From: Asaia bogorensis
GTDB lineage: Bacteria; Pseudomonadota; Alphaproteobacteria; Acetobacterales; Acetobacteraceae
NCBI GenBank assembly: GCA_945869965.1
Contig: CAMBRC010000006.1
Coordinates: forward strand, 1-64,000
Length of the DNA stretch: 64,000 nt
Direction: 5' to 3'
The translations under genes were made by a program, and so were the position numbers. This document shows positions 1 to 64,000 of this stretch, piece after piece. The notes under the pieces are model-generated. The model made no database searches and was not told the DNA's origin. It saw only the letters and a program-made list of their open reading frames with translations. Position 1 is the stretch's first letter. Every line of letters starts with the position of its first letter.

Positions 1-1
1 C

Positions 2-874
2 GCCGCCGACCGGATCGACATCCTGATCGACGCGTCCGGCCACACCGGCGGCAACCGGCTGACGCTGTTCGCGCGCAAGCCGGCACCCGTGCAGGTCACG
101 TGGCTCGCCTACGGCACCACGACGGGCGTTTCGGCGATCGACTGGTTTCTCGGCGACGCGCGGCTGGTGCCGCCGGGCGGCGAGAAATACTTCATCGAGG
201 GCGTGTGGCGATTGCCGACGACTTATTGCTACGCGCCGCCCGAGAACGCGCCCGACGTCGCACCGCTTGCCGCCACGAAGGCGGGTGCCGTCACGTTCGG
301 CTGCTTCTCGCGCACGATCCGGCTCAACGACATGACGCTTGCCGCGTGGGGCGAGATCCTGCGCCGGCTGCCGGCAAGCCGCCTGAAGCTCGACTCCCTG
401 CCCTTCGCCGACGAAACCATGCGCGCGGATTTCGCCGGGCGCCTCGTGAAGTTCGGGGCGAGGCCCGCCCAGCTCGTGATCGGCTACACGACGCCCCAGT
501 CGCGCGTGTGGGAAGCCTATGGCGAGGTCGACATCGCCCTCGATCCCTTCCCCCACAATGCCGGGGCAACGACCTTCGAAGCGCTGTGGCAGGGGGTGCC
601 CGTGCTATCGAAACGCGACCGCATCCCGGTCGGAAGGTTCGGCGATTCGATCCTCGGGGCCGCCGGGCTGGGCGACTGGGTCGTGGATACAGTCGACCAA
701 TATGTCTCGATGGCCGTGGCCCGGGCAGGCGATCCGGGAGCCTTGGGCGTGCTCCGGGCCGGGATGCGCGCGCGCCTGCGGGCGAGCGAGCTCACCGATG
801 CAGCCCTTTTCGGCCAGCGACTTACGCAAGCCCTGCACGACATGTGGAGCCGTCCGACGACCGGGAATCCTTGA
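2..874 (+). CDS. SPINDLY-type O-linked N-acetylglucosaminyltransferase, C-terminal part (5' end outside window)
   Basis: The reading frame is open from base 2, so the gene begins upstream of the window and only the last 290 residues are visible. The start of the visible part reads DILIDASGHTGGNRL, followed by FARKPAPVQVTWLAYGTTTG. This is the signature of the C-terminal catalytic half of family GT41 glycosyltransferases (O-GlcNAc transferase/SPINDLY), which use a UDP-sugar donor. Further on, GCFSRTIRLND and the DPFPHNAGATTFEALWQGVPV segment match the donor-binding part of the family. Bacterial members usually carry N-terminal TPR repeats, which would lie outside the window. Substrate is unknown; bacterial members often modify surface or flagellar proteins. 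The -35 of the next gene's putative promoter overlaps its stop codon. Confidence 0.88.
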   Translation, partial: AADRIDILIDASGHTGGNRLTLFARKPAPVQVTWLAYGTTTGVSAIDWFLGDARLVPPGGEKYFIEGVWRLPTTYCYAPPENAPDVAPLAATKAGAVTFGCFSRTIRLNDMTLAAWGEILRRLPASRLKLDSLPFADETMRADFAGRLVKFGARPAQLVIGYTTPQSRVWEAYGEVDIALDPFPHNAGATTFEALWQGVPVLSKRDRIPVGRFGDSILGAAGLGDWVVDTVDQYVSMAVARAGDPGALGVLRAGMRARLRASELTDAALFGQRLTQALHDMWSRPTTGNP

Positions 875-898
875 CTTTCGCGGGGAAAACCCTATTTT
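871..898 (+). promoter_or_regulatory. putative sigma70-type promoter of the DEAD-box helicase gene
   Basis: TTGACT (871-876) and TATTTT (893-898) are separated by 16 bases and the -35 overlaps the stop codon of the preceding gene. Transcription would start near 905, giving an untranslated leader of about 165 bases before the ATG at 1073. Long leaders are common for cold-inducible RNA helicase genes, but cold regulation here is inference. Confidence 0.45.
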
Positions 899-1072
899 CC
901 CACCGTCGCCAAGGGTTTTTGTGCGACTGCGAAGGAACGCCGCATCCCGTGTTCCGTCTGTGGTCCCCGCCGATCCTCGTCAGGACGTCGGGCGCCAGTC
1001 GCGGGCACGATGCACGCGACGCGCCGCCGAAGCGGAACGCGGCGCCTTAAACCGAAAGAAGATCGCAAACAC

Positions 1073-2896
1073 ATGGAATTCAAAGATTTGGGCCTGTCGG
1101 AGCCGGTGCTCCAGGCCATCGCGGACGCGGGCTATACGACACCCACGCCGATCCAGGAAAAAGCAATTCCCTACGTACAGATGGGCCGCGACGTTCTCGG
1201 CTGCGCCCAGACCGGAACCGGCAAGACCGCCGGCTTCACGCTGCCGATGATCGACGCGCTCAGCCAGGGCCGCGCCAAGGCGCGCATGCCGCGCTCGCTG
1301 ATCCTCGAGCCGACGCGCGAACTCGCCGCACAGGTCGCCGAGAACTTCGACAAGTACGGCAAGTATCTCAAGCTCACCAAGGCGCTGCTGATCGGCGGCG
1401 TGTCGATGGACGAGCAGGAGAAGGCGCTCGACCGCGGCGTGGACGTGCTGATCGCCACCCCCGGCCGCCTGATGGACCTGTTCGACCGCGGCCGCATCCT
1501 GCTGCACGACGTGAAGATCCTCGTCATCGACGAAGCCGACCGCATGCTCGACATGGGCTTCATCCCCGACGTCGAAAAAATCGTCTCCCTCCTCCCCAAG
1601 AACCGCCAGACCCTGTTCTTCAGCGCCACCATGGCGCCCGAGATCAAGCGCCTGGCCGACGCCTTCCTGCAAAACCCCAAGCTCGTCGCCGTCGATCGCG
1701 CCGCCTCGGTCGCCACCACCATCACCGAAGCCCTCCTCCTGGTCGCCGAACTCGACAAGCGCGAGGCCCTGCGCCGCCTCATCCGCTCCGAGGACGTGCA
1801 GAACGCCCTGATCTTCTGCAACCGCAAGAAAGACGTCGACATCCTCTACAAGTCGCTGTCCAAGCACGGTTTCAGCGTCGGCGCCCTGCACGGCGACATG
1901 GCCCAGCCGGTCCGCTTCGCCACGCTGGAAAAATTCAAGGCCGGTGAACTCCGCCTGCTCTGCTGCTCGGACGTCGCCGCCCGCGGAATCGACATCGGCG
2001 GCCTGTCGCATGTCTTCAACTTCGACGCCCCGCACCACGCCGAAGACTACATCCACCGCATCGGCCGCACCGGCCGCGCCGGCCGCGAAGGCCGCGCCTT
2101 CACCCTGGCCGCCCCCGAAGACCGCCAAAACGTCGACGCCATCGAAAAACTGATCGCCCACGCCATCCCGCGCATCGCCGTCCCTGGACTCGACGCGGTC
2201 GAATGGGCCGAAGGCGACGGCCGCCGCCGTGGCCGCGGTGGCCGCCCCCCCACTTCCACACGCGCTGCCGCCGCCCCCAAGCGCGCCGCCAAGCCCGCCG
2301 CCGAGAAATCCGCCGAAGCGACAACGGAAAAGCCCGCGCGCGCACCGCGCGTCCGCCCCCCCCGGGCACCGCGCGAAATCGCCCAGCCGGTCGAAGTCGC
2401 CGCCGACATCCCCTTCGAGCAGCCGGCGATCATCGAGACCGCCGCGCCGAATTTCCAACCCAGCGAATTCCAACCGGCGGAAATTCAGCCAACCGAAATT
2501 CAGCCCACCGAATTCCAGACCCCCGAGCCGGCCCCCTCCACCCGCCCGCCCCGCCGCGAGCGTGACCGCGACCGGGATCGCCCCCGCCGCGACGAGTCCC
2601 GCCGGGACGAACCGCGCCGGGACGAACCGCGCCGCGAAGAGTTTCGCGCCCGCACGGACGAGCAAAAGCGCCGCGACAGCAGCGATGAACCCCGACGCCG
2701 CGAAGGCGGCGATGAGCCCCGCCGCCGCGACAACAACGACGAGCCAAGGCGCCGCGACAACAACGACGAGCCGCGCCGCTACCGCGACAACGACCTCGGC
2801 CCGCGCGTCCTCGGCTTCGGCGACGAAACCCCCGCCTTCATGCTCGTCGCCGCCCGCCCCCGCGGCCCCCTCGCCGACACAACGCCCGACTGCTAA
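1073..2896 (+). CDS. DEAD-box ATP-dependent RNA helicase, RhlE type, with long basic repeat tail
   Basis: A 607-residue superfamily 2 RNA helicase that remodels RNA or ribonucleoprotein using ATP. Visible motifs in order: Q motif (YTTPTPIQ, about 21-28), Walker A AQTGTGKT (45-52), PTREL (80-84), DEAD (153-156), SAT (184-186) and HRIGRTGRAGREG in the second RecA-like domain. The core ends near residue 390. The rest is a low-complexity tail: Ala/Lys/Pro-rich, then FQP/EIQP repeats, then Arg/Asp/Glu repeats of RRDEP and DEPRRRDNN type. Such tails are typical of RhlE-like helicases and probably bind RNA. An upstream in-frame ATG at 1010 would add 21 residues, but homology begins at MEFKDLGL and AAAGAAG lies upstream of 1073, so I use 1073. 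Confidence 0.93.
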   Translation: MEFKDLGLSEPVLQAIADAGYTTPTPIQEKAIPYVQMGRDVLGCAQTGTGKTAGFTLPMIDALSQGRAKARMPRSLILEPTRELAAQVAENFDKYGKYLKLTKALLIGGVSMDEQEKALDRGVDVLIATPGRLMDLFDRGRILLHDVKILVIDEADRMLDMGFIPDVEKIVSLLPKNRQTLFFSATMAPEIKRLADAFLQNPKLVAVDRAASVATTITEALLLVAELDKREALRRLIRSEDVQNALIFCNRKKDVDILYKSLSKHGFSVGALHGDMAQPVRFATLEKFKAGELRLLCCSDVAARGIDIGGLSHVFNFDAPHHAEDYIHRIGRTGRAGREGRAFTLAAPEDRQNVDAIEKLIAHAIPRIAVPGLDAVEWAEGDGRRRGRGGRPPTSTRAAAAPKRAAKPAAEKSAEATTEKPARAPRVRPPRAPREIAQPVEVAADIPFEQPAIIETAAPNFQPSEFQPAEIQPTEIQPTEFQTPEPAPSTRPPRRERDRDRDRPRRDESRRDEPRRDEPRREEFRARTDEQKRRDSSDEPRRREGGDEPRRRDNNDEPRRRDNNDEPRRYRDNDLGPRVLGFGDETPAFMLVAARPRGPLADTTPDC

Positions 2897-2904
2897 CCCC
2901 CGCC

Positions 2905-2929
2905 GTCATCCTGAGCGAAGCGAAGGATC
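2905..2929. repeat. short intergenic repeat TCATCCTGAGCGAAGCGAAG type
   Basis: Just after the helicase stop lies GTCATCCTGAGCGAAGCGA with AGGATC following. I recognise this as a short imperfect palindromic motif found between genes in many unrelated bacterial genomes. Its role is unknown. It is immediately followed by the AT-rich inverted repeat at 2978-3128. Confidence 0.5.
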
Positions 2930-2977
2930 CGCGCTTCTTCGCTCGCCAGGGAAACCCGCAAGAACAACAAGAAAGCA

Positions 2978-3128
2978 CTTCTTTTTGTGAACAAAAAGAA
3001 GCAAAAAAACTTCATCCATTTGCCGCCGGCTCACTGGTGGAGCGCCCCTGCGCATTCCACCCCCTTCATCATCTCACCCACCGCCATCGAATAAAGTTTT
3101 TTTGCTTCTTTTTGTTCACAAAAAGAAG
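2978..3128. repeat. REPIN-like inverted doublet, copy 1
   Basis: The 304 bases between the helicase and gcdH hold mainly this element. The left arm (2978-3021) contains CTTCTTTTTGT and its complement ACAAAAAGAAG as an 11-bp stem with a 2-base loop, then CAAAAAAACTTCATCCAT. The right arm (3091-3128) is the inverted copy. The two arms enclose about 70 bases. The arms are strongly AT-rich in a GC-rich genome and recur at 29917-30047, 49443-49559, 63451-63490 and, degraded, at 4414-4432. No transposase is present. The layout resembles REP doublets (REPINs) or a small MITE. Confidence 0.8.
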
Positions 3129-3200
3129 ATTCTTTCTGCCGCTTGCCTTCCGTTTTTGCCGGTCCTACATCCCGCCCATCCCCAGCCGGAAAGCCCCGCC

Positions 3201-4409
3201 ATGAACGACGCCCCTTCTCCCTCCGCCAAAGGCAAGCTCGGGCCGTTCAAATGGGATGACGCCCTGCAACTCGACGGCCAGCTCACTGAAGACGAGCGCG
3301 CCATCCGCGACGCCGCCCACCAGTTCTGCCAGGAGAAGCTCCTCCCGCGCGTCCTCATGGGCTTCCGCCACGAGCACTTCGACCGCGAAATCATGAACGA
3401 ATTCGGCGAGATGGGCTTCCTTGGCGCCACCCTCTCCACGCATGGCTGCGCCGATGTCAGCTACGTCGCCTACGGCCTGATCTCCCGCGAGGTCGAACGC
3501 GTGGACAGCGGATATCGCAGCGCCTTCTCCGTCCAATCCTCCCTGGTCATGTACCCGATCTACGCCTTCGGCTCCGAAGACCAGAAAGACCGCTACCTCC
3601 CCAAACTCCGCACCGGCGAATTCGTCGGCTGCTTCGGCCTCACCGAACCCGATGGCGGCTCGGACCCCGGGTCCATGCGCAGCCGCGCCAAATCCGTCGA
3701 CGGCGGATACCTGCTGAACGGCAACAAGACCTGGATCTCCAACGCCCCGATCGCCGACGTCTTCATGGTCTGGGCCAAGGACGATTCCGGCGACATCCGC
3801 GGCTTCATCCTCGAAAAAGGCATGAAGGGCCTCACCGCGCCGAAGATCGAAGGCAAGTTCAGCCTGCGCGCCTCCGTCACCGGTCAAATTATGATGGACG
3901 ACGTCTTCGTCCCCGCCGAAAACATGCTGCCGAAAGTCAAAGGCCTGCGCGGCCCCTTCTCCTGCCTCAACAACGCCCGCTACGGCATCTCCTGGGGCGC
4001 CCTGGGGGCCGCCGAGTTCTGCTGGCACGCCGCCCGCGACTACACCCTGAACCGCATTGTCTTCGGCCGTCCGCTCGCCGCCACCCAACTGGTCCAGAAG
4101 AAACTCGCGGACATGCAGACCGAAATCACCCTGGCCCTGCAATCCGTCCTGCGCCTCGGCCGCCTGATGGACGAAGGCCACGCCTCGCCCGAAATGATCA
4201 GCCTGTGCAAGCGCAACTCCTGCGGCAAATCCCTTGATATCGCAAGAATGTCCCGCGACATGCACGGCGGCAACGGCATCGTTGACGAATACCACGTCAT
4301 CCGCCACGTCCTGAACCTGGAAACCGTCAACACCTACGAAGGCACCCACGACGTCCACGCCCTCATCCTCGGCCGCGCCCAAACCGGCATCGCCGCCTTC
4401 GGCGAGTAG
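3201..4409 (+). CDS. gcdH: glutaryl-CoA dehydrogenase
   Basis: A 402-residue FAD-dependent acyl-CoA dehydrogenase of the glutaryl-CoA class, which oxidises and decarboxylates glutaryl-CoA to crotonyl-CoA in lysine/tryptophan breakdown. Diagnostic segments: [15 protein letters not shown] (FAD and substrate binding), [36 protein letters not shown], and the C-terminal [20 protein letters not shown]. Glu of YEGTH (about residue 380) is the expected catalytic base. A longer frame from 3102 exists, but its first residues ([10 protein letters not shown]) are translated repeat sequence, so I choose the ATG at 3201, where homology begins. It is flanked by repeats on both sides and appears monocistronic. 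Confidence 0.94.
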
Positions 4410-4413
4410 CCAC

Positions 4414-4432
4414 GCGCTTCTTTCTGAAAAAG
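4414..4432. repeat. degraded single arm of the AT-rich REPIN-like repeat
   Basis: GCGCTTCTTTCTGAAAAAG, five bases after the gcdH stop, matches the complement of the arm at 63469-63490 (CTTTTTTCAAAAAGAAGCGC) with a few differences. It sits in the same place relative to a stop codon as the better copies. Confidence 0.4.
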
Positions 4433-4440
4433 CAGCCTTT

Positions 4441-4486
4441 CTTCTCTCCCCTCGCGCTTGGGCGGGGGGAGCCGGAGGGGGGCTCT
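4441..4486. repeat. 46-bp GC-rich dispersed repeat, intergenic copy
   Basis: Runs from CTTCTCTCCCC to GGAGGGGGGCTCT. It differs at only two of 46 positions from the complement of 55255-55300, which lies inside the coding frame of a different gene. A diverged relative with the same ends and a different centre lies at 5113-5175 inside the next gene. This is therefore a dispersed element rather than chance composition. Confidence 0.65.
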
Positions 4487-4558
4487 ATCGCCGCCACCAC
4501 CGCCGCAGGGTGCAAGCCGCTTGGGCATTCCACTCTTCCGTCTATCAGAATTTTATCA

Positions 4559-4607
4559 AGAAAATTTTCTAAAATTTCTTGCACCCCCGCACGCATCGCG
4601 GTATATT
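4559..4607 (+). promoter_or_regulatory. putative leaderless promoter with upstream palindrome, paralog A
   Basis: TTGCAC (4579-4584), a 17-base spacer and TATATT (4602-4607) form a near-ideal sigma70-type promoter. Only seven bases separate the -10 from the ATG at 4615, so transcription should start at or next to the A of the start codon, giving a leaderless mRNA. The perfect palindrome AGAAAATTTTCT (4559-4570) lies just upstream of the -35 within an AT-rich stretch and could be an operator or UP element. The paralog at 55777 has the same arrangement. Confidence 0.6.
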
Positions 4608-4614
4608 ATCCCCA

Positions 4615-5259
4615 ATGCGCGATTTCACCACCCGCCTGGTTGCCATCCTGACCAGCCTGCGCCACGCCGTCGCCGCCTTCGCGGCCCGGCAGGACCGCGT
4701 CCAAACCACCTGGATCGGTACCCAGGCCTACAGCCCGATCGTCCCCCCAAACCAGCCGCCCAAACTCCCGCCGGAAACCTGGCCCCTCCTGTGGCACCGC
4801 CTCAACCGCCTCGCCGCCCGCTTCCAGGCCCTGTTCGCCCGCTGGCAAACCAACACCCTGCCGATGCCCCGGCTGCGCGCCCCGCGCCCCTACATCCCGC
4901 GCGAAACCCCACGCCTGCCCACCACCCACGGCTGGATCAACGCCCGCATCCCCGAAGCCGCCCCCTGCGCCGGCACGCTCGATATCCTGCTCCAGCACTC
5001 TGAACTCCCGAAATTCCTCACCGAAGCCCCCCAAGCCGGCCGCCTGCTGCGCCCCCTCCTCCGCGCCCTCGGCCTGCAAACCCCCGACTGCCTCAAACTG
5101 CCCAAACCCAAGCTTCTCTCCCCCCGTCCTCCACGGGTGGGTTGGGCCGCGAAGCGGACCGACGAGGGGGGCTCTGTAGCCACACCTCCAACCCCCTTTC
5201 GCCCCCTCCCCGCCAACATCCGCGCCGCCGCCCGCGCCTGGAAAAAATACGACAAATAG
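4615..5259 (+). CDS. unrecognised 214-aa protein, paralog A (related to the protein at 55136-55777)
   Basis: I do not recognise a family. The protein is Pro/Arg/Leu-rich, has no signal peptide or clear membrane segment, and contains PRPYIPRE near residue 88. It then has a helical stretch LLQHSELPKFLTEAPQAGRLLRPLLRALGL. The same pattern (PYIPRRR, then LLRDPNTQALLATAPPES and LGRILRPLCRLLGVDLP) occurs in the 213-aa product at 55136-55777, so the two are paralogs. Both share a TTGCAC-N17 promoter placed for leaderless transcription. Residues from about 167 (LLSPRPP to GGS) are encoded by a diverged copy of the dispersed GC-rich repeat. An ATG 36 bases upstream is disfavoured because it lies inside the promoter. 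Confidence 0.7.
   Translation: MRDFTTRLVAILTSLRHAVAAFAARQDRVQTTWIGTQAYSPIVPPNQPPKLPPETWPLLWHRLNRLAARFQALFARWQTNTLPMPRLRAPRPYIPRETPRLPTTHGWINARIPEAAPCAGTLDILLQHSELPKFLTEAPQAGRLLRPLLRALGLQTPDCLKLPKPKLLSPRPPRVGWAAKRTDEGGSVATPPTPFRPLPANIRAAARAWKKYDK
5113..5175. repeat. diverged GC-rich repeat inside the coding frame of paralog A
   Basis: Begins CTTCTCTCCCCCC and ends GAGGGGGGCTCT like the 46-bp repeat, but has a different 40-base centre containing the small hairpin CCGC GAA GCGG. It is translated in frame near the C terminus. The paralog at 55136-55777 has the canonical version at the equivalent place, entering in the same frame (LLS) but leaving in a different one. Confidence 0.5.
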
Positions 5260-5347
5260 CCACCCTGGCCGAATTGCGACTCATTCATTCCACAATCGAA
5301 CTGACAATCCTCTCGACGCCCCCGCCCCCGCACGGTACAGCCCCGCC

Positions 5348-6646
5348 ATGCCCCCCACCCTCCCCGCCCCCTGCGAAACCACCATCACCCGCCTCGGCGC
5401 CGAAGCCGACGGCCTGGCCACCCATCCCGAAACCGGCAAGCCGCTCTTCATCCCCTTCACCCTGCCCGGCGAGACCGTCCGTGCCACCCCCACCCACAAG
5501 CGCGGCGAAGGCTGGGCCGCCACCGCCGATATCCTCACCCCCAGCCCCGACCGCGTACCACCCCCCTGCCCCCATTTCACCGCCTGCGGCGGCTGCTCGC
5601 TCCAGCACCTGTCCGACCCCGCCTACGTGGCCTGGAAAACCGCCCTGCTCACCGCCGCCCTGGCCCGCGCCGGCTTCCCCGACACCCCGATCGGCGCCCT
5701 GCACCGCACCCCGCCCGCCACCCGCCGCCGCATGGACCTCGCGGTCCGCCGAATCCCCGGCGGCATCACCCTCGGCCTGCACGCCCCGCGCAGCACCACC
5801 GTCATCGACATCGGCGGCTGCCCGATCCTCGACCCCAAGCTCTACGCCCTGCTGCCCACCATGCGCGCCCTGTTCCGCACCCTCTCCAGCCCCCGCCGCG
5901 AAGGCTCGCTGGTGGTCAACCTGCTGGATTCCGGCCCCGACCTGCTGCTCCGCCTGGACTCCCCGCTCACCACCCCGGACCGCACCCGCCTGGCCGATTA
6001 CGCCCGCGCCCACGGCCTGCCCCGCATCAGCATCCAGGTGGGAAACGGCCCGGTCGAACCCGCGGCCGTCCTGCGCCCCGCCACCACCACCCTATCCGGC
6101 ATCGCCGTCATCCCGCCCCCCGGCGGCTTCCTGCAAGCCTCCCCCGCCGGCGAAGCCGCCATCGTCGCTGCCGTCCTCGCCGGCCTGCCCGACAAACTCC
6201 CGGCGAAATCCCGCATCGCCGACCTCTACGCCGGCAGCGGCACCCTGACCTTCGCCCTCGCCCAACGCGCCCGCGTCGCCGCCTTCGAAGGCGATGCCCC
6301 CTCCGCCGCCGCTTTACGCGATGCCACCAACCGCGCCGTCCTCGCTGGCCGCATCGAACCCTTCGCCCGCGACCTCGTCCGCCAGCCCCTCTCCGAAACC
6401 GAACTCTCCGCCTTCGCCGCCATTGTCCTCGACCCGCCCCACGCCGGCGCCGAAGCCCAGATCGCCCGCATTGCCGCGAGCAAAACCCGACGTGTCATTT
6501 ATGTCAGTTGCAACCCCGCCGCCCTGGCCCGCGACGCCGCCATGCTCCGCGGCGCCGGCTTCAAGCTCCTGGCCGCCACCCCGATCGACCAGTTCCTATG
6601 GTCTGCCCGCCTCGAATCCGTCTGCGTCTTCGACCGGTCGCGCTAA
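5348..6646 (+). CDS. 23S rRNA/tRNA uracil-C5 methyltransferase, RlmD/TrmA family
   Basis: A 432-residue SAM-dependent RNA methyltransferase that makes 5-methyluridine in rRNA or tRNA. The N-terminal part (about 1-70) is TRAM-like. A [4Fe-4S] site is visible as Cys74, Cys80, Cys83 (CPHFTACGGCSLQH) with a fourth at Cys158. The catalytic domain has the SAM motif ADLYAGSGTLTF, LDPPHAGA and the nucleophile motif YVSCNPAALARD. These features separate the family from other Rossmann methyltransferases. Which uridine is modified (U1939, U747 or tRNA U54) cannot be decided from sequence alone. It converges on cysE with only four bases between the stop codons and no clear terminator. Confidence 0.9.
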   Translation: MPPTLPAPCETTITRLGAEADGLATHPETGKPLFIPFTLPGETVRATPTHKRGEGWAATADILTPSPDRVPPPCPHFTACGGCSLQHLSDPAYVAWKTALLTAALARAGFPDTPIGALHRTPPATRRRMDLAVRRIPGGITLGLHAPRSTTVIDIGGCPILDPKLYALLPTMRALFRTLSSPRREGSLVVNLLDSGPDLLLRLDSPLTTPDRTRLADYARAHGLPRISIQVGNGPVEPAAVLRPATTTLSGIAVIPPPGGFLQASPAGEAAIVAAVLAGLPDKLPAKSRIADLYAGSGTLTFALAQRARVAAFEGDAPSAAALRDATNRAVLAGRIEPFARDLVRQPLSETELSAFAAIVLDPPHAGAEAQIARIAASKTRRVIYVSCNPAALARDAAMLRGAGFKLLAATPIDQFLWSARLESVCVFDRSR

Positions 6647-6650
6647 CCGC

Positions 6651-7496
6651 TCAGCCGGAACAATCGTCGCTCAGCATCTGATCCATCGTCAGCGCCGGCA
6701 TCGTAGTGTTGCGCGGCCCCACCGGCTTGGCCGGATTGCCGACCACCGTCGTATAGGGCTCGACATCGCGCAGCACGATGCTGCCGGCGCCGATCTTCGC
6801 CCCCTCGCCGATATCGAGATTGCCCAGGATCTTCGCCCCCGCCCCGATCAATACCCCGCGCCGCACCTTCGGATGGCGCTCGCCGCCCTCCTTGCCGGTA
6901 CCGCCCAAGGTCACTGAATGCAGCATCGAGACATCATCCTCGATCACCGCGGTCTCGCCGATCACGATCCCGGTGCCATGATCAAACATCAACCGCCGGC
7001 CCAGCCTGGCATTCGGATGGATATCCACCCCGAACACCTCGGACATCCGGCTCTGCAGGAACCGCGCCGCATGCTGCCGGCCATGGCGCCACAGGTGATG
7101 CGCCACCCGATGGGTCTGGATGGCGTGATAGCCCTTGAAATACAGGAACGGCGTCAACAGGTCGGTGCAGGATGGATCGCGCTCGCGGATCGCCATCAGG
7201 TCCTCGGCTGCGGCCGCGGCAATCTCCGGACAATCCTCCATCGCCTCCATCAATAGCGGCGCCAGGCACGCCGCCCCGAGATCGGCATCCTCCAGCTTGT
7301 GCGCCAGCCGGTGCGCCAGCGCATCGGCAAAGCTGTCATGGATCAGCAGCCCGTGATCCACCGTGCGGCCCAACATCGGCTCGCGCGCCACTGCATCACG
7401 GCCTTCGGCTGTCAGCACCTCCCAAGCCTCGCCGCCGACCGCGACACGGCGTTGGCGGACAGTCATCGAAGCAGCAAGTTCAGCGCAATCCCACAT
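6651..7496 (-). CDS. cysE: serine O-acetyltransferase
   Basis: A 281-residue enzyme that acetylates L-serine with acetyl-CoA, the first step of cysteine synthesis. An alpha-helical N-terminal domain (AEDLMAIRERDPSCTDLLTPFLYFKGYHAIQTHRVAHHLW) is followed by a left-handed beta-helix of hexapeptide repeats (VDIHPNARLGRRLMFDHGTGIVIGE). The catalytic His/Asp pair lies in MFDHGTG and EVFGVDIHP, and GGTGKEGGERHPKV is typical. The frame is open further upstream, but GGAGGA lies 8-9 bases before the ATG at 7496 and this start avoids overlap with sufA. It is the last gene of the SUF operon, 28 bases after sufA. This links cysteine supply to cysteine desulfurase demand. Confidence 0.93.
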   Translation of the reverse strand: MWDCAELAASMTVRQRRVAVGGEAWEVLTAEGRDAVAREPMLGRTVDHGLLIHDSFADALAHRLAHKLEDADLGAACLAPLLMEAMEDCPEIAAAAAEDLMAIRERDPSCTDLLTPFLYFKGYHAIQTHRVAHHLWRHGRQHAARFLQSRMSEVFGVDIHPNARLGRRLMFDHGTGIVIGETAVIEDDVSMLHSVTLGGTGKEGGERHPKVRRGVLIGAGAKILGNLDIGEGAKIGAGSIVLRDVEPYTTVVGNPAKPVGPRNTTMPALTMDQMLSDDCSG

Positions 7497-7524
7497 GGCA
7501 TAGTCCTCCGAAGAACGGCGAGGG

Positions 7525-7902
7525 TCAGACGTGGAAGCTTTCCCCGCAGCCACATCGGCCCTTCTCGTTCGGATTGACAAAGGTGAAGCCGGACGATAGC
7601 GCCTTCACTTCATAATCCATCGTCGTGCCGATCAGGAATAGTGACGCTTTGCGGTCGACCAGCACGGTCACACCCTTGTCGGTCACCACCTCATCGCCGG
7701 GACCGGGCTCGGAAACCCACGACATATCGTAGGCCAGGCCCGAGCACCCCTTGGTGTTGACCGAGATGCGCAGCTTTTTGCCGCCCTCTCCGCCATTGGC
7801 ATACAGCGAGCGCAGCCGCTCGGCGGCGACGTCGGACACCGCCATCAGCGGCGGCAAAGGCCGGCGAACACGGGGGGCAACAGTGGAAGTGTTGTCTGAC
7901 AT
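7525..7902 (-). CDS. sufA: iron-sulfur carrier/assembly protein, HesB/IscA/SufA family
   Basis: A 125-residue A-type carrier that receives Fe-S clusters from the SufBCD scaffold and passes them to apoproteins. The three invariant cysteines are present: one in NTKGCSGLAYDM and two in the C-terminal GRCGCGESF. The first 20 residues are a nonconserved extension. GAGGGAGAG lies just upstream of the ATG. It follows sufT by 12 bases in the operon. Confidence 0.92.
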   Translation of the reverse strand: MSDNTSTVAPRVRRPLPPLMAVSDVAAERLRSLYANGGEGGKKLRISVNTKGCSGLAYDMSWVSEPGPGDEVVTDKGVTVLVDRKASLFLIGTTMDYEVKALSSGFTFVNPNEKGRCGCGESFHV

Positions 7903-7914
7903 GACGTCTCTCCC

Positions 7915-8286
7915 TCAGAACATGTTCAAGGCGAGGCGAGCATCTTCGCTCATCCGGCTCTGGTCCCAGGGCGGGTCCCAGACCACGTCGACCTCGCAGG
8001 CGGTGACACCCGGCACGGCCAGGATGGCGTCGCGGATCTGCTCCGGCAATTCCTGGGCACTCGGGCAGGCCGGCGCGGTCAGGGTCATCTCGACCTTCAC
8101 CGACCCGGCATCGTCGATGTCGATGCTGTAGATCAGGCCGAGCTCATAGATGTTCACCGGGATTTCCGGATCGTACACGCTGGCGCAGGCGGCGATCAGC
8201 GCCTCCTCGGACGGGCGCGGTGCCACCTCGCCATCCGGCGTCCAGGTGCCGACAGCGCCTGGTTGAGTGATCGGACCCTCGTTCAC
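7915..8286 (-). CDS. sufT: SUF system Fe-S assembly factor SufT (MIP18/DUF59 family)
   Basis: A 123-residue MIP18-family protein. The core reads SVYDPEIPVNIYELGLIYSIDI, then MTLTAPACPSAQELPEQI and VDVVWDPPWDQSRMSEDAR. All are hallmarks of DUF59 proteins that assist maturation of iron-sulfur proteins; the Cys in APACPS is conserved. GTG is the start codon. It lies 12 bases after sufU. Confidence 0.92.
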   Translation of the reverse strand: MNEGPITQPGAVGTWTPDGEVAPRPSEEALIAACASVYDPEIPVNIYELGLIYSIDIDDAGSVKVEMTLTAPACPSAQELPEQIRDAILAVPGVTACEVDVVWDPPWDQSRMSEDARLALNMF

Positions 8287-8298
8287 GTCTGGCCCCCG

Positions 8299-8751
8299 TT
8301 ATGATTCGCTGGTTGCATTGTTGGCCCCTTCCAGCGCCGCCAGTAGAGCATGCCACGGCAGCGTCGCGCATTTGATCCGCGAAGGGTAGGCATGCACGGC
8401 GGCCAATGGCTTGAGCGGCTCGAAGGCCGCGCAGCTTGGGCATTCGCCGCTCTGCGCCATCTGGCGGAAGCGTTCGAACATGGCGCGGGTATCGGCCGGC
8501 GCCTGGCCCTGGACGGCCTCGACCATCAGGTCGGCCGAGGCCTTGCTGATCTCGCAGCCGCGGGCATCGAAGCCGGTTTCGGCGATGCTTCCGTCCGGGG
8601 CGTATTTCAGCCAGACGGTCACGCGGTCACCGCACATCGGGTTGTCGCCCTTGGCGGTGGCGTCGAAGGCGGCGAGCTTGGTCATGTGGCGCGGGCGACG
8701 GCCCCGCTCCAGGATGGCGGCGTTGTAGAGGTCGCGGACATCCTCGAACAC
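8299..8751 (-). CDS. sufU: SufU-type sulfur transfer/scaffold protein
   Basis: A 150-residue NifU/IscU-like protein of the SufU branch, which accepts sulfur from the SufS cysteine desulfurase. Conserved ligand segments are NPMCGDRV, GFDARGCEISKASAD and a C-terminal RIKCATLPW; the extra GECPSCAAF pair lies in the SufU-specific insertion. The start is a GTG that overlaps the sufS stop by one base (TAGTG), so translation of the two is probably coupled. Here it replaces SufE as sulfur acceptor. Confidence 0.92.
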   Translation of the reverse strand: MFEDVRDLYNAAILERGRRPRHMTKLAAFDATAKGDNPMCGDRVTVWLKYAPDGSIAETGFDARGCEISKASADLMVEAVQGQAPADTRAMFERFRQMAQSGECPSCAAFEPLKPLAAVHAYPSRIKCATLPWHALLAALEGANNATSES

Positions 8752-9989
8752 TACGCAAAAAACTCCCTGATCCGGGTCAGCGTGTCCGCCAGCCCGTCGA
8801 TCTCTTCGCGTGTGGTGTAGATGCCGAAGCTGGCGCGCGCGGTGCTGTCCAGGCCGAGGCGGCGCATCAGCGGCTCGGCGCAGTGCTGGCCGGCGCGCAC
8901 GGCGATGCCCTGGCGGTCCAGCAGGGTGGCGACGTCGTGGGCGTGGGCGCGATCGAGCGTGAAGGAGATGACGCCGCCGCGGTCCTGGGCGCGGCCGATG
9001 ACGGTGACGCCCTCGATGGCCGACATTTTCGCGAGAGCGTGTTCGGTGAGTGCGGCTTCGTGGGCGGCGATGGCGGGATAGCCGATGGCTTCGACGAACT
9101 GGATCGCGGCGTGCAGGCCGATGCCCTCGATGATCGCCGGGGTGCCGGCTTCGAATTTATGCGGCGTGTCGGCCCAGGTGCTGCGCTCGTAGCTGACGCT
9201 GGAGATCATGTCGCCGCCGCCGAGGAAGGGGGGCATGGCGTCGAGCAGTTCGCGGCGGCCCCAGAGCACGCCGATCCCGGTGGGGCCGTACAGCTTGTGG
9301 CCCGTGAAGACGAAGAAATCGGCATCCAACGCCTGGACGTCGATGCGGCGATGGACGACCGACTGGCTGCCATCAAGCATCACCTTGGCGCCATGGGCGT
9401 GGGCGATGGCCGTGATGCGCTCGGCCGGGGTGTAGGTGCCGAGGACGTTGGACATGTGGGTGATCGCCACCAAACCCACCTTGCCGTCCGCGAGCAGCGC
9501 CTCGAAGGCCGCCATATTGAGTTCGCCGGCATCGGTGATCGGGGCGATGCGTAGCTCGATGCCGTGGGAGTCGCGCAGCATCTGCCAGGGCACGATGTTG
9601 GAGTGGTGCTCCATGGCCGAGATCACCACGGCCTGCCCTGGCGTGAGGATGGCGCGGCCGTAGCTGTGGGCGAGCAGGTTGATCGCCTCGGTGGTGTTGC
9701 GGACGAAGACGATCTCGCTGCGGTCGCGGGCGTTCAGCAGGCGGGCGGCGGCGTCACGGGTGAGCTCATAGGCCTCGGTGGTGCGCTCGCTCATCCAGTG
9801 CAGGCCGCGATGGATGTTGGCGTATTGGTGTTCCATGGCGTGGACCATGGCGTCGATCACCGCGCGCGGCTTCTGGGCGGAGGCGGCGCTGTCGAGGAAG
9901 ACCAGATCCTTGCCGCGGATCTTTTCCGACAGGATCGGGAACTGCGCCCGGATGGCCTGGATGTCGAAGGTGTGCGATGCGTCGTTCAT
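8751..9989 (-). CDS. sufS: cysteine desulfurase SufS
   Basis: A 412-residue group II PLP-dependent cysteine desulfurase that provides sulfur to the SUF machinery. The PLP lysine is in FTGHKLYGPTGIGVLWG, the catalytic Cys in GQHCAEPLMRRLG, and FLDSAASAQKP, NTTEAINLLA and MEHHSNIVPW are family landmarks. The DGAQ motif reads DGSQSVVHR here, a small departure at the PLP-stacking loop. I choose ATG 9989, which overlaps the sufD stop as ATGA, over an ATG 18 bases upstream. Confidence 0.95.
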   Translation of the reverse strand: MNDASHTFDIQAIRAQFPILSEKIRGKDLVFLDSAASAQKPRAVIDAMVHAMEHQYANIHRGLHWMSERTTEAYELTRDAAARLLNARDRSEIVFVRNTTEAINLLAHSYGRAILTPGQAVVISAMEHHSNIVPWQMLRDSHGIELRIAPITDAGELNMAAFEALLADGKVGLVAITHMSNVLGTYTPAERITAIAHAHGAKVMLDGSQSVVHRRIDVQALDADFFVFTGHKLYGPTGIGVLWGRRELLDAMPPFLGGGDMISSVSYERSTWADTPHKFEAGTPAIIEGIGLHAAIQFVEAIGYPAIAAHEAALTEHALAKMSAIEGVTVIGRAQDRGGVISFTLDRAHAHDVATLLDRQGIAVRAGQHCAEPLMRRLGLDSTARASFGIYTTREEIDGLADTLTRIREFFA

Positions 9990-11254
9990 GCATTTCGCTC
10001 CCACCAATCCGCGATGGCGGCTTCCATGGCGGCGCGAGCCTCGTCATGAGTGATCGGGTCGAGCGCTTCGGACAAGAAGGCGCGGACCAGGATGGCGCGG
10101 GCCTCGGCTTCGGGCACGCCGCGGCTGCGCAGGTAGAAGAGCTGGTTGGCATCGAGCGCGCCGACGGTGGCGCCGTGGCTGCACTTGACGTCGTCGGCGT
10201 AGATCTGCAGCTGCGGCTTGCTGTTCATCTCGGCGTTCGGCGAGAGCAGCAGGGCTTGGTTCATCTGGTAGCCGTCGGTCTTCTGGGCGATGCGGGCGAC
10301 GTCGATCTTGCCCTGGAAGACGCCGCGCGACTTGCCGGTGAGGACGTTCTTGACGGTCTGGCGGCTGGAAGTGTTCGGCGCGTTGTGGCGGACAACGGTG
10401 GTGAAGTCGGCGTGCTGGCTGGCGCCCAGGAGTTGGGCGGCGTTGAGGTGGGCGGCGGCGGTCTCGCCGGCGAGGTGGGCGTGCACTTCCATGCGGGCGA
10501 GGCGGGCGCCGAGGGTCAAGGCGAAGCTGTCATAGGTGGCGCCGGTGGCGACCTCGGCATAGGTGGTGGAGAGGTGGAAGGCGCCGGTCCCCTCGTCCTG
10601 GATGCGCAGATGGGTCAGCGTGGCGCCGGCGGCGATCTCGGCGGTGAGCACGGGGTTGTGCAGGTATTCGCCGTCGCCGATGGCCAGGTCGACCAGGGTC
10701 AGCTTGGCGCCGGCTTCCAGGGTGATGGCGTGGCGCGGGTGGAAACCGACAGCGTGGCCGGTGCCGAGGCTGATCAGCACCAAGGTGCCGGCGTCGAGGC
10801 CGGCGGGGATGTGAATGGCCGCACCGTCCTCGGACAGCATGGTGTTCAGCGCGACCAGCTTCTCATCCGCCGGGCGGGCGATGCGGCCGAGAGCGGGGGC
10901 GCCGGTGGTGACCCGGATGCCCTTTGGCACGCCGGAGAGTTCGGAATGGAAGCGGCCATCGACGAAGACCAGGCGAGGGCCGGCGATGGCGGGGATGCGC
11001 GCGACCAGGGCGGCCGAGGGGTCGATCCGGGCCGCTGGCTTGAACGCGGTTTCGGCGAAGGGGCGCAGGCTGGTGTAGCGCCAGGCCTCCTCGCGCGGGC
11101 CGGGCAGGCCGTTGGAGGTCAGCAGGTCGGCGGCCTCGGCGCGCAGGCGGCTGTCGCCGGGCAGGCTGGCCTTGGTGGCCTGGTAGCGGGCGACGAAGGA
11201 AGCGGCGGCCGCGTTCAGGGCGGCGACCGGACCTGAGGGGGCCGTGGTGCTCAT
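9986..11254 (-). CDS. sufD: Fe-S cluster assembly scaffold subunit SufD
   Basis: A 422-residue beta-helix protein that forms the SufBC2D scaffold. Typical C-terminal segments are QTVKNVLTGKSRGVFQGKI, QMNQALLLSPNAEMNSKPQLQIYADDVKCSHGATVGALD and FLSEALDPI. The N-terminal 100 residues are variable as in the family. It overlaps sufC and sufS at each end by four bases (ATGA), which points to coupled synthesis in fixed ratio. Confidence 0.95.
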   Translation of the reverse strand: MSTTAPSGPVAALNAAAASFVARYQATKASLPGDSRLRAEAADLLTSNGLPGPREEAWRYTSLRPFAETAFKPAARIDPSAALVARIPAIAGPRLVFVDGRFHSELSGVPKGIRVTTGAPALGRIARPADEKLVALNTMLSEDGAAIHIPAGLDAGTLVLISLGTGHAVGFHPRHAITLEAGAKLTLVDLAIGDGEYLHNPVLTAEIAAGATLTHLRIQDEGTGAFHLSTTYAEVATGATYDSFALTLGARLARMEVHAHLAGETAAAHLNAAQLLGASQHADFTTVVRHNAPNTSSRQTVKNVLTGKSRGVFQGKIDVARIAQKTDGYQMNQALLLSPNAEMNSKPQLQIYADDVKCSHGATVGALDANQLFYLRSRGVPEAEARAILVRAFLSEALDPITHDEARAAMEAAIADWWERNA

Positions 11255-12000
11255 GCGGCCTCCGACACCACGCCGGCATAGCCGCTGGCTTCCAGCTCGT
11301 GGGCCAGCTCGGGGCCGCCGGATTTGACGATGCGGCCCTGGGACAGGACGTGCACGCGGTCCGGCACGATGTGGTCGAGCAGGCGCTGGTAGTGGGTGAT
11401 CACCACGGCGGAGAAATCCGGGCTGCGCAGGGCGTTGATGCCGTCGGCGACGATCTTCAGCGCGTCGATGTCTAGGCCGGAATCGGTCTCGTCCATGATC
11501 GCCAGCCGGGGGCGCAGGATGGCCATCTGCAGTACCTCGTTGCGCTTCTTCTCGCCGCCGGAGAAGCCGACATTGACGTTGCGCTTGAGCATGTCGTCGG
11601 GCATCGACAGCAGCTTGGCCTGGGCGCGGGCGAGCTTGAGGAACTGGACGGCGTCCAGCTCGGCCTCGCCACGGGCGCGGCGCTGGGCGTTGAGCGCGGT
11701 GCGCAGGAAGTTGGCGTTGTTCACGCCGGGGAGTTCGACCGGGTACTGGAAGGCGAGGAACAGGCCGAGGGCGGCGCGTTCCTCGGGCTCGATGGACAGC
11801 AGATCGTGGCCGTCGAAGCTGGCGGTGCCGCCGGTCACCTCATAGCCGTCGCGGCCCGACAGGACGTAGGCCAGGGTGGATTTGCCGGAGCCGTTCGGGC
11901 CCATGATGGCGTGGACCTCGCCCTTTGGCACGGACAGGTCGAGGCCGTTGAGGATGGTCTTGCCGTCGATTTCGGCCATAAGGCCTTTGATTTGCAGCAT
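11251..12000 (-). CDS. sufC: Fe-S cluster assembly ATPase SufC
   Basis: A 249-residue ABC-type ATPase that drives conformational change of the SufBCD scaffold. Walker A is GPNGSGKST, the signature is NVGFSGGEKKRNE and Walker B is LAIMDETDSGLDIDAL, with the SUF-specific ETDSGLD form. The H-loop is VVITHYQRLL. It is separated from sufB by 180 bases that hold a hairpin-rich element, unlike the tight spacing elsewhere in the operon. Confidence 0.96.
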   Translation of the reverse strand: MLQIKGLMAEIDGKTILNGLDLSVPKGEVHAIMGPNGSGKSTLAYVLSGRDGYEVTGGTASFDGHDLLSIEPEERAALGLFLAFQYPVELPGVNNANFLRTALNAQRRARGEAELDAVQFLKLARAQAKLLSMPDDMLKRNVNVGFSGGEKKRNEVLQMAILRPRLAIMDETDSGLDIDALKIVADGINALRSPDFSAVVITHYQRLLDHIVPDRVHVLSQGRIVKSGGPELAHELEASGYAGVVSEAA

Positions 12001-12037
12001 TGGTTTGTTCCTTAAGACAGCGAAGCAAGGCGAGGGC

Positions 12038-12160
12038 TATGCCCTCGACCCGTCGTGCGTTAGCACGCTTAGGCGTGACGGGGCCTGAGGCCCCAGACCC
12101 CCATTCATGAGGGTCCAGGGGGCTCGGCCCCCTGGTGGGGTGCAGGGGCAAAGCCCCTAG
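12038..12160. repeat. hairpin-rich GC element between sufB and sufC
   Basis: At least six short hairpins, mostly with 3-base loops, are strung together. They include CGAGGGC TAT GCCCTCG, CACGC TTAG GCGTG, GGGGCC TGA GGCCCC, CCAGGGGGC TCG GCCCCCTGG (12115-12135) and AGGGGC AAA GCCCCT (12144-12158). The last two hairpins and their spacing are repeated in related form at 60715-60755, so this is a dispersed repeat family. It lies within the SUF transcript and could affect the ratio of sufB to sufCDS mRNA. Confidence 0.65.
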
Positions 12161-12180
12161 CCTTGGCTTTCTTTGTTCAT

Positions 12181-13665
<1,485 letters not shown>

Positions 13666-13679
13666 GATGCGCTCTCTGT

Positions 13680-14156
13680 CTATTCGGCTGCGCTTGAAAG
13701 AACCGCGTGTGCGGCGGGCACGCGGAAGGCGAGTGGCACAGAGGCCTGGCGCATGTCAGCCAGGGTGATGGACGCGAGCGAATCCTGGATCGCGTCGTTG
13801 ACCAGGTCCCAGCGGCCCTTGACGGCGCAGACCGAGGAGACGTCGCAGCAGGTGGTGGAGCCCTCGACACAGGCGGTCAGCGCGATCGGGCCGTCCACCG
13901 CGATGATGACGTCGGCCACGGTGATCTCGCTCAGCGGGCGCATGAGGCGATAGCCGCCGCGGGCGCCGCGCTGCGAGGAGACCAGGCTGGCGCTGGCCAG
14001 GGCCTTCAGCACCTTGGCCACGGTCGGCTCCGGAACGCCGGTGCCGGCGGACAGGCCTGGCGAGGTCTGGACGCAGTCGGGCGCGGTGCGGTCGACCTCG
14101 CCGAGGCGGATCAGCACGACAACGGCGTAGTCGGTGAGTTTGGACAGGCGGAGCAT
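13680..14156 (-). CDS. Rrf2-family regulator of the SUF operon
   Basis: A 158-residue winged-helix regulator of the Rrf2/IscR class. The N terminus [19 protein letters not shown] and the recognition region [42 protein letters not shown] are typical. Cysteines in [24 protein letters not shown] can ligate a 2Fe-2S cluster. As the first gene before sufB it probably senses Fe-S status and represses the operon. It matches the SUF-associated subgroup rather than IscR itself. Confidence 0.9.
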
Positions 14157-14166
14157 GGCGGCCTTT

Positions 14167-14194
14167 CCGGACTGATTGGGTCCTGATTATCCGG
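14167..14194 (-). promoter_or_regulatory. candidate operator of the SUF operon
   Basis: Read on the - strand, this 28-base stretch ends 11 bases before the regulator's ATG. It begins and ends with CCGG(A)/(T)CCGG, contains GGATAATC, which could serve as a -10, and a direct repeat AATCAG/AATCAG. Its place suggests autoregulation by the Rrf2 protein. No good -35 is found at standard spacing, so this is tentative. Confidence 0.3.
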
Positions 14195-14250
14195 AAATGG
14201 CGCAGGGCCGGGCTGTCGTCAAGGCCGCGATGGCGGATTTCAGCGATTGA

Positions 14251-14275
14251 CCGGCGCAGGGGGGCCCTGCGCCGG
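14251..14275 (-). terminator. strong hairpin after the flavin reductase gene (possible terminator)
   Basis: A perfect 11-bp stem CCGGCGCAGGG/CCCTGCGCCGG with a GGG loop lies 15 bases downstream of the flavin reductase stop. No T-run follows on either strand, so intrinsic termination is uncertain. It may instead be another 3-base-loop hairpin of the repeat type seen at 12115-12135. Confidence 0.35.
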
Positions 14276-14289
14276 CGCGGTCCCTTCCG

Positions 14290-14901
14290 TCAGGCCGTGG
14301 GGCGGATCATCTCGAACAGGCTGGTGACCTCGGTGTAGTCGCCGCGATAGCCGCAGCGGGCGATCGGGTTGGCACCGGCGGTGTCGAAGATGCCGTCCTT
14401 GAGCCAGCGATCGTCGATGTGCACGCCGATCACCTCGCCGAGGACCATCCAGGTTTGCAGCAGCACGCCGTCGATGCCGGCGAGTTGGATGATCTGGGTG
14501 ACCTTGCATTCCAGGGCGGCGATGGCGTCCGCGACATAGGGCGGCCGGATGCGGCTGCTCGGGGCCATGGCGAGGCCGGCGAGGGCGAATTCGCTCACGC
14601 CGGGCGCCGAGGGGGCGGAGGTGGCGTTCATGGCGCGGGCGAGCGGGGCGCTGACCAGGGAGCAGGTGAATTCGCCGGTGGCCTCGACGTTGTTCAGGCT
14701 GTCCTTGCGGCCTTCGCTGTTGAAATAGACCATCGGCGGGAAGGAGGAGATGGCGTTGAAGAAGCTGTACGGGGCGAGGTTGGGTCGGCCCTGGGCATCG
14801 ACGGTGCCGATCCAGCCGATCGGGCGCGGGGCGACGATGGCCTTGAACGGGTCGTGCGGCAGGCCGTGGCCTTGCCTGGGTTCGTAGAAATAGTCGCTCA
14901 T
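14290..14901 (-). CDS. flavin reductase family protein (FMN-binding split barrel)
   Basis: A 203-residue protein of the flavin reductase-like family, which binds FMN and often supplies reduced flavin to a partner monooxygenase. Visible landmarks are PFKAIVAPRPIGWIGTVDAQGRPNLAPYSFFNAIS, NNVEATGEFTCSLVS and VLLQTWMVLGEVIGVHIDD. The N-terminal YYEPR-like segment is typical of the DIM6/NTAB group. No partner oxygenase is adjacent, so its physiological role is open. Confidence 0.87.
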   Translation of the reverse strand: MSDYFYEPRQGHGLPHDPFKAIVAPRPIGWIGTVDAQGRPNLAPYSFFNAISSFPPMVYFNSEGRKDSLNNVEATGEFTCSLVSAPLARAMNATSAPSAPGVSEFALAGLAMAPSSRIRPPYVADAIAALECKVTQIIQLAGIDGVLLQTWMVLGEVIGVHIDDRWLKDGIFDTAGANPIARCGYRGDYTEVTSLFEMIRPTA

Positions 14902-14968
14902 CGGCGTCCTCTCGGTTCGGTTGGGCGGACCTTACCGGGCCGGAAAGGGTCGCGCTATCGCCCCTGCC

Positions 14969-15556
14969 CTATGACTTGGCGCAGAGGCTCAGCGGCCAGA
15001 TCTGTGGGGCGACGCGGTTGATGTGCATTTCGGCATAGACGTGGCGGCCGTGGAACAGCACCACGATGGCCAGCATGGCGGCCGCGACGCCGATCCAGCT
15101 GCGCCGCAGCGCCGGGCGCGGGCCGGCGAGCCAAGACAGCGCGATTGTGCCGAGGGTGCCGAGCAGGCCACCGGCGAGGACGTCGGCCAGGGTGTGGACC
15201 TCGAGCGCGAAGCGGGTGAAGCCGACCAGTGCTGCCACCGCCAGCCCGCTCAGCGCGGCCAGGGGCAGCCGCATGCGGCTGCTGCCGAGCGCCAGTGCGA
15301 GCACGCCGCCATAGACCACGGCGGCCGAGGCGGTGTGGCCGCTGGGGCTGAACAGGCCGATCGGTGGCAGCAGACTCTGGCAGGCGCTGGTCGACAGCTT
15401 GGCCAGCAGGACCACGCCAAGCGTGCCGGGCACGGTCAGGAACCACGCCAGCGCGCCGCGCCACCAGCCGGCGAGCAGCAGCACCAGCCCGGTGGCGAGC
15501 ACCAGGGGCAGGATGACGGCCTGGTCGCCCAGATCGGTGATCAGATGCAGGCTCAT
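14969..15556 (-). CDS. PAP2-family membrane phosphatase
   Basis: A 195-residue integral membrane protein with about five hydrophobic segments. The phosphatase motifs are visible: AKLSTSACQSLLPP region (motif 1, Lys), SPSGHTASAAVV (motif 2, His) and TRFALEVHTLADVLAGG (motif 3, Arg/His/Asp). Family members dephosphorylate lipid phosphates such as phosphatidic acid or undecaprenyl diphosphate at the outer face of the membrane. The substrate here is not determined by sequence. It diverges from the metallo-hydrolase gene across 178 bases. Confidence 0.87.
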   Translation of the reverse strand: MSLHLITDLGDQAVILPLVLATGLVLLLAGWWRGALAWFLTVPGTLGVVLLAKLSTSACQSLLPPIGLFSPSGHTASAAVVYGGVLALALGSSRMRLPLAALSGLAVAALVGFTRFALEVHTLADVLAGGLLGTLGTIALSWLAGPRPALRRSWIGVAAAMLAIVVLFHGRHVYAEMHINRVAPQIWPLSLCAKS

Positions 15557-15734
15557 CGGCCCACCACAATGCTGCTGGATGCTGAAAGGAAGGGTACCAC
15601 GTCGCGGCTGCGCGGTGATGACAGGGGGATGTTAATGGCGACTTAGCGCCAGGATAGCACGGCGGCGGCGGCATTGCGCAACGCTGCCGGTTGCTGGCAT
15701 GTCATCGCACGCACCCGCAGAAGGCAGCACCGCG

Positions 15735-16625
15735 ATGACGACACGTAGGATCGGCGATACCACCGTTACCCGCGTCTATGAGCAGATGGGGCCGGGATTC
15801 CCGGCGGCGCGCATGTTGCCGGGCTGGGATCCCGAAATCCTGAAGGAGCATGGCAGCTGGCTGTCGCCGAACTTCTATGAGGCGGCAACGGGAAAATTCA
15901 TCTCCTCGATCCATTCCTGGGTGATCAAGACCCGGCATCACACCATCCTGGTCGATACGTGCTGCGGCAATGGCAAGGACCGGCCGGGGTTCGAGCGGTT
16001 CCATATGCTGGATACGCCGTATCTTGACCGGCTGCGCGCCGCCGGGGTGGCGCCGGAACAGGTCGACTATGTGATGTGCACGCATCTTCATGTGGATCAT
16101 GTCGGCTGGAACACGCGGCTGCTCGACGGGCGCTGGGTGCCGACTTTTCCCAATGCCAAGTATGTGTTTTCCCGGGTCGAGGCGGATTACTGGGACCCCG
16201 CGAAAAACAAGGATCTGGCACCGGCGCAGGCGGCGATCTTCATCGACTCGGTGCTGCCGGTGATTGCCGCCGGGCAGGCGCAGGTGGTGGAGATGACCGA
16301 CCAATTGGGCGACGGGCTGCTGATCGAGCCGGCGCCGGGCCATGCGCCGGGGCATGTGGTGCTGCGGCTGCTGTCGGGCGGCGATGAGGGGATCTTCATC
16401 GGCGACGTGATGCATCATCCGATCCAGGTCTACCGGCCGGAATGGTCGAGCGGCTTCTGCGCCGATCCGAAGCTGGCCGAGGTTTCGCGGCGGCGGGTGT
16501 TGGAGCAATGCTGCGAGACCGGGGCGCTGGTGTTTCCCGCGCATTTCGGGGCGCCGCATGTCGGCCGGGTGCGGCGGGCCGGGGCGGGGTATCGATTCGA
16601 GTTCGATCATGGGGATGGTGCTTGA
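15735..16625 (+). CDS. MBL-fold metallo-hydrolase
   Basis: A 296-residue metallo-beta-lactamase-fold hydrolase. The metal motif is CTHLHVDHVGWN, with a later Asp in FIGDVMHHP, His in PAPGHAPGHVVL and His in FPAHFGAPHVG. This layout is that of the broad AHL lactonase-like/uncharacterised MBL group. The ATG at 15735 follows AGAAGG by about 10 bases; a possible upstream ATG at 15699 has no ribosome binding site. The stop overlaps the next start (TGATG), so it is translated together with the tyrosine phosphatase. Confidence 0.88.
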   Translation: MTTRRIGDTTVTRVYEQMGPGFPAARMLPGWDPEILKEHGSWLSPNFYEAATGKFISSIHSWVIKTRHHTILVDTCCGNGKDRPGFERFHMLDTPYLDRLRAAGVAPEQVDYVMCTHLHVDHVGWNTRLLDGRWVPTFPNAKYVFSRVEADYWDPAKNKDLAPAQAAIFIDSVLPVIAAGQAQVVEMTDQLGDGLLIEPAPGHAPGHVVLRLLSGGDEGIFIGDVMHHPIQVYRPEWSSGFCADPKLAEVSRRRVLEQCCETGALVFPAHFGAPHVGRVRRAGAGYRFEFDHGDGA

Positions 16626-17377
16626 TGTCGTCGATTGTTGATCTGCCGCGGGATATCCGGCTGGAGGGCGCGTCCAACCTGCGCGACCTCGGCGGCTGGC
16701 CGACGCGCGATGGGCGGCGGGTGCGGCGCGGGCAGGTGTTCCGCTCGGCGGCGCTGCATGGCGTGACCACGAGCGATATCGCGGCGCTGAAAGCGTTGGG
16801 GGTGCGCCATGTCGTCGATTTCCGTGGCGATGGCGAGCGGGCGCGCTGGCCGACGAAAATGACCGAGGGGGTGACGATCCATGAGCTGACGATCGCGCCG
16901 ACCATTGGGGCCTCGCTGACCGACCTGGTGGCGGATCCGAAATCGACCGGGGACGACGTGGTGCGGGTGATGCGCCAAGCCTATGGCTCGTATATCGATG
17001 ACTGGCACCATCGCTATGCCGAGCTGTTCGACCTGTTGCTGCATGAGACGCCGGCGCCGGTGCTGTTTCACTGCACCGCGGGCAAGGACCGGACGGGGGT
17101 CGCAGCGATGCTGATCCTGGCGGCGCTGGGAGTGGACGAGGCGGTGATCGAGCAGGACTACCTCGCCACCAACACCATGTGGCGGCGCGATGCCGAAGTG
17201 GCGGCGGGGTTGCCGAAGCATGTCGCCGATACGCTGTTGACGGTGCAGCCGGCGTTCCTGGCCGCGGCGATGGAGGCGATCCAGGCGCGGCATGGCAGCG
17301 TGGATGCCTATCTGCGCGACAAGATCGGGCTGGACGATGCGCGGCGGACGGCGCTGCGGGCCCGCTTGGTCGAGTAG
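16625..17377 (+). CDS. tyrosine/dual-specificity protein phosphatase
   Basis: A 250-residue phosphatase of the Y_phosphatase3 (PTP-like/lipid phosphatase) type. The P-loop is FHCTAGKDRTG (Cys nucleophile and Arg). The N-terminal ASNLRDLGGWPTRDGRRVRRGQVFRSA is characteristic of the group, and the C terminus has the YLATNTMW helix. The start at 16625 overlaps the stop of the preceding gene by one base; the frame is open earlier but that part overlaps the previous gene. Confidence 0.88.
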   Translation: MSSIVDLPRDIRLEGASNLRDLGGWPTRDGRRVRRGQVFRSAALHGVTTSDIAALKALGVRHVVDFRGDGERARWPTKMTEGVTIHELTIAPTIGASLTDLVADPKSTGDDVVRVMRQAYGSYIDDWHHRYAELFDLLLHETPAPVLFHCTAGKDRTGVAAMLILAALGVDEAVIEQDYLATNTMWRRDAEVAAGLPKHVADTLLTVQPAFLAAAMEAIQARHGSVDAYLRDKIGLDDARRTALRARLVE

Positions 17378-17396
17378 CCGCTGGTGGACTAGCCGG

Positions 17397-18905
17397 TCAG
17401 ACGATGCCGAGGCCGCGCCACACCGCCAGCCGGTCGTGCAGCACGGTGGCTATCACCTGCGCCAGCTTGTCGCATTCCGGCCCTGGCGGCAGCATTTCGG
17501 CGGCGAAGGCGGCGGGATCGGGGACTTCGCCGGTGTTGCCGATGCGTGCGGCGACCATGGTTTCGGCGGCGCGGGCGGGGTAGCCAGTGCCGAGGCGCAC
17601 GCTGGTCATGGCGCTGGTGGCGTTGAGGGTGTCGGGACGGGCGTCGCGGCGGGCCATTGCCGTGTGGAATCGGTGTGACCGGGCGGAGGGGCCAGCGGCG
17701 GCGTCGCTGACCACCAGGGCCTGGTAGGTGCCGGCGAGCACCATGGCGACTTCGCCGGGACTGGCCGAACTGCCGTCGGCGCCGCGCTTGGCCATCAGCT
17801 CGGCGATGCTGTGCGGGCGCTCGGCCAGGGCCTCGACCATCGGGCGGTAGGCGGCCTGGTTGAGCTTGGCCTCGCCGGCCGGCATTTCCAGGGTGTAGCG
17901 GAAGTCCTGCGGCAGGGTGGCCAGCGCCAGGCGGACCTGGCCGAGGGCTGCGTCGCGCGCGCGGGCGGACAAGCGGGCGGCGCCGCGGATGTAAACGTCG
18001 TGGTGCAGGGTGCGGTTGGTGCAGGTGTCGATCACCAGCTCGCGCATCAACGGGTCGTCGAAGCGGTCGTGGATCGCCTTCTGTTCGGGGGTCAGCAGGA
18101 GGTCGACGAAATTCTCCATCAGGCGGGCGGAGCCGGCGAAGTCGAGTTTTGCCCCGGCGAGGCTGGCGGCGACATCGGCGTGGAAGCAGGGGCGCCAGGC
18201 CGCGTTCATGTATTCGTGGCTGAGATAGGCCACCGGCAGGGTTTCCAGCCGGGGCAGCAGGTCCTGGATCATGGTGGTGGAGGTGAGGTGGGTGGCGCCG
18301 GCGGCGGCCAGCGCCTGGACCACGGCGCGGCCGGCGACGACCTGGCGGTCGCTGCGCCCGGCCTGGCGGAGGCCGGCCTCGCGCATCACCCGCTGCATGC
18401 CCAGCAGGCCTTGCTGCGCCGGCAGCGCGTTGTAGCTCAGGTGCATCAGCCCGCCGGCGCGCAGCTTGGCGGCGGCGAGGCGGACGATGCCCGCCCGCAC
18501 GGGGTCGCCGACCCAGCTCCAGACGCCGTGCGTGGTGATGATGTCGACTTCGGGCAGCGCCGTGCCCTGCGCGGTTTCGGCAAAGCTGGACAGGTCGGCT
18601 TCGATGAAGGTGATGTTGTCCAGTCCGGCCTCGGCGGCGAGCCGGCGGGCATCGGCGATGGCGGCGGGCATGAAGTCGATCGCGGTGACGGTCCAGCCGG
18701 GATTGGCGGCGGCGATGACGCAGGCGTTGACGCCGCGGCCGCAGCCCAGTTCCAGGTAGTGCATGGCGCGGTTGTCCCAGGGCGCGTCGACGGCATAGCC
18801 GTTGATCAGGCAGGCCAGGGCGAGCATCGGCGGCGATTGGGACACGAAGTAGCCGGCGGTGTAGGCGATGTCGGTGACGTAGCCGGCGCTCCAGGAAGTG
18901 CTCAT
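17397..18905 (-). CDS. class I SAM methyltransferase with methyltransferase regulatory domain, coupled to T6SS genes
   Basis: A 502-residue protein. Residues about 35-170 form a Rossmann methyltransferase (YLELGCGRGVNACVIAA for SAM binding, ITFIEADLSSF, IITTHGVWSWV). This is followed by about 200 residues resembling the predicted methyltransferase regulatory domain (LSHEYMNAAWRPCFHADVAA, LLTPEQKAIHDRFDDPLMRELVIDTCTNRTLHHDVYIRG) and a variable C-terminal region. The start overlaps the tssG stop by four bases (ATGA), so it is produced from the T6SS transcript. Such a methyltransferase is not a core T6SS part; it could modify an effector or a sheath protein, but that is inference. Confidence 0.82.
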   Translation of the reverse strand: MSTSWSAGYVTDIAYTAGYFVSQSPPMLALACLINGYAVDAPWDNRAMHYLELGCGRGVNACVIAAANPGWTVTAIDFMPAAIADARRLAAEAGLDNITFIEADLSSFAETAQGTALPEVDIITTHGVWSWVGDPVRAGIVRLAAAKLRAGGLMHLSYNALPAQQGLLGMQRVMREAGLRQAGRSDRQVVAGRAVVQALAAAGATHLTSTTMIQDLLPRLETLPVAYLSHEYMNAAWRPCFHADVAASLAGAKLDFAGSARLMENFVDLLLTPEQKAIHDRFDDPLMRELVIDTCTNRTLHHDVYIRGAARLSARARDAALGQVRLALATLPQDFRYTLEMPAGEAKLNQAAYRPMVEALAERPHSIAELMAKRGADGSSASPGEVAMVLAGTYQALVVSDAAAGPSARSHRFHTAMARRDARPDTLNATSAMTSVRLGTGYPARAAETMVAARIGNTGEVPDPAAFAAEMLPPGPECDKLAQVIATVLHDRLAVWRGLGIV

Positions 18906-19978
18906 GCGCCAGCCCCTCTGCGTTCGTTGGCCCTTTCGCGCTCGGCTTCGGCTTCCACCACCTCGGCCTCGAAGATCGCATCCGCGGCCGGCGCCGGGCG
19001 GCCGAGGCCAGGGGCGGGCAGCCAGGTGTTCCAGCCGAGCCGGGGCGGGGCCGGGCCGGCGCCGAGTTCGATCGGCGGTACGGCGTCGGGGGCCAGAACC
19101 GGGTTGACGGCGAAGCCGGTCTCGAAGCCGAGGAAAGCGCGGATCAGCGCCACCAGCCGGCGCAGGGCGGGGCGGTCGGGCAACAGCGCGTTGAAGCCGT
19201 CGCGGTCGAGCGGGCCGACACGCAGGACCACGCGGGCGTGGACGTCCCAGGCGCGCACGCCGATCGCGGCGTCGACGCCGAGCTGGTTGAAGGCGCCGGG
19301 GCGGCGGCCATTTGGCATGCGGGTGCGCTGGTCGGGCGGCAGGGCGAGCCAGGCGCCGGCGAATTGCTGCACCTCGACCGGGCGGCCGAGCCAGTCGGAG
19401 GCCAGGGCGGCGAGGCGGTCGGCGGAGCGGGGGCGCATCGCCAGCAGCCCGGCATAATGCATCAGCGCGTCGGCACCGGCATCCATGCGGCCGACCAGGC
19501 CGGGCGTGCCGAATCCGGTCAGCGACAGCAACACGCCGGCCATCGGGTCGCCTGCGAGGGCTTCGTGGCCGCGGTCCGGCGGGCGCAGGCGGGCTGCCTC
19601 GGTGGCGCGGTGGAGGCGGTATTTCGCGCCGGCGCGGGCGAAATGCAGCACGAAGCGGTGCGACAGCATGTCGAGAAAGTCGTGCATGGCGCGCGAGCGG
19701 TTGCGCAGCGTGGTGGCCAGCACCTCGCTGTAGTAGCGCGGCAAGACGCCGGTGGCGCCGGTCAGCGCCATCACCGGGGTGGTCACGGCGGGGGGAGAGC
19801 CGGCCTGGACCGATAGGATATCGGCGGGGGGGAAGGCGAGGCCGGGCGGGCTGTGGAAGCGGACCGCGCCTTCGAGGTCGGGCGCGCGGGCGGCATGGGC
19901 CAGGACGCGCGCCGCGGCGTCGAAGGCGAAGCGCTGCGGCTCGCGTTGCAGGCGGGCCAGGGTTGAGCCCGGCTTCAC
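18902..19978 (-). CDS. tssG: type VI secretion baseplate subunit TssG
   Basis: A 358-residue baseplate wedge component (ImpH/VasB family). Landmarks are LQREPQRFAFDAAARVL, VRFHSPPGLAFPPADI, FLDMLSHRFVLHFARA and the C-terminal GRPVEVQQFAGAWLAL and GVRAWDVHARVVLRVGPLDRDGFNALLP segments. The GTG start at 19978 overlaps the tssF stop (GTGA). A longer open frame upstream only mirrors tssF in another frame. Confidence 0.9.
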   Translation of the reverse strand: MKPGSTLARLQREPQRFAFDAAARVLAHAARAPDLEGAVRFHSPPGLAFPPADILSVQAGSPPAVTTPVMALTGATGVLPRYYSEVLATTLRNRSRAMHDFLDMLSHRFVLHFARAGAKYRLHRATEAARLRPPDRGHEALAGDPMAGVLLSLTGFGTPGLVGRMDAGADALMHYAGLLAMRPRSADRLAALASDWLGRPVEVQQFAGAWLALPPDQRTRMPNGRRPGAFNQLGVDAAIGVRAWDVHARVVLRVGPLDRDGFNALLPDRPALRRLVALIRAFLGFETGFAVNPVLAPDAVPPIELGAGPAPPRLGWNTWLPAPGLGRPAPAADAIFEAEVVEAEAERERANERRGAGA

Positions 19979-21798
19979 AGCAGCACTCGCATCCCTGCCC
20001 GCGCCGGCCATGCCGCCGCGGTGCCCGGCCGGCCGCGCAGGGTGGCGCGGGTGCGCACGAAGGCGTTGACCGTGGCGTGCAGGGCCAGGAAGCGGTCCAG
20101 CACCGCGGCCATCAGGTACAGCCCGCCGACCTGCCAGGCGCGCGGTTCGAATTCGAGGGTCACATCCAGCCCGCGACAGAATGCGCCGATGCGTGCGCCG
20201 GGGACGCGGGCGGTGCCCGGTTTTGCCCCGACGGCCAGCAGCGCCTCGATCGCCGCGCGCGATTCGGCGGAGCCGCGCAGGTCGTAGAGGCGCAACACCT
20301 CCTTCAGCGCGGCGGCGCCTTCGGCCCCGCCGACCACCGAGAGATGGCCGAGCGAGAGGTGGGATACCAGGCGCCAGAAGCCGCGCTCGTGCAGCACCGG
20401 GCGCAGCGCGTGGCTCGGCGCGGTCAGGCAACTGATCCGGGTGATCGCCGCGACCCCTTCGACCAAGCGCATGCGCGGGTGGCCGCCGCCGAACTGCAAC
20501 TCGCTCGGCAGGTCGCGATTGGTGCACAGCGCATCGATCGACAGCACCGCGTCGGTGGGGGCATCAGGGTCGAATTGCGGATCATCGGGGGCGATGAAGG
20601 CCTCGGCCCCGCGCAAAGGTGCGGCCGCGTCGCGCCGGACGACGTGATAGAAGCCGCCGGGCGTGCCGGGCTCGAGGTCGCCATGGGTCAGGCGATAGAA
20701 CGGACGCCAGGGGCGGAAGCTGCCGTCCGGGCGGGTTTCGCGCACCCGCTCGACGCTCCAGACCTCCAGCGCGCCGGGGCGGCGGACGTCGGGGACGACG
20801 CGGTACTCGATGGCGGTATGGCTCAGGGGCACCGGCTCGCAGCGCTGCGGGAACAGGTTGACCACCGGGGTGCAGCCCAGCGCGAGGCTGTCCGCGGCGA
20901 CGACGCGCTCCAGCTCCGGCAGAGCGCGGTCGAGATAGACGAAGATTTCCATGCGGTTGCCGCCGGAGGCCAGCGTCTTGCCCTCCATGCGGGTGAGGTC
21001 GACGAACATGAATTTTTCCGGGAAGGCGAAGTATTCCGTCAACAGGCGGAAGCCGGAGAAGCTGCGGGCGGGCCAGGGCAGCAGCGCCTCCTCCGGCGCG
21101 AAGCCGACGGGCACCACGCTGTCGGCCGGGGCGATCACCGGATTGGGGTCGGTTGGGCCATCGGCGTAGGCGACCGACATTGTGTGGCCGCACAGCAGCT
21201 CATACAGCGGCAGCGCGATGTTGGGGGCGGCGCGCAGGAAGAAGCGCAGCCGGTCCATGCCGAGCTGGGCGAAAGTCGCCTCCGGGTTGGCACAGCGCAG
21301 CACGATGCGCAGCACCGACATTGCCCCCGATGCCAGCGGGTTGGCGGGGGCGGCGAGCGGCAGGCCGGAGAGGCGGACGCTCTCGATCTCGACCGGCCAG
21401 AGCGTGGTCGGGTAGGCGGTGCGGAAGCGGCAGGTTTCGCCGCGCACGGGCTCGCTGTCCAGCGCCAGGCCGGGGGCGACCTCAAACGACGTCATCAGCT
21501 CGGGCTGGCTCTGGAACTGGACCACGCTGCAGGACGGCACCGGGGACAGGTAGTGCGGATACAGCACGCCGAGCAGGGCGTCGGTCAGCTCGGGGAACTC
21601 GTCGTCCAGGCGGTGATGCACGCGGGCGGCGAGGAAGGCGGCACCGTCCAGCAGGCGGGCGACGTGCGGATCGTCGACGGCGTCGGCGGCGAGGCGCAGG
21701 CGGCCGGCGATCTTCGGGTGCGCCTCGGCGAACTCGGCGGCGAGGCGGCGGATCGCGTTCAGCTCGCGGTCGTAATAGGGCAGCAGCGCGTCGGACAT
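19975..21798 (-). CDS. tssF: type VI secretion baseplate subunit TssF
   Basis: A 607-residue baseplate wedge protein (ImpG/VasA family). The N terminus MSDALLPYYDRELNAIRRLAAEFAEAHPKIAGRL and VARLLDGAAFLAARVHHRLDDEFPELTDALLGVLYPHYL is diagnostic, and the interior GNRMEIFVYLDRALPEL and VNLFPQRCEPVPLSHTAIEYRVVPDVRRP also fit. It overlaps tssG and follows tssE by 10 bases. Confidence 0.94.
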   Translation of the reverse strand: MSDALLPYYDRELNAIRRLAAEFAEAHPKIAGRLRLAADAVDDPHVARLLDGAAFLAARVHHRLDDEFPELTDALLGVLYPHYLSPVPSCSVVQFQSQPELMTSFEVAPGLALDSEPVRGETCRFRTAYPTTLWPVEIESVRLSGLPLAAPANPLASGAMSVLRIVLRCANPEATFAQLGMDRLRFFLRAAPNIALPLYELLCGHTMSVAYADGPTDPNPVIAPADSVVPVGFAPEEALLPWPARSFSGFRLLTEYFAFPEKFMFVDLTRMEGKTLASGGNRMEIFVYLDRALPELERVVAADSLALGCTPVVNLFPQRCEPVPLSHTAIEYRVVPDVRRPGALEVWSVERVRETRPDGSFRPWRPFYRLTHGDLEPGTPGGFYHVVRRDAAAPLRGAEAFIAPDDPQFDPDAPTDAVLSIDALCTNRDLPSELQFGGGHPRMRLVEGVAAITRISCLTAPSHALRPVLHERGFWRLVSHLSLGHLSVVGGAEGAAALKEVLRLYDLRGSAESRAAIEALLAVGAKPGTARVPGARIGAFCRGLDVTLEFEPRAWQVGGLYLMAAVLDRFLALHATVNAFVRTRATLRGRPGTAAAWPARAGMRVLL

Positions 21799-21808
21799 CT
21801 CGGAGGCC

Positions 21809-22351
21809 TCAGGCCGGTTCGGTGGCGGCGACGAAGACGTCGGCGGTGGTCGAGTCGATCGTGGTGTCGAAGGCCACCGGCTCGGGCGCGGGATCGGCGT
21901 GCAGCAGGCCGTCGATGCGCAGGCGCAGGGTGGCCTCCAGCTTGTTGGCGCCGTCGATCAGCGACACCCGCACGGTCATCAGCCGCGGTTCGAAGCGGCG
22001 GATGGTGGCCTCGACCTCGGCGCGGAAGGCGTCGCGGCGGCCGGGTTCGTTCATCGCGCCGGCGGTGAAGTCGGGGATGCCGTAGCCGATCGGGGAGGCG
22101 GCGAGTTCGGTCAGCTCGGCGGGCCAGGAGCGCCAGCGGCGGCGGGCGTTCAACAGGGCTTCCAGGTCGCGGCGCACCGAGGCGCGCAGGGCCGCCATCG
22201 CCTCGCCGGTCGACATCGGGGTGTCGCGCTCCTGGTCCGGGGCGTCGTCGATCAGGCGGTCGAGCAGCGGCAACTGGGCGCGCGGCCCGGCCCGGCGGCC
22301 GGCTTCGCCACGGCCGGTGTCCAGGACGCGGCCGTTGCCCCGGCCGCTCAC
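21809..22351 (-). CDS. tssE: type VI secretion baseplate subunit TssE
   Basis: A 180-residue gp25-like baseplate protein. The conserved part reads SVRRDLEALLNARRRW, then SPIGYGIPDFTAG and a C-terminal IRRFEPRLMTVRVSL with LRLRIDGLL. The frame is open far upstream, but the GTG at 22351 overlaps the tagJ stop (GAGTGA) and gives a family-length product. The N-terminal Arg/Gly-rich stretch (GRGNGRVLDTGRGEAGRRAG) is longer than in most homologs. Confidence 0.88.
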   Translation of the reverse strand: MSGRGNGRVLDTGRGEAGRRAGPRAQLPLLDRLIDDAPDQERDTPMSTGEAMAALRASVRRDLEALLNARRRWRSWPAELTELAASPIGYGIPDFTAGAMNEPGRRDAFRAEVEATIRRFEPRLMTVRVSLIDGANKLEATLRLRIDGLLHADPAPEPVAFDTTIDSTTADVFVAATEPA

Positions 22352-23151
22352 TCGGCGAATTCCAGCGTGGTCAGGTCCATGATCCCCACCGCCTCCTCGC
22401 CGGCCAGGAACAGGCGCTGGCCGACACCGCGGACGGGTCCGCCATCCTCGATCCAGTCGGTCTCGCGGCCGAGTTTCAGCATGTCCGCCACGGCGGCATC
22501 CTCGCTGCCGTAGACGACGGGCAGGTAGACGTCGCCATCCGGCCCCTCGCGCACGGACATGGTGGCACGGCACCAGAACAGGTCGCGGGCGCGCTTAGGG
22601 GGGTGGAACTCGACCGAGATCACGCGCTCGGTCGGGATCCAGTAGTATTTGCCGGTCGTCGTCAGCACCTCGAAGCTGCCGGCGCAGAGGTCGTCGGCGT
22701 CGCGGAAATCGTCGATGGCGGTATCGCCGGCGAAACCCGATACGTGTGGGCGGCCGGTCTCAGCGGCAGCAACGAGCTTGGCCGCCTCGGCGGTGTTGCC
22801 CTCGCGCAGGGCGACCAGGGCGGCGAGTTGCAGGCGCTGGGTGTCGGTGGGTTCGCCGAGGAATTCCGGCACCCGGCCGTCGCGGCGCAATTGGCGGCGA
22901 GCCATGTCGGCGCGCAGCAGCTGACGGAATTCGGCGACCACCACGGCGGCTTCCGGCTCAACCTGGCTGGCGGCGTCGAGGATGACGTCGGCGCGCTCCA
23001 GGTTGCCGGCGAACACCAACAGTTCGGCCAGCAGCACGCGGGCGGCAATGTCGGTTGGCGCCTTGCGAACTGCTGCATTCGCCGCATCGACCGCCGCCGC
23101 CAGATTGCCGGCCCGGAACAGGGCCCCCGCCGTCTCACTCGTGCCTGACAT
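22348..23151 (-). CDS. tagJ: type VI secretion accessory protein TagJ (ImpE family)
   Basis: A 267-residue protein of the ImpE/HsiE/TagJ family. The N-terminal half is TPR-like and helical (ALFRAGNLAAAVDAANAAVRKAPTDIAARVLLAELLVFAGNLERADVIL). The C-terminal half has the family pattern YYWIPTERVISVEFHPPKRARDLFWCRA and VYLPVVYGSE. In systems that have it, TagJ binds sheath protein TssB and can affect ClpV-driven disassembly; a tssB gene is missing here. GAGGGAGCAGGA precedes the ATG. Confidence 0.87.
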   Translation of the reverse strand: MSGTSETAGALFRAGNLAAAVDAANAAVRKAPTDIAARVLLAELLVFAGNLERADVILDAASQVEPEAAVVVAEFRQLLRADMARRQLRRDGRVPEFLGEPTDTQRLQLAALVALREGNTAEAAKLVAAAETGRPHVSGFAGDTAIDDFRDADDLCAGSFEVLTTTGKYYWIPTERVISVEFHPPKRARDLFWCRATMSVREGPDGDVYLPVVYGSEDAAVADMLKLGRETDWIEDGGPVRGVGQRLFLAGEEAVGIMDLTTLEFAE

Positions 23152-23199
23152 CGCGTCCTGCTCCCTCGTTATCTTTGCTTCGATCCACCGTCCGGGCGC

Positions 23200-24801
23200 C
23201 TATCGTGCAGCGCCGGGGGCGGCAATGTCGGTGACCAGGCGGAACTGCGCCGCGACGTCGTCCAACTGGAAATGCGGCTGCATCTGGATGACGCAGCCAT
23301 AGACGCCGGGCTTGCCGGGACGCTCCTGGACCGTGACGAGGCCACTCACCAGCGGGTAGCGCGCACGCGATTCGCTGCCGACATTGATGTTGCTGTTCAC
23401 GTAGCGGCTGAGCCAGCGCTGCAACTGGTCCTCGATCTCCTCGGCGGTGCGGAAAGCGCCGACCATGTCGCGGCCGAGCATCTTCACATAATGCGCGAAG
23501 CGCGACACGCATAGCAGGGTGTTGATCTGCGAGGACAGCCTGGCATTGGCGGCCGCCGCCTGGGCGTTCGCGCCCTGGTATTGCTGCGGCAATTGCAGGC
23601 TGCGCACCGCGCCGAACACTGCCTCCTCGGCGAAAGGAATAGCGGAGAGCGGCATCAGCCCGGCATCGACCAGCGAGCGCTCCTGCCGGTCTGTCAGTAC
23701 CAGTTCCAGCGACGGGCGCACCCAGACATCGTGGCGGTCGGTGCCGAACGGTTCGGACACCAGGCCGTCGACCAGGCCGCCGGCGCGCTGGTCGGTTTCC
23801 AGGCCGCGCACATCGGCCGGCCAGGTGAAGGCGGCGAAGGCGCGCACCACGGTGGAGGCGAAGGCGTAGCCGGCATTGGACCAGACGCGGCTGGCCGCAT
23901 CGGGGGCGTATTCGCGGTAACGCCAGCGTCCAGCGCGCAGGTCATCGTCATCCCAAGGCGGACGGGCGAGCACGCGCGGCAGGGTGACGGCGAGGAAGCG
24001 GATGTCGTCCTGGCTGAACAAGCCGCGCCAGCGCGCGTATTCGGCGCTGCGCATCGAGGCGGATGGGTCTTGCACCCCGGCCAGGTCGGCGAAGCTGTCG
24101 AGTTCCAGCAGTTCCGGGGCGGCGGCCAGCACGGTGGGGGCGAACGCGGCCGCCGCCACCGAGGCGAGCAGCTTGAGCACGGTGACGTCGTCAGTGGGGG
24201 CGGCGGCGGAAGGACGGTGGCGGACCTCGTGGTCGATGACCAGCAATCCATAGGGCTCGCCGCCGGGGGTGCCGAATTCCTCCTCGTAGATCTTGCGGAA
24301 CATGTGGCTCTGGTCGAACTCGGCGGCGCGTTCGAGGTCGCGGGCCACCTCGCCCCAGCCGGCGTTCAGGACCTTGACCTTGATGCGGTTCGACGGGTCG
24401 ATCGGCTCGACCAGCCAGGCGAGGCCGCGCCAGGAGCCCTCGAGCTTGCGCAGGCGGGGGGCGTGCAGGATGGCGTCGACCTGGGCGGACAGGAGGGCAT
24501 CGATGGCGGCGATATCGCGGTCCAGCGCGCCGCGCAGGGCGGCGGGATCGCGCGCCAGGGTATTGGCCAGGGTGGGGCCGAACCAGGTCAACAGCGGGGC
24601 GGCGGTGCCGGCAAGGAAGGCGGCGAGATCATCGGCCTCGGTGCGGTGGCGGGCTGAGAAGTAGCGGCCGGACAGGACGGCATCGCGCAGTGCCCCCACT
24701 TCAAGCATTGGGACTTCAGGCATGGGCGCGTCGGGAAACGACGAACCCGCCGGGGCTTTCGACCCGGCGGGCATGTTGATCGTTCCATCCTCGTCCGGCA
24801 C
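23200..24801 (-). CDS. TssC-family sheath protein, ImpD-like second copy
   Basis: A 533-residue TssC/VipB-family protein. Landmarks are LEGSWRGLAWLVEPIDPSNRIKVKVLNAGWGEVARDLERA, FRKIYEEEFGTPGGEPYGLLVIDHEV, SRFAHYVKMLGRDMVGAFRTAEEIEDQLQRWLSRYV and a C-terminal PHFQLDDVAAQFRLVTDIA. Position directly before tagJ(impE)-tssE-tssF-tssG equals impD of Imp-type clusters, the second TssC-like gene. A 27-base gap separates it from the remnant of another tssC. Start: GTG at 24801, with an alternative ATG at 24774. Confidence 0.85.
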   Translation of the reverse strand: MPDEDGTINMPAGSKAPAGSSFPDAPMPEVPMLEVGALRDAVLSGRYFSARHRTEADDLAAFLAGTAAPLLTWFGPTLANTLARDPAALRGALDRDIAAIDALLSAQVDAILHAPRLRKLEGSWRGLAWLVEPIDPSNRIKVKVLNAGWGEVARDLERAAEFDQSHMFRKIYEEEFGTPGGEPYGLLVIDHEVRHRPSAAAPTDDVTVLKLLASVAAAAFAPTVLAAAPELLELDSFADLAGVQDPSASMRSAEYARWRGLFSQDDIRFLAVTLPRVLARPPWDDDDLRAGRWRYREYAPDAASRVWSNAGYAFASTVVRAFAAFTWPADVRGLETDQRAGGLVDGLVSEPFGTDRHDVWVRPSLELVLTDRQERSLVDAGLMPLSAIPFAEEAVFGAVRSLQLPQQYQGANAQAAAANARLSSQINTLLCVSRFAHYVKMLGRDMVGAFRTAEEIEDQLQRWLSRYVNSNINVGSESRARYPLVSGLVTVQERPGKPGVYGCVIQMQPHFQLDDVAAQFRLVTDIAAPGAAR

Positions 24802-24828
24802 AGGCGTTGCGTCCGTGCCGGGTTGGGA

Positions 24829-24966
24829 TCAGGCCTTTTGGGGAATGCGGGCGACCATGCGCAGGCTGGTCGTCAGCTCTTCCATTTGCAGCCAGGGCCG
24901 CAGATAGGCGACGGCGTTGTAGGAGCCGACCCCGCCGATACCGACATTGCCGCCATCCTGCGCCAT
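24829..24966 (-). pseudogene. tssC: tssC (impC) remnant: only the C-terminal ~40 codons remain
   Basis: The - strand reads GGNVGIGGVGSYNAVAYLRPWLQ then MEELTTSLRMVARIPQKA and a stop at 24829. This is the C-terminal end of a second TssC sheath subunit. The rest of the roughly 500-residue gene is absent: upstream (higher coordinates) the sequence switches within a few codons to clpV sequence on the opposite strand. The remnant has no promoter or ribosome binding site and is not a functional gene. Confidence 0.8.
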
Positions 24967-27435
24967 TACGACGCCGATCATGCGCGGCTGGTCAACGACA
25001 TCACCCGCAGCCTCGACAAGATGAAGACCGGCAATTCGCGCGCGCCGACCCTTTCGCCGGAGATCGTCGAGGCGGCCAAGCAGGCCTGGCTGCTCGCCTC
25101 GCTCGAACACGGCTATGCGCGGCTACGCTCCGGCCACCTGCTGTGGGCGATGCTGGCCGACGAGACGCTGGCACGGCACACGCGGGAGACCAGCAGCCAG
25201 TTCGGCAAGATCAACGCCGATGCGCTCAAGCGCGACCTGTTGACGATTACCCGCGACAGCGTGGAAGCGGCCACCGCCACAACGTCGGTTGAGGGTGCGC
25301 CAGCAACTGGCGGTGAGGGCGGCGAGGGGATGCCGCGCCCGGCCGGCTCCGGCGCACTCGACCAGTTCACCATCGACCTGACCGCCAAGGCGCGCGCCGG
25401 CAAAATCGATCCGATCCTGGGGCGGGATACCGAGATCCGCCAGGTGGTCGATATCCTGACCCGCCGGCGCCAGAACAACCCGATTCTGACCGGCGAGGCC
25501 GGCGTGGGCAAAACCGCGGTGGTCGAAGGCTTCGCCTTGCGAATCGCAGAAGGCGACGTGCCGCCGTCGTTGAAGAATGTCGTCATCCGCACCCTGGATC
25601 TCGGCCTGTTGCAAGCCGGTGCCGGGGTGAAGGGTGAGTTCGAGAACCGCCTGAAGAACGTCATCGAGGAAGTGAAGGCCTCGCCCAAGCCGATCATCCT
25701 GTTCATCGACGAGGCCCACCAGATGATCGGCGCCGGCGGATCGGCCGGCCAGGGCGATGCCGCCAACCTGCTGAAGCCGGCGCTGGCGCGCGGCGAGTTG
25801 CGCACCATCGCGGCCACCACTTGGGCTGAATACAAGAAGTTCTTCGAAAAAGATGCGGCGCTGACCCGGCGCTTCCAGGTGGTGAAGGTCGAGGAGCCCA
25901 GCGAGCCGATCGCGATTGCCATGGTGCGCGGCATTGTGGCGACGCTGGAAAAGCACCACGGGATCCGCATCCTGGACGAGGCGGTCGAAGCGGCGGTGAA
26001 GCTGTCCGCCCGCTTCATCCCCAGCCGGCAATTGCCCGACAAGGCGGTATCGCTGATCGACACCGCCTGTGCCCGGGTGGCGATGAGCCAGGCAGCGATG
26101 CCCGCCCAGCTGGAGGATCGCATCCGCCGTATCGCGCTGATCGACACCGAACTTTCCATCCTCGACCGCGAAATCTCCGCCGGCGCCGATCACGCGGCGC
26201 GCAAGGATGAACTGATCGAGGAGCACGCCAAGCTCGACCAGGACCGCCTGGCGCTGGAAGCGCGCTGGGGCGAGGAAAGCGCGCTGGCCACCGAGATCGC
26301 CGAAACCAGGGGGCACATCGAAAACCCCGATGACGGCCAGGACAAGGACGGGCTGCGTGCCAAATTGGCCGCGGCCACCAGCAAGCTTTCGGCATTGCAG
26401 GGCGAGCAGCCGCTGGTGTTCCCGGTGGTCGATGCCCAGGCGGTGGCCGAAATCGTCGAAAGCTGGACCGGCATCCCGGCCGGGCGCATGCAGTCCGACG
26501 AGATCAACACCGTGCTTAATCTCCAGGCGGCGATGGGCCGGCGCATCGTCGGCCAGGACCACGCACTGGAGGCCGTCGCCCAGGCGATCCGCACCAGCCG
26601 CGCCAAGCTGACCGACCCGCGCAAGCCGATCGGGGTGTTCCTGATGGTCGGCACCTCGGGCACCGGCAAGACCGAAACCGCGCTGACGCTCGCCGACCTG
26701 CTCTATGGCGGCGAGCAGAACATGACCACCATCAACATGACCGAGTTCAAGGAGGAACATAAGGTCAGCCTGCTGATGGGCTCGCCGCCGGGCTATATCG
26801 GCTATGGCGAGGGCGGGATTCTCACCGAGGCGGTGCGTCGCCGGCCCTATTCGGTGGTGCTGCTGGATGAGATGGAAAAGGCCCATCCCGGTGTGCAGGA
26901 CGTGTTCTTCCAGGTGTTCGACAAGGGCAACATGAAGGACGGCGAAGGCCGCGACATCGACTTCAAGAACACCGTCATCATCATGACGTCCAACGCCGGC
27001 TCCGACCTGATTACCAAGCTGTTCGCCGATCCCGAAACAGCGCCGGATGCCGCGGGACTGCGCGAGGCGCTGATGCCGGAGCTGATGAAGTATTTCAAGC
27101 CGGCCTTCCTCGGCCGCGTGAACCTCGTGCCCTATTTCCCGTTGTCGGAAGCGATCATCCGCCAGATCGTCGGCCTGCAGCTAAACCGTATCGCGCGGCG
27201 CGTGCGCGAAGCCTACAAGGCGGAATTCGAATTCGATAACGAACTTGTTGACACGATTGCACGCCGCTGCACGGAAAGTTCATCAGGCGCGCGCAACGTT
27301 GAGAATATACTGTCGCGGACCCTGCTACCGGAGCTATCTGCCGAGGTTCTGGGGCGGCTGGCCGAGGGGGGCGCGATCAACCGCATCGCCGTCGGCATCG
27401 ATCCCGAGGGATCGTTTACCTACACACTTGGCTGA
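24940..27435 (+). CDS. clpV: T6SS disassembly ATPase ClpV (TssH), truncated at the N terminus
   Basis: A ClpB-like double AAA+ ATPase that recycles contracted T6SS sheaths. Two Walker A sites (GEAGVGKTA, GTSGTGKTE), Walker B sites (ILFIDEAH, VVLLDEMEKAHPG), a middle coiled region and PAFLGRVNLVPYFPLS are present. Recognisable ClpV sequence begins only at TDIAAILRHYDADHARLVNDI (24940), equal to about residue 50 of normal ClpV. The first half of the N-terminal domain, its start codon and promoter are missing. The frame is open back to a TTG at 24823, but that part is antisense of the tssC remnant. The first in-frame ATG is 25021. The missing part belongs to the sheath-binding N-domain. It is followed by hcp after 30 bases. 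Confidence 0.85.
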   Translation, partial: TDIAAILRHYDADHARLVNDITRSLDKMKTGNSRAPTLSPEIVEAAKQAWLLASLEHGYARLRSGHLLWAMLADETLARHTRETSSQFGKINADALKRDLLTITRDSVEAATATTSVEGAPATGGEGGEGMPRPAGSGALDQFTIDLTAKARAGKIDPILGRDTEIRQVVDILTRRRQNNPILTGEAGVGKTAVVEGFALRIAEGDVPPSLKNVVIRTLDLGLLQAGAGVKGEFENRLKNVIEEVKASPKPIILFIDEAHQMIGAGGSAGQGDAANLLKPALARGELRTIAATTWAEYKKFFEKDAALTRRFQVVKVEEPSEPIAIAMVRGIVATLEKHHGIRILDEAVEAAVKLSARFIPSRQLPDKAVSLIDTACARVAMSQAAMPAQLEDRIRRIALIDTELSILDREISAGADHAARKDELIEEHAKLDQDRLALEARWGEESALATEIAETRGHIENPDDGQDKDGLRAKLAAATSKLSALQGEQPLVFPVVDAQAVAEIVESWTGIPAGRMQSDEINTVLNLQAAMGRRIVGQDHALEAVAQAIRTSRAKLTDPRKPIGVFLMVGTSGTGKTETALTLADLLYGGEQNMTTINMTEFKEEHKVSLLMGSPPGYIGYGEGGILTEAVRRRPYSVVLLDEMEKAHPGVQDVFFQVFDKGNMKDGEGRDIDFKNTVIIMTSNAGSDLITKLFADPETAPDAAGLREALMPELMKYFKPAFLGRVNLVPYFPLSEAIIRQIVGLQLNRIARRVREAYKAEFEFDNELVDTIARRCTESSSGARNVENILSRTLLPELSAEVLGRLAEGGAINRIAVGIDPEGSFTYTLG

Positions 27436-27465
27436 GCACCGGACGGCAGCAACAGGAGAACACCA

Positions 27466-27942
27466 ATGCCTATCTACATGAAATACGACGGAATCGACGG
27501 GGACGTCACCGCTGAGGGCCACGAGAAGTGGGTCGAGTTGAACTCGTTCCAGTGGGGCGTGGGTCGCGGCATCTCGTCACCGACCGGCGCCAGCGCCGAT
27601 CGTGAATCGAGCGCGCCGAGCATCAGCGAAATCGTAGTGACCAAGGCTCAGGACATCGCCACCACGAAGATCCTCGACGAGGCGCTGCAGGGCGAAGGCA
27701 AGAAGGTCACGATCGACTTCGTCAAGACCGACGGCAAGAAGCTCGAGGTCTACATGGCCTACAAGCTGGAAGACGTGCTGATCAGTGGCTATTCGATCAG
27801 CAGCGGCGGCGATCGGCCCAGCGAGTCACTGTCACTGAACTTCACCAAGATCGAGTTCAAGGGCACGCAGATGGACAAGGCCAACAAGGGCGCCGGCGGC
27901 GCCTCGGTGACCTACGACCTCGCCAAGGCAACGGTGGTCTGA
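27466..27942 (+). CDS. hcp: type VI secretion tube protein Hcp (TssD)
   Basis: A 158-residue Hcp protein that stacks as hexameric rings to form the inner tube. Typical segments are MPIYMKYDGIDGDVT, NSFQWGVGRGISSP, PSISEIVVTKAQDIATTKILDEA and EDVLISGYSISSGGDRPSESLSLNFTKIEF. AACAGGAGAAC precedes the ATG. It is directly followed by a clear terminator, so it ends the + strand T6SS unit. Confidence 0.95.
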   Translation: MPIYMKYDGIDGDVTAEGHEKWVELNSFQWGVGRGISSPTGASADRESSAPSISEIVVTKAQDIATTKILDEALQGEGKKVTIDFVKTDGKKLEVYMAYKLEDVLISGYSISSGGDRPSESLSLNFTKIEFKGTQMDKANKGAGGASVTYDLAKATVV

Positions 27943-27970
27943 CGCCAGCCTGAGCCTCGGTACAGCCGAC

Positions 27971-28010
27971 ACGGCCCGCCCCCTCAAACGGTGGCGGGCC
28001 GTTTGTTTCT
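27971..28010 (+). terminator. rho-independent terminator after hcp
   Basis: A 10-bp perfect stem ACGGCCCGCC (27971-27980) and GGCGGGCCGT (27993-28002) with a 12-base loop is followed by TTGTTTCT. It lies 28 bases after the hcp stop and just before the convergent pbpC stop. Confidence 0.8.
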
Positions 28011-28017
28011 GGCGCCA

Positions 28018-29958
28018 CTATTTCACCTGGACTGCGGCACGTGCCATGCCGCCGTCGGCATCCAGCACAACCAGTCGATAGAACCCTGGCCCCGCCGGCT
28101 GCCAGGCCGCCTCGCGCCGCGCCGGGTCGGCCGCCAGCCGGGCCCCGTCGACCAGGAACGTCAGCGGCCGGCGTCCGCCCATCACTCGCAGCACGACCGT
28201 CGAGTCGCCGTTCAACACCGCACCGGGCGGCGGGAACAACAGGCGCGGCGCATCTTCCTGACCACCGCGCGAAAGCGCTACCGCTCGCGGCACGGATGAC
28301 GGCTCTGGCCGAGGCGCCGGCGGCAACAACTCGATCACCCGCGCCAACAACGGCAAAGCCAGGTTACGCCCCGTCGCCCCCGGCAGCGGCGTGCCGTCCG
28401 GCCGGCCAACCCAGACACCGGCGACATGGGCGGCATCGAACCCCAACGCCCAGGCATCACGCCCCCCCCAACTGGTGCCGGTCTTCCACGCCACTCCCGC
28501 CGGCCCGCCATCCGGAAAACGTTGCGTCAGCACTTCGGCAATCACAGCGGCCGCACGAGGCTGGAGAAAGTCGCGCGCGGTGGCCTCGCCAGGCACCAAC
28601 CGCAGTGCCATGGCCCGGCCATCACTGCCGAGTGCCGCATACAAGCCGGCCAACTCGCGCAACGTCACCCCGGCGCCGCCCAACGCCAGCGGCAGCGACG
28701 GGTCAGCCCCCGGCGGCAGGCGCAGTGTCACCCCTGCCCCCTTCATCGCCGCGGCAAAGCGCAGCGGCCCCACCCGGTCCAGCAACGCCACCGCCGGCAG
28801 GTTCAGCGACCGGCGTAGCGCATCGGCCGCCGTGACCGTGCCTTGGAAGGTCCGATCGAAATCCTCCGGCGCATAGGCGCCGAAGCGGCGCGGCAAGTCG
28901 TCCACCCGCGTCTGCGGCGCCGCGATACCGTCCTGGAACGCCATGGCATAGATGAACGGCTTCATCGCCGAGCCCGGCGAACGCACCGCCCGGGTCAGGT
29001 CCATCGCCCCTGCCCGTCCCGCTTGCAGCCCGTCGCCGCCGGACACCACCGCGCGCAGCTCCCGCGTCGCAATGTCGGCCACCAACACCGCGATCGAGGC
29101 CCGCTCCGGCAAGCCGCGCAACCGCTCGGCAGCGAAGCGCTCCAGCATCCGCTGCATCGGCAAGTCCAACGTGGTCACCACCCGGTCGGCACGAAGGGGG
29201 GTGGCGCGCGGCAGCGCGATGACTGCCTGGCGCGCGTGCCGCGGCAGGGCCACACGCTGGGTCGGTATGGCACCACCATCCGCACCCAGAATGCGGTCGC
29301 GCAGCACACGGGCGCGCTCGGCGTGGCGGTCCGGTCGCAACGCCTCCGGCCTGCGCGGGATCGCCACCAACAGCGCCGCCTGGGCCGGGTCGAGCAAAGC
29401 CGGGCCAGTGCCGAACCACGCCAGCGACCCCGCCCGCACCCCCTCCAGATTGCCGCCATAGGGCGCAAGGCTCAGCCAGATGCCCAAAATCTCCTGCTTG
29501 GAGAAATGCCACTCCAACTGGATCGCGCGGGCGATCTCGATCAGCTTCGAACGCCAGGTGCGCGGCCGCGGTTCCAGCAGCCGGGCCGCCTGCATCGTCA
29601 AGGTGGAGCCGCCCGAGACGATGCGCCCGGCGCGCAAATCCTGGACCGCCGCCCGCGCCAGCGCCAGCGGATCGACCCCGGGATGCCACCAGAACCGCCG
29701 GTCCTCGATCGCCACCAGCGTCTCCAGCAGTACCGGCGCCACATCCTCGGCGCGTACCCGAAAGCGCCACACCCCGCCCGGCGCCGGCAACAACGCCAGC
29801 GTCCGGCCATCGCGCGCCACCACCTCGGTGCCAACGACCGCCAGCCGATCGAGCGCAGGAGGGAAGACCCGATCCAGGGTCCAAAGCGACGGGATCAGAA
29901 GAAGGCAGAAAAGAATCTTCTTTTTGTGAACAAAAAGAAGCAAAAAAACTTTATCCAT
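28018..29958 (-). CDS. pbpC: penicillin-binding protein 1C
   Basis: A 646-residue bifunctional class A peptidoglycan synthase. The glycosyltransferase domain has AIEDRRFWWHPGVDPLALARA and SGGSTLTMQAARLL. The transpeptidase has SPGSAMKPFIYAMAF (SxxK) and AWKTGTSWGGRDAW (KTG). A C-terminal BiPBP_C domain (LLFPPPGAVLNGDSTVVLRV to the end) marks the 1C class. The alpha-2-macroglobulin gene lies immediately upstream, a common pairing. The only usable start, ATG 29958, lies inside an AT-rich REPIN-like arm, which encodes the first 14 residues ([14 protein letters not shown]). These run into a hydrophobic ILFCLLLIPSLW anchor. GGGAGAGGGTGG lies 5-16 bases upstream. Confidence 0.92.
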   Translation of the reverse strand: MDKVFLLLFVHKKKILFCLLLIPSLWTLDRVFPPALDRLAVVGTEVVARDGRTLALLPAPGGVWRFRVRAEDVAPVLLETLVAIEDRRFWWHPGVDPLALARAAVQDLRAGRIVSGGSTLTMQAARLLEPRPRTWRSKLIEIARAIQLEWHFSKQEILGIWLSLAPYGGNLEGVRAGSLAWFGTGPALLDPAQAALLVAIPRRPEALRPDRHAERARVLRDRILGADGGAIPTQRVALPRHARQAVIALPRATPLRADRVVTTLDLPMQRMLERFAAERLRGLPERASIAVLVADIATRELRAVVSGGDGLQAGRAGAMDLTRAVRSPGSAMKPFIYAMAFQDGIAAPQTRVDDLPRRFGAYAPEDFDRTFQGTVTAADALRRSLNLPAVALLDRVGPLRFAAAMKGAGVTLRLPPGADPSLPLALGGAGVTLRELAGLYAALGSDGRAMALRLVPGEATARDFLQPRAAAVIAEVLTQRFPDGGPAGVAWKTGTSWGGRDAWALGFDAAHVAGVWVGRPDGTPLPGATGRNLALPLLARVIELLPPAPRPEPSSVPRAVALSRGGQEDAPRLLFPPPGAVLNGDSTVVLRVMGGRRPLTFLVDGARLAADPARREAAWQPAGPGFYRLVVLDADGGMARAAVQVK

Positions 29959-30047
29959 TAAGCCACCCTCTCCCTGCGCGGGTGAGCGGTGACGCCAGCG
30001 GCCATCTGGATAAAGTTTTTTTGCTTCTTTTTGTTCACAAAAAAAAG
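29917..30047. repeat. REPIN-like inverted doublet, copy 2
   Basis: The left arm 29917-29959 contains the 11-bp stem CTTCTTTTTGT/ACAAAAAGAAG and then CAAAAAAACTTTATCCAT. The right arm 30008-30047 is its inverse, ending CACAAAAAAAAG. About 48 bases separate them. The element fills the space between the alpha-2-macroglobulin gene and pbpC, and the left arm overlaps the start of the pbpC reading frame. Confidence 0.8.
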
Positions 30048-30067
30048 TCCTTACCTTCTTTTCTACC

Positions 30068-33000
30068 TCACTCCGTCGGCAACACTCGGATCTTGCCCAC
30101 CGCCTGGCGCGCGAACACGCCGGGCCGGTACATGTCGGCGAGATCCGCGCCCGGCAGTTCGTAGAAGCCCGGGGTCACCGCCCGCACCCGCGCGGCGACG
30201 CGGAAAGCCGGCTTCGCCTCGGTCAGCGCGATGGCGGCGGCGAAGCGGTCATCGGCCGCCGGCTGTGCCTCGGTCTCGGTCAGCTCGCCCAGCCAAGGCA
30301 TGCCCGCGATGCTGCCGGCCGGCAGCCGGGCGGTGATCTCCCACCCCGCCGGCAGGCCTTGCATCACCAGGGCACGATGGCCCTGCCTGGTCTCGGCGTT
30401 GCCCTCCAGCAGCAGCACGAACTCGGTGTTTTGACGCAACTGGTCCAGATTCAGCGCCGAGCCATCCAGGGCGAGGAATTTGCGCGTTATGCGCATGCCC
30501 GAACGGGCCGCCGGCAGCGGCTCGACCGGCACGCCACTGACCGACACGGACTGCCAGACGGCTCGCTCGGACAGATTGCGGGCACTGGCCGGCCCACTGA
30601 GGCGCGCGGCCACCACGGCACCGGACAGGGACTGCCCATCCAGCGTCACCCGCACCGGACGGCCGTCGCGGCCCAGCGTGGCGGCAGCAGCGGCCATCCA
30701 GGCCTGTTCCTGGGTGGACAACGCGCCCGGCAGCAGGTCCGCCGCCGGCAACCCGGCGGTGAGGCGCGCCAGCCGCTCGGGCAACAGGCCGCTTTCCTTC
30801 AACAGCACCGCCATCGCGGCGAGGTCGCGCAGTCCGCTGCCGTAGTCGGCCGGCCACCAGCGCCGGGCGGGGCTGTCGAGTGCGGCGCGAAACATCGCCT
30901 CGGCACGCGGCTGGTCATGCGCCAGCGCCAGGGCCGCGGCCACATGCGCGCGCGCCATCGGCGTCGGAAGCGCGCCGGGATTCTCGGCAAGCACCCGCGC
31001 GCCCCCCGGACGGCCCTGCCCGGCCATTGCCAGCACGTACAGGCGATAGGCCTGGGCCGCCATCCCTTCCGGCTTGTCGGAGTAGTATTCGCTCGCTTCG
31101 GACAGGTGCTTCAGCGCCTCGGCCAGCGCGACATCCGGCACGGTGGCGCCGGCGGCACGCGCCCGCAGCAGGAACTCCACCGCGTACGACGACAGCCAGG
31201 CCTCCGCCTCGCCATTGGCGCTCCACAGCCCGAACCCGCCGTCATAGCGCTGGCGGTCGAGCACCGATGCCACCGCCGCACCCAGCCGCGCCGCACGCTG
31301 GTCGCCGGCCACCGGCCCGTCCGGCAACAGTGCCAGCGGCAGGCCGCGGCTCACCGTCTGTTCCAGGCAGGACAGCGGATAAGCCTCCAGCGCCCGCACC
31401 AATGCGGCCACGTCGTAGCGCACCGGCGCGCCGAACACCGCCTCGGCCGACCAGGTGCCAGGCATGAAGCGGGATGTCGGGGGATCGAGACGTGCCTCGG
31501 CGCCGGCCGCCATCTCTGCCCCGCTGACCAGGCTCGCCGGCGGGCGGGCCGGACGAATGGTGATGGCGGTGTCGCGTTGCAGGCGGAAGCCGCCCGGCGC
31601 GGTGATGTCCAACTTCACCACCCCGCGTCCGGCACCGGTGGCGCGCAACAGGGTCGCCGGCAGGCCACGCTCGCCCGGGGCGAGGTTGGCCGACAGGACG
31701 GCACCACCCTCGATCGCCAAAGGCCCTTCGGTGGCGACCTGGACCGAGACCATGCCGGCCGGCAGGTCGATATTGTGCAGCATCACCGCCAGCCGTGCCT
31801 CGTCGCCTGGGGCGAGGAAGCGGGGCAACAAGGTCTCCGCCACCACGGGATCGCGCACGATGGCCGGCTTTCCGGCGGAACCCATTTTGCTGCCCTGCCA
31901 GGCCACCGCCATCAGCCGGACCTCGCCATTGAAATCGGGCATATCGAGCGCGATCCGGGCAATCCCATCGGCACCGGCCTGAACCGGGGGGGTGAACAGG
32001 GTGACGGTGCGGATGGGAATATCCGGCAGCGCGAAGCCGCCCTCGTCGCCGCCCTGCTTCAACAGCGTCGCCTCGCCCTCGGCGGGTGCGATCAGCCGGC
32101 CCCAATCGTCGCGGATATCCAGGCCCAGGCGACGACGGCCCAGGTAGTGGGCAGCCGGGTCCGGGGTGGCAAACCGGGTCAGGCGCAGAATACCCTCATC
32201 GACGGCCGCAAGGGTCACCCAGGCGCCAGGCGCGGCACGGACCGGGACGATGCTGCGCGCGCGGGGGGCCAAGCGCTCCGGTGTGTCGATGCTGACCGCC
32301 AGGGTGCGCGCGGCCGGATCGACGCCCACCCAGGTCAGTCCGATGGCGCGGCCAGGACGTTCCTTCTCAGATCCGCCGCGAAAAATGTGAACCGCAACGT
32401 ATGCGCCGGGGCCCCAGCTTTCCTCAACGGGAACATCGACATCGATGCCACCGGCGGGAACACTGACGCTGCGCAGCGACAGCACGCGGTCCGACAGCAC
32501 CGCCAAGGTAGCCTCGCCAGCGAATGGCGGCGCAATGTGGATCTTGACACTCTGGCCAACGCGGGCGCTGCGGGTTGCGGCGGAAACATCCACCCGGTCC
32601 GGCACATCCGGATTTTCGGACGCCGCCCAACCCGCGCGGAAGCGGTACGAGGTGACCGCCATGCCGCCGACTTGCGCCACTTCGATCCGGTAGCGGCCGA
32701 AATCGAGTTTTCGCGCGAAGCGGAACGGCGCGCCGGCCGGAATGGCGATCTCCTGGGTTTCCAGCGGCTCGTCACGCCAGACGGTCTCGTATCGCGCGAC
32801 ATAGCCGCGCGTCACCATCCGCCAGTCCGGCCGCTCGCGCACCAGACGCAGCCTGGCGCCGAGTGCCATGCGCGCACCATCGGGACCGACGGCGGCAATG
32901 TCGAAGCCGGCCTCGGCCTGGGCGTCGACGGCATTATCGGGAAACAGCGGCTTGAGCCCGATCAACGGCCCATCCGGACGGACCGGAATACTGGCGGTGG

Positions 33001-35176
33001 TGCGCGAAGCGCGGCCGGCGGGATCGTTCACCGCGATGTCCAGTTCCGCCTTCAGCGCGAAAGTGGTGTCCGGCAGGCGGGCGATATTGATCGCCAGGGT
33101 GGTGCGTCCCTCCGGGTCGGTTTCCGGCAACTCGATCTGGCGCGCGGCGGGGGCATAGATTTCCCCGACCTGGCCGATGCGGTAGCCGGCCAGCACCGGA
33201 AATGGTGCGGGATCGGCCACCAGACGCAGCGTGGCCTCGCCCGACAAGGCGGCCGCAGGCGCACCGTAGAGAAAGCGGGCACTGACCGGAATGCTGACGG
33301 GTTGGCCAGCCACCAGCGTGGCCGGCAACGCGCCAACCTCGACCGCCATGCGATCGGGTACGAAGGCATCCACCCGGAATTCGCCGCGCCCGATTGGCGG
33401 CAGGCCGGGATCGGCATGCAATTCCACCGTCCAGGTGCCCGCCGAGGCCCCCGCCGACAGCGCCACCGGCAAATGCAGCGAAGCATCGCCCAGGCGTGGC
33501 GGCGTCATCTTGAGAAATGTCTGGCCACCGGGGCGCTTCACCGTCACTTGGACCGGCACATCGGCCGGCAGCCCGGCGGCGTCGCGCACCAACGCCATCA
33601 GCTGGACTGTATCGCCCGGGCGGTAGATGCCGCGATCGAACCAGACGAAGGCATCGATCGGCCCGGGATGCGCCATGCCGTCCACGCCGCGGTCGGACAG
33701 GTCGAAAGCCGCGCTGTTGAGATCCAGGCTGGCAAAGTCGGTGTCGGCAAAGGCATGGATCGAGCCCGGTTCGAGCGACCCCTCGCCACGCAGCAGCGCG
33801 CGCGCAAACCGGGCCACGCCGTCGCCATCGGTGGTCGTCTCGGCCAGGATGTCGTTGTTGCGCGCGATCAGCCGCAGGGCCACGCCGGCGCGCGGCTTAG
33901 CGTCGGCATAGCCGCGCACCTGCACGGTCAGCCCATCGGAGCCACGCCATACGGTCGGGGCCAAGTCGGTGCGCAGGATCATCTGAACGGCCATCGAACC
34001 GCTGCGCGGCGACCCGTCGCCGATCTCGGCCACCAGGGCGTAGAGCCCGGGGCCAGCGCTGGTCAGCGCCTCGGGCATTAGCAAGGCGGTGCGGGCGGCC
34101 CTGTTAACCTCCCATTTCGTGATCTCCGCGCGGCCCTTCCACACCTGGCTGCCGGTGGATTCGGCAACTGATTCGATCGCCCAGCGGTCGATCTGCTCAC
34201 CCATCTTGTAGTCGCGCAGGAAGCCCGCGACGTTTCGTTCGGTCATCCGCACCAGCGACAGGCTGACCGCCGACAGGTTGACCGTGGTCAGCGTCACCGA
34301 GGGTGCCTGGCCGCGCGGCAGCACGAACATGCGGTTGTCGAAAACCACACGGGCCTGGCGATTGGGCATGGCGACGTTGCCGACATTGTCGCGGGTAACT
34401 GTCACACCGCCCTCGCCCGGCATGCCCGCCCGCACGGTGATGCGGGTGGTGGCGCCGTGCGGCAGGCCGGAGACGCAAATCCGGTCGCCTTCGCGTGTGA
34501 CCGCCGCACCCGGCACCGGCGGCGCGAGCATGATCCAGTCCTGGGGGATGAAATCGCTGCGCCGGCTGGGAGCCGAGGTGAAGGTAAGGCAGGCCCGCGC
34601 CGGATCGGCCTTGGGCTCGGTGTTGACGCTGCGAACCTGGACGCCAACCTCGCGTCGAGCTGCCTCAAGCTGGCGGCGGTACTCATGGTTCACGGGCGCG
34701 CGCTCGACCACCTGGGTCAACGCCTGGAGCATTTGCGGCAACTTGTTCTGTGCCCGCAGCGCCTCGGCGATCAGCAGCAGCGGACGGATTTCGGCTTCGC
34801 CGGCATCGGCGGACTGGAAAGCCTGCCAGCCGGCATACAGCGCCTTGTCGGTCTCCGGCGGGGCGCGGCGCAGGAGGGCGTTGGCGAGATCGGCGTAGTG
34901 GACCGCGGACGCATCGCGCTGGGCGATACGCAGTTCCAGTGCTGCGATCGCGGCCGGCCAATCGCGCTTGGCGATGGCTGCGGCAGCCTGCTGCTCGGCG
35001 GCGCGGCGCACGGCGGCCGAGGCGCCGGTCGGGAAGCGCGCGGTCAGGCCATCGATATACGTGTCGGTTGGCCCCTGGATACCCGGCAGGTCGAAATCCT
35101 CAGCGTGCGCGGCGGGACCCGCAAGGGCCAGCAGCAATGCCGGAAGCAGCAGCAGGAAACGCAGGCGCTGGAACAT
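30068..35176 (-). CDS. alpha-2-macroglobulin family protein
   Basis: A 1702-residue bacterial alpha-2-macroglobulin, thought to trap or inhibit foreign proteases that reach the periplasm and to work with PBP1C in cell-wall repair. It has an N-terminal Sec signal (MFQRLRFLLLLPALLLALAG to AAHA, then EDF) without a lipobox. MG-type beta domains follow. The internal thioester motif is YPLSCLEQTVSRG, with the Cys at about residue 1270, so this member is of the thioester-active kind. An alpha/alpha toroid follows. The first 200 residues after the signal are helical and TPR-like. It is followed by the repeat doublet and pbpC on the same strand. Confidence 0.93.
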   Translation of the reverse strand: MFQRLRFLLLLPALLLALAGPAAHAEDFDLPGIQGPTDTYIDGLTARFPTGASAAVRRAAEQQAAAAIAKRDWPAAIAALELRIAQRDASAVHYADLANALLRRAPPETDKALYAGWQAFQSADAGEAEIRPLLLIAEALRAQNKLPQMLQALTQVVERAPVNHEYRRQLEAARREVGVQVRSVNTEPKADPARACLTFTSAPSRRSDFIPQDWIMLAPPVPGAAVTREGDRICVSGLPHGATTRITVRAGMPGEGGVTVTRDNVGNVAMPNRQARVVFDNRMFVLPRGQAPSVTLTTVNLSAVSLSLVRMTERNVAGFLRDYKMGEQIDRWAIESVAESTGSQVWKGRAEITKWEVNRAARTALLMPEALTSAGPGLYALVAEIGDGSPRSGSMAVQMILRTDLAPTVWRGSDGLTVQVRGYADAKPRAGVALRLIARNNDILAETTTDGDGVARFARALLRGEGSLEPGSIHAFADTDFASLDLNSAAFDLSDRGVDGMAHPGPIDAFVWFDRGIYRPGDTVQLMALVRDAAGLPADVPVQVTVKRPGGQTFLKMTPPRLGDASLHLPVALSAGASAGTWTVELHADPGLPPIGRGEFRVDAFVPDRMAVEVGALPATLVAGQPVSIPVSARFLYGAPAAALSGEATLRLVADPAPFPVLAGYRIGQVGEIYAPAARQIELPETDPEGRTTLAINIARLPDTTFALKAELDIAVNDPAGRASRTTASIPVRPDGPLIGLKPLFPDNAVDAQAEAGFDIAAVGPDGARMALGARLRLVRERPDWRMVTRGYVARYETVWRDEPLETQEIAIPAGAPFRFARKLDFGRYRIEVAQVGGMAVTSYRFRAGWAASENPDVPDRVDVSAATRSARVGQSVKIHIAPPFAGEATLAVLSDRVLSLRSVSVPAGGIDVDVPVEESWGPGAYVAVHIFRGGSEKERPGRAIGLTWVGVDPAARTLAVSIDTPERLAPRARSIVPVRAAPGAWVTLAAVDEGILRLTRFATPDPAAHYLGRRRLGLDIRDDWGRLIAPAEGEATLLKQGGDEGGFALPDIPIRTVTLFTPPVQAGADGIARIALDMPDFNGEVRLMAVAWQGSKMGSAGKPAIVRDPVVAETLLPRFLAPGDEARLAVMLHNIDLPAGMVSVQVATEGPLAIEGGAVLSANLAPGERGLPATLLRATGAGRGVVKLDITAPGGFRLQRDTAITIRPARPPASLVSGAEMAAGAEARLDPPTSRFMPGTWSAEAVFGAPVRYDVAALVRALEAYPLSCLEQTVSRGLPLALLPDGPVAGDQRAARLGAAVASVLDRQRYDGGFGLWSANGEAEAWLSSYAVEFLLRARAAGATVPDVALAEALKHLSEASEYYSDKPEGMAAQAYRLYVLAMAGQGRPGGARVLAENPGALPTPMARAHVAAALALAHDQPRAEAMFRAALDSPARRWWPADYGSGLRDLAAMAVLLKESGLLPERLARLTAGLPAADLLPGALSTQEQAWMAAAAATLGRDGRPVRVTLDGQSLSGAVVAARLSGPASARNLSERAVWQSVSVSGVPVEPLPAARSGMRITRKFLALDGSALNLDQLRQNTEFVLLLEGNAETRQGHRALVMQGLPAGWEITARLPAGSIAGMPWLGELTETEAQPAADDRFAAAIALTEAKPAFRVAARVRAVTPGFYELPGADLADMYRPGVFARQAVGKIRVLPTE

Positions 35177-35230
35177 CAGGAGGCTCCCGAAGGTGACGAC
35201 GCGGCTGGAAATACAAGACAGTGGAAAAAA

Positions 35231-35920
35231 TCAGCTGGGCGCCGCGTTGGCCATCTCGGCATCGACCAGTTTGGCAATGTGTTCGACGAACGGACAGTGA
35301 ATGCCAAGCTCGCGCAGCCCGTCGCGAGTGCGAAACAGGTATTCGGCGGCGCTGCCCATCTGGCCGCGCGCGGTGGCCAGCCGCCGCACCACCACCGTCT
35401 CGTCCAGGTCGCAATAGCCGGGTCCGCCGGGGTCGATGGTGAAAGCAATGCCATGGCCGATCGTCGCGCCATCGGGTGCTGACAACGGAACCCAGCGCGG
35501 AATATAGCCACGCGCCACCATCTCGCGGCGCCAGAGCAGGTCAAGCTCCGGCGCCACCAGATGCTCCTCGATGCGAAACGCCACGCCGGTACAGCCGCCG
35601 CCGGGCCGCAGGCCGAGCATCAGGCCCGGATTGTCAGGCGTGCCGCGCCCGCCCTTGGTGGCCAGGCAGAACGAACGATGCCAGTCCGGCGTATGCGCGG
35701 GCCGGCGCTCGACATGGTGGACCATCGGATTCCAGATCAGCGAGCCATAGGCAAAGACCCAAAGCCCCACCCTCCCTTCCGGCCTTTCGGCCAGAAAGGT
35801 AGCGAGCGAGGCCGCACGCTCCTCATCCGTGAGGACATGCAGATCGGGGCTCCAGCGCCGGATCTCCTCGCCCAGCCGTCCGGACAGCAGGAATTCGCGG
35901 TTGAGGACGTGTTCGCTCAA
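35231..35920 (-). CDS. chaC: gamma-glutamylcyclotransferase, ChaC type
   Basis: A 229-residue ChaC-family enzyme, which splits glutathione to 5-oxoproline and Cys-Gly. Family signatures are VFAYGSLIWNP near residue 55, RSFCLATKGGRGTPDNPGLMLGL, and GCTGVAFRIEE with the likely catalytic Glu. The start appears to be a TTG at 35920, ten bases after mscL; no ATG or GTG lies before the conserved core. Translation may depend on coupling with mscL. Confidence 0.87.
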   Translation of the reverse strand: MSEHVLNREFLLSGRLGEEIRRWSPDLHVLTDEERAASLATFLAERPEGRVGLWVFAYGSLIWNPMVHHVERRPAHTPDWHRSFCLATKGGRGTPDNPGLMLGLRPGGGCTGVAFRIEEHLVAPELDLLWRREMVARGYIPRWVPLSAPDGATIGHGIAFTIDPGGPGYCDLDETVVVRRLATARGQMGSAAEYLFRTRDGLRELGIHCPFVEHIAKLVDAEMANAAPS

Positions 35921-35930
35921 AGGCCGCCAC

Positions 35931-36386
35931 TCACTTCTGGGCGCCCTGCTTCAACAGGTCGCGGATTTCTTCCAGCAGTTCTTCGTTGCGCGGCGTCTTC
36001 GCCGGGGCCGCCGGCGCCGCCTCGGCCTTGCGCTGCATACGCGCCAGCATCTTGACCAGCCAGAACACCGCGAAGGCGACGATCACGAACTGGATCACCG
36101 CGTTGACGAACACGCCGATGTTGAGCGTGACAGCGCCGGCCTTGGCAGTTGCCTCCAGGGTCACCTGACGCTCGCCCTGCAGCACGATGAAGATGTTGGT
36201 GAAATCGATGCCGCCAATCAACAGGCCGATGATCGGGGTGAAGATGTCCTTCACCAGGCTGCCGACGATGGCGGTGAAGGCCGCGCCGATGATGATGCCG
36301 ACGGCCAGGTCCACCACGTTGCCGCGCATGATGAACTTCTGGAATTCTTCCACCCAGCCGGGTGTGCGGATCGGAAGCTGTGCCAT
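35931..36386 (-). CDS. mscL: large-conductance mechanosensitive channel
   Basis: A 151-residue channel that opens under membrane tension to release solutes in osmotic downshock. It reads EEFQKFIMRGNVVDLAVGIIIGAAFTAIVGSLVKDIFTPIIGLLIGGIDFTN, with TM1, and VNAVIQFVIVAFAVFWLVKMLARM as TM2, then a charged C-terminal helix (NEELLEEIRDLLKQ). The frame is open upstream, but the ATG at 36386 with AAGG upstream matches the family start. Confidence 0.96.
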   Translation of the reverse strand: MAQLPIRTPGWVEEFQKFIMRGNVVDLAVGIIIGAAFTAIVGSLVKDIFTPIIGLLIGGIDFTNIFIVLQGERQVTLEATAKAGAVTLNIGVFVNAVIQFVIVAFAVFWLVKMLARMQRKAEAAPAAPAKTPRNEELLEEIRDLLKQGAQK

Positions 36387-36420
36387 GGGATGCTGCCTTT
36401 TTGTTTCTTGTTGAAGTATC

Positions 36421-37290
36421 TCAGGTCGCAAGCTGTGGCGCGATCGCCGCCGCTGCCGCATCGGTCGTCGTGCGCCACATACCACCCTGCCCCAGTACGC
36501 GCGACAGCGCGTCGCCGAGATAGCGGATACGCGAGGCCTGCCCGGTAACCCATGGGTGCAGCGTGAGGTTTGCCACCGTGCCGCCCTCGGCATGCAGCAC
36601 CGCGACGCCCTCCGCGATCAGCCCGGCCCAGGCCGCCGGCTGAACCCGGCGCAGCCACATCGCTTCGAGGTCGTTCCACTCGGAATGCGCGGGCAACGCC
36701 AGCAACCCGGGCTTGAGCCGGTACGCCCGGTCGTCATTGCTCCAGTCGGTGGTATAGCCAAACCCGGCCTCGGCCAGCAGCGCCGGCGTGTTGGTGCTCT
36801 CGTTGAAATCCTGCCCGCACCAGCCCCGCGGCACCACACCGGTGGCCCGCGCCACCGCGTCGCGGCTATCGGCGATGAAGCCGCGTTCCTCGTCCTCGCT
36901 CATCCGCGCGGTGATGCGTCGCGTGGCAAAGGTGCCATGGGCCATGAAACAGGCGCCGCGGCGGATGCACTCATCGACCAGTTCGGGATAGCGCCGCGCC
37001 GCCTCCGCCCCCAGCGCCACCGATGGCACAACGCCGAAGCGGTCCAACACATCCAGGATGCGGAAGATGCCGACGCGGTTGCCATACTCGCGCTGGCTCC
37101 AGGTCAGCCAGTCCGGAAAGAAATTCCCCAGCGGTGACAAGATGCGCGGATCGCGGCTGGCATCCTGCGGCGGGTTCACCTCCCAGTAGTCGAGCATCAC
37201 GGTGACGGTAAATGCCGTACGGGCACCACCCGGCCAAACGATGCGCGGCCCCTGGTCCAGGGTGCGGAACGGATAGAGATCGTGATCCAT
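36421..37290 (-). CDS. polysaccharide deacetylase-like protein, PuuE/allantoinase type (copy 1)
   Basis: A 289-residue NodB-fold protein. Landmarks are YPFRTLDQGPRIVWPGGARTAFTVTVMLDYWEVNP, REYGNRVGIFRILDVLDRFGVVPSVALGAEAARRYPEL, FMAHGTF and LTLHPWVTGQASRIRYL. These match the polysaccharide deacetylase branch that includes cofactor-independent allantoinases (PuuE) rather than classic chitin deacetylases, because the TFDDG metal motif is not present. It is paralogous to the next gene upstream. The ATG at 37290 is 49 bases downstream of that gene's stop. Confidence 0.8.
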   Translation of the reverse strand: MDHDLYPFRTLDQGPRIVWPGGARTAFTVTVMLDYWEVNPPQDASRDPRILSPLGNFFPDWLTWSQREYGNRVGIFRILDVLDRFGVVPSVALGAEAARRYPELVDECIRRGACFMAHGTFATRRITARMSEDEERGFIADSRDAVARATGVVPRGWCGQDFNESTNTPALLAEAGFGYTTDWSNDDRAYRLKPGLLALPAHSEWNDLEAMWLRRVQPAAWAGLIAEGVAVLHAEGGTVANLTLHPWVTGQASRIRYLGDALSRVLGQGGMWRTTTDAAAAAIAPQLAT

Positions 37291-37339
37291 GCCAACACGG
37301 CGGGTTTCCCCAACCGGAGGGCTAGCGCCAGGTCGATGC

Positions 37340-38290
37340 TCAGCCACCAAGCGCCTCCCGCGCCGCAAGATGCGCCTGAACCGTGGCCAGGTGGTTCTCG
37401 CGATACGTCGCGGCGATCTCCTGCGCCGTGGTGCACCAGACGCCGGGATGGCTGAGGATATAGGCCATGGTCTCGCGGAACTGGCGGATGCGGCCCGGCT
37501 GGCCAACCCAGAACGGGTGGATGGCCACGCACATCACCCGCCCCTGTTCGCCACCTTCAGCATAGACGGTATCAAAATGGTCACGGATCTGGCGGCAGAA
37601 ATCGCCGATCTCCTCGCCGCGGCGCGACACGATGACGTCATTCAACTCCATCGTGTAAGGCACCGAGATCAGCGGCGAGCCGTCCGCGCGCGGTGCCCGG
37701 GTGATGACCGGAAACGGCTGGTCGTCATGATAGAGGTCGCAGGTATAGTCGAATCCCGTTTCGGCCAGCAGGTCGAAGGTGTTCAGCGTATTGGTCGCCG
37801 CCGGGCTGAACCATCCCGCCTGTTCGCTGCCAACCAGCCGCCGATGAATGTCGCGCGACTCCTGCATCGCCGCACGCTCTTCATCCGGCGTGAAGTTCCA
37901 GTGGTAACGGGTGTTATAGATGCCGTGCGACATCAACTCCCAGTCCCGCTTCAGCATGGCCTCAAGGATCACCGGGTAGTGCTGGATCACCGCCATCGAC
38001 AGGCTGACAGTACAGCGAATGCCCAGCGCATCGGTCGCCTCGAACAGCCGCCACAGCCCCACCCGGTTGCCGTAGTCGCGCATGGAGTAGCCCAGAACAT
38101 CCGGATGCGGCGAGCGCGGCCAGGGATCACGCAGGCGCTGGAACGCCGGCAGCCACTCGTAGTGCTCGATGTTCGGACAGAGCCACAGTGCCACCCGCGC
38201 GCCATTCGGCCAAGCCAGGCGCGGGCGGTGGCGAATCGGGGAATAGGCGACGATCTCCGGCTCCAAGGCGACGCTCCCCACCATGCGCAT
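37340..38290 (-). CDS. polysaccharide deacetylase-like protein, PuuE/allantoinase type (copy 2)
   Basis: A 316-residue relative of the adjacent gene. Shared segments are DYGNRVGLWRLFEATDALGIRCTVSLSMAV, ELMSHGIYNTRYHWNFTPDEERAAMQESRD, LLAETGFDYTCDLYHDDQPF and AIHPFWVGQPGRIRQFRETM. The two form a tandem operon on the - strand. Likely hydrolysis of an amide or ring C-N bond; substrate unknown. The start could be the ATG at 38290 or 38284; neither has a good ribosome binding site, and a still longer open frame has no homology. Confidence 0.78.
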   Translation of the reverse strand: MRMVGSVALEPEIVAYSPIRHRPRLAWPNGARVALWLCPNIEHYEWLPAFQRLRDPWPRSPHPDVLGYSMRDYGNRVGLWRLFEATDALGIRCTVSLSMAVIQHYPVILEAMLKRDWELMSHGIYNTRYHWNFTPDEERAAMQESRDIHRRLVGSEQAGWFSPAATNTLNTFDLLAETGFDYTCDLYHDDQPFPVITRAPRADGSPLISVPYTMELNDVIVSRRGEEIGDFCRQIRDHFDTVYAEGGEQGRVMCVAIHPFWVGQPGRIRQFRETMAYILSHPGVWCTTAQEIAATYRENHLATVQAHLAAREALGG

Positions 38291-38443
38291 GTGACTGATT
38301 GTCACGATATCATCGTGCAGGCGTCCCGCGAAGTTCCGCCGGAATGGCGGCGGATTTGCGATGGATACGCCGTCTTCCTGCCTTACAAGGTTATTAGATA
38401 ACGCGACCGCCCCGATTCGCGGCGACCCTGTGGGAGACAAGCG

Positions 38444-38683
38444 ATGCGCATGGCAATGCTGGGCCTGATACTGACAGCGTCCCTCGCGGGCTGCGGTTCC
38501 AGCCAGTTCGACCGGGTGAGCACCGGCGCCGGCACCGGAGCCGGCACCGGCGCGCTGATCGGCCTGCTCGGTGGCCCGATCGGCGTCGGGCTGGGTGCAG
38601 CAATCGGCGCCGGTGTCGGCGCAGTCACCGGCGGTGCGACCACCTCCGACCAGATCGACCTCGGCAAGCCGGTCTGGAAGTAA
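38444..38683 (+). CDS. small glycine-zipper lipoprotein
   Basis: A 79-residue protein with a lipoprotein signal (MRMAMLGLILTASLAGC, lipobox LAGC with Cys17). It is followed by a Gly/Ala-rich glycine-zipper stretch (GAGTGAGTGALIGLLGGPIG and repeats of GAGVGAV), as in OmpA-like/SlyB-type outer-membrane small lipoproteins. GGGAGA lies 7 bases before the ATG. A single-gene unit, convergent with the CBS-domain gene. Confidence 0.82.
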   Translation: MRMAMLGLILTASLAGCGSSQFDRVSTGAGTGAGTGALIGLLGGPIGVGLGAAIGAGVGAVTGGATTSDQIDLGKPVWK

Positions 38684-38684
38684 C

Positions 38685-39116
38685 TCACGCGCTGCCGGAG
38701 ACGTAGGCGCGCAGGCCGTCAACCTCGGTCTCCTGCTCCATCATACGCGCCTTCACCACGTCACCGATGCTGACGATGCCGGCAAGCCGGCCCGCGTCGA
38801 TGACCGGCATATGGCGAAACCGCCCGTCCGTCATCGCCCGGATCGCCTCGTCATAGGTCGTGGCCAAGGTCGCCGTATGGACATCGGTGGTCATCAGCGC
38901 CGCCACCTTCATGCCCAGCGCCGCGCCGCCATGGGCCGCGAGCGCATAGATGATGTCGCGCTCGGTGATGATGCCGGCCAGCACTTCGCCCTCCAGCACC
39001 ACCACGGCACCGATACGGCGAAAAGCCAGCATGTTGGCCACATCAGCCAGGTTGTGTCCCGGCGACACGCTGGCGACAGTCGTTCCCTTGTGCTTCAGGA
39101 TGGCGGAGACGGTCAT
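38685..39116 (-). CDS. CBS-domain protein
   Basis: A 143-residue protein made of two CBS motifs in tandem (VASVSPGHNLADVANMLAFRRIGAVVVLEGEVLAGIITERDI and ATLATTYDEAIRAMTDGRFRHMPVIDAGRLAGIVSIGDVV). Such stand-alone Bateman modules bind adenosyl nucleotides and regulate partner proteins; the partner is unknown. The ATG at 39116 is preferred over a longer frame. Confidence 0.9.
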   Translation of the reverse strand: MTVSAILKHKGTTVASVSPGHNLADVANMLAFRRIGAVVVLEGEVLAGIITERDIIYALAAHGGAALGMKVAALMTTDVHTATLATTYDEAIRAMTDGRFRHMPVIDAGRLAGIVSIGDVVKARMMEQETEVDGLRAYVSGSA

Positions 39117-39246
39117 CGGCCCAGTCCTCCAACGCGGTTTGGAGGCGCCTCCCCTTCGTGTCGGGTCGTGCGGCGTGGGTGGGGAGCGCCCCATTGGTCA
39201 AAGTGTGGCCCGCGCGGTCGCCGGAATTCAAGCTATTCCTGCGCCG

Positions 39247-41001
39247 CTACGGCCCTGGGGTAAGCTGCGTCGCCACCAGTTCGGCAAAGCGCCCGCGCCC
39301 AGCGACCAACTCACCAAACCCGCCGCGCTCCACGATACGGCCATTCTCGAACACCAGGATCTCATCGGCATCGCGCACCGTGGACAGCCGGTGGGCAATG
39401 ATGAACGTCGTGCGCCCAGCCATCAGCCGGCGCAACGCACCCGCCACCCGCGCTTCGGTCGCGGCATCCAGCGCGCTGGTCGCCTCGTCCAGCACCAGGA
39501 TCGGCGGATTCTTCAACAGCGCGCGCGCAATCGCCAGGCGCTGGCGCTGCCCGCCCGACAGCGTGCCGCCGCGCTCGCCGACCATGGTGTCATATCCGTC
39601 CGGCTGGCGGATGATGAACTCGTGCGCGTCCGCGGTGATACACGCCGCCTCCAGCTCGGCCTGGGTGGCGTCTGGCTTGCCGATCAACAGGTTCTCCCGG
39701 ATCGTCCGGTTCAGCAGCATCGCCTCCTGGAACACCACGCCTATCGCCCGGCGCAGCGATTCCACGCTGACATCACGCAAATCCTGGCCGTCGATGGTGA
39801 TCCGCCCCTGCTGGGGGTCCCACATCCGCTGCAACAGCGTCATCGCCGTGCTCTTGCCCGCGCCGGTATGCCCGACCAGGGCAACGATGCTGCCCGGCGG
39901 GGCGACAAACGACACCGCGTCCAACACCCGTCCGCCATGCGGATAGGCAAAGCCGACATCCTCGAACCGCACCTCGCCCGCACCAACCGCCAGCGCCGGC
40001 GCGCCTGGCTTCTCCGGCACCGTGCTCTGCGCATCGAGCACCTCGAAAAACGCCCGCAGCCCGGGCACCTCGGCGAACAGCCGGGCACAGAACATCATCG
40101 CCCCGTCCAGCCGGGTGATCAGCAGGGTGGCAAACCCCATGAAGCTGACGATCTCGCCCACGCTGGCCAGCCCCTGGACATGCAGCACCATGCCGGTCAC
40201 CACGATGGCGATCACCGTGATGGTGCTGGCCGCCCGGGTCATCACGCTGACCAGCGCCCACCAGTTCAACACCGGAAACTGATGCGCGATCACCTGCTGG
40301 ACGATCTGGCGAAACAGCGTCTGTTCCGCCGCCAGCCGGGTAAAACTCTGCATCACCGTGACATTGGCCAGCGCGTCCTGCGCCGTGCCGGCCAACTGGA
40401 TCTGAAACCGCTGCGCGCGCTGCTGGCCCTCCTCAGTGTGAACGATCACCAGCACCGTCAGCACGCAGAACACCACCACCAGCACCATCAGCAACAGCGC
40501 CAGCCGCCAGTTCAAAAACGCGGTCAGCGGCAACAGCACCAGGGCGGCAACAAAGGTCGAAAGCTGGTCGCGGAAAAAGCTCAGCCAAAGCCAGAACATC
40601 GCATCGGCACCGCCGATCATCACCTTCACCAGCCGGCCGGAATGGGCATCGCCATGAAACTCCGGCGGCAAGGCGAGGACATGGCCAAAATACCGCCCCA
40701 TCGCCGCCAGCCGGTGACGATGCGCCAGCCGCTCGGCCTGCACCGAGGCGACAATATTGGCGACGATCCCCAATAACCCGACCGCCGCCCACAGCCCCAG
40801 CAGCGCCGCCCCCTCGCGCCACAGCGAGTCAGGCGACATCCCCGCCGCCCGCGTCAGAAGTTCGATCACCCGGCCAAACAACAGGGGATCAACGAATTGC
40901 AGCCCGGCCACAGTCACATTGGCAACCACCAGCAAAACCGCCACCCAGATGTTCTGGCGCAGCGTGCCGAGCACCCGCAGATAGACCCCCAAGAAGCTCA
41001 T
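39247..41001 (-). CDS. ABC exporter (fused permease-ATPase), NdvA/ChvA glucan-exporter like
   Basis: A 584-residue half transporter: six transmembrane segments (about 1-320) followed by an ATPase domain. Walker A is GHTGAGKST, the signature is LSGGQRQRLAIARAL, Walker B is ILVLDEATSALD and the H-loop is IIAHRLSTV. The start MSFLGVYLRVLGTLRQNIWVAVLLVVANV and general pattern resemble cyclic beta-1,2-glucan exporters NdvA/ChvA, but sequence alone does not prove the substrate. It begins seven bases after the pdxY stop, so the two are co-transcribed. Confidence 0.85.
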   Translation of the reverse strand: MSFLGVYLRVLGTLRQNIWVAVLLVVANVTVAGLQFVDPLLFGRVIELLTRAAGMSPDSLWREGAALLGLWAAVGLLGIVANIVASVQAERLAHRHRLAAMGRYFGHVLALPPEFHGDAHSGRLVKVMIGGADAMFWLWLSFFRDQLSTFVAALVLLPLTAFLNWRLALLLMVLVVVFCVLTVLVIVHTEEGQQRAQRFQIQLAGTAQDALANVTVMQSFTRLAAEQTLFRQIVQQVIAHQFPVLNWWALVSVMTRAASTITVIAIVVTGMVLHVQGLASVGEIVSFMGFATLLITRLDGAMMFCARLFAEVPGLRAFFEVLDAQSTVPEKPGAPALAVGAGEVRFEDVGFAYPHGGRVLDAVSFVAPPGSIVALVGHTGAGKSTAMTLLQRMWDPQQGRITIDGQDLRDVSVESLRRAIGVVFQEAMLLNRTIRENLLIGKPDATQAELEAACITADAHEFIIRQPDGYDTMVGERGGTLSGGQRQRLAIARALLKNPPILVLDEATSALDAATEARVAGALRRLMAGRTTFIIAHRLSTVRDADEILVFENGRIVERGGFGELVAGRGRFAELVATQLTPGP

Positions 41002-41008
41002 GCCGCGC

Positions 41009-41857
41009 TCAAATCGCCACGGCGGCAAAGTTCCGGCTCGGCGTGACGAACTCGTCCTGTGCCGCCACCGTCAGGATTTCCCGCGATCCCGCCGCCGCGG
41101 TCCGTCGCAACAGCCCGTGGATCGAAGACCCGGCGCGCGAAAGCGCATCGGCAGCGCTCCCCGTCGCCAGGCGATGAAACAGGAAAAGGGCGGAGATCGC
41201 ATCGCCGGCACCGTTGACGTGAACCTCCTCGCGCGGCGTTCGCAACAGGAAATACCGCCCGTCCTCGCCGGCGATCATGTCCATCGCGTCGGACGGCGTC
41301 TCCTCGGTGCGCACGCTGGTGATCAGCACCGTGCGCGGCCCGCGCGCCTGCAGGGCCGCGATCGCCGCCTTGGCATCGGCCTGTGTCCGCACCGCATTGC
41401 CGGTCAGCCGCTCGACCTCGTAGCGGTTCGGCGTGATGATGTCGGCGGCCGGAATGGCATGGTCGCGCATGAACTCGGCGATCCCCGGGCGAACATAATC
41501 GCCGGTGTCGTCGTCGCCGATCACCGGGTCGCAACAGAACACCGCCTTCGGATTGGCCGCTTTCACCCGGGCGACGGCGCCCAGGATGGCATCGCCAATC
41601 GCCCGGTCGCCCATGTACCCCGACAACACCGCGTCACAGCGCGCAAACGCCCCGCGCGCCTCGATCCCCTCGATGATCCCCGCCACCTGCGCCCCGGAAT
41701 AGACATCGCCGGTCCAAGACCCATAGCCCGTGTGATTGGAGAACTGCACGGTATTGACCGCCCAGACCTCGGCGCCGAGGCGCTGAAGCGGGAAGACGGC
41801 ACTGCTATTGCCGACATGGCCGTAGGCAACCCAGGACTGGATGGAGAGAATGTTCAT
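41009..41857 (-). CDS. pdxY: pyridoxal kinase PdxY
   Basis: A 282-residue ribokinase-fold enzyme that phosphorylates pyridoxal in the B6 salvage pathway. Signatures are ILSIQSWVAYGHVGNSSAVFPLQRLG, NHTGYGSWTGDV, YVRPGIAEFMRD, TPNRYEVERLTG and the catalytic VNGAGDAISALFLF. The frame extends upstream, but homology begins at ATG 41857. Confidence 0.93.
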   Translation of the reverse strand: MNILSIQSWVAYGHVGNSSAVFPLQRLGAEVWAVNTVQFSNHTGYGSWTGDVYSGAQVAGIIEGIEARGAFARCDAVLSGYMGDRAIGDAILGAVARVKAANPKAVFCCDPVIGDDDTGDYVRPGIAEFMRDHAIPAADIITPNRYEVERLTGNAVRTQADAKAAIAALQARGPRTVLITSVRTEETPSDAMDMIAGEDGRYFLLRTPREEVHVNGAGDAISALFLFHRLATGSAADALSRAGSSIHGLLRRTAAAGSREILTVAAQDEFVTPSRNFAAVAI

Positions 41858-41938
41858 GCCCGCTTGATTACGGGATCGAAGGCCGGGGGGGTAGACCCCA
41901 TTGCCAGCCGTGCCATGGCGCCGTAACGGGAAGCCCTC

Positions 41939-41985
41939 AGAATCCGAAGCCCCCAAAATCCGAAGCCCCTAGAATCCGACGAGGC
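41939..41985 (+). repeat. three tandem ~16-bp repeats in the leader of the OYE-type gene
   Basis: AGAATCCGAAGCCCCC, AAAATCCGAAGCCCCT and a diverged AGAATCCGACGAGGCC follow each other directly. The third carries the GAGG ribosome binding site four to five bases before the ATG at 41990. This could be an operator array or simply slippage-derived repeats. Confidence 0.6.
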
Positions 41986-41989
41986 CCCG

Positions 41990-43075
41990 ATGTCGCTGCC
42001 AAAACTGTTCCAGCCGATCGAAATGCGCTCGCTCACCGCCCGCAACCGCATCGCCGTGGCACCCATGTGCCAGTACAGCGCCACCGACGGCCTGGGCGAC
42101 GACTGGCATATCCAGCAACTCGGCGCCAAGGCGATGGGCGGGGCCGGCATCGTGATGACCGAGGCGACCCACGTCTCGGCCATTGGCCGGATCACCGCGC
42201 AATGCCTGGGCGCCTACAACCCCGCCCACCAGCATCTGCTCGGCCGCCTCGCCCGCATCATCGCCAGCGGCGGCGCCATCCCAGCGATCCAGATCGCCCA
42301 TGCCGGGCGCAAAGCCGGCACCGCCCGCCCCTGGGATGGCGGCAAGCCCGTCCCGTTCGCCGACGGCGGCTGGCAACCGATCGGCGCCAGCGCCATCCCC
42401 TTCGCCGATGGCTACACCACCCCGGTGGCGCTCAGCACCGCCGAAGTCCAAGGCATCGTCGAACAATTCGCAGCCTCAGTGCGGATGAGCCGGCTGGCCG
42501 GCTTCAAGATCGTCGAACTGCACGCAGCCCACGGCTACCTGATGCACTCCTTCCTCTCGCCGCTGTCCAACACCCGCAATGACCAGTACGGCGGCGACCT
42601 CAAGGGCCGCGCCCGCCTGCTCATGGAAATCGTCGAAGCCACTCGCGCCGAGTGGCCCGACGAACTGCCGCTCTGGGTACGCCTGTCCTGCACTGACTGG
42701 GCCGAAGGCGGCAACACCCTGGCCGACAACATCGAGATCGCCCGGATGCTGAAGGCCACAGGAAAGGTCGACCTGATCGACTGCTCCTCGGGCGGCGTCT
42801 CCTCCAAGCAGCACATCCCCTCGATCCATCCCGGCTACCACGTGCCCTTCGCCGAAGCGATCCGCACCCAGGCCGGCATCGCCACCGGCGCCGTCGGCAT
42901 GATCACCACGGCCGAACTGGCCGCCGAAATCGTCGCCAACGACCGGGCAGACATCGTGCTGATCGGCCGCGCCGTGCTGGCCGACCCCGCCTGGCCGCTG
43001 CATGCCGCCAAGAAGCTCGGCGCGCCGCTGCCGCTGCCGCCGCAATTCCTGCGCGCCTCGGTCGTGGAGGCCTAG
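41990..43075 (+). CDS. NADH:flavin oxidoreductase, old yellow enzyme family (YqjM-like)
   Basis: A 361-residue FMN TIM-barrel ene-reductase that reduces activated C=C bonds. Landmarks are LFQPIEMRSLTARNRIAVAPMCQYSA, GAGIVMTEATHVSAIGRIT, QIAHAGRKAGT, VELHAAHGYLMHSFLSPLSNTRNDQYGG and a C-terminal DIVLIGRAVLADPAWP. Cys in PMCQYSA is the YqjM-type residue near FMN. Nine bases separate it from the MFS gene downstream, so the two form an operon. Confidence 0.92.
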   Translation: MSLPKLFQPIEMRSLTARNRIAVAPMCQYSATDGLGDDWHIQQLGAKAMGGAGIVMTEATHVSAIGRITAQCLGAYNPAHQHLLGRLARIIASGGAIPAIQIAHAGRKAGTARPWDGGKPVPFADGGWQPIGASAIPFADGYTTPVALSTAEVQGIVEQFAASVRMSRLAGFKIVELHAAHGYLMHSFLSPLSNTRNDQYGGDLKGRARLLMEIVEATRAEWPDELPLWVRLSCTDWAEGGNTLADNIEIARMLKATGKVDLIDCSSGGVSSKQHIPSIHPGYHVPFAEAIRTQAGIATGAVGMITTAELAAEIVANDRADIVLIGRAVLADPAWPLHAAKKLGAPLPLPPQFLRASVVEA

Positions 43076-43084
43076 CGCACCGGC

Positions 43085-44227
43085 ATGACAGCAGCCCGCG
43101 GACCCCTGATTCGCTGGCTGCTGTCCTATGGCACCTTCGCCGTGCCCCAGGCCGCCGGCCCGATCGTGTTTGCCCTGCTGGCCATCCCCCTGACCGGCGA
43201 CCCCGGCAGCGGGGCCGCGATCGTCCTTGCCATCACCGTCGCGCAAGTGATCGGCGCGGTGCCAATCGCCCGCCTCGGACGCCGTTACAACGCGGTCGCA
43301 TTCCTCAAGGCGCTGGTGGCGATCAGGACGCTGGCGCTGGCGGGCGTGGCCCTGCTGGCCGCCAGCGATGCGCCTTTCGCAATTCTCCTGGCCGCCGCCG
43401 CCCTGGCCGGCTTGGTCAATGGCGCCGCGTTCGGCTATCTGCGCGCTGTGCTGAACCACCTGGTCGAGGCATCGCGCATGCCGCGAGCGCTGGGCATGGC
43501 GGCAACGCTGGGCGAGGTCACCTTCGTCGCCGCACCGGTCGCCGCCTCCCTCCTGGGGACGATCGACGCGGTGTTCGCGCTGCTGGTGCTGAGCCTGCTC
43601 GGCGCAGCGCCTGCGCTTCTCCTGCCGCGCATCCCACACGCCACGGCACCACCACCACCGGACGGCCGGTCAGGCATGCTGACGCCGGCGATCCTGCTCT
43701 GGCTGGGCTGCACCCTGGCGAACAGCGCCGTGGTCTCCTCGATCGAGATCGGCGCCGTGTCCCTGGCGATGACTTACGGCTTCGCGCCGGCCATGGGCTT
43801 CATCTTCACGGTGGCCTTGTGTGCCGCGTCAGTAGCCGGGGGCATCTGGGTGAGCGTTCGCAACCGGGTGGCAAACCGCGCCGTCGTCGTCGTCCAGCTT
43901 GCCCTAATGACCACGGGAGGCGCGCTGATTGCAGCGCAACTATCCGCAGCGGCGACGATCATCGGGGCGGTGATCGTCGGGACCAGCATGGCGCCGTTGA
44001 GCACGTACTACTCCCTGATGATCGACGCATTGTCGCCATCGCATCGTAAGGCCGAACTGTTCGCACTGGCCAGGACGATGAACGCACTCGGCATCATCCT
44101 GACGAGCGCCAGTCTGACCCTCACCTCGCTTGCGGTCACTCAGGCACTGGCCACGGCACTGATCGCCACGGCGACCTTGGCGGTTGGCATCACCTCCCTG
44201 TCGTCCCGTCCCAAGCGTGCGTCATAG
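43085..44227 (+). CDS. MFS-like transporter
   Basis: A 380-residue polytopic membrane protein with about 11-12 hydrophobic segments. The pattern VIGAVPIARLGRRYNAVAFLKAL resembles the MFS loop 2-3 motif, and the C-terminal half (VGTSMAPLSTYYSLMIDALSPSHRKAELFALARTMNALGII) fits MFS transporters. Substrate unknown. It follows the OYE-type gene by nine bases. Confidence 0.8.
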   Translation: MTAARGPLIRWLLSYGTFAVPQAAGPIVFALLAIPLTGDPGSGAAIVLAITVAQVIGAVPIARLGRRYNAVAFLKALVAIRTLALAGVALLAASDAPFAILLAAAALAGLVNGAAFGYLRAVLNHLVEASRMPRALGMAATLGEVTFVAAPVAASLLGTIDAVFALLVLSLLGAAPALLLPRIPHATAPPPPDGRSGMLTPAILLWLGCTLANSAVVSSIEIGAVSLAMTYGFAPAMGFIFTVALCAASVAGGIWVSVRNRVANRAVVVVQLALMTTGGALIAAQLSAAATIIGAVIVGTSMAPLSTYYSLMIDALSPSHRKAELFALARTMNALGIILTSASLTLTSLAVTQALATALIATATLAVGITSLSSRPKRAS

Positions 44228-44370
44228 ACAACAGATTGCAACATGCGCCGTCGGCATGATGACGGCTGCCGAGCGGGCGGCTGCAAGCGTCGGAGAGGCT
44301 GTGCGCGAAGTTGAATCTCCTGCCACAAGCCCAGCGCGTCAGGTTCAGCGACGTCTGGCGCCCAACCGAA

Positions 44371-44380
44371 AGGAGGTGAT
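44371..44380 (+). promoter_or_regulatory. perfect Shine-Dalgarno before the YeeE/YedE gene
   Basis: AGGAGGTGAT, fully complementary to the 16S rRNA 3' end, lies three bases before the ATG at 44384. It is by far the strongest ribosome binding site in the window. The 156 bases between the MFS stop and this gene otherwise show only a weak hairpin (GCCGTC/GACGGC at 44249-44268). Confidence 0.75.
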
Positions 44381-44383
44381 GCG

Positions 44384-44818
44384 ATGACTGAATTCGCACC
44401 AATCCAAGGCATTCTCGGCGGCCTGGTGATCGGGCTGGCAGCCGTGCTGCTGATGGGCGGGATCGGTCGCATCGCGGGTATCTGCGGCATCGTCCTCGGC
44501 GGTCTGACCGGGAGCGAAGATGGTCGGGGATGGCGGCTGGCCTTCATCGCCGGGCTGCCGCTGGGCGCCCTGCTCGCCGGCTGGCTGGTCGGCAAGGACT
44601 GGGGAGCGGTGAGCTACAGCGACGGCGTCATCGCCACCGCGGCCGCCGGCCTGCTCGTCGGCTTCGGTGCCACACTGGGATCGGGCTGCACCAGCGGCCA
44701 CGGTATCTGCGGGCTGGCCAGACTGTCACCGCGCTCGATCGTGGCAACCGGCACCTTCATGGCAGCAGCAGTGGCCGCGGTATTCGTAACGCGCCACGTC
44801 ATCGGCGGAGGCGTGTGA
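44384..44818 (+). CDS. YeeE/YedE family sulfur permease, N-terminal half protein
   Basis: A 144-residue membrane protein with about four hydrophobic segments. The core GFGATLGSGCTSGHGICGLARLSPRS is the hallmark of YeeE/YedE (TsuA) proteins, which import thiosulfate or related sulfur species through conserved cysteines. Here the family is split into two adjacent genes that overlap by one base (TGATG). Confidence 0.9.
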   Translation: MTEFAPIQGILGGLVIGLAAVLLMGGIGRIAGICGIVLGGLTGSEDGRGWRLAFIAGLPLGALLAGWLVGKDWGAVSYSDGVIATAAAGLLVGFGATLGSGCTSGHGICGLARLSPRSIVATGTFMAAAVAAVFVTRHVIGGGV

Positions 44819-45258
44819 TGCGATTGCTTCTCGCCTTGCTGTCTGGGGTGATATTCGGTGCCGGGCTGGCAGTATCGGACATGGTCAACCCGGCGCGGGT
44901 GCTGAACTTCCTGGACTTCGCCGGAAACTGGGACCCCACACTGGCCTTCGTGATGGCCGGCGGGCTGGCCGTGGCGCTGCCCGGCTATCGCCTGGTGTTC
45001 CGCGGGATTGCCCCCTGGGCGGACGAAGCCTTCCATCTGCCAAGGCAACGGGCCGTCGATGCACGACTGCTCGGCGGTGCCGCGCTATTCGGGCTGGGCT
45101 GGGGGCTGGCCGGCATCTGCCCGGGACCGGCCCTGGCCGGTCTGGTCACCCTGAAACCCGCCCTGCTGCTGTTCATCGCTGCAATGCTGGCTGGCATGCT
45201 GCTGGCGCGCTGGGCGGCGGAACGCCCTAAGCCATCATCCGCTCAAAACGATCCCTGA
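44818..45258 (+). CDS. YeeE/YedE family sulfur permease, second half protein
   Basis: A 146-residue membrane protein. Landmarks are GVIFGAGLAVSDMVNPARVLNFLDFAGNWDPTLAFVMAGGLAV and FGLGWGLAGICPGPALAGLV, the second conserved half of the YeeE/YedE fold. It is translationally coupled to the first half. Its 3' end overlaps the convergent oxidoreductase gene by 32 bases. Confidence 0.9.
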   Translation: MRLLLALLSGVIFGAGLAVSDMVNPARVLNFLDFAGNWDPTLAFVMAGGLAVALPGYRLVFRGIAPWADEAFHLPRQRAVDARLLGGAALFGLGWGLAGICPGPALAGLVTLKPALLLFIAAMLAGMLLARWAAERPKPSSAQNDP

Positions 45259-46540
45259 CCTGGTACCAGCTCCCAATAATCGGCAGGAACCAGGGATTGC
45301 CATTATACAGCGCGTGCTCGGGAAATTCCCCCTCCTCGAACGCACTCGGCCGGTTCGCCACACCCGCGATCCGCCGCGCCGTCTGCGTCCCGAGATAGGT
45401 CATCATCGCCACCCCGGACCCGTTGCACCCCATCAGGTAGTGCATCCCGTCCATCCGCCCGGCATGCGGCAACGCATCCAGCGTGAAAGCGACATTGCCG
45501 CTCCAGGCATGGGTGATCCGCGTCCCCTTGAGCTGCGGAAACCGGTCAGTCATGAAGCGATGCAGGATCGGCGCGCACACCTCTGGCCCCGCGTTGGTGA
45601 AACGCGCCCGCCCGCCATAGATCACCCGCCGCCCATCCGGCGACATCCGGTAGTAGCTCAGGATGCGCCGCGTATCAGCCAGCGTCCGCCCCTTCGGAAT
45701 CAACGACGCCGCCAAATCCTCCGGCAATTCCTCGGTGGCAATGATATGGCTCGCCGCCGGGATCAGCCGCCGCTTCAGCTTGGGCGTGAGGTCGCCGGTA
45801 TAGCCGTTGGTCGCGATCACCACTTCGGCGGCGCGCACTTCGCCCCGCCCGGTCTCGATCCGCCATGCTCCGGGCTCGCCAGTAATCCGCCCCGCCGGCG
45901 CATACCCGCACACCGGAACGCCTCGCGCCCGCACCCGGTCCAGCAGCCCCTTCACATACAGCGCCGGATGCAACTGCCCCGACCGCTCCACCACCATCCC
46001 GCCGTAATAGAAGTCGCTCGCCATCTCCTCGCGCAACCGCTCACGCGGCAGCATATAGGCGCCGGACTGCGCGCTCTCGTTGAGCCGGTCGATCTTCTTG
46101 GCCTGGTTGGCGAAATGCGTCGGCGTCCACGCCCCGACGAAACGCCCGGAGCGGCGCCAATGGCACTCGATCCCCTCGCTCTCGATCAGCGCCTCGATCA
46201 CCCCGAAGGCATCCGACCCATCGGACAGCATCGCATGCGCCCGCGGCGATTCCGCGTCCAGCGTCGAGCCGGTGATCGACTTGCCAATATTCACCCCGCC
46301 CGAAACCCCGCCGCCATTGCGCGAACTCGCCCCCTCGCCCGGCGCCGTCGCCTCCAGCACCACGCACTCGACACCCAGCTTGGCCAGTTCCAACGCGGTC
46401 GCCAGCCCGGCATAACCGCCGCCAATGATCGCCACCCGGGTTTCGGCCGGCACCTCCGTCGGCTGCTCGTCGGCCGGCTTCCAGGCCTCCCACCAATACG
46501 GTTGGGGCTTATAGTCGGGATGAAAGACCGAGCCTGCCAC
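45227..46540 (-). CDS. FAD-dependent oxidoreductase, DAO/PuuB type
   Basis: A 437-residue flavin amine oxidase-like protein of the DAO superfamily. The dinucleotide motif is VAIIGGGYAGLATALELAKLG, followed by LEATAPGEGASSRNGGGVSG and a C-terminal GNVAFTLDALPHAGRMDGMHYLMGCNGSGVAMMTYLG. It most resembles gamma-glutamylputrescine oxidase-like enzymes; substrate unproven. The GTG at 46540 begins two bases after the stop of the VOC gene, better than an ATG at 46585 which overlaps it. Last gene of a three-gene - strand operon. Confidence 0.87.
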   Translation of the reverse strand: MAGSVFHPDYKPQPYWWEAWKPADEQPTEVPAETRVAIIGGGYAGLATALELAKLGVECVVLEATAPGEGASSRNGGGVSGGVNIGKSITGSTLDAESPRAHAMLSDGSDAFGVIEALIESEGIECHWRRSGRFVGAWTPTHFANQAKKIDRLNESAQSGAYMLPRERLREEMASDFYYGGMVVERSGQLHPALYVKGLLDRVRARGVPVCGYAPAGRITGEPGAWRIETGRGEVRAAEVVIATNGYTGDLTPKLKRRLIPAASHIIATEELPEDLAASLIPKGRTLADTRRILSYYRMSPDGRRVIYGGRARFTNAGPEVCAPILHRFMTDRFPQLKGTRITHAWSGNVAFTLDALPHAGRMDGMHYLMGCNGSGVAMMTYLGTQTARRIAGVANRPSAFEEGEFPEHALYNGNPWFLPIIGSWYQVRDRFERMMA

Positions 46541-46542
46541 CC

Positions 46543-47457
46543 TCAAATATCCGCCGGCGGCATCCGCCACATCCCGGCTTCCCACCCCGCAGCATAACGG
46601 TTGTTGGTATTGTCAGTGTTCCGGTTGACCAACGGCCGGGCAAACATCGGATGCCGCATCGAGCGCACCTCATGCTCGATCGAGGACAGCACCTTGCCGC
46701 TATCCAGGCACACAATGTCCTGGAACCGGTACTGGCTCTCATTGCTCTCCTCGGTGATCAGCCCGCGCGCGGCGAGCTTGCGATGCGGCCCCGAGAAATC
46801 CGCCAGCGCCACCTGGATGTGATGCCCATCGAACGGCACCGAAGCGCCCCCATTCTTCCCATCGGGCGTCTCGCGATAAATCACGCTCTCGGACAGCCCG
46901 ATCGGAATGCGCGCGAATTTTCCCGCGCCGTCCTCGCCGACCGACCCGCCGGTCTGGATGATCTCCCGGTAAAACCGCACGATCCCCTCGGAACCGCCGG
47001 GAATGGCGTCAACCTCGACATACGGCATGCCCAAATTCATCCGCCCGAACCGCGACGCATCCGGCGCATGCACCCGCATCGCATTGCCCCACGGACACAC
47101 CACCTCGGTGGTGTCACCCTGCCGCGAAAACGCAAACTTCGTGCCCTCCAGCCGCGGCGCCACCATCCGCAACCGCGCCTCCAGCGCATCGGGATCGGGG
47201 ATCACCAACCCAGTGGTCCCGCGCAAAACCTGCGCCGGCCCCACCGGCAGATGAAACTGGCTGATCCCGACATTGACCCACATGTTGTCGACCCCGGTCA
47301 CCAGATAGGGATCGCGCGTCAGCCCGAGCCCCATGATGTAGAACAGGATGGCGATGCGCTGATCCGGCACCCGCACATTGACATGGCCAAGCTCGACCAT
47401 GTTGCCGACATCCTGGGTGGTCCGGTCGAACACCGGCTTGGCGGCTTGGGCGTCCAT
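46543..47457 (-). CDS. VOC-fold (glyoxalase/dioxygenase-like) protein
   Basis: A 304-residue protein with two vicinal-oxygen-chelate modules. The first begins MVELGHVNVRVPDQRIAILFYIMGLGLTRDPYL. The second has MNLGMPYVEVDAIPGGSEGIVRFYREIIQTGG and FDGHHIQVALADFSG. GAGGAG lies seven bases before the ATG at 47457. It is sandwiched between an enoyl-CoA hydratase and an FAD oxidoreductase, suggesting a degradative pathway, but the substrate is unknown. Confidence 0.8.
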   Translation of the reverse strand: MDAQAAKPVFDRTTQDVGNMVELGHVNVRVPDQRIAILFYIMGLGLTRDPYLVTGVDNMWVNVGISQFHLPVGPAQVLRGTTGLVIPDPDALEARLRMVAPRLEGTKFAFSRQGDTTEVVCPWGNAMRVHAPDASRFGRMNLGMPYVEVDAIPGGSEGIVRFYREIIQTGGSVGEDGAGKFARIPIGLSESVIYRETPDGKNGGASVPFDGHHIQVALADFSGPHRKLAARGLITEESNESQYRFQDIVCLDSGKVLSSIEHEVRSMRHPMFARPLVNRNTDNTNNRYAAGWEAGMWRMPPADI

Positions 47458-47468
47458 CGATTGTCTCC

Positions 47469-48272
47469 TCAGGTACCGGTCCACACGGGCGGCCGCTTGG
47501 CGAGGAAGGCATCGATCCCCTCAGCGGCATCGTGGGCCATCATGTTGCGGGTCATCACCGCGGATGCATAGGCATAGGCATCGGACAGCGACAGATCGGC
47601 CTGACGATAAAACGCCTCCTTGCCGATCGCCAACGTCAACGCACTCTTTGCGGCGATCCCCTCGGCCAGTGCCGCCACCGCCTGGTCCAATTCAGCCTCC
47701 GCCACCACCCGGTTGACCAGCCCGATCTCGCGTGCCCGCGCCGCATCAACCATCTCGCCGGTCAGCAGCATTTCCATCGCCTGCTTGCGCGGCACCACCC
47801 GCGACAGCGCCACCATCGGCGTCGAGCAGAACAGCCCGATATTCACCCCCGGCGTGGCAAACCGCGCCGTCTCCGCCGCCACCGCCAGGTCGCATGACGC
47901 CACCAGCTGGCACCCCGCCGCGGTCGCCACCCCCTGCACCCGCGCAATGACCGGCTTGGCCAAATTCACCACCCGCTGCATCAGCCGCGAACACAGCGCA
48001 AACGTCGCCGCCGCACTGGCCTCCTCGGGATGCGCCCGCATTTCGCGCAAATCATGTCCGGCACAGAACGCCGGCCCGCTGCCGCCGATCACCACCACCC
48101 GCACCGAGGCATCCACGCCAATCGCCACCAGCGCGTCATCCAGCGCCGTCATCAACTCCATTGACAACGCATTGCGCGCCGCCGGCCGGTTGAGCGTCAG
48201 CCACGCCACACCCCCGGCATCACGACGCAGCAACAGTGCGCCTTGGGCATCTCCGCCGATGTGCTGGCTCAT
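47469..48272 (-). CDS. enoyl-CoA hydratase/isomerase family protein
   Basis: A 267-residue crotonase-fold protein. Landmarks are VAWLTLNRPAARNALSMELMTALDDAL, GSGPAFCAGHDLREM (oxyanion-hole region), KPVIARVQGVATAAGCQLVASCDLAVA and FATPGVNIGLFCSTP. It would hydrate or isomerise an acyl-CoA. It is the first gene of the operon with the VOC and FAD oxidoreductase genes, divergent from the persulfide dioxygenase. Confidence 0.9.
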   Translation of the reverse strand: MSQHIGGDAQGALLLRRDAGGVAWLTLNRPAARNALSMELMTALDDALVAIGVDASVRVVVIGGSGPAFCAGHDLREMRAHPEEASAAATFALCSRLMQRVVNLAKPVIARVQGVATAAGCQLVASCDLAVAAETARFATPGVNIGLFCSTPMVALSRVVPRKQAMEMLLTGEMVDAARAREIGLVNRVVAEAELDQAVAALAEGIAAKSALTLAIGKEAFYRQADLSLSDAYAYASAVMTRNMMAHDAAEGIDAFLAKRPPVWTGT

Positions 48273-48394
48273 GGCTCTTGCCCTCCGCCGCCGATGTTCC
48301 GCCATTTTTTCGCGCCGGCCAAGGCCTTCGCCAAAACCCTCCACCCCACCCCACTGGCGTGATAGCATCGGCAAGGGAACGGAGCCTTCGCACC

Positions 48395-49435
48395 ATGATC
48401 TTTCGCCAACTATTCGACCAGGTCTCGGGCACCTACTCCTACCTCCTCGCCAGCCGGCACGGCGCCGAGGCGCTCATCATCGACCCCGTGCTGGAAAAGG
48501 TCGACCGCTACCTCCAACTGATGCGCGAACTCGACCTAAAGCTGGTCAAGGCGGTCGACACCCACCTGCACGCCGACCACATCACCGGCCTCGGGGCGCT
48601 CCGCGACCGCACCCAATGCATCACCGTCATGGGCGAACAGAGCCAGGTCGATGTCGTCTCGATGCGCCTGGCCGATGGCGACAAGCTCACCATCGAAGGC
48701 ATCAAGCTCGACGTCGTCTACACCCCCGGCCACACCGACGACTCCTACTCTTTCGTCATGCCCGACCGCGTGTTCACCGGCGACACCCTGCTGATCCGCG
48801 GCACAGGACGTACCGATTTCCAGAACGGCGACGCCCGCATGCAGTACGAGTCGATCTTCAACCGTCTGCTGAAACTGCCCGATGAAACCCTCGTCTACCC
48901 GGCCCACGACTACAAAGGCGACACCGTCAGCACCATCGCCGAAGAGCGCGCCTACAACCCCCGCCTTCAGGTCAGGTCGCCCGAGGAATACATTGCCCTG
49001 ATGGCCAACCTGAACCTGTCCAACCCGAAGATGATGGACGTGGCCGTGCCCGCCAACATGCGCCAAGGCCTGGCCCAGGACACCGTCGCCGCCCGCGGCT
49101 GGGCCTTTTCAGCCGCCGATGCCATCCGCTTGTCGTCCAAGGGGTCCATCTCCCTGGTCGACCTGCGCGAGCGCCCCGAACGCGAGCGCCACGGCATCAT
49201 CCCGGGCGCGCTGCACGCCCCCTACCCCGACCTGCGCGAAAACCTGGCCCCGCACGGCCTGCTGCACGAACTGGCCGCCACCAGCGACAAGCCGCTGGTG
49301 TTCTACTGCGCCTTCGGCGAACGCTCGGCGATGGCGGTCCAGGCAGCCCAGGATGCCGGCCTGGCCTCGGCCCGCCACGTGCAGGGGGGCATCGCCGCGT
49401 GGCGGGATGCCGGTGGTTCGGTGACAAAGAGCTAG
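48395..49435 (+). CDS. persulfide dioxygenase-rhodanese fusion (ETHE1/Blh type)
   Basis: A 346-residue protein. Residues 1-230 form an ETHE1-like metallo-beta-lactamase domain with THLHADH (His57, His59, Asp61, His62), PGHTDDS (His114) and FTGDTLLIRGTGRTDFQNGD. This type oxidises glutathione persulfide to sulfite. The C-terminal 100 residues are a rhodanese domain with active-site Cys in VFYCAFGERSA. The fusion couples sulfane-sulfur transfer with oxidation in sulfide detoxification. The ATG at 48395 starts at homology. Confidence 0.92.
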   Translation: MIFRQLFDQVSGTYSYLLASRHGAEALIIDPVLEKVDRYLQLMRELDLKLVKAVDTHLHADHITGLGALRDRTQCITVMGEQSQVDVVSMRLADGDKLTIEGIKLDVVYTPGHTDDSYSFVMPDRVFTGDTLLIRGTGRTDFQNGDARMQYESIFNRLLKLPDETLVYPAHDYKGDTVSTIAEERAYNPRLQVRSPEEYIALMANLNLSNPKMMDVAVPANMRQGLAQDTVAARGWAFSAADAIRLSSKGSISLVDLRERPERERHGIIPGALHAPYPDLRENLAPHGLLHELAATSDKPLVFYCAFGERSAMAVQAAQDAGLASARHVQGGIAAWRDAGGSVTKS

Positions 49436-49442
49436 AAAGAAT

Positions 49443-49559
49443 CTTTTTTTTCTGAAGAAAAAGAAGCAAAAAGACTTTATCCGTTTGCGTCGCGCCTCTG
49501 TAACGTCCACCCGACGCAATGGATAAAAGTTTTTTGGTTCTTTTTTTCAAAAAAGAACG
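49443..49559. repeat. REPIN-like inverted doublet, copy 3 (diverged)
   Basis: The left arm 49443-49486 has CTTTTTTTTCTGAAGAAAA and then GAAGCAAAAAGACTTTATCC. The right arm 49519-49559 reads ATGGATAAAAGTTTTTTGG then TTCTTTTTTTCAAAAAAGAA. The arms are separated by 32 bases. The element lies immediately after the persulfide dioxygenase stop and before the convergent DUF305 gene. Confidence 0.7.
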
Positions 49560-49569
49560 TCTTGCTCTT

Positions 49570-49923
49570 TTACCGCTGCTTCGCCTGCCAAGCCTTCATC
49601 TGCGCGATCTCCTTATCCTGAGCATCAACAATATCCTGTGCCAGCTTACGGATTTCCGGATCCTTGCCGTGCAGCAGCACCGCGCGGGCCATATCGATGG
49701 CGCCCTGGTGGTGGGCGATCATGCCGGCGACGAAATCACGGTCGGCATTCCCGGTGTAGCGGATATCCATGTCGCGATGCATCTTGTCATTGGCAGCCTT
49801 CAGCGCCTTGGTCGCCGGGGTATCGGCGGTGGCGGCACCATGCCCCTGATGACCACCGGATTGCGCCATCGCCAGGTGCGGCAGGCTGAGCAGGATAGCG
49901 CAGGCGAACAACATGCGAAGCAT
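49570..49923 (-). CDS. DUF305-family periplasmic protein
   Basis: A 117-residue secreted protein with a Sec signal (MLRMLFACAILLSLPHLAMA, cleavage before QSG). The conserved motif is NADRDFVAGMIAHHQGAIDMARAVL, typical of DUF305, members of which are linked to copper binding (CopM-like). His and Met-rich spacing (GGHQGHG, MHRDMDIRY) supports metal binding. Confidence 0.85.
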   Translation of the reverse strand: MLRMLFACAILLSLPHLAMAQSGGHQGHGAATADTPATKALKAANDKMHRDMDIRYTGNADRDFVAGMIAHHQGAIDMARAVLLHGKDPEIRKLAQDIVDAQDKEIAQMKAWQAKQR

Positions 49924-49959
49924 TCGAACGATCTCCGGTTACAGGACGAGCTCAGGCGT

Positions 49960-50769
49960 TTATTCGCGCCAAGACATGTCGCGGCGATCGAGCATCCGCA
50001 AGAGGCCCGGCCATTCCTTACGGCCATAGGTCCGCGTCGCCGTCGGCGCATACATCGCCGCCGATTTGTCGACGATCGCCTGCGGCAGCGTGTTCAGCGG
50101 CGTATTGCACGACATCGCCGCCACCTGCGCCTGGCAGGCGCGTTCCAGGCCGAACATGAAGTTGAACGCCTCGGGGATCGTCTGCCCCACCGTCAACAGC
50201 CCGTGGTTGCGCAGGATCATCAGGTTCTGACTGCCCAGATGCCCGGCGATGGCATCACGCTCGGAGGGATCGCGCTCCGGCCCGTTGAAATCATGATACG
50301 CCACCCGTCCGGTGAAGCGGTGGGCGGTCTGGGTCAACGGCAACAACCCGCATTGCAGGGCGGAGACGGCCATTCCCGCCGTGGTGTGGGTGTGGATCGC
50401 CGCGTTGACATCGGCGCGCGCCCGGTAGATCGCGCTGTGGATCACAAACGCGGCGGGCTGCAGGTTGTAGTCCGGCATGCCCTCGCCGAATTCGGGTTGC
50501 AGGGTCACGCGCCCGTCCAGGTCGGCCTTCAGCAGCGAGGAAGCGGTGACCTCGCCGAACAACAAGCCGTGGGCGATCACCAGGAACTCGCCGGGGCTGT
50601 CCGGCACCCGCGCCGAAATATGGGTGGCGATCATGTCGGTCATGCCGAAATGATCACACAGCCGGTAACAGGCGGCGAGGTCCAGCCGGGCCTGCCATTC
50701 CGCAGCACTGACGCGACTTTGCAAAGGCGGGATACGCAGTGGGTTGCCGAAGCCTTGGCCGTCGTCCAT
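49960..50769 (-). CDS. class II aldolase/adducin family protein
   Basis: A 269-residue metal-dependent aldolase-fold protein. Landmarks are ARLDLAACYRLCDHFGMTDMIATHISARVPD, HGLLFGEVTASSLLKADLDG, the metal ligands IHTHTTAGMAVSAL and ILRNHGLLTVGQTIPEAF. Substrate unknown. It is transcribed divergently from the lactonase-like hydrolase with 59 bases between the starts. Confidence 0.88.
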   Translation of the reverse strand: MDDGQGFGNPLRIPPLQSRVSAAEWQARLDLAACYRLCDHFGMTDMIATHISARVPDSPGEFLVIAHGLLFGEVTASSLLKADLDGRVTLQPEFGEGMPDYNLQPAAFVIHSAIYRARADVNAAIHTHTTAGMAVSALQCGLLPLTQTAHRFTGRVAYHDFNGPERDPSERDAIAGHLGSQNLMILRNHGLLTVGQTIPEAFNFMFGLERACQAQVAAMSCNTPLNTLPQAIVDKSAAMYAPTATRTYGRKEWPGLLRMLDRRDMSWRE

Positions 50770-50828
50770 GGGTTCCTCCGTTGAGCCGTGCAGCCTATTG
50801 TAGCCTCAAACCCCGCAGGACCACAGCC

Positions 50829-51710
50829 ATGGCCGATCCCGGATTCCCCAACCTTGAATTCAAAGTCCCCGCGGGGGCCACCGATTGCCACATGCATATC
50901 TTCGGCGACATGGCGACCTATCCGCCGGCCGCTTGGCGCGCCTATGACCCCACCCCGGCCACCCTGCAAGTCTACAACGCCGAAGCCGCCCGGATGGGAT
51001 TTTCCCGCGTCGTCTTCGTCCAGCCCAGCGCCTACGGCACCGACAACACCTGCATGAAAAACGCCCTGCGCGCCCGGCCAAAGACCAGCCGGGGCGTGGC
51101 CGTGATCGATGCCGCAACCAAGGAAGCCGAGCTGAAGGAGCTGAAGAAACTCGGCGTCCGCGGTGTCCGGCTCAACCTGGTCAGCAACGGCATCCCCGAC
51201 ATCCCGGCCGCCATCGTCCAGTTGCAGGAAACCGCTTCACGCGTGGGCAAGCTCGGCTGGCATATCCAGATCTTCGCCCTGCCCTCGTTGATCGCCGGCA
51301 TCGCCCCGGTTATCGCCGATCTCGGCGTCGATGTCGTGATCGACCACATGGGCGCGGGCGACGGACAACTCACCGCCGGCCGGCCAGGCTTCGACGATGT
51401 CCTGGCCCTTCTTCGCGCCAACAAGGCCTGGGTGAAAGTATCCGGCGCGAACCGGGTGTCGCGGCAGAACAGCGGCTTCGAGGATGCCGTGCCAGTGATC
51501 AAGGCCCTGGTCGAGGCCAATCCTGAGCGCGCCGTCTGGGGCACCGACTGGCCGCATATCGGGCCGCATACGCCCGGGGCGCCCGAGCCGGTGCTCTACA
51601 TGCCGCATGACAACCGCGCCCTGTTGCGGCTGTTGGCGTTGGCAGTGACGGATCCCGCCGTGCTCCAGAAGGTCCTGGTCGACAACCCCGCCCGGCTCTA
51701 CGGGTTCTGA
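50829..51710 (+). CDS. amidohydrolase/2-pyrone-4,6-dicarboxylate lactonase-like hydrolase
   Basis: A 293-residue TIM-barrel hydrolase. The metal-binding start is GATDCHMHIFGDMATYP, then VRLNLVSNGIPD, VVIDHMGAGDG and the C-terminal RAVWGTDWPHIGPHTPGAPEP. This matches the LigI-like group of the amidohydrolase superfamily acting on lactones of aromatic breakdown. AGGA precedes the ATG at 50829. The 3' end overlaps the convergent MFS gene by 13 bases. Confidence 0.86.
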   Translation: MADPGFPNLEFKVPAGATDCHMHIFGDMATYPPAAWRAYDPTPATLQVYNAEAARMGFSRVVFVQPSAYGTDNTCMKNALRARPKTSRGVAVIDAATKEAELKELKKLGVRGVRLNLVSNGIPDIPAAIVQLQETASRVGKLGWHIQIFALPSLIAGIAPVIADLGVDVVIDHMGAGDGQLTAGRPGFDDVLALLRANKAWVKVSGANRVSRQNSGFEDAVPVIKALVEANPERAVWGTDWPHIGPHTPGAPEPVLYMPHDNRALLRLLALAVTDPAVLQKVLVDNPARLYGF

Positions 51711-52909
51711 GGCCGGCGCCAGGTTTCCGGGGCGAACAGCGCGAACAACAGGCCGGATGCGGCCAGTAGCCCGGCGCAGACAATCAAAGCCACGGTCGGG
51801 CCGTAGAAATCGGTGATCAGGCCGAGGCCGATCGGGCCTGCGACATAGCCGATGTCGCCCAACATGCGGAACAGGCTCATCGCAGCCGCGTTCATCCCCG
51901 GTGGCGCCATGTCGGCGGCGTACGTCGCCGGCGCCGAGCCGCCCATGCCGCTGGCCAGGCCCCAGGCCAGCGAGGCGGCCATGAACCAGGTCAAATCGGG
52001 CGCCACACAGAACAGCAGCATCGCCACGCCGGACAGGATGGTGGTGGGCACGATCACCGGCTTGCGGCCGTACCGGTCGGACAGCCAGCCGGCGGGATAG
52101 GCCGCGACCAGCCCGACCACCGAGCCCATCGCCATCGACAGCCCGATCGTGCCCGGCGCCAGGCCGAGCCAGACGGCACCCAGCAGCGGCACGATGTTGA
52201 ACAGGCCACCGGTGCGGGTGGCGGCGTTGGCCAGGGCGACGAGGCAGACCAGGGCAAAGCCGCGATTGGCGCCGACCAGGCGAAGCTGGCCGAAGAAACT
52301 CGGCAGCTTGGTGCCACGGGCGGCGTTTCGCGCCAAGTCCCGGGTTTCGCCGACGGCGAACCAGGCTATGGCACCGACGGCGAGGCCGACAACGGCATAG
52401 GCCCAGAACGGCGCCGACAGCCCGAACCACTCAGCAAGCAGTCCGCCCGGCAAGGGGCCGGCGCCGGCGGCGAAGATGAAGCTGCCCCAGTAGAGCGACA
52501 TCATCCGGCCACGACGCTCCGGGGTGGTGATGTCGGTCAACACGATCTGCCCGGCCGTGACGACGAAGCCGGCACCCAGGCCGGCGACAAAGCGGCCGGC
52601 CATGAACTCGGGATATGAGCTCGCCAGGGCGCACCAGAGATTGCCGGCCGAGGTCATGATGGCGCCGAAGGCCAAGGCATGGCGGCGGCCGAAGCGATCG
52701 GCGATCTGACCGGCCGGGGCGGCGGAAAACAGGCGGGCCAGGCCGTAGACGGCAATCGCGGCACCGATCCAGGCGACGGGAACGCCGAATTGCCGGGCAT
52801 AGAGCGGCAGGACCGGGACCACCGAGCCGAAGCCGAGCTGGTTGACGGCCACCAGGATGCACATCCAGAGCAGGATCCGGCGTTCCCGTCCGGGCAGGCC
52901 TGCCAGCAT
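51698..52909 (-). CDS. MFS transporter
   Basis: A 403-residue 12-TM major facilitator. The loop 2-3 motif is GQIADRFGRRHALAFG and the loop 8-9 equivalent is GWLSDRYGRKPVIV. The ATG directly abuts the stop of the DinB gene (TAGATG), so serine hydrolase, DinB and this transporter form one operon. Substrate unknown. Confidence 0.9.
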   Translation of the reverse strand: MLAGLPGRERRILLWMCILVAVNQLGFGSVVPVLPLYARQFGVPVAWIGAAIAVYGLARLFSAAPAGQIADRFGRRHALAFGAIMTSAGNLWCALASSYPEFMAGRFVAGLGAGFVVTAGQIVLTDITTPERRGRMMSLYWGSFIFAAGAGPLPGGLLAEWFGLSAPFWAYAVVGLAVGAIAWFAVGETRDLARNAARGTKLPSFFGQLRLVGANRGFALVCLVALANAATRTGGLFNIVPLLGAVWLGLAPGTIGLSMAMGSVVGLVAAYPAGWLSDRYGRKPVIVPTTILSGVAMLLFCVAPDLTWFMAASLAWGLASGMGGSAPATYAADMAPPGMNAAAMSLFRMLGDIGYVAGPIGLGLITDFYGPTVALIVCAGLLAASGLLFALFAPETWRRPQNP

Positions 52910-53407
52910 CTAGAGCACGAAAGGCAGATCGGTATCGCCGGTCTTGGCGCCGAAACTGGTCAGGATGGCGTGAGCCTGGCCACGGTGGTGGGCCTGGTGG
53001 TTGAACATGTGGGTGACGAGGAGCGCACAGGGATTCACCATGTCCTTTTGGAGGCCGCCGCTAAACCAGGTGAGGTCGGCGTCGAGCCAGTCCTGGGTGA
53101 TCGTGCCGGCCCAGGCGATCAGGCGGGCGTCGAGGTCGAAGCGGGCGGATGTCAGTTCGGACCAGCCGGCGCTCATACTGGGGCCATACGGCCAGGGCAC
53201 GGCGGGTTTGGGCCAGCCGGCGAAGCGGCTCATCCAGATGGTGTCGGCCCAAAGCAGGTGGGACAGCGTGGCATGGAGCGAGCCGAAGAAGGCGCCCCGG
53301 TCCTCGCGGCGTTGGGCGTCGGTCAGGGTTTCGGCGGCGGTGTACCAGCGCCGGTTCATCTCGGCGTTGTAGGCCGTCATGGTGCGGAGATAGGGCGGGG
53401 TGATCAT
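52910..53407 (-). CDS. DinB-family protein
   Basis: A 165-residue four-helix-bundle protein of the DinB/YfiT superfamily. Candidate metal ligands are His of LSHLLWADTIWMSRF and the pair in HMFNHQAHHRGQAHAIL. Members use a metal and often a low-molecular-weight thiol for transfer reactions. It overlaps the preceding serine hydrolase stop by four bases (ATGA). Confidence 0.88.
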   Translation of the reverse strand: MITPPYLRTMTAYNAEMNRRWYTAAETLTDAQRREDRGAFFGSLHATLSHLLWADTIWMSRFAGWPKPAVPWPYGPSMSAGWSELTSARFDLDARLIAWAGTITQDWLDADLTWFSGGLQKDMVNPCALLVTHMFNHQAHHRGQAHAILTSFGAKTGDTDLPFVL

Positions 53408-55026
53408 GGGATTTTGTGGAAGGAGAGGTTCTTGACCCGGTTGCCGTTGGTCAGGAGGCCGGTGACGGCGCCAGCTTCGTCGCGGACGAGGCGGGCGTCG
53501 AGCCAGCTACGGTAGAGGGCGCCGGGGGTCCAGACGCGGAAGATGTCGCCCTCGATGCCTTCCAGCGGCCAGGGGCCGGCATTGGCGTGGGGGCCGGCGA
53601 TGGTGAGGTTCATGCCGGCCGGATGGGCGGTGATCGTCCAGGTGGCGGCCATTTCGTCGGAGCGGTAGGTGCCGGGGAGGTCGGGGGGGAGGCCGGCGTC
53701 GGGGGCGACCCGGTGGTAGGTGGCGGTGGTGCCGGCGTCGAGTTCGATGTCCATGGTTTCGCCGTCGGCGGAGAGGCGGAGGGTGAAGTCGCGGCCGGCA
53801 TTGGCGGCGGCCAGGCGGCCGTCGCCGTTGGAGCGGGTGTCGAAAGTGACGCCGTTGGTGCTGTAGGTCAGGCTTCCGGCTGGTGTGAGGGTGAAGTCGA
53901 CGGTGGCGGGGGCTTCGGGGTTGAGGAAGCGGCCGGTGTGACGGGCGAGGATGTCGGGGGCTGGGAGGGTTGGGGCGGGTTTGGCGCCGGGGAGGTGGTC
54001 GAGGAGGTGGTTCAGGACGTTTTGGCCGAGGGCGGAGGGATTGGCGGTGGCGTTGTTGGCGATGACGATGATGGTGGTTTCGAGTTCGGGGATGCGGAGG
54101 AACTCGGTCTTGTAGCCGGGCCAGAGGCCGCCGTGGCTGACGGTTCGGACGCCGCGGACGGAGGAAAGGCGCAGGCCGCGGGCGTAGTCGTTGAGTTCGC
54201 CGTTGGTGAAGACGTCGCAGTGTTCGAGCTGGGCGGTGAGGTTGGGGCCCAGGCGGTTGGTTTCGCAGGCGCGGGCCCAGAGGGCGAGGTCGGTGACGGA
54301 GGAGACGAGGGCGCCTTCGCCGTGGAGGGCGAAGCCGTGTTGGGCCCGGGTCCAGGGGCCGATGTTTTGGGCGGGATCGGCGGGCAGGTAGCCGGTGGCG
54401 AGGCCGGGGACGAGTTCGGTGGGGCTTTCGACCATGCGGGTTTGGGACATGCCGCAGGGGGTGAAAATGCGGTGGGCGAGGAAATCGCGGAGTTTCTGGC
54501 CGGAGGTGCGTTCGGCGATGAGGCCGAGGAGGAGGAAGCCGGCGTTGGAGTAGAGGTAGCGGCTGTTGGGGGGGAAGTTCAGGGTGGTTTGGCGGGTGAT
54601 GCCGGCCAGGAGTTGGGCGTGGGTGGTGGGCATGGACAGGTCGGTGCCGCCGATGCGCATGATTTCCAGCATGTCGCGGATGCCGGAGCTGTTGTGCATC
54701 AGGTGGTCGATGGTGACGGTGGCGGCGTAATCCAGGAGTTCGGGGAGATGGAGGCGGATGTCGTCGTCGAGCGAGAGTTTGCCCTCCTCGGCGAGGAGGA
54801 GGATGGCGGCGCAGGTAAATTGTTTCGATACCGAGGCGATACGGAAGGTGGTGTCGGAGCCGATGGGGGCGGCGAGTTCGATGCTGGCGAGGCCGGCGCT
54901 TTGGTGGAGGATTAGGTTCGGGCCGCGGGCGATGCCGATGGTGACGCCGGGGCCTTGGGCGTCCTGCCAGGGGGCGAGGAGGCTGGCGACGTGGCGGGTG
55001 AGCAGGGTTTGGTCCAGATCGGTCAC
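53404..55026 (-). CDS. serine hydrolase, class C beta-lactamase/DD-peptidase family
   Basis: A 540-residue penicillin-binding-fold hydrolase. The catalytic SxxK is ASVSKQFT, the Tyr motif is YSNAGFLLLG and the third motif is VSHGGLWPGYKT. A C-terminal 190-residue beta-rich extension (from about APDILARHTGRFL) resembles the lipocalin-like domain of D-aminopeptidase-type members. No signal peptide is visible, so it may act in the cytoplasm. GAGGAG precedes the GTG at 55026; the open frame upstream only mirrors the neighbouring gene. First gene of an operon with DinB and MFS genes. Confidence 0.88.
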   Translation of the reverse strand: MTDLDQTLLTRHVASLLAPWQDAQGPGVTIGIARGPNLILHQSAGLASIELAAPIGSDTTFRIASVSKQFTCAAILLLAEEGKLSLDDDIRLHLPELLDYAATVTIDHLMHNSSGIRDMLEIMRIGGTDLSMPTTHAQLLAGITRQTTLNFPPNSRYLYSNAGFLLLGLIAERTSGQKLRDFLAHRIFTPCGMSQTRMVESPTELVPGLATGYLPADPAQNIGPWTRAQHGFALHGEGALVSSVTDLALWARACETNRLGPNLTAQLEHCDVFTNGELNDYARGLRLSSVRGVRTVSHGGLWPGYKTEFLRIPELETTIIVIANNATANPSALGQNVLNHLLDHLPGAKPAPTLPAPDILARHTGRFLNPEAPATVDFTLTPAGSLTYSTNGVTFDTRSNGDGRLAAANAGRDFTLRLSADGETMDIELDAGTTATYHRVAPDAGLPPDLPGTYRSDEMAATWTITAHPAGMNLTIAGPHANAGPWPLEGIEGDIFRVWTPGALYRSWLDARLVRDEAGAVTGLLTNGNRVKNLSFHKIP

Positions 55027-55135
55027 GGCGACTCCTCGCAGGCTTTGGGAGTGCGAGGGTAGGACAGGCGGGGGTTTATTGGAATTGGCGGTATTTGTTT
55101 TGATATCGGAATATTGAGGGCGTGAGTCGGCGGGG

Positions 55136-55777
55136 TCAGGCGGGGGCGGTTTTTTTGCTGAAATTGAGGAACGGCATCGGGCGGGGGCGGCGCTGGGGGT
55201 AGAGGGGGAGAAGGGGCGGGAGTTTGGGTTTGGGGGGTTTAGGTTGGCGAAGTGAGAGCCCCCCTCCGGCTCCCCCCGCCCGAGCGCGAGTGGAGAGAAG
55301 TAAGGCGGGTGGGAGGTCGACGCCGAGGAGGCGGCAGAGGGGGCGGAGGATGCGGCCGAGGGATTTGAGGGACTCGGGCGGGGCGGTGGCGAGGAGGGCT
55401 TGGGTGTTGGGGTCGCGGAGGAGGTTTTCGATTTGCCACATGGCGGCGGCGGCGTTGTGGCCGGCGTGGACGACCAGCCAGGCGCGGCGGCGGGGGATGT
55501 AGGGCGCGGGGGGGCCGCCCTTGGGGGCGGGTTGGCCGTCCGGACGGGGGGCGCGCTGGCGGGGGAGGCGGCCGGCGGCGATGTGGGCGAGGAGGCGGAC
55601 GAAGCGCAGGCGGGTGCGCGAGACGCGGTTCCAGACGGGGACGCAGAAGCGGACGAGGCGGTGCAGGCCGGCGGCGATGACGGGGAGGAGTTGGGCAAGG
55701 ATGGAGTCCAGGCGTTCGCCGAATTCCTTCGCCGGATGCGGGGCATCCGTGGGGGCGGGGGTTGGGTCCATGTTCAT
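55136..55777 (-). CDS. unrecognised 213-aa protein, paralog B (related to the protein at 4615-5259)
   Basis: No family recognised. The N-terminal 80 residues are helical and Arg/Leu-rich (ERLDSILAQLLPVIAAGLHRLVRFCVPVWNR). Then come PYIPRRRAWLVVHAGHNAAAAMWQIENLL and LGRILRPLCRLLGVDLPPALL, which align with paralog A. The C-terminal 55 residues are low complexity. Residues LLSTRARAGGAGGG are encoded by the canonical 46-bp dispersed repeat. The start ATG lies six bases after a -10 element. Function unknown; conservation of promoter and core argues that both copies are real genes. Confidence 0.7.
   Translation of the reverse strand: MNMDPTPAPTDAPHPAKEFGERLDSILAQLLPVIAAGLHRLVRFCVPVWNRVSRTRLRFVRLLAHIAAGRLPRQRAPRPDGQPAPKGGPPAPYIPRRRAWLVVHAGHNAAAAMWQIENLLRDPNTQALLATAPPESLKSLGRILRPLCRLLGVDLPPALLLSTRARAGGAGGGLSLRQPKPPKPKLPPLLPLYPQRRPRPMPFLNFSKKTAPA
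55255..55300. repeat. 46-bp GC-rich dispersed repeat inside paralog B
   Basis: On the - strand this runs from CTTCTCTCCACTC to GGAGGGGGGCTCT and matches the intergenic copy at 4441-4486 at 44 of 46 positions. It is translated in frame. Confidence 0.65.
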
Positions 55778-55783
55778 TTTTTG

Positions 55784-55812
55784 TTCTTAGCATGGGCCGG
55801 CGGTGGGTGCAA
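55784..55812 (-). promoter_or_regulatory. putative leaderless promoter of paralog B
   Basis: On the - strand, TTGCAC (55812-55807), a 17-base spacer and TAAGAA (55789-55784) are followed by CAAAAA and the ATG at 55777. The -35 hexamer, spacer length and first spacer bases (CC) match the promoter of paralog A at 4579-4607, and both place transcription start at or next to the start codon. Confidence 0.6.
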
Positions 55813-55930
55813 GCTATTTTGTTAGCCAATACTTCTAAGCGCGCCAGCCCCCGACTGCGGGGGGCGGAGATCGGACCGTTGGGCTCGGCGCCGGAATGGC
55901 AGCTGCAGGCGCCCAAGCCGGTGGGGACCA

Positions 55931-58342
55931 TCAAGAGGCCAGCATTGCCTCGTCGAGGCACTTGCCGAACTCCGCAAACCTTGCCGCATCGAACGGAAAT
56001 GTTCGGTGTTCGGATACGGACTTAAGAAGCGTTCTGGCTTCTTCGTACGCGCGTCGTCGCTCCATGGCGGGACCAAACACGACTGTTGCGGTCGCGATGA
56101 CCACCTTACCATAATAACTGAGATCGGAATGCGCCCGGGTGTCCGGCGGGCCCTTGAAATCGATAAAGGCCTTCGCACCAATGTTCCTGAGATCGGGGGT
56201 GCTGCGCATCAACAGGCCGATACCGATGAGATTGACCAGATTGCGCCGGCGGAGGTTGTTGAGAACCGCCCTAATCTCATCGGCAGAAACACGGTAGGGA
56301 TGCGATGAAGCGAGATCGGGGGCCGTCGGCAGGCTGGCGAGTGCTGCCAACCGCGCGGGAACAGCGGCAACCAAGTGCTGCATCCTACCGGCCAAGTCGA
56401 GCATCGCGTCCGCGAAGCCGCGATCCGACACCACGCCGGGGGCCGATCCCCACAGGAACAGCAGTTTGGACAGTGCGAGCGCGTGACGCTCCGAGGTGAC
56501 GCGCTCGACGACGACGTCAAGACCGGGATCGACACGTCGCTCCGCCTCGGCAATGTCGAGCACGCCCTGGAGAATGCCATCCAGAGGATCGAGGTCTGCT
56601 TGGGTGCGGGCCATCATGCGACGGCAGAAAGCCTCAAGAAACCCGGCCTCTCGCCCGTTGGGTTCAGCCGGCTCAAGGGAGCCTCCGACTGCGGCGGAGC
56701 CCAGCTTGCGGGCATGCTGGCAAAGGAAGATCGCTGATTGCCAATGTTGCCCGATAGCAAGAAGGTAAGCGACAGCAACGGAGAAATTGTAGCCGCTGGA
56801 GTCGCGTAGATTTATGCGCTCATGCAGGCGATGATATTCATCAATCTTAAAGGTTTGAGGATTCTGGTACCATGCACGCGCCTTGGTGAGGAACTCGTCT
56901 GTGGGCGCGCTGCCTTCGAAGCAGAGCCGTGGCACCCCACGCGCCGGCGCACGGCCATCATGGGCGCTGATCACTTCGATCAGGAAGCGCGCATTGGTGA
57001 ACACAGCGACACAGTCGTGCCAAGCTTTTTCCATATGACTGTCGACAAGCGGACGGGTGTCAATGATGGCCTGTCGCAGAACGTCGACCCCATGCGCCAA
57101 TGCGCGCATCATCAGTTTTATAAACTCTTGGTCAGATTTTACTTCTTGGTCAAGACTCTTGCCCTGCACCGCAAGCGCATCGTTGACGAACTCGTGCCAC
57201 TTTGCACGGATATTCAACGCCGCATTGGGCTCCTTCTTCGAGATTTGACGAATCTCGGCTGTCAGACCTTCCTCCAGCTCATAACCATACTCGCTCCAGT
57301 CGCCCGGTGTGCGGCGGTCGAGGTAGCGTCCGACCAGCAACTCCAGCCACGAACGAAATGGCTGAAGTGTGCCGGGGGCCGACAGCTTAACGTACCGGTC
57401 TGGTCGGGCAGCCAGAACGCCGGATGCCTCGAAATATGATTTCGGGTGCCGGATACAATATTCTCTGAATGACATTTTAGAATATTCCGAACTTAAATAA
57501 TAATTCTTACTCGATCGTAGTATTGAATTGTCTGATGTGATGTAGATCAACCTCCGCTTCGGCTGCAACTTTGCAAGATGACGGTTCCAGATCTCTAGCC
57601 GCGCCAAGGCATCGGCGTCCCGACGCATCGCCGGCGATTCATCACGGCCCATATCCGCGCCCAACCTCTTGGTCCAGGCTGATTTCGCTTCGGCGTAGTC
57701 GAGCATGTCGATCAGACGCTGCCAGGGTGCCAAGACGGCGGCCAAGGCCGGATCGACTTCACCCGGCTCGGCCCAGGGGAGGAGATTGATGTTGAGGAAC
57801 CGCCTGGTCTCCTCCAGTTCACGAATGCGCGTGATCTGCAGCGGTCTGCCATTGTCGATCAAGAGCATGCGCATCAGGGTATCGATTTCGTCTTGGGGAA
57901 GTTGCTGGCCCTGACTTTGCGCCTGGGTGATGATTTCCTCCACCTGGGATGCGTCGATCTTTTCCGGTTTGGCCCATAGACTGATCTGGCGCATGTAGGC
58001 GCCAACTTCGAGATCAATCGGCGGGATCAGAAGAAACGGCTGGTCCGGTTGTAGTTTGTGCCACAGGTAGCGTCCGAGTAGGGCGGCAAGATGCGCCTTG
58101 CGGTCCTCAGGATCGTCGCGAAATATCTCGCCATTGCCAATACGTCGATTTTCGCTTCTTTCTGCCCGATTTTTTGGATTGACATAGAGGTCAATAATAT
58201 TGCTGTCGATGGCATAGTGAAGCTTGTAGCCAGTACTCTGCAAGTCGCCGTCAATTTCGGCGAGGCTCAGCAGGTCGGCCTGGGCGGCGGCATCGGTGAC
58301 GTAGTCCACCAGATCAGGCGTGGGAGATTGCGGCACAGTCAT
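55931..58342 (-). CDS. large protein with N-terminal PIN-nuclease-like domain, unrecognised family
   Basis: An 803-residue protein. The segment LHYAIDSNIIDLYVNPKNR (Asp46) matches PIN motif 1. DADALARLEIWNRHLAKLQ and LIYITSDNSILRS (Asp271) match the middle and C-terminal acidic motifs, so residues 40-290 are probably a PIN-like metal-dependent RNase/DNase domain with an insertion. The remaining 500 residues are mainly helical, with ESGYNFSVAVAYLLAIGQHWQSAIFLCQHARKLG resembling a TPR-like stretch. No known family is recognised. The ATG overlaps the stop of a small ORF (ATGA) and has no Shine-Dalgarno, so translation is probably coupled. GC is lower than in neighbours, especially 57100-57600 and 58130-58230. 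Likely acquired. Confidence 0.75.
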   Translation of the reverse strand: MTVPQSPTPDLVDYVTDAAAQADLLSLAEIDGDLQSTGYKLHYAIDSNIIDLYVNPKNRAERSENRRIGNGEIFRDDPEDRKAHLAALLGRYLWHKLQPDQPFLLIPPIDLEVGAYMRQISLWAKPEKIDASQVEEIITQAQSQGQQLPQDEIDTLMRMLLIDNGRPLQITRIRELEETRRFLNINLLPWAEPGEVDPALAAVLAPWQRLIDMLDYAEAKSAWTKRLGADMGRDESPAMRRDADALARLEIWNRHLAKLQPKRRLIYITSDNSILRSSKNYYLSSEYSKMSFREYCIRHPKSYFEASGVLAARPDRYVKLSAPGTLQPFRSWLELLVGRYLDRRTPGDWSEYGYELEEGLTAEIRQISKKEPNAALNIRAKWHEFVNDALAVQGKSLDQEVKSDQEFIKLMMRALAHGVDVLRQAIIDTRPLVDSHMEKAWHDCVAVFTNARFLIEVISAHDGRAPARGVPRLCFEGSAPTDEFLTKARAWYQNPQTFKIDEYHRLHERINLRDSSGYNFSVAVAYLLAIGQHWQSAIFLCQHARKLGSAAVGGSLEPAEPNGREAGFLEAFCRRMMARTQADLDPLDGILQGVLDIAEAERRVDPGLDVVVERVTSERHALALSKLLFLWGSAPGVVSDRGFADAMLDLAGRMQHLVAAVPARLAALASLPTAPDLASSHPYRVSADEIRAVLNNLRRRNLVNLIGIGLLMRSTPDLRNIGAKAFIDFKGPPDTRAHSDLSYYGKVVIATATVVFGPAMERRRAYEEARTLLKSVSEHRTFPFDAARFAEFGKCLDEAMLAS

Positions 58343-58461
58343 GCCGAAACCGGCACGAGGTCTGCGATTGGCAGGAACTCCCGCTCGATGGCATCGAGAT
58401 CCTGGGGACGGAAGCCGCCCAAGCGACGGTCGGTTGGCGGCAAGCGCAGCATTGGCCGCAT
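58339..58461 (-). CDS. small 40-codon ORF coupled to the PIN-like gene (possible severed 3' end of the preceding gene)
   Basis: The sequence begins MRPMLRLPPTDRRLGG and ends ADLVPVSA. Its TGA overlaps the next ATG as ATGA. The frame continues upstream without a stop to the TAG that ends the 300-aa gene at 58501, so it may be the natural C terminus of that protein separated by a nonsense mutation. Alternatively it is a true small gene or leader. Confidence 0.4.
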   Translation of the reverse strand: MRPMLRLPPTDRRLGGFRPQDLDAIEREFLPIADLVPVSA

Positions 58462-58500
58462 CCGGGCAGACTTAGACGGCGCAACGAAGGCGGCAGGCGA

Positions 58501-59403
58501 CTATCTCACGCAATTTCTGAGGCTATCCAACTGACGGCCCGACATGATTTCGGCACACCACCAATCGGCCTCCTGCCCCCTGATTGAACCATGGAACCCG
58601 GCTGATGCACGCTCGCTCCAGCAATCGATGCTCTCGTCGATTGGCGCGACGCCGACCTGGCCGACGACCGCGCCAACGATCTTGGCGACAAAAGCTGCCC
58701 GTTCTGCAACACGGCGCGGTGTTTTCGCCTCATTGCACACTGAGGGGGCGAAATAGGCCTGGAGCGGCGGGTGCAGCCGCCGCAGATGTTGGGCGAGTCC
58801 GGCGGGGTTTGCCTTGCACAATGCGGGCAAGGCACGGCGGGCGTGCATCGATGTGAAACCCTCAGCATCAGCCAGGCGAGCAAGCGCACGCTCGGCGACG
58901 GCATCGTCGTGGGTAGCCAGGTCAGCGATCAGGTCGACCGCCATGGAGAGGAGTTCGCCGCCGGGTGCGGTGGCAAAACCCTGATCGCTGCAACGGGCAA
59001 ACATGGCGAGCACCGCGTGGGCACGGATGCGCCCGGCCAGAGAGAGCAGTTCACGCGCCACGAGGGCGTCACCGCGGTCGGCGAAATCGAGCCGCTTCAG
59101 GCCATCTGCTGCACCATTGGCGAAAGCCAACTGGGTGTCAGGTGCCAGCATGCGCCAAATGGCAGCAAGGTCATCTACCAGCAAGTCGCGCTTGCCTACG
59201 TAACGCTGGGCGCCGGGAAAGGCGCGCATCATATCAGGCCCGAAGAGGTCAAAGCGGATGCCGACGACGAGCCAGTCGGCAAAGAACTCCGACGGCTTAT
59301 CGTCAATGGCGGTTAGCCCCGGAGAGGGCGAGGCGGAGGAGTCAGTTCGGTCCAAGCGCGGTCTCCAGTTCAGCGAAATCCCGGTACGGCGCGACCGAAG
59401 CAT
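58501..59403 (-). CDS. unrecognised 300-aa protein of the accessory module
   Basis: No family recognised. After a basic N-terminal stretch (MLRSRRTGISLNWRPRL) the protein is mostly helical: WLVVGIRFDLFGPDMMRAFPGAQRY, LLVDDLAAIWRMLAP, ELLSLAGRIRAHAVLAMFARC, LLSMAVDLIADLATHDDAVAERALARLADAEGF, AERAAFVAKIVGAVV. The alternating helices may form a HEAT- or TPR-like repeat scaffold. The ATG at 59403 is 63 bases after the preceding gene. The stop TAG is followed by 53 sense codons in frame that end overlapping the start of the PIN-like gene, suggesting a possible C-terminal truncation. Confidence 0.65.
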   Translation of the reverse strand: MLRSRRTGISLNWRPRLDRTDSSASPSPGLTAIDDKPSEFFADWLVVGIRFDLFGPDMMRAFPGAQRYVGKRDLLVDDLAAIWRMLAPDTQLAFANGAADGLKRLDFADRGDALVARELLSLAGRIRAHAVLAMFARCSDQGFATAPGGELLSMAVDLIADLATHDDAVAERALARLADAEGFTSMHARRALPALCKANPAGLAQHLRRLHPPLQAYFAPSVCNEAKTPRRVAERAAFVAKIVGAVVGQVGVAPIDESIDCWSERASAGFHGSIRGQEADWWCAEIMSGRQLDSLRNCVR

Positions 59404-59466
59404 ACCACACGCTTCTTGGTGAAGATATTGTAAGGTTTGGGAGCGATGCGGTCAGATTCCGGCGTG

Positions 59467-60495
59467 TCATGGAATTATCCGCGCAAAGGCCGAATCGGAT
59501 GGCGCGTGAATATCACGTATGGTGCCGCGGACCGTTGTCAACTCTCCGAGCAGTTCAAAACTGATCCGACGTCTGGCGAAATCGCTGGCGTGCAACTGGT
59601 GTGCGACGCGCTCCTGGGCACCGTCGAAGGACGCGGCCCCAGCATCAATGCGTTCGAGATCCGCGGTTTGGCCCCAAGAGCCGCCTGGCGCGCCCCCTGG
59701 GACGGTGGAGGTCGCAAGGAAGCGCCGGTTGTCGAGCGCATCGGCGAATGACGGCCGGTAGTGGCCGACATCCTGGATGATACGGCCGGGGAAGCGCAGC
59801 AGGAATAGCCATGTCGGCTGGATTGCTCTCGTGCTTGGGTCGAGTTCGGGCAGATGCACGAGGCCGAGGAGATCTCGAAGATATGCCGCATGGTTGGCGG
59901 GTGCGGCCGCGGCCCGAAAGCGCTGGAGTGCGCCGTGCGTCAAGAACCATACTATGCCACGTGAGATTGCTTTGCCGTCAGCCAGACGAAACCGCCGATG
60001 AGGTTCGGGCAGGGCGCCGATGGCGGTGATCCAAGGCTCAACATCCGACCGCATACCAAGTGCCGAAGGGTACCCGATCGGCAACAACTTCCGAAAGCGG
60101 AATCTATCCCGATCAGAAATCAAACCGTGCAAGGTGCGGTGGTCGATCACACGCGCGATTTCGACAGCATCGAGGTCAGGCGAGGCAGGTGCAAAGGCTG
60201 GGAACATCCCGACATCGGGCGTCACGCGCGTACCAAACGGCACCGGTCGGAGCTGGAAACGAGTGCGCCGGACCCGGAGGTTGATCTCGCTCATTAGGTC
60301 ATCGCCCGACAACGATGCAAGGCCAGCGTATGCGGACTTTCCGTGGAGTCCGGCGGCAATGCGCAAACGCCGGACATCTCGCGGCAAGAACAGCTTGTCG
60401 CGCACTCCGGCAGCCAGATTCTTCAGTGCGATGCTCAGCAACGGCTCCGAATCGATGAATACCCGAACGACTTGTGAAACTGTCTTAAGCGACAT
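59467..60495 (-). CDS. unrecognised 342-aa protein, first gene of the accessory module
   Basis: No family recognised. Visible segments are SLKTVSQVVRVFIDSEPLLSIALKNLAAGVRDKLFLPRDVRRL, LMSEINLRVRRTRFQLRPVPFG, DLDAVEIARVIDHRTLHGLISDRDRFRFRKLLPIGYPSA and PTWLFLLRFPGRIIQDVG. It is soluble, basic, without signal or membrane segments. AGGGAA lies seven bases before the ATG at 60495; the frame is open to 60585. It shares strand and base composition with the two following genes and probably heads one transcript. Confidence 0.65.
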   Translation of the reverse strand: MSLKTVSQVVRVFIDSEPLLSIALKNLAAGVRDKLFLPRDVRRLRIAAGLHGKSAYAGLASLSGDDLMSEINLRVRRTRFQLRPVPFGTRVTPDVGMFPAFAPASPDLDAVEIARVIDHRTLHGLISDRDRFRFRKLLPIGYPSALGMRSDVEPWITAIGALPEPHRRFRLADGKAISRGIVWFLTHGALQRFRAAAAPANHAAYLRDLLGLVHLPELDPSTRAIQPTWLFLLRFPGRIIQDVGHYRPSFADALDNRRFLATSTVPGGAPGGSWGQTADLERIDAGAASFDGAQERVAHQLHASDFARRRISFELLGELTTVRGTIRDIHAPSDSAFARIIP

Positions 60496-60714
60496 CGCAT
60501 TTCCCTGACGAGCCGGACGATGTGCCATCGATCCATTATGTGTCAAGTCTGCGACAATTCCGTTACTGATACGTGTTTTCGGCATCCGATCTATTCATTG
60601 GTCACCGCGAGCTCTTGGCCGGATCAAAGTGCAGACGCTGCGCACTCAGCTAGCGAACAGACGTGGGTACTTCGCCTCCTGGCTTCACCCCCTACAGGTC
60701 CTATGGATGCGGGT

Positions 60715-60755
60715 CCGGGGGTGCTACCCCCGGCGGATGCAGGGCGGCGCCCTGC
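60715..60755. repeat. GC-rich double-hairpin repeat, second copy
   Basis: The 346 bases between the accessory module and the amidohydrolase pair contain this element and otherwise nothing I can name. CCGGGGGT GCT ACCCCCGG (60715-60733) and GCAGGGC GGC GCCCTGC (60739-60755) have 3-base loops and the same order and spacing as 12115-12135 and 12144-12158 in the SUF operon. The flanking GGGTCC is also shared. Confidence 0.6.
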
Positions 60756-60841
60756 CCTTCCTTGCTGTTGTTGCGTGGGGGATGGTTGGTAGTAGGATGC
60801 AGGGGTGAGCGCGCGTGGATGCGCCGCGGGAGAGACGCGAT

Positions 60842-61912
60842 ATGGCTGGATTGCCGGTGGGTTCGATCGATAGTGATATTCATCCTTCGGTGCCGAGTTT
60901 GCAGGCGTTGATGCCGTATTTGGAGGATCATTGGCGCGAGCAGGTGATTATTCGCGGGATCGATGAGTTGAACTCGATTTCGTATCCGTTGAATTCGCCG
61001 TTGACGTGCCGGGCGGATTGGAAGGCGGTTTCGGGCCGGCCGGCGGCGAGTGTTGAGGTGGTTCGGGCGCAGGCGATTGAGCCGTTCGGGACTTCGGTGG
61101 CGATTGCGAATTGTTTGTATGGGGTGCAGTTGCTGTTCAGCGAGGATATGGCGGCGGCGTTTGCGCGGGCGGTGAATGACTGGATGGTGAAGGAGTGGCT
61201 GGATCGTGAGCCGCGGTTGCGGGCTTCGATTGTGGTGCCGGTGCAGAATGTTGAGATGGCGGTGGACGAGATTAATCGGTGTGCGGCGGATAAGCGGTTT
61301 GTTTCGATTTTATTGCTGGTGATGGGGGATACGCCGCTGGGGCGGCGGCATCATTGGCCGATTTATGCGGCCGCCGAGAAGCATGGGCTGGCGGTGAGTA
61401 TTCATGCGGGGAGTGCGTATCATAATCCGCCGACGCCGGTTGGGTGGCCGAGTTACTACACCGAGGATTATGTGGGGCAGGCGCAGGCGTTTCAGACGCA
61501 GTTGACCTCGATGATCTGCGAGGGGGTGTTTACGAAGTTCCCGCATCTTAAGGTGGTGTTGTTGGAGAGCGGGTTTACCTGGTTGCCGGCGCATCTTTGG
61601 CGGTTGACGAAGTATTGGCGCGGGTTGCGGATGGAGATTCCTTGGGTGGATCGGGCGCCGGGGGATATTGTGCGGAGCAATGTTCGGCTGTCGTTGCAGC
61701 CGGTGGATGGGCCGCCGGATACGGAGTCGCTGATGAAGCTGTTCGATCACATGCAGAGCGATGAGTTGCTGTTGTTTTCGACGGATTATCCGCATTATCA
61801 GTTCGATGGGACGGCGGCGTTGCCGGATGGGCTTTCGGATGCCCTGGTACGTAAGATCGCGATCGACAATCCGCGGGCGACGTATGCCCGCCTGATGGAG
61901 ACGGTGATATGA
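60842..61912 (+). CDS. amidohydrolase family protein (amidohydrolase_2), copy 1
   Basis: A 356-residue metal-dependent hydrolase or decarboxylase. The first metal site reads IDSDIHPSVPS, then VSIHAGSAYHNPP, CEGVFTKFPHLKVVLLESGFTWLPAHLWRLTKYW and the last Asp in LLFSTDYPHYQFDGT. These match the amidohydrolase_2 group acting on aromatic or heterocyclic acids. GGGAGAG lies upstream of the ATG at 60842; an earlier ATG at 60815 is less likely. It overlaps the next gene by four bases. Confidence 0.88.
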   Translation: MAGLPVGSIDSDIHPSVPSLQALMPYLEDHWREQVIIRGIDELNSISYPLNSPLTCRADWKAVSGRPAASVEVVRAQAIEPFGTSVAIANCLYGVQLLFSEDMAAAFARAVNDWMVKEWLDREPRLRASIVVPVQNVEMAVDEINRCAADKRFVSILLLVMGDTPLGRRHHWPIYAAAEKHGLAVSIHAGSAYHNPPTPVGWPSYYTEDYVGQAQAFQTQLTSMICEGVFTKFPHLKVVLLESGFTWLPAHLWRLTKYWRGLRMEIPWVDRAPGDIVRSNVRLSLQPVDGPPDTESLMKLFDHMQSDELLLFSTDYPHYQFDGTAALPDGLSDALVRKIAIDNPRATYARLMETVI

Positions 61913-63021
61913 ACGAGGTTCGTTCCCAGGCCGTGGCCGAGGCGCCGGCGGCGAGCAGGCTGTTGATTGCGGATGGGGATATTCATCCGGCGAAGGCGGG
62001 GCCGAAGGATTTTCATCCGTGGCTGGAGAAGCGCTGGCGGGACCATATCGATGCGTATGGGGCGCCGGCGCGGCAGGGGTGGCAGGCAGGGCCGGCGTAT
62101 CCGAAGAGCCAGCCGAATGCGTCGCGGCGGGATGCGAATCCGCCGGAGGGGGGGCGGCCGGGGAGTTCGCTGGCGTTCATGCAGAGCCAGCATTTGGACA
62201 CGAATGGGGTGGGGTTGGGGATTTTGAACCCGCTGGGGTCTGGGCAGGGGGTGCAGAACCCCGCCCTTTCGGCGGCGTTGTGCCATGCGACGAATGAGTG
62301 GCAGTTGGCGGAATGGACGAGCAAGGACAGCCGGTTGAAGGCTTCGGTTGTGGTTCCGTATGAGGATGCGGTGGCTTCGGCGGCGGAAATTCGGCGGTAT
62401 GCGGATAATCCGGCGTTTGTGCAGGTTCTGATGCTGAGCCGGACGGCGGAACCGTTGGGGAGCCGGAAATATTGGCCGATCTATGAGGCGGCGGCCGAGG
62501 TTGGGATGCCGGTGGGGGTGCATGCGTTTGGGTATGGCGGCAATCCGGTCACGCCGGGGGGGTGGCCGAGCTATTATATCGAGGAGATGACGGGGCATTC
62601 GCAGTGCCAGCAGGCGGGGTTGACGAGCCTGATTGTGGAGGGGGTGTTTGAGAAGTGGCCCTCGCTGAAGATGGTGATGATCGAGGCGGGGTTTGCCTGG
62701 GCGCCGTCATTGGCCTGGCGGTTGGACAAGCATTGGAAGACGCTGCGCAGTGAGACGCCGGAGCTTTCGATGGCGCCGAGCGAGTATATGCGGCGGCAGG
62801 TTTGGTGGACGACGCAGCCGATGGAGGAGCCGGAGCCGCGGGCGCATCTGGAGGACTGCATCGGGTGGATGGGGTGGGATCGGCTGATCTTTGCGACGGA
62901 CTATCCGCATTGGGATTTTGATGATCCGGCGCAGGCGCTGCCGATCCGGATGAGCGAGGAACAGCGGCGGGCGTTCTTTATGGAGAATGCGCGCAAGGTT
63001 TATCGCGGGTGCGGGGCTTGA
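61909..63021 (+). CDS. amidohydrolase family protein (amidohydrolase_2), copy 2
   Basis: A 370-residue paralog of the preceding gene: IADGDIHPAKAGPKDFHPWLEKRW, VGVHAFGYGGNPVTPGGWPSYYIEE, VEGVFEKWPSLKMVMIEAGFAWAPSLAWRLDKHW and IFATDYPHWDFDDPAQAL. Both copies keep the xDxH start and the final STDYPH/ATDYPH Asp. They may form a heteromer. The ATG overlaps the stop of copy 1. Confidence 0.88.
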   Translation: MNEVRSQAVAEAPAASRLLIADGDIHPAKAGPKDFHPWLEKRWRDHIDAYGAPARQGWQAGPAYPKSQPNASRRDANPPEGGRPGSSLAFMQSQHLDTNGVGLGILNPLGSGQGVQNPALSAALCHATNEWQLAEWTSKDSRLKASVVVPYEDAVASAAEIRRYADNPAFVQVLMLSRTAEPLGSRKYWPIYEAAAEVGMPVGVHAFGYGGNPVTPGGWPSYYIEEMTGHSQCQQAGLTSLIVEGVFEKWPSLKMVMIEAGFAWAPSLAWRLDKHWKTLRSETPELSMAPSEYMRRQVWWTTQPMEEPEPRAHLEDCIGWMGWDRLIFATDYPHWDFDDPAQALPIRMSEEQRRAFFMENARKVYRGCGA

Positions 63022-63031
63022 GGGTTTAGCG

Positions 63032-63445
63032 ATGAGCCGACACGTTGTTGCGACCTCGCATGAGATTCCCGAGGGTGGACGCAAGCTGGTGATGGTGCGG
63101 GGGCGGCCGATTGCGATTTTCAACCTGAAGGGCGCGTTCTTCGGGCTGCTCAACCGGTGTCCGCACCAGGGTGGGCCGATGTGCGAGGGGTTGATCACTG
63201 GGCTGCGTGAGGCGCCGATGCCTGGGGAGTATGTGTATTCGCGGGCGGGGGAGATTTTGCGCTGCCCGTGGCATGGCTGGGAGTTCGATATCAAGACCGG
63301 GCAGAGCTATTGCGATCCCGAGCGGATTAGGACGCGGAGCTACCCGGTGGAGGTGACGGCAGGGACGAAGCTGGTGGAAGGTCCGTATGTGGCGGAGACG
63401 ATCCCGGTTTCGGTGGAAGAAGAATATCTCGTCGTTGAGATGTAG
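63032..63445 (+). CDS. Rieske [2Fe-2S] ferredoxin-like protein
   Basis: A 137-residue Rieske protein. Cluster ligands are in NRCPHQGGPMCEG (Cys-x-His) and RCPWHGWEFDIKTG (Cys-x2-His). A 20-residue insertion with REAPMPGEYVYSRAG lies between the two motifs. It starts ten bases after the second amidohydrolase, so it probably shares the transcript and may pass electrons to an oxygenase encoded elsewhere. Confidence 0.88.
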   Translation: MSRHVVATSHEIPEGGRKLVMVRGRPIAIFNLKGAFFGLLNRCPHQGGPMCEGLITGLREAPMPGEYVYSRAGEILRCPWHGWEFDIKTGQSYCDPERIRTRSYPVEVTAGTKLVEGPYVAETIPVSVEEEYLVVEM

Positions 63446-63450
63446 AGCGA

Positions 63451-63490
63451 ACGGATAAAAGTTTTTGCTTCTTTTTTCAAAAAGAAGCGC
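63451..63490. repeat. single arm of the AT-rich REPIN-like repeat
   Basis: ACGGATAAAAGTTTTTGC then TTCTTTTTTCAAAAAGAAGC. This singlet lies between the Rieske stop and the convergent exporter and supplies the final codons (ASF) and TGA stop of the latter. Confidence 0.7.
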
Positions 63491-63998
63491 TTGCTTTCGG
63501 CCGTAGCCGATCCGCAAGGACCAGCCCGATGGACCCCAGGAGCATCAGGGCGGCCATGCCGCGGGGGGAGCTGTCGGTGAAGGCGCCGACGAGGAGGCCG
63601 CCGATGGCGCCGAGGAGGAACTGCGCGGTTCCCATGACAGCCGAGGCGCTGCCGGCCTGGTGGCCTTGGTGGGTGAGGGCGCCGACGACGGTGTTGGGGT
63701 TGAGCAGGCCCATGCAGGCGACGGCGAGCAATAACGGCATGACGACCGCGATGAAGCTGGGGTCGCCGGTAAAGGCGATGATGGCCAGGGTGGCGGTGGC
63801 GGCGAGGTGGAGGCGGGAGACGACGCGCAGGACGCGGGAGGGGCCGACGCGGCGGACGAGGCGGGCGTTGACCTGGGAGGCGGCGATCAGGGCGATGGAG
63901 TTGGCGCCGAAGAGCAGGGCGAATTGGGCGGGGGTGAGGCCGAAGCCGAGGATGAAGACGGGCGAGGAGCCGGCGAGGTAGGCGAAGAAGGCGCAGCA
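63477..63998 (-). CDS. Bcr/CflA-type MFS drug exporter, C-terminal part (5' end outside window)
   Basis: The - strand is open from the right edge to the stop at 63477 and encodes about 173 residues. It reads FAYLAGSSPVFILGFGLTP, then FALLFGANSIALIAASQVNARLVRRVGPSRVL and LLLAVACMGLLNPNTVVGAL. This is the last half of a 12-TM multidrug transporter of the Bcr/CflA subfamily; SPxVFIxxFG and NPNTV-like motifs are characteristic. The stop codon comes from the repeat arm. Confidence 0.83.
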   Translation of the reverse strand, partial: CCAFFAYLAGSSPVFILGFGLTPAQFALLFGANSIALIAASQVNARLVRRVGPSRVLRVVSRLHLAATATLAIIAFTGDPSFIAVVMPLLLAVACMGLLNPNTVVGALTHQGHQAGSASAVMGTAQFLLGAIGGLLVGAFTDSSPRGMAALMLLGSIGLVLADRLRPKASASF

Positions 63999-64000
63999 GG

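What the first reader, a model, noticed from the sequence alone, without database searches (positions are those of the whole stretch)
55931..60495. Candidate undescribed accessory system: two unknown proteins plus a PIN-like nuclease
Three - strand genes (342, 300 and 803 aa) and a small overlapping ORF match no family I know. They differ in base composition from the surroundings, are ordered as one transcript, and lie between a hairpin repeat (60715-60755) and an orphan paralog gene. The last gene carries PIN-like acidic motifs. Several helical, non-enzymatic-looking partners with one predicted nuclease, in a compositionally distinct cassette, is a layout often seen in defence or conflict systems. 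Function is inference.
Basis: partly seen in the sequence, partly recalled or inferred. Interest (0 to 1): 0.75.

Follow-up and report, generated by a model that had tools for sequence, protein, structure and literature searches.

The report
Undescribed three-gene module on genomic island
A set of three unnamed genes that keep the same order in distantly related bacteria sits on a stretch of DNA that close relatives of this bacterium lack; one of the genes looks like an RNA-cutting enzyme, so the set may be a defence or conflict system, but its function has not been shown.

Summary
Three minus-strand genes (A 342, B 300, C 803 aa) have no meaningful Pfam, NCBIfam, PADLOC or PDB match. They form a conserved module: A-B-C occurs in that order at 12 loci in 11 genomes, diverges in step (Mantel r 0.96-0.98), and shows purifying selection in one close pair. 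The window copy lies on a roughly 5.78-kb insertion missing from 7 of 7 same-genus genomes with both flanks.

Corrections: the 'small overlapping ORF' is the tail of B behind an in-frame TAG; the 'orphan' gene belongs to a family with 51 matches in this genome.

C keeps PIN-type acids D46, E112, D242 in 15 of 15 relatives, but profile comparison with PIN_8 was not significant and AlphaFold models failed. Known defence genes lie near some copies, but control segments of the same genomes hit more defence models.

Best reading: a rare, apparently mobile module around a PIN-like nuclease, possibly abortive-infection defence. The module is near certain, the nuclease likely, defence unproven.

The parts
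55040..60820 (.). Species-specific insertion (approximate edges) carrying the cassette, a multi-copy gene and a hairpin repeat
   Evidence: In 7 of 7 same-genus genomes with both flanks, homology stops at 55029-55073 and resumes at 60818-60823, with 111-135 bp (G004: 768 bp) between. No repeat pairing the two edges was seen.
59467..60495 (-). Gene A (342 aa; alternative start 60585): family with conserved L-G-L, H, R-P, D, W-G-x-T and D-G-x-x-E-R positions
   Evidence: no family match, PDB profile search best E 0.65
58501..59403 (-). Gene B (300 aa), weakly conserved in sequence, ends at an in-frame TAG
   Evidence: no family match
58339..58500 (-).
   Evidence: Same frame; GC by codon position 0.70/0.56/0.72, like B; its stop overlaps the C start by 4 nt
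55931..58342 (-). Gene C (803 aa): N-terminal PIN-like region plus a long C-terminal part with a conserved G-R-E-A motif
57443..58225 (-). PIN-like region of C (residues 40-300); invariant acids D46 (58205-58207), E112 (58007-58009), D242 (57617-57619)
   Evidence: 15 of 15 sequences keep all three; the fourth position (D271) is D in 7 of 15
55136..55777 (-). 213-aa gene of a multi-copy family of this genus; passenger on the island, probably not part of the module
   Evidence: 51 matches in this genome, 2-26 in each of 8 relatives; not noticed in the ORF lists of the other A-B-C loci, where it was not searched for
60704..60767 (.). Dispersed hairpin repeat at the upstream edge of the insertion
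   Evidence: Short matches of 71-89% identity elsewhere in this genome and in the genus

Best explanation
A, B and C are an apparently mobile accessory module centred on C, a PIN-like metal-dependent nuclease with a long regulatory C-terminal part; A and B are its usual partners. Proposed working: A and B hold C inactive and sense a foreign or stress signal; on sensing, C cuts RNA and stops growth or kills the cell, limiting phage or another invader. Shown here: a co-inherited unit of three genes, conserved order, congruent divergence, purifying selection in one pair, presence on an insertion absent from the genus, invariant D-E-D acids. Inferred: the PIN fold, RNase activity, the roles of A and B, and the defence purpose. 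In the window copy an in-frame TAG cuts B 53 codons short, so this copy may be impaired.
For: A-B-C order at 12 loci in 11 genomes: window, L004, L017-L023, L026, L046, L047; a 13th (G446) appears split over two contigs. Mantel r 0.956/0.965/0.981, p=0.0001, over 11 loci. dN/dS 0.260 (A), 0.155 (B), 0.144 (C) for L020 vs L021. Empty site in 7 of 7 genus relatives; no C match in 8 of 8 same-genus genomes. D46, E112 and D242 invariant in 15 of 15, in the PIN order; PIN_8 proteins show the same layout with a long insertion between E and D (read by eye). C occurs with other partners in two cases (L024; Ruegeria plasmid L027: FAD/NAD-binding-like protein plus a 264-296 aa protein), the kind of partner swapping expected of conflict systems. 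Single loci lie near IetA/IetS, RhuM-Fic, a type I R fragment with an NTase/NTase-binding pair, ParE or Fic.
Against: No PIN-clan Pfam match in the 7 of 15 C proteins scanned. Profile-profile comparison with PIN_8: probability 0.4%, and 3 of 60 column-shuffled controls scored higher. AlphaFold model of the C N-terminus unusable (pLDDT 36.7). Fourth PIN acid not D in 8 of 15. No sign of defence enrichment: 92 flank proteins hit 59 PADLOC models, 91 control proteins hit 143. No phage, viral-contig or plasmid copy of the A-B-C form with the queries used. B in the window has an in-frame stop; in L026 A and B are short ORFs. G473 has A-B without C, G757 has C without A-B.
Confidence: 0.4

Rival explanations
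1. A three-component toxin-antitoxin or addiction module: C is a nuclease toxin, B and/or A neutralise it, and the set persists by stabilising the DNA that carries it rather than by phage defence.
For: Patchy distribution, insertion absent from the genus, nuclease-like acids, a ParE gene next to the G282 locus.
Against: A and B are larger than typical antitoxins (general knowledge); no plasmid copy of the A-B-C form found; B is cut short in the window while C stays open.
Confidence: 0.25
2. A metabolic, RNA-processing or stress accessory operon spread by horizontal transfer, with no role in conflict.
For: No defence enrichment over control; several loci lie among what read as ordinary genes (L017, L023); purifying selection in one pair.
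Against: Rare and patchy even within one order (C in 9 of 48), not found in the other 8 genomes of the genus, strong divergence (window or L004 against the other loci: A 15-32%, B 14-33%, C 18-35% identity).
Confidence: 0.25
3. The window copy is a decaying remnant: the module is real elsewhere, but here B carries a nonsense change and C translation may be uncoupled.
For: TAG 53 codons before the apparent ancestral end; the tail still looks coding and overlaps the C start by 4 nt; all 11 other B proteins in the alignment run on past this point.
Against: A and C are fully open; only the poorly conserved end of B is lost; a sequencing or assembly error cannot be excluded.
Confidence: 0.35
4. C is not a PIN protein; the conserved acids belong to another fold, and C is a structural or adaptor protein.
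For: No PIN profile match; fourth acid variable.
Against: Three invariant acids in PIN-type motif order and plausible spacing.
Confidence: 0.3

Closest known systems
PIN_8 domain proteins (PF18476)
   Same: Similar order D - (strand)...E - long insertion - D - strand-TxD, read by eye
   Different: No significant profile match; C has about 500 further residues and two usual partner genes; fourth acid not conserved
DefensePredictor DS-3 and DS-5 (PMC13092281; passages and section 7 seen)
   Same: PIN ribonuclease-centred defence systems described as having no cognate antitoxin (DS-3) or as likely not toxin-antitoxin (DS-5, which needs a second protein)
   Different: DS-3 is one protein with a split PIN; DS-5 has a DUF5830/AcrIF4-like partner, and no such Pfam match came up for the A and B proteins scanned. 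Sequences were not compared directly
TPR - GreA/B-C - PIN conflict system (PMC8195603; passages and section 7 seen)
   Same: Long, rapidly evolving protein with an unusual PIN domain; exchange of associated modules
   Different: There mostly a standalone protein with C-terminal PIN and a GreA/B-C domain; here the acids are N-terminal, no GreA/B match came up, and there are partner genes
Nuclease-protease pairs in Hachiman/AVAST (PMC12799240; abstract and start of the introduction seen)
   Same: A nuclease kept inactive until a partner acts on it is the same idea; the variant loci L024/L027 put C beside a protein that I read as trypsin-like with lost catalytic residues (my reading, no Pfam hit)
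   Different: Their nuclease is of the MBL type; no protease was recognised in A or B

Membership tests
PIN domain superfamily | Conserved acidic D-E-D(-D) in motif order (motif knowledge recalled) | tested here: met
   D46, E112 and D242 in 15 of 15; fourth D in 7 of 15. Met for three of four.
PIN domain superfamily | Match to a PIN-clan profile | tested here: not met
   No Pfam PIN hit in 7 C proteins; hhalign vs PIN_8 not above shuffles; the VapC comparison was too shallow and had one wrong-strand row
PIN domain superfamily | PIN fold | tested here: inconclusive
Known anti-phage systems (PADLOC-DB 2.0.0) | A component matches a system model | tested here: not met
   Window A, B, C and 9 relatives of A, B or C: nothing better than E 0.014
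Defence-island gene | Enriched next to known defence genes | tested here: not met
   59 PADLOC models hit by 92 flank proteins vs 143 by 91 control proteins at 1e-12; coarse, since models and not proteins are counted
TPR-GreA/B-C-PIN conflict protein | GreA/B-C domain and C-terminal PIN in one protein | tested here: not met
   No GreA/B Pfam match; conserved acids lie N-terminally
Type II toxin-antitoxin (VapBC) | PF01850 toxin in a small two-gene pair | tested here: not met
   No PF01850 hit at C; genes of 300-803 aa
Co-inherited gene module | Conserved order and congruent divergence | tested here: met
   12 loci in 11 genomes; Mantel p=0.0001 over 11 loci
Anti-phage defence | Protects against phage | not testable with these tools
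   Needs experiment

The most novel reading that the evidence does not exclude
A new class of PIN-nuclease-centred immune or conflict system in which the nuclease C is constant and its sensing/regulatory pair is interchangeable: A+B in most loci, a flavin-binding-like protein plus a trypsin-like pseudo-protease in a plasmid and in one other genome.
Probability: 0.3. Interest if true: 0.75.

Novelty: new variant of a known kind. Interest (0 to 1): 0.5.

Why it matters
If true, this adds a rare nuclease system whose three protein families are absent from the reference libraries searched. It is defined tightly enough (three genes, named catalytic candidates, intact homologues) to be cloned and tested at once. 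It would also show that automated defence catalogues can miss conserved modules carried by little-studied proteobacterial lineages.

Tried and rejected
B was not modelled.

Profile-profile: C N-terminus vs own-genome VapC proteins (shallow, and one of three rows was read on the wrong strand, so uninformative) and vs 10 sequences, 9 PIN_8 proteins plus the PIN-like protein annotated on the Ruegeria plasmid (not above shuffles; L096-L098 were not used). A and B vs the variant-2 partner proteins: no similarity.

Collections in which no A-B-C form was found: IMG/VR scans with window C, A1, A2 and A3; plasmids with window C, B, A, other C proteins and L020 A; phages with two C proteins. A and B were not searched in phages, nor B in IMG/VR. 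The one plasmid hit (E 0.007) led to the variant in Ruegeria; its C found only itself among plasmids. The genome-contig scan returned only a contig of the same length and content as that of G282.

G265 (E 9.7e-4 over 60 aa, one stop inside) was dropped as chance after reading its ORFs. G421 holds only a C fragment (L048); G473 has A and a longer B without C (L045); G487 has a weak A match beside a 535-aa ORF without match (L050).

Defence-island argument: attractive examples, but the control did not support it. The flank set left out ORFs under 150 or over 2000 aa and loci L021, L024, L027 and the window; the control used arbitrary contigs of the same ten genomes, which themselves carry RM, RT and Cas genes. 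The output counts models, not proteins, and lists 25 of them, so it is coarse.
Full report
What is there. Three minus-strand genes, A (60495-59467, 342 aa), B (59403-58501, 300 aa) and C (58342-55931, 803 aa), are open and closely spaced. For the window proteins Pfam, NCBIfam and PADLOC give nothing better than E 0.014, and C has no PDB sequence match; ten related or neighbouring proteins and the family profiles do no better. The cassette has GC 0.598 against 0.670 for the window; 5 of 238 sliding windows are as low, and none to its left is below 0.642. GC3 is 0.65-0.70 against 0.85-0.89 for four genes on the left; the two genes on the right are intermediate (0.72-0.79).

Two corrections. The 'small overlapping ORF' (58461-58339) is in frame with B and separated from it only by TAG at 58501-58503. 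Its codon-position GC is like that of B, and its stop overlaps the C start by 4 nt, as the B stop does in L017, L022 and L047. It is therefore most likely the tail of B behind an in-frame stop; whether that is a real truncation, read-through or a sequence error cannot be told here. The 'orphan paralog' (213 aa) belongs to a family with 51 matches in this genome and 2-26 in each of 8 relatives, and the hairpin at about 60704-60767 is a dispersed repeat.

An island. Seven of the eight other same-genus genomes gave both flanks; in all seven (G001-G005, G007, G008) homology to the left ends at 55029-55073 and to the right starts at 60818-60823, with 111-135 bp between them, or 768 bp in G004. G006 was not assessed, its flank being on a short contig. 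A search with C found no match in any of the eight (G006 is only 68% complete). So about 5.78 kb (213-aa gene, A-B-C, hairpin) appears to have been gained in this species. No repeat pairing the two edges was found, so the means of insertion is unknown.

A conserved module. A search of 385 genomes of the class with C alone found one true relative besides the window, G282 (G265 dropped as chance). A two-row profile found C in 10 of 398 phylum genomes and 2 of 299 family genomes, own genome included in both. In the order of G462, C is in 9 of 48, one of them a fragment; in a draw of 136 class genomes only the window. A is in 12 of 398 phylum genomes. Nine genomes are in both lists; G490 gained a C; G473 has A and B without C; G487 has a weak A only; G757 has C without A. 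The draws had the same size and the handles seen agree, but I did not verify that every genome is the same.

Gene order A-B-C holds at 12 loci in 11 genomes: window, L004 (G282), L017, L018, L019, L020, L021, L022, L023, L026, L046, L047, with G466 holding two. In L026, A is recognised only in a 201-aa ORF and B in a 194-aa ORF, so that copy may be damaged. In L022, B was recognised by position and by later alignment, not by the first search. G446 has A at the end of one contig and B-C at the start of another; its B match is weak (E 0.005). Distances of A, B and C across 11 loci (L026 left out) correlate at r 0.956-0.981 (Mantel p 0.0001), and for L020 vs L021 dN/dS is 0.260, 0.155 and 0.144. 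The window's closest relative among these is L004 (A 32%, B 33%, C 35%).

What C may be. Over 15 C proteins, D46, E112 and D242 are invariant; D46 follows a hydrophobic stretch ending in Y-x-x (14 of 15), E112 follows a hydrophobic, mostly proline-ending stretch, D242 is followed by an invariant L246, and then comes R264 with a hydrophobic strand and [TS]-x-D or another residue; the fourth acid is D in 7 of 15. This is the PIN order as I know it (recalled), and the PIN_8 proteins fetched show a similar layout with a long insertion (read by eye). Against it: no Pfam PIN match in the 7 C proteins scanned, hhalign against PIN_8 gave probability 0.4% with 3 of 60 shuffled controls higher, and the structure model is unusable. 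I put a PIN-like nuclease at about 0.65-0.7. The C-terminal 500 residues carry a conserved G-R-E-A motif (R and E; two relatives read P-H-E-A) and look helical and TPR-like to me; no call shows it.

Partner variation. In L024 (G757) and on the Ruegeria sp. YS9 plasmid NZ_CP102414.1 (L027, found at E 0.007 and matched by the C profile at 2e-35), C follows a FAD/NAD-binding-like protein (Pfam DAO 7e-9 in L024; below cut-off in L027) and a 264-296 aa protein instead of A and B. I read the latter as trypsin-like with lost catalytic residues; this is my reading, without a Pfam hit.

Defence? Near single loci lie IetA/IetS (L026), RhuM-Fic (L049), a type I R fragment with an NTase/NTase-binding pair (L046), ParE (L004) and Fic (L019). 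But 92 flank proteins of 12 stretches hit 59 PADLOC models at 1e-12, while 91 proteins from arbitrary contigs of the same ten genomes hit 143, including type I RM, RT and Cas1. So the neighbourhood does not single out defence. The window's own flanks (MFS, DinB-like, beta-lactamase-like, amidohydrolase-like; my reading) were not part of that test.

Literature. I searched for PIN-based and related systems (open-licence PMC papers only). Seen: passages of PMC7159879; passages and section 7 of PMC8195603 and of PMC13092281; abstract and start of the introduction of PMC12799240; the rest as search listings. Nothing in the parts seen describes this module; supplements and sequences of those papers were not compared.

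Judgement. The module is real and undescribed in the libraries searched (near certain). C as PIN-like nuclease is likely; defence by abortive RNA cleavage is the single best explanation at about 0.4, with toxin-antitoxin and non-conflict roles as serious rivals.

Noticed in passing
window 55136-55777: 213-aa gene family with 51 matches in this 4.7-Mb genome and 2-26 in each of 8 same-genus genomes; an expanded family with no Pfam, PADLOC or NCBIfam match.
   Followed up: partly
window 60704-60767: Hairpin repeat dispersed through this genome and the genus; one copy lies about 140 bp from another copy of the 213-aa gene on G000:C2.
   Followed up: partly
L084:70-1065: Reverse transcriptase (RVT_1, 3e-20) just upstream of a VapC-like PIN gene (1495-1899) elsewhere in this genome; possible retron or DRT-type element.
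   Followed up: no
L075 about 6473-7242 (G004): The intergenic site that holds the island in the window carries a different 0.77-kb stretch in G004, with an ORF start that resembles another repeated family (my reading).
   Followed up: no
L027 (NZ_CP102414.1 plasmid): Plasmid cluster: ATP-binding protein, DEAD helicase, PIN-like protein, flavin-binding-like protein, 264-aa protein and a C relative.
   Followed up: partly
L045:8014-10710: A followed by a longer B (521 aa) without C: possible two-gene derivative.
   Followed up: no
L022:13348-14373: ADP-ribosylglycohydrolase gene (4e-60) directly upstream of A; not noticed at the other loci.
   Followed up: no
L004:7267-9363: A short coding stretch (NEALELEG.RHL.RME) appears twice, either side of a ParE gene next to the A-B-C genes; the protein looks phage-like to me, without a Pfam hit.
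   Followed up: no
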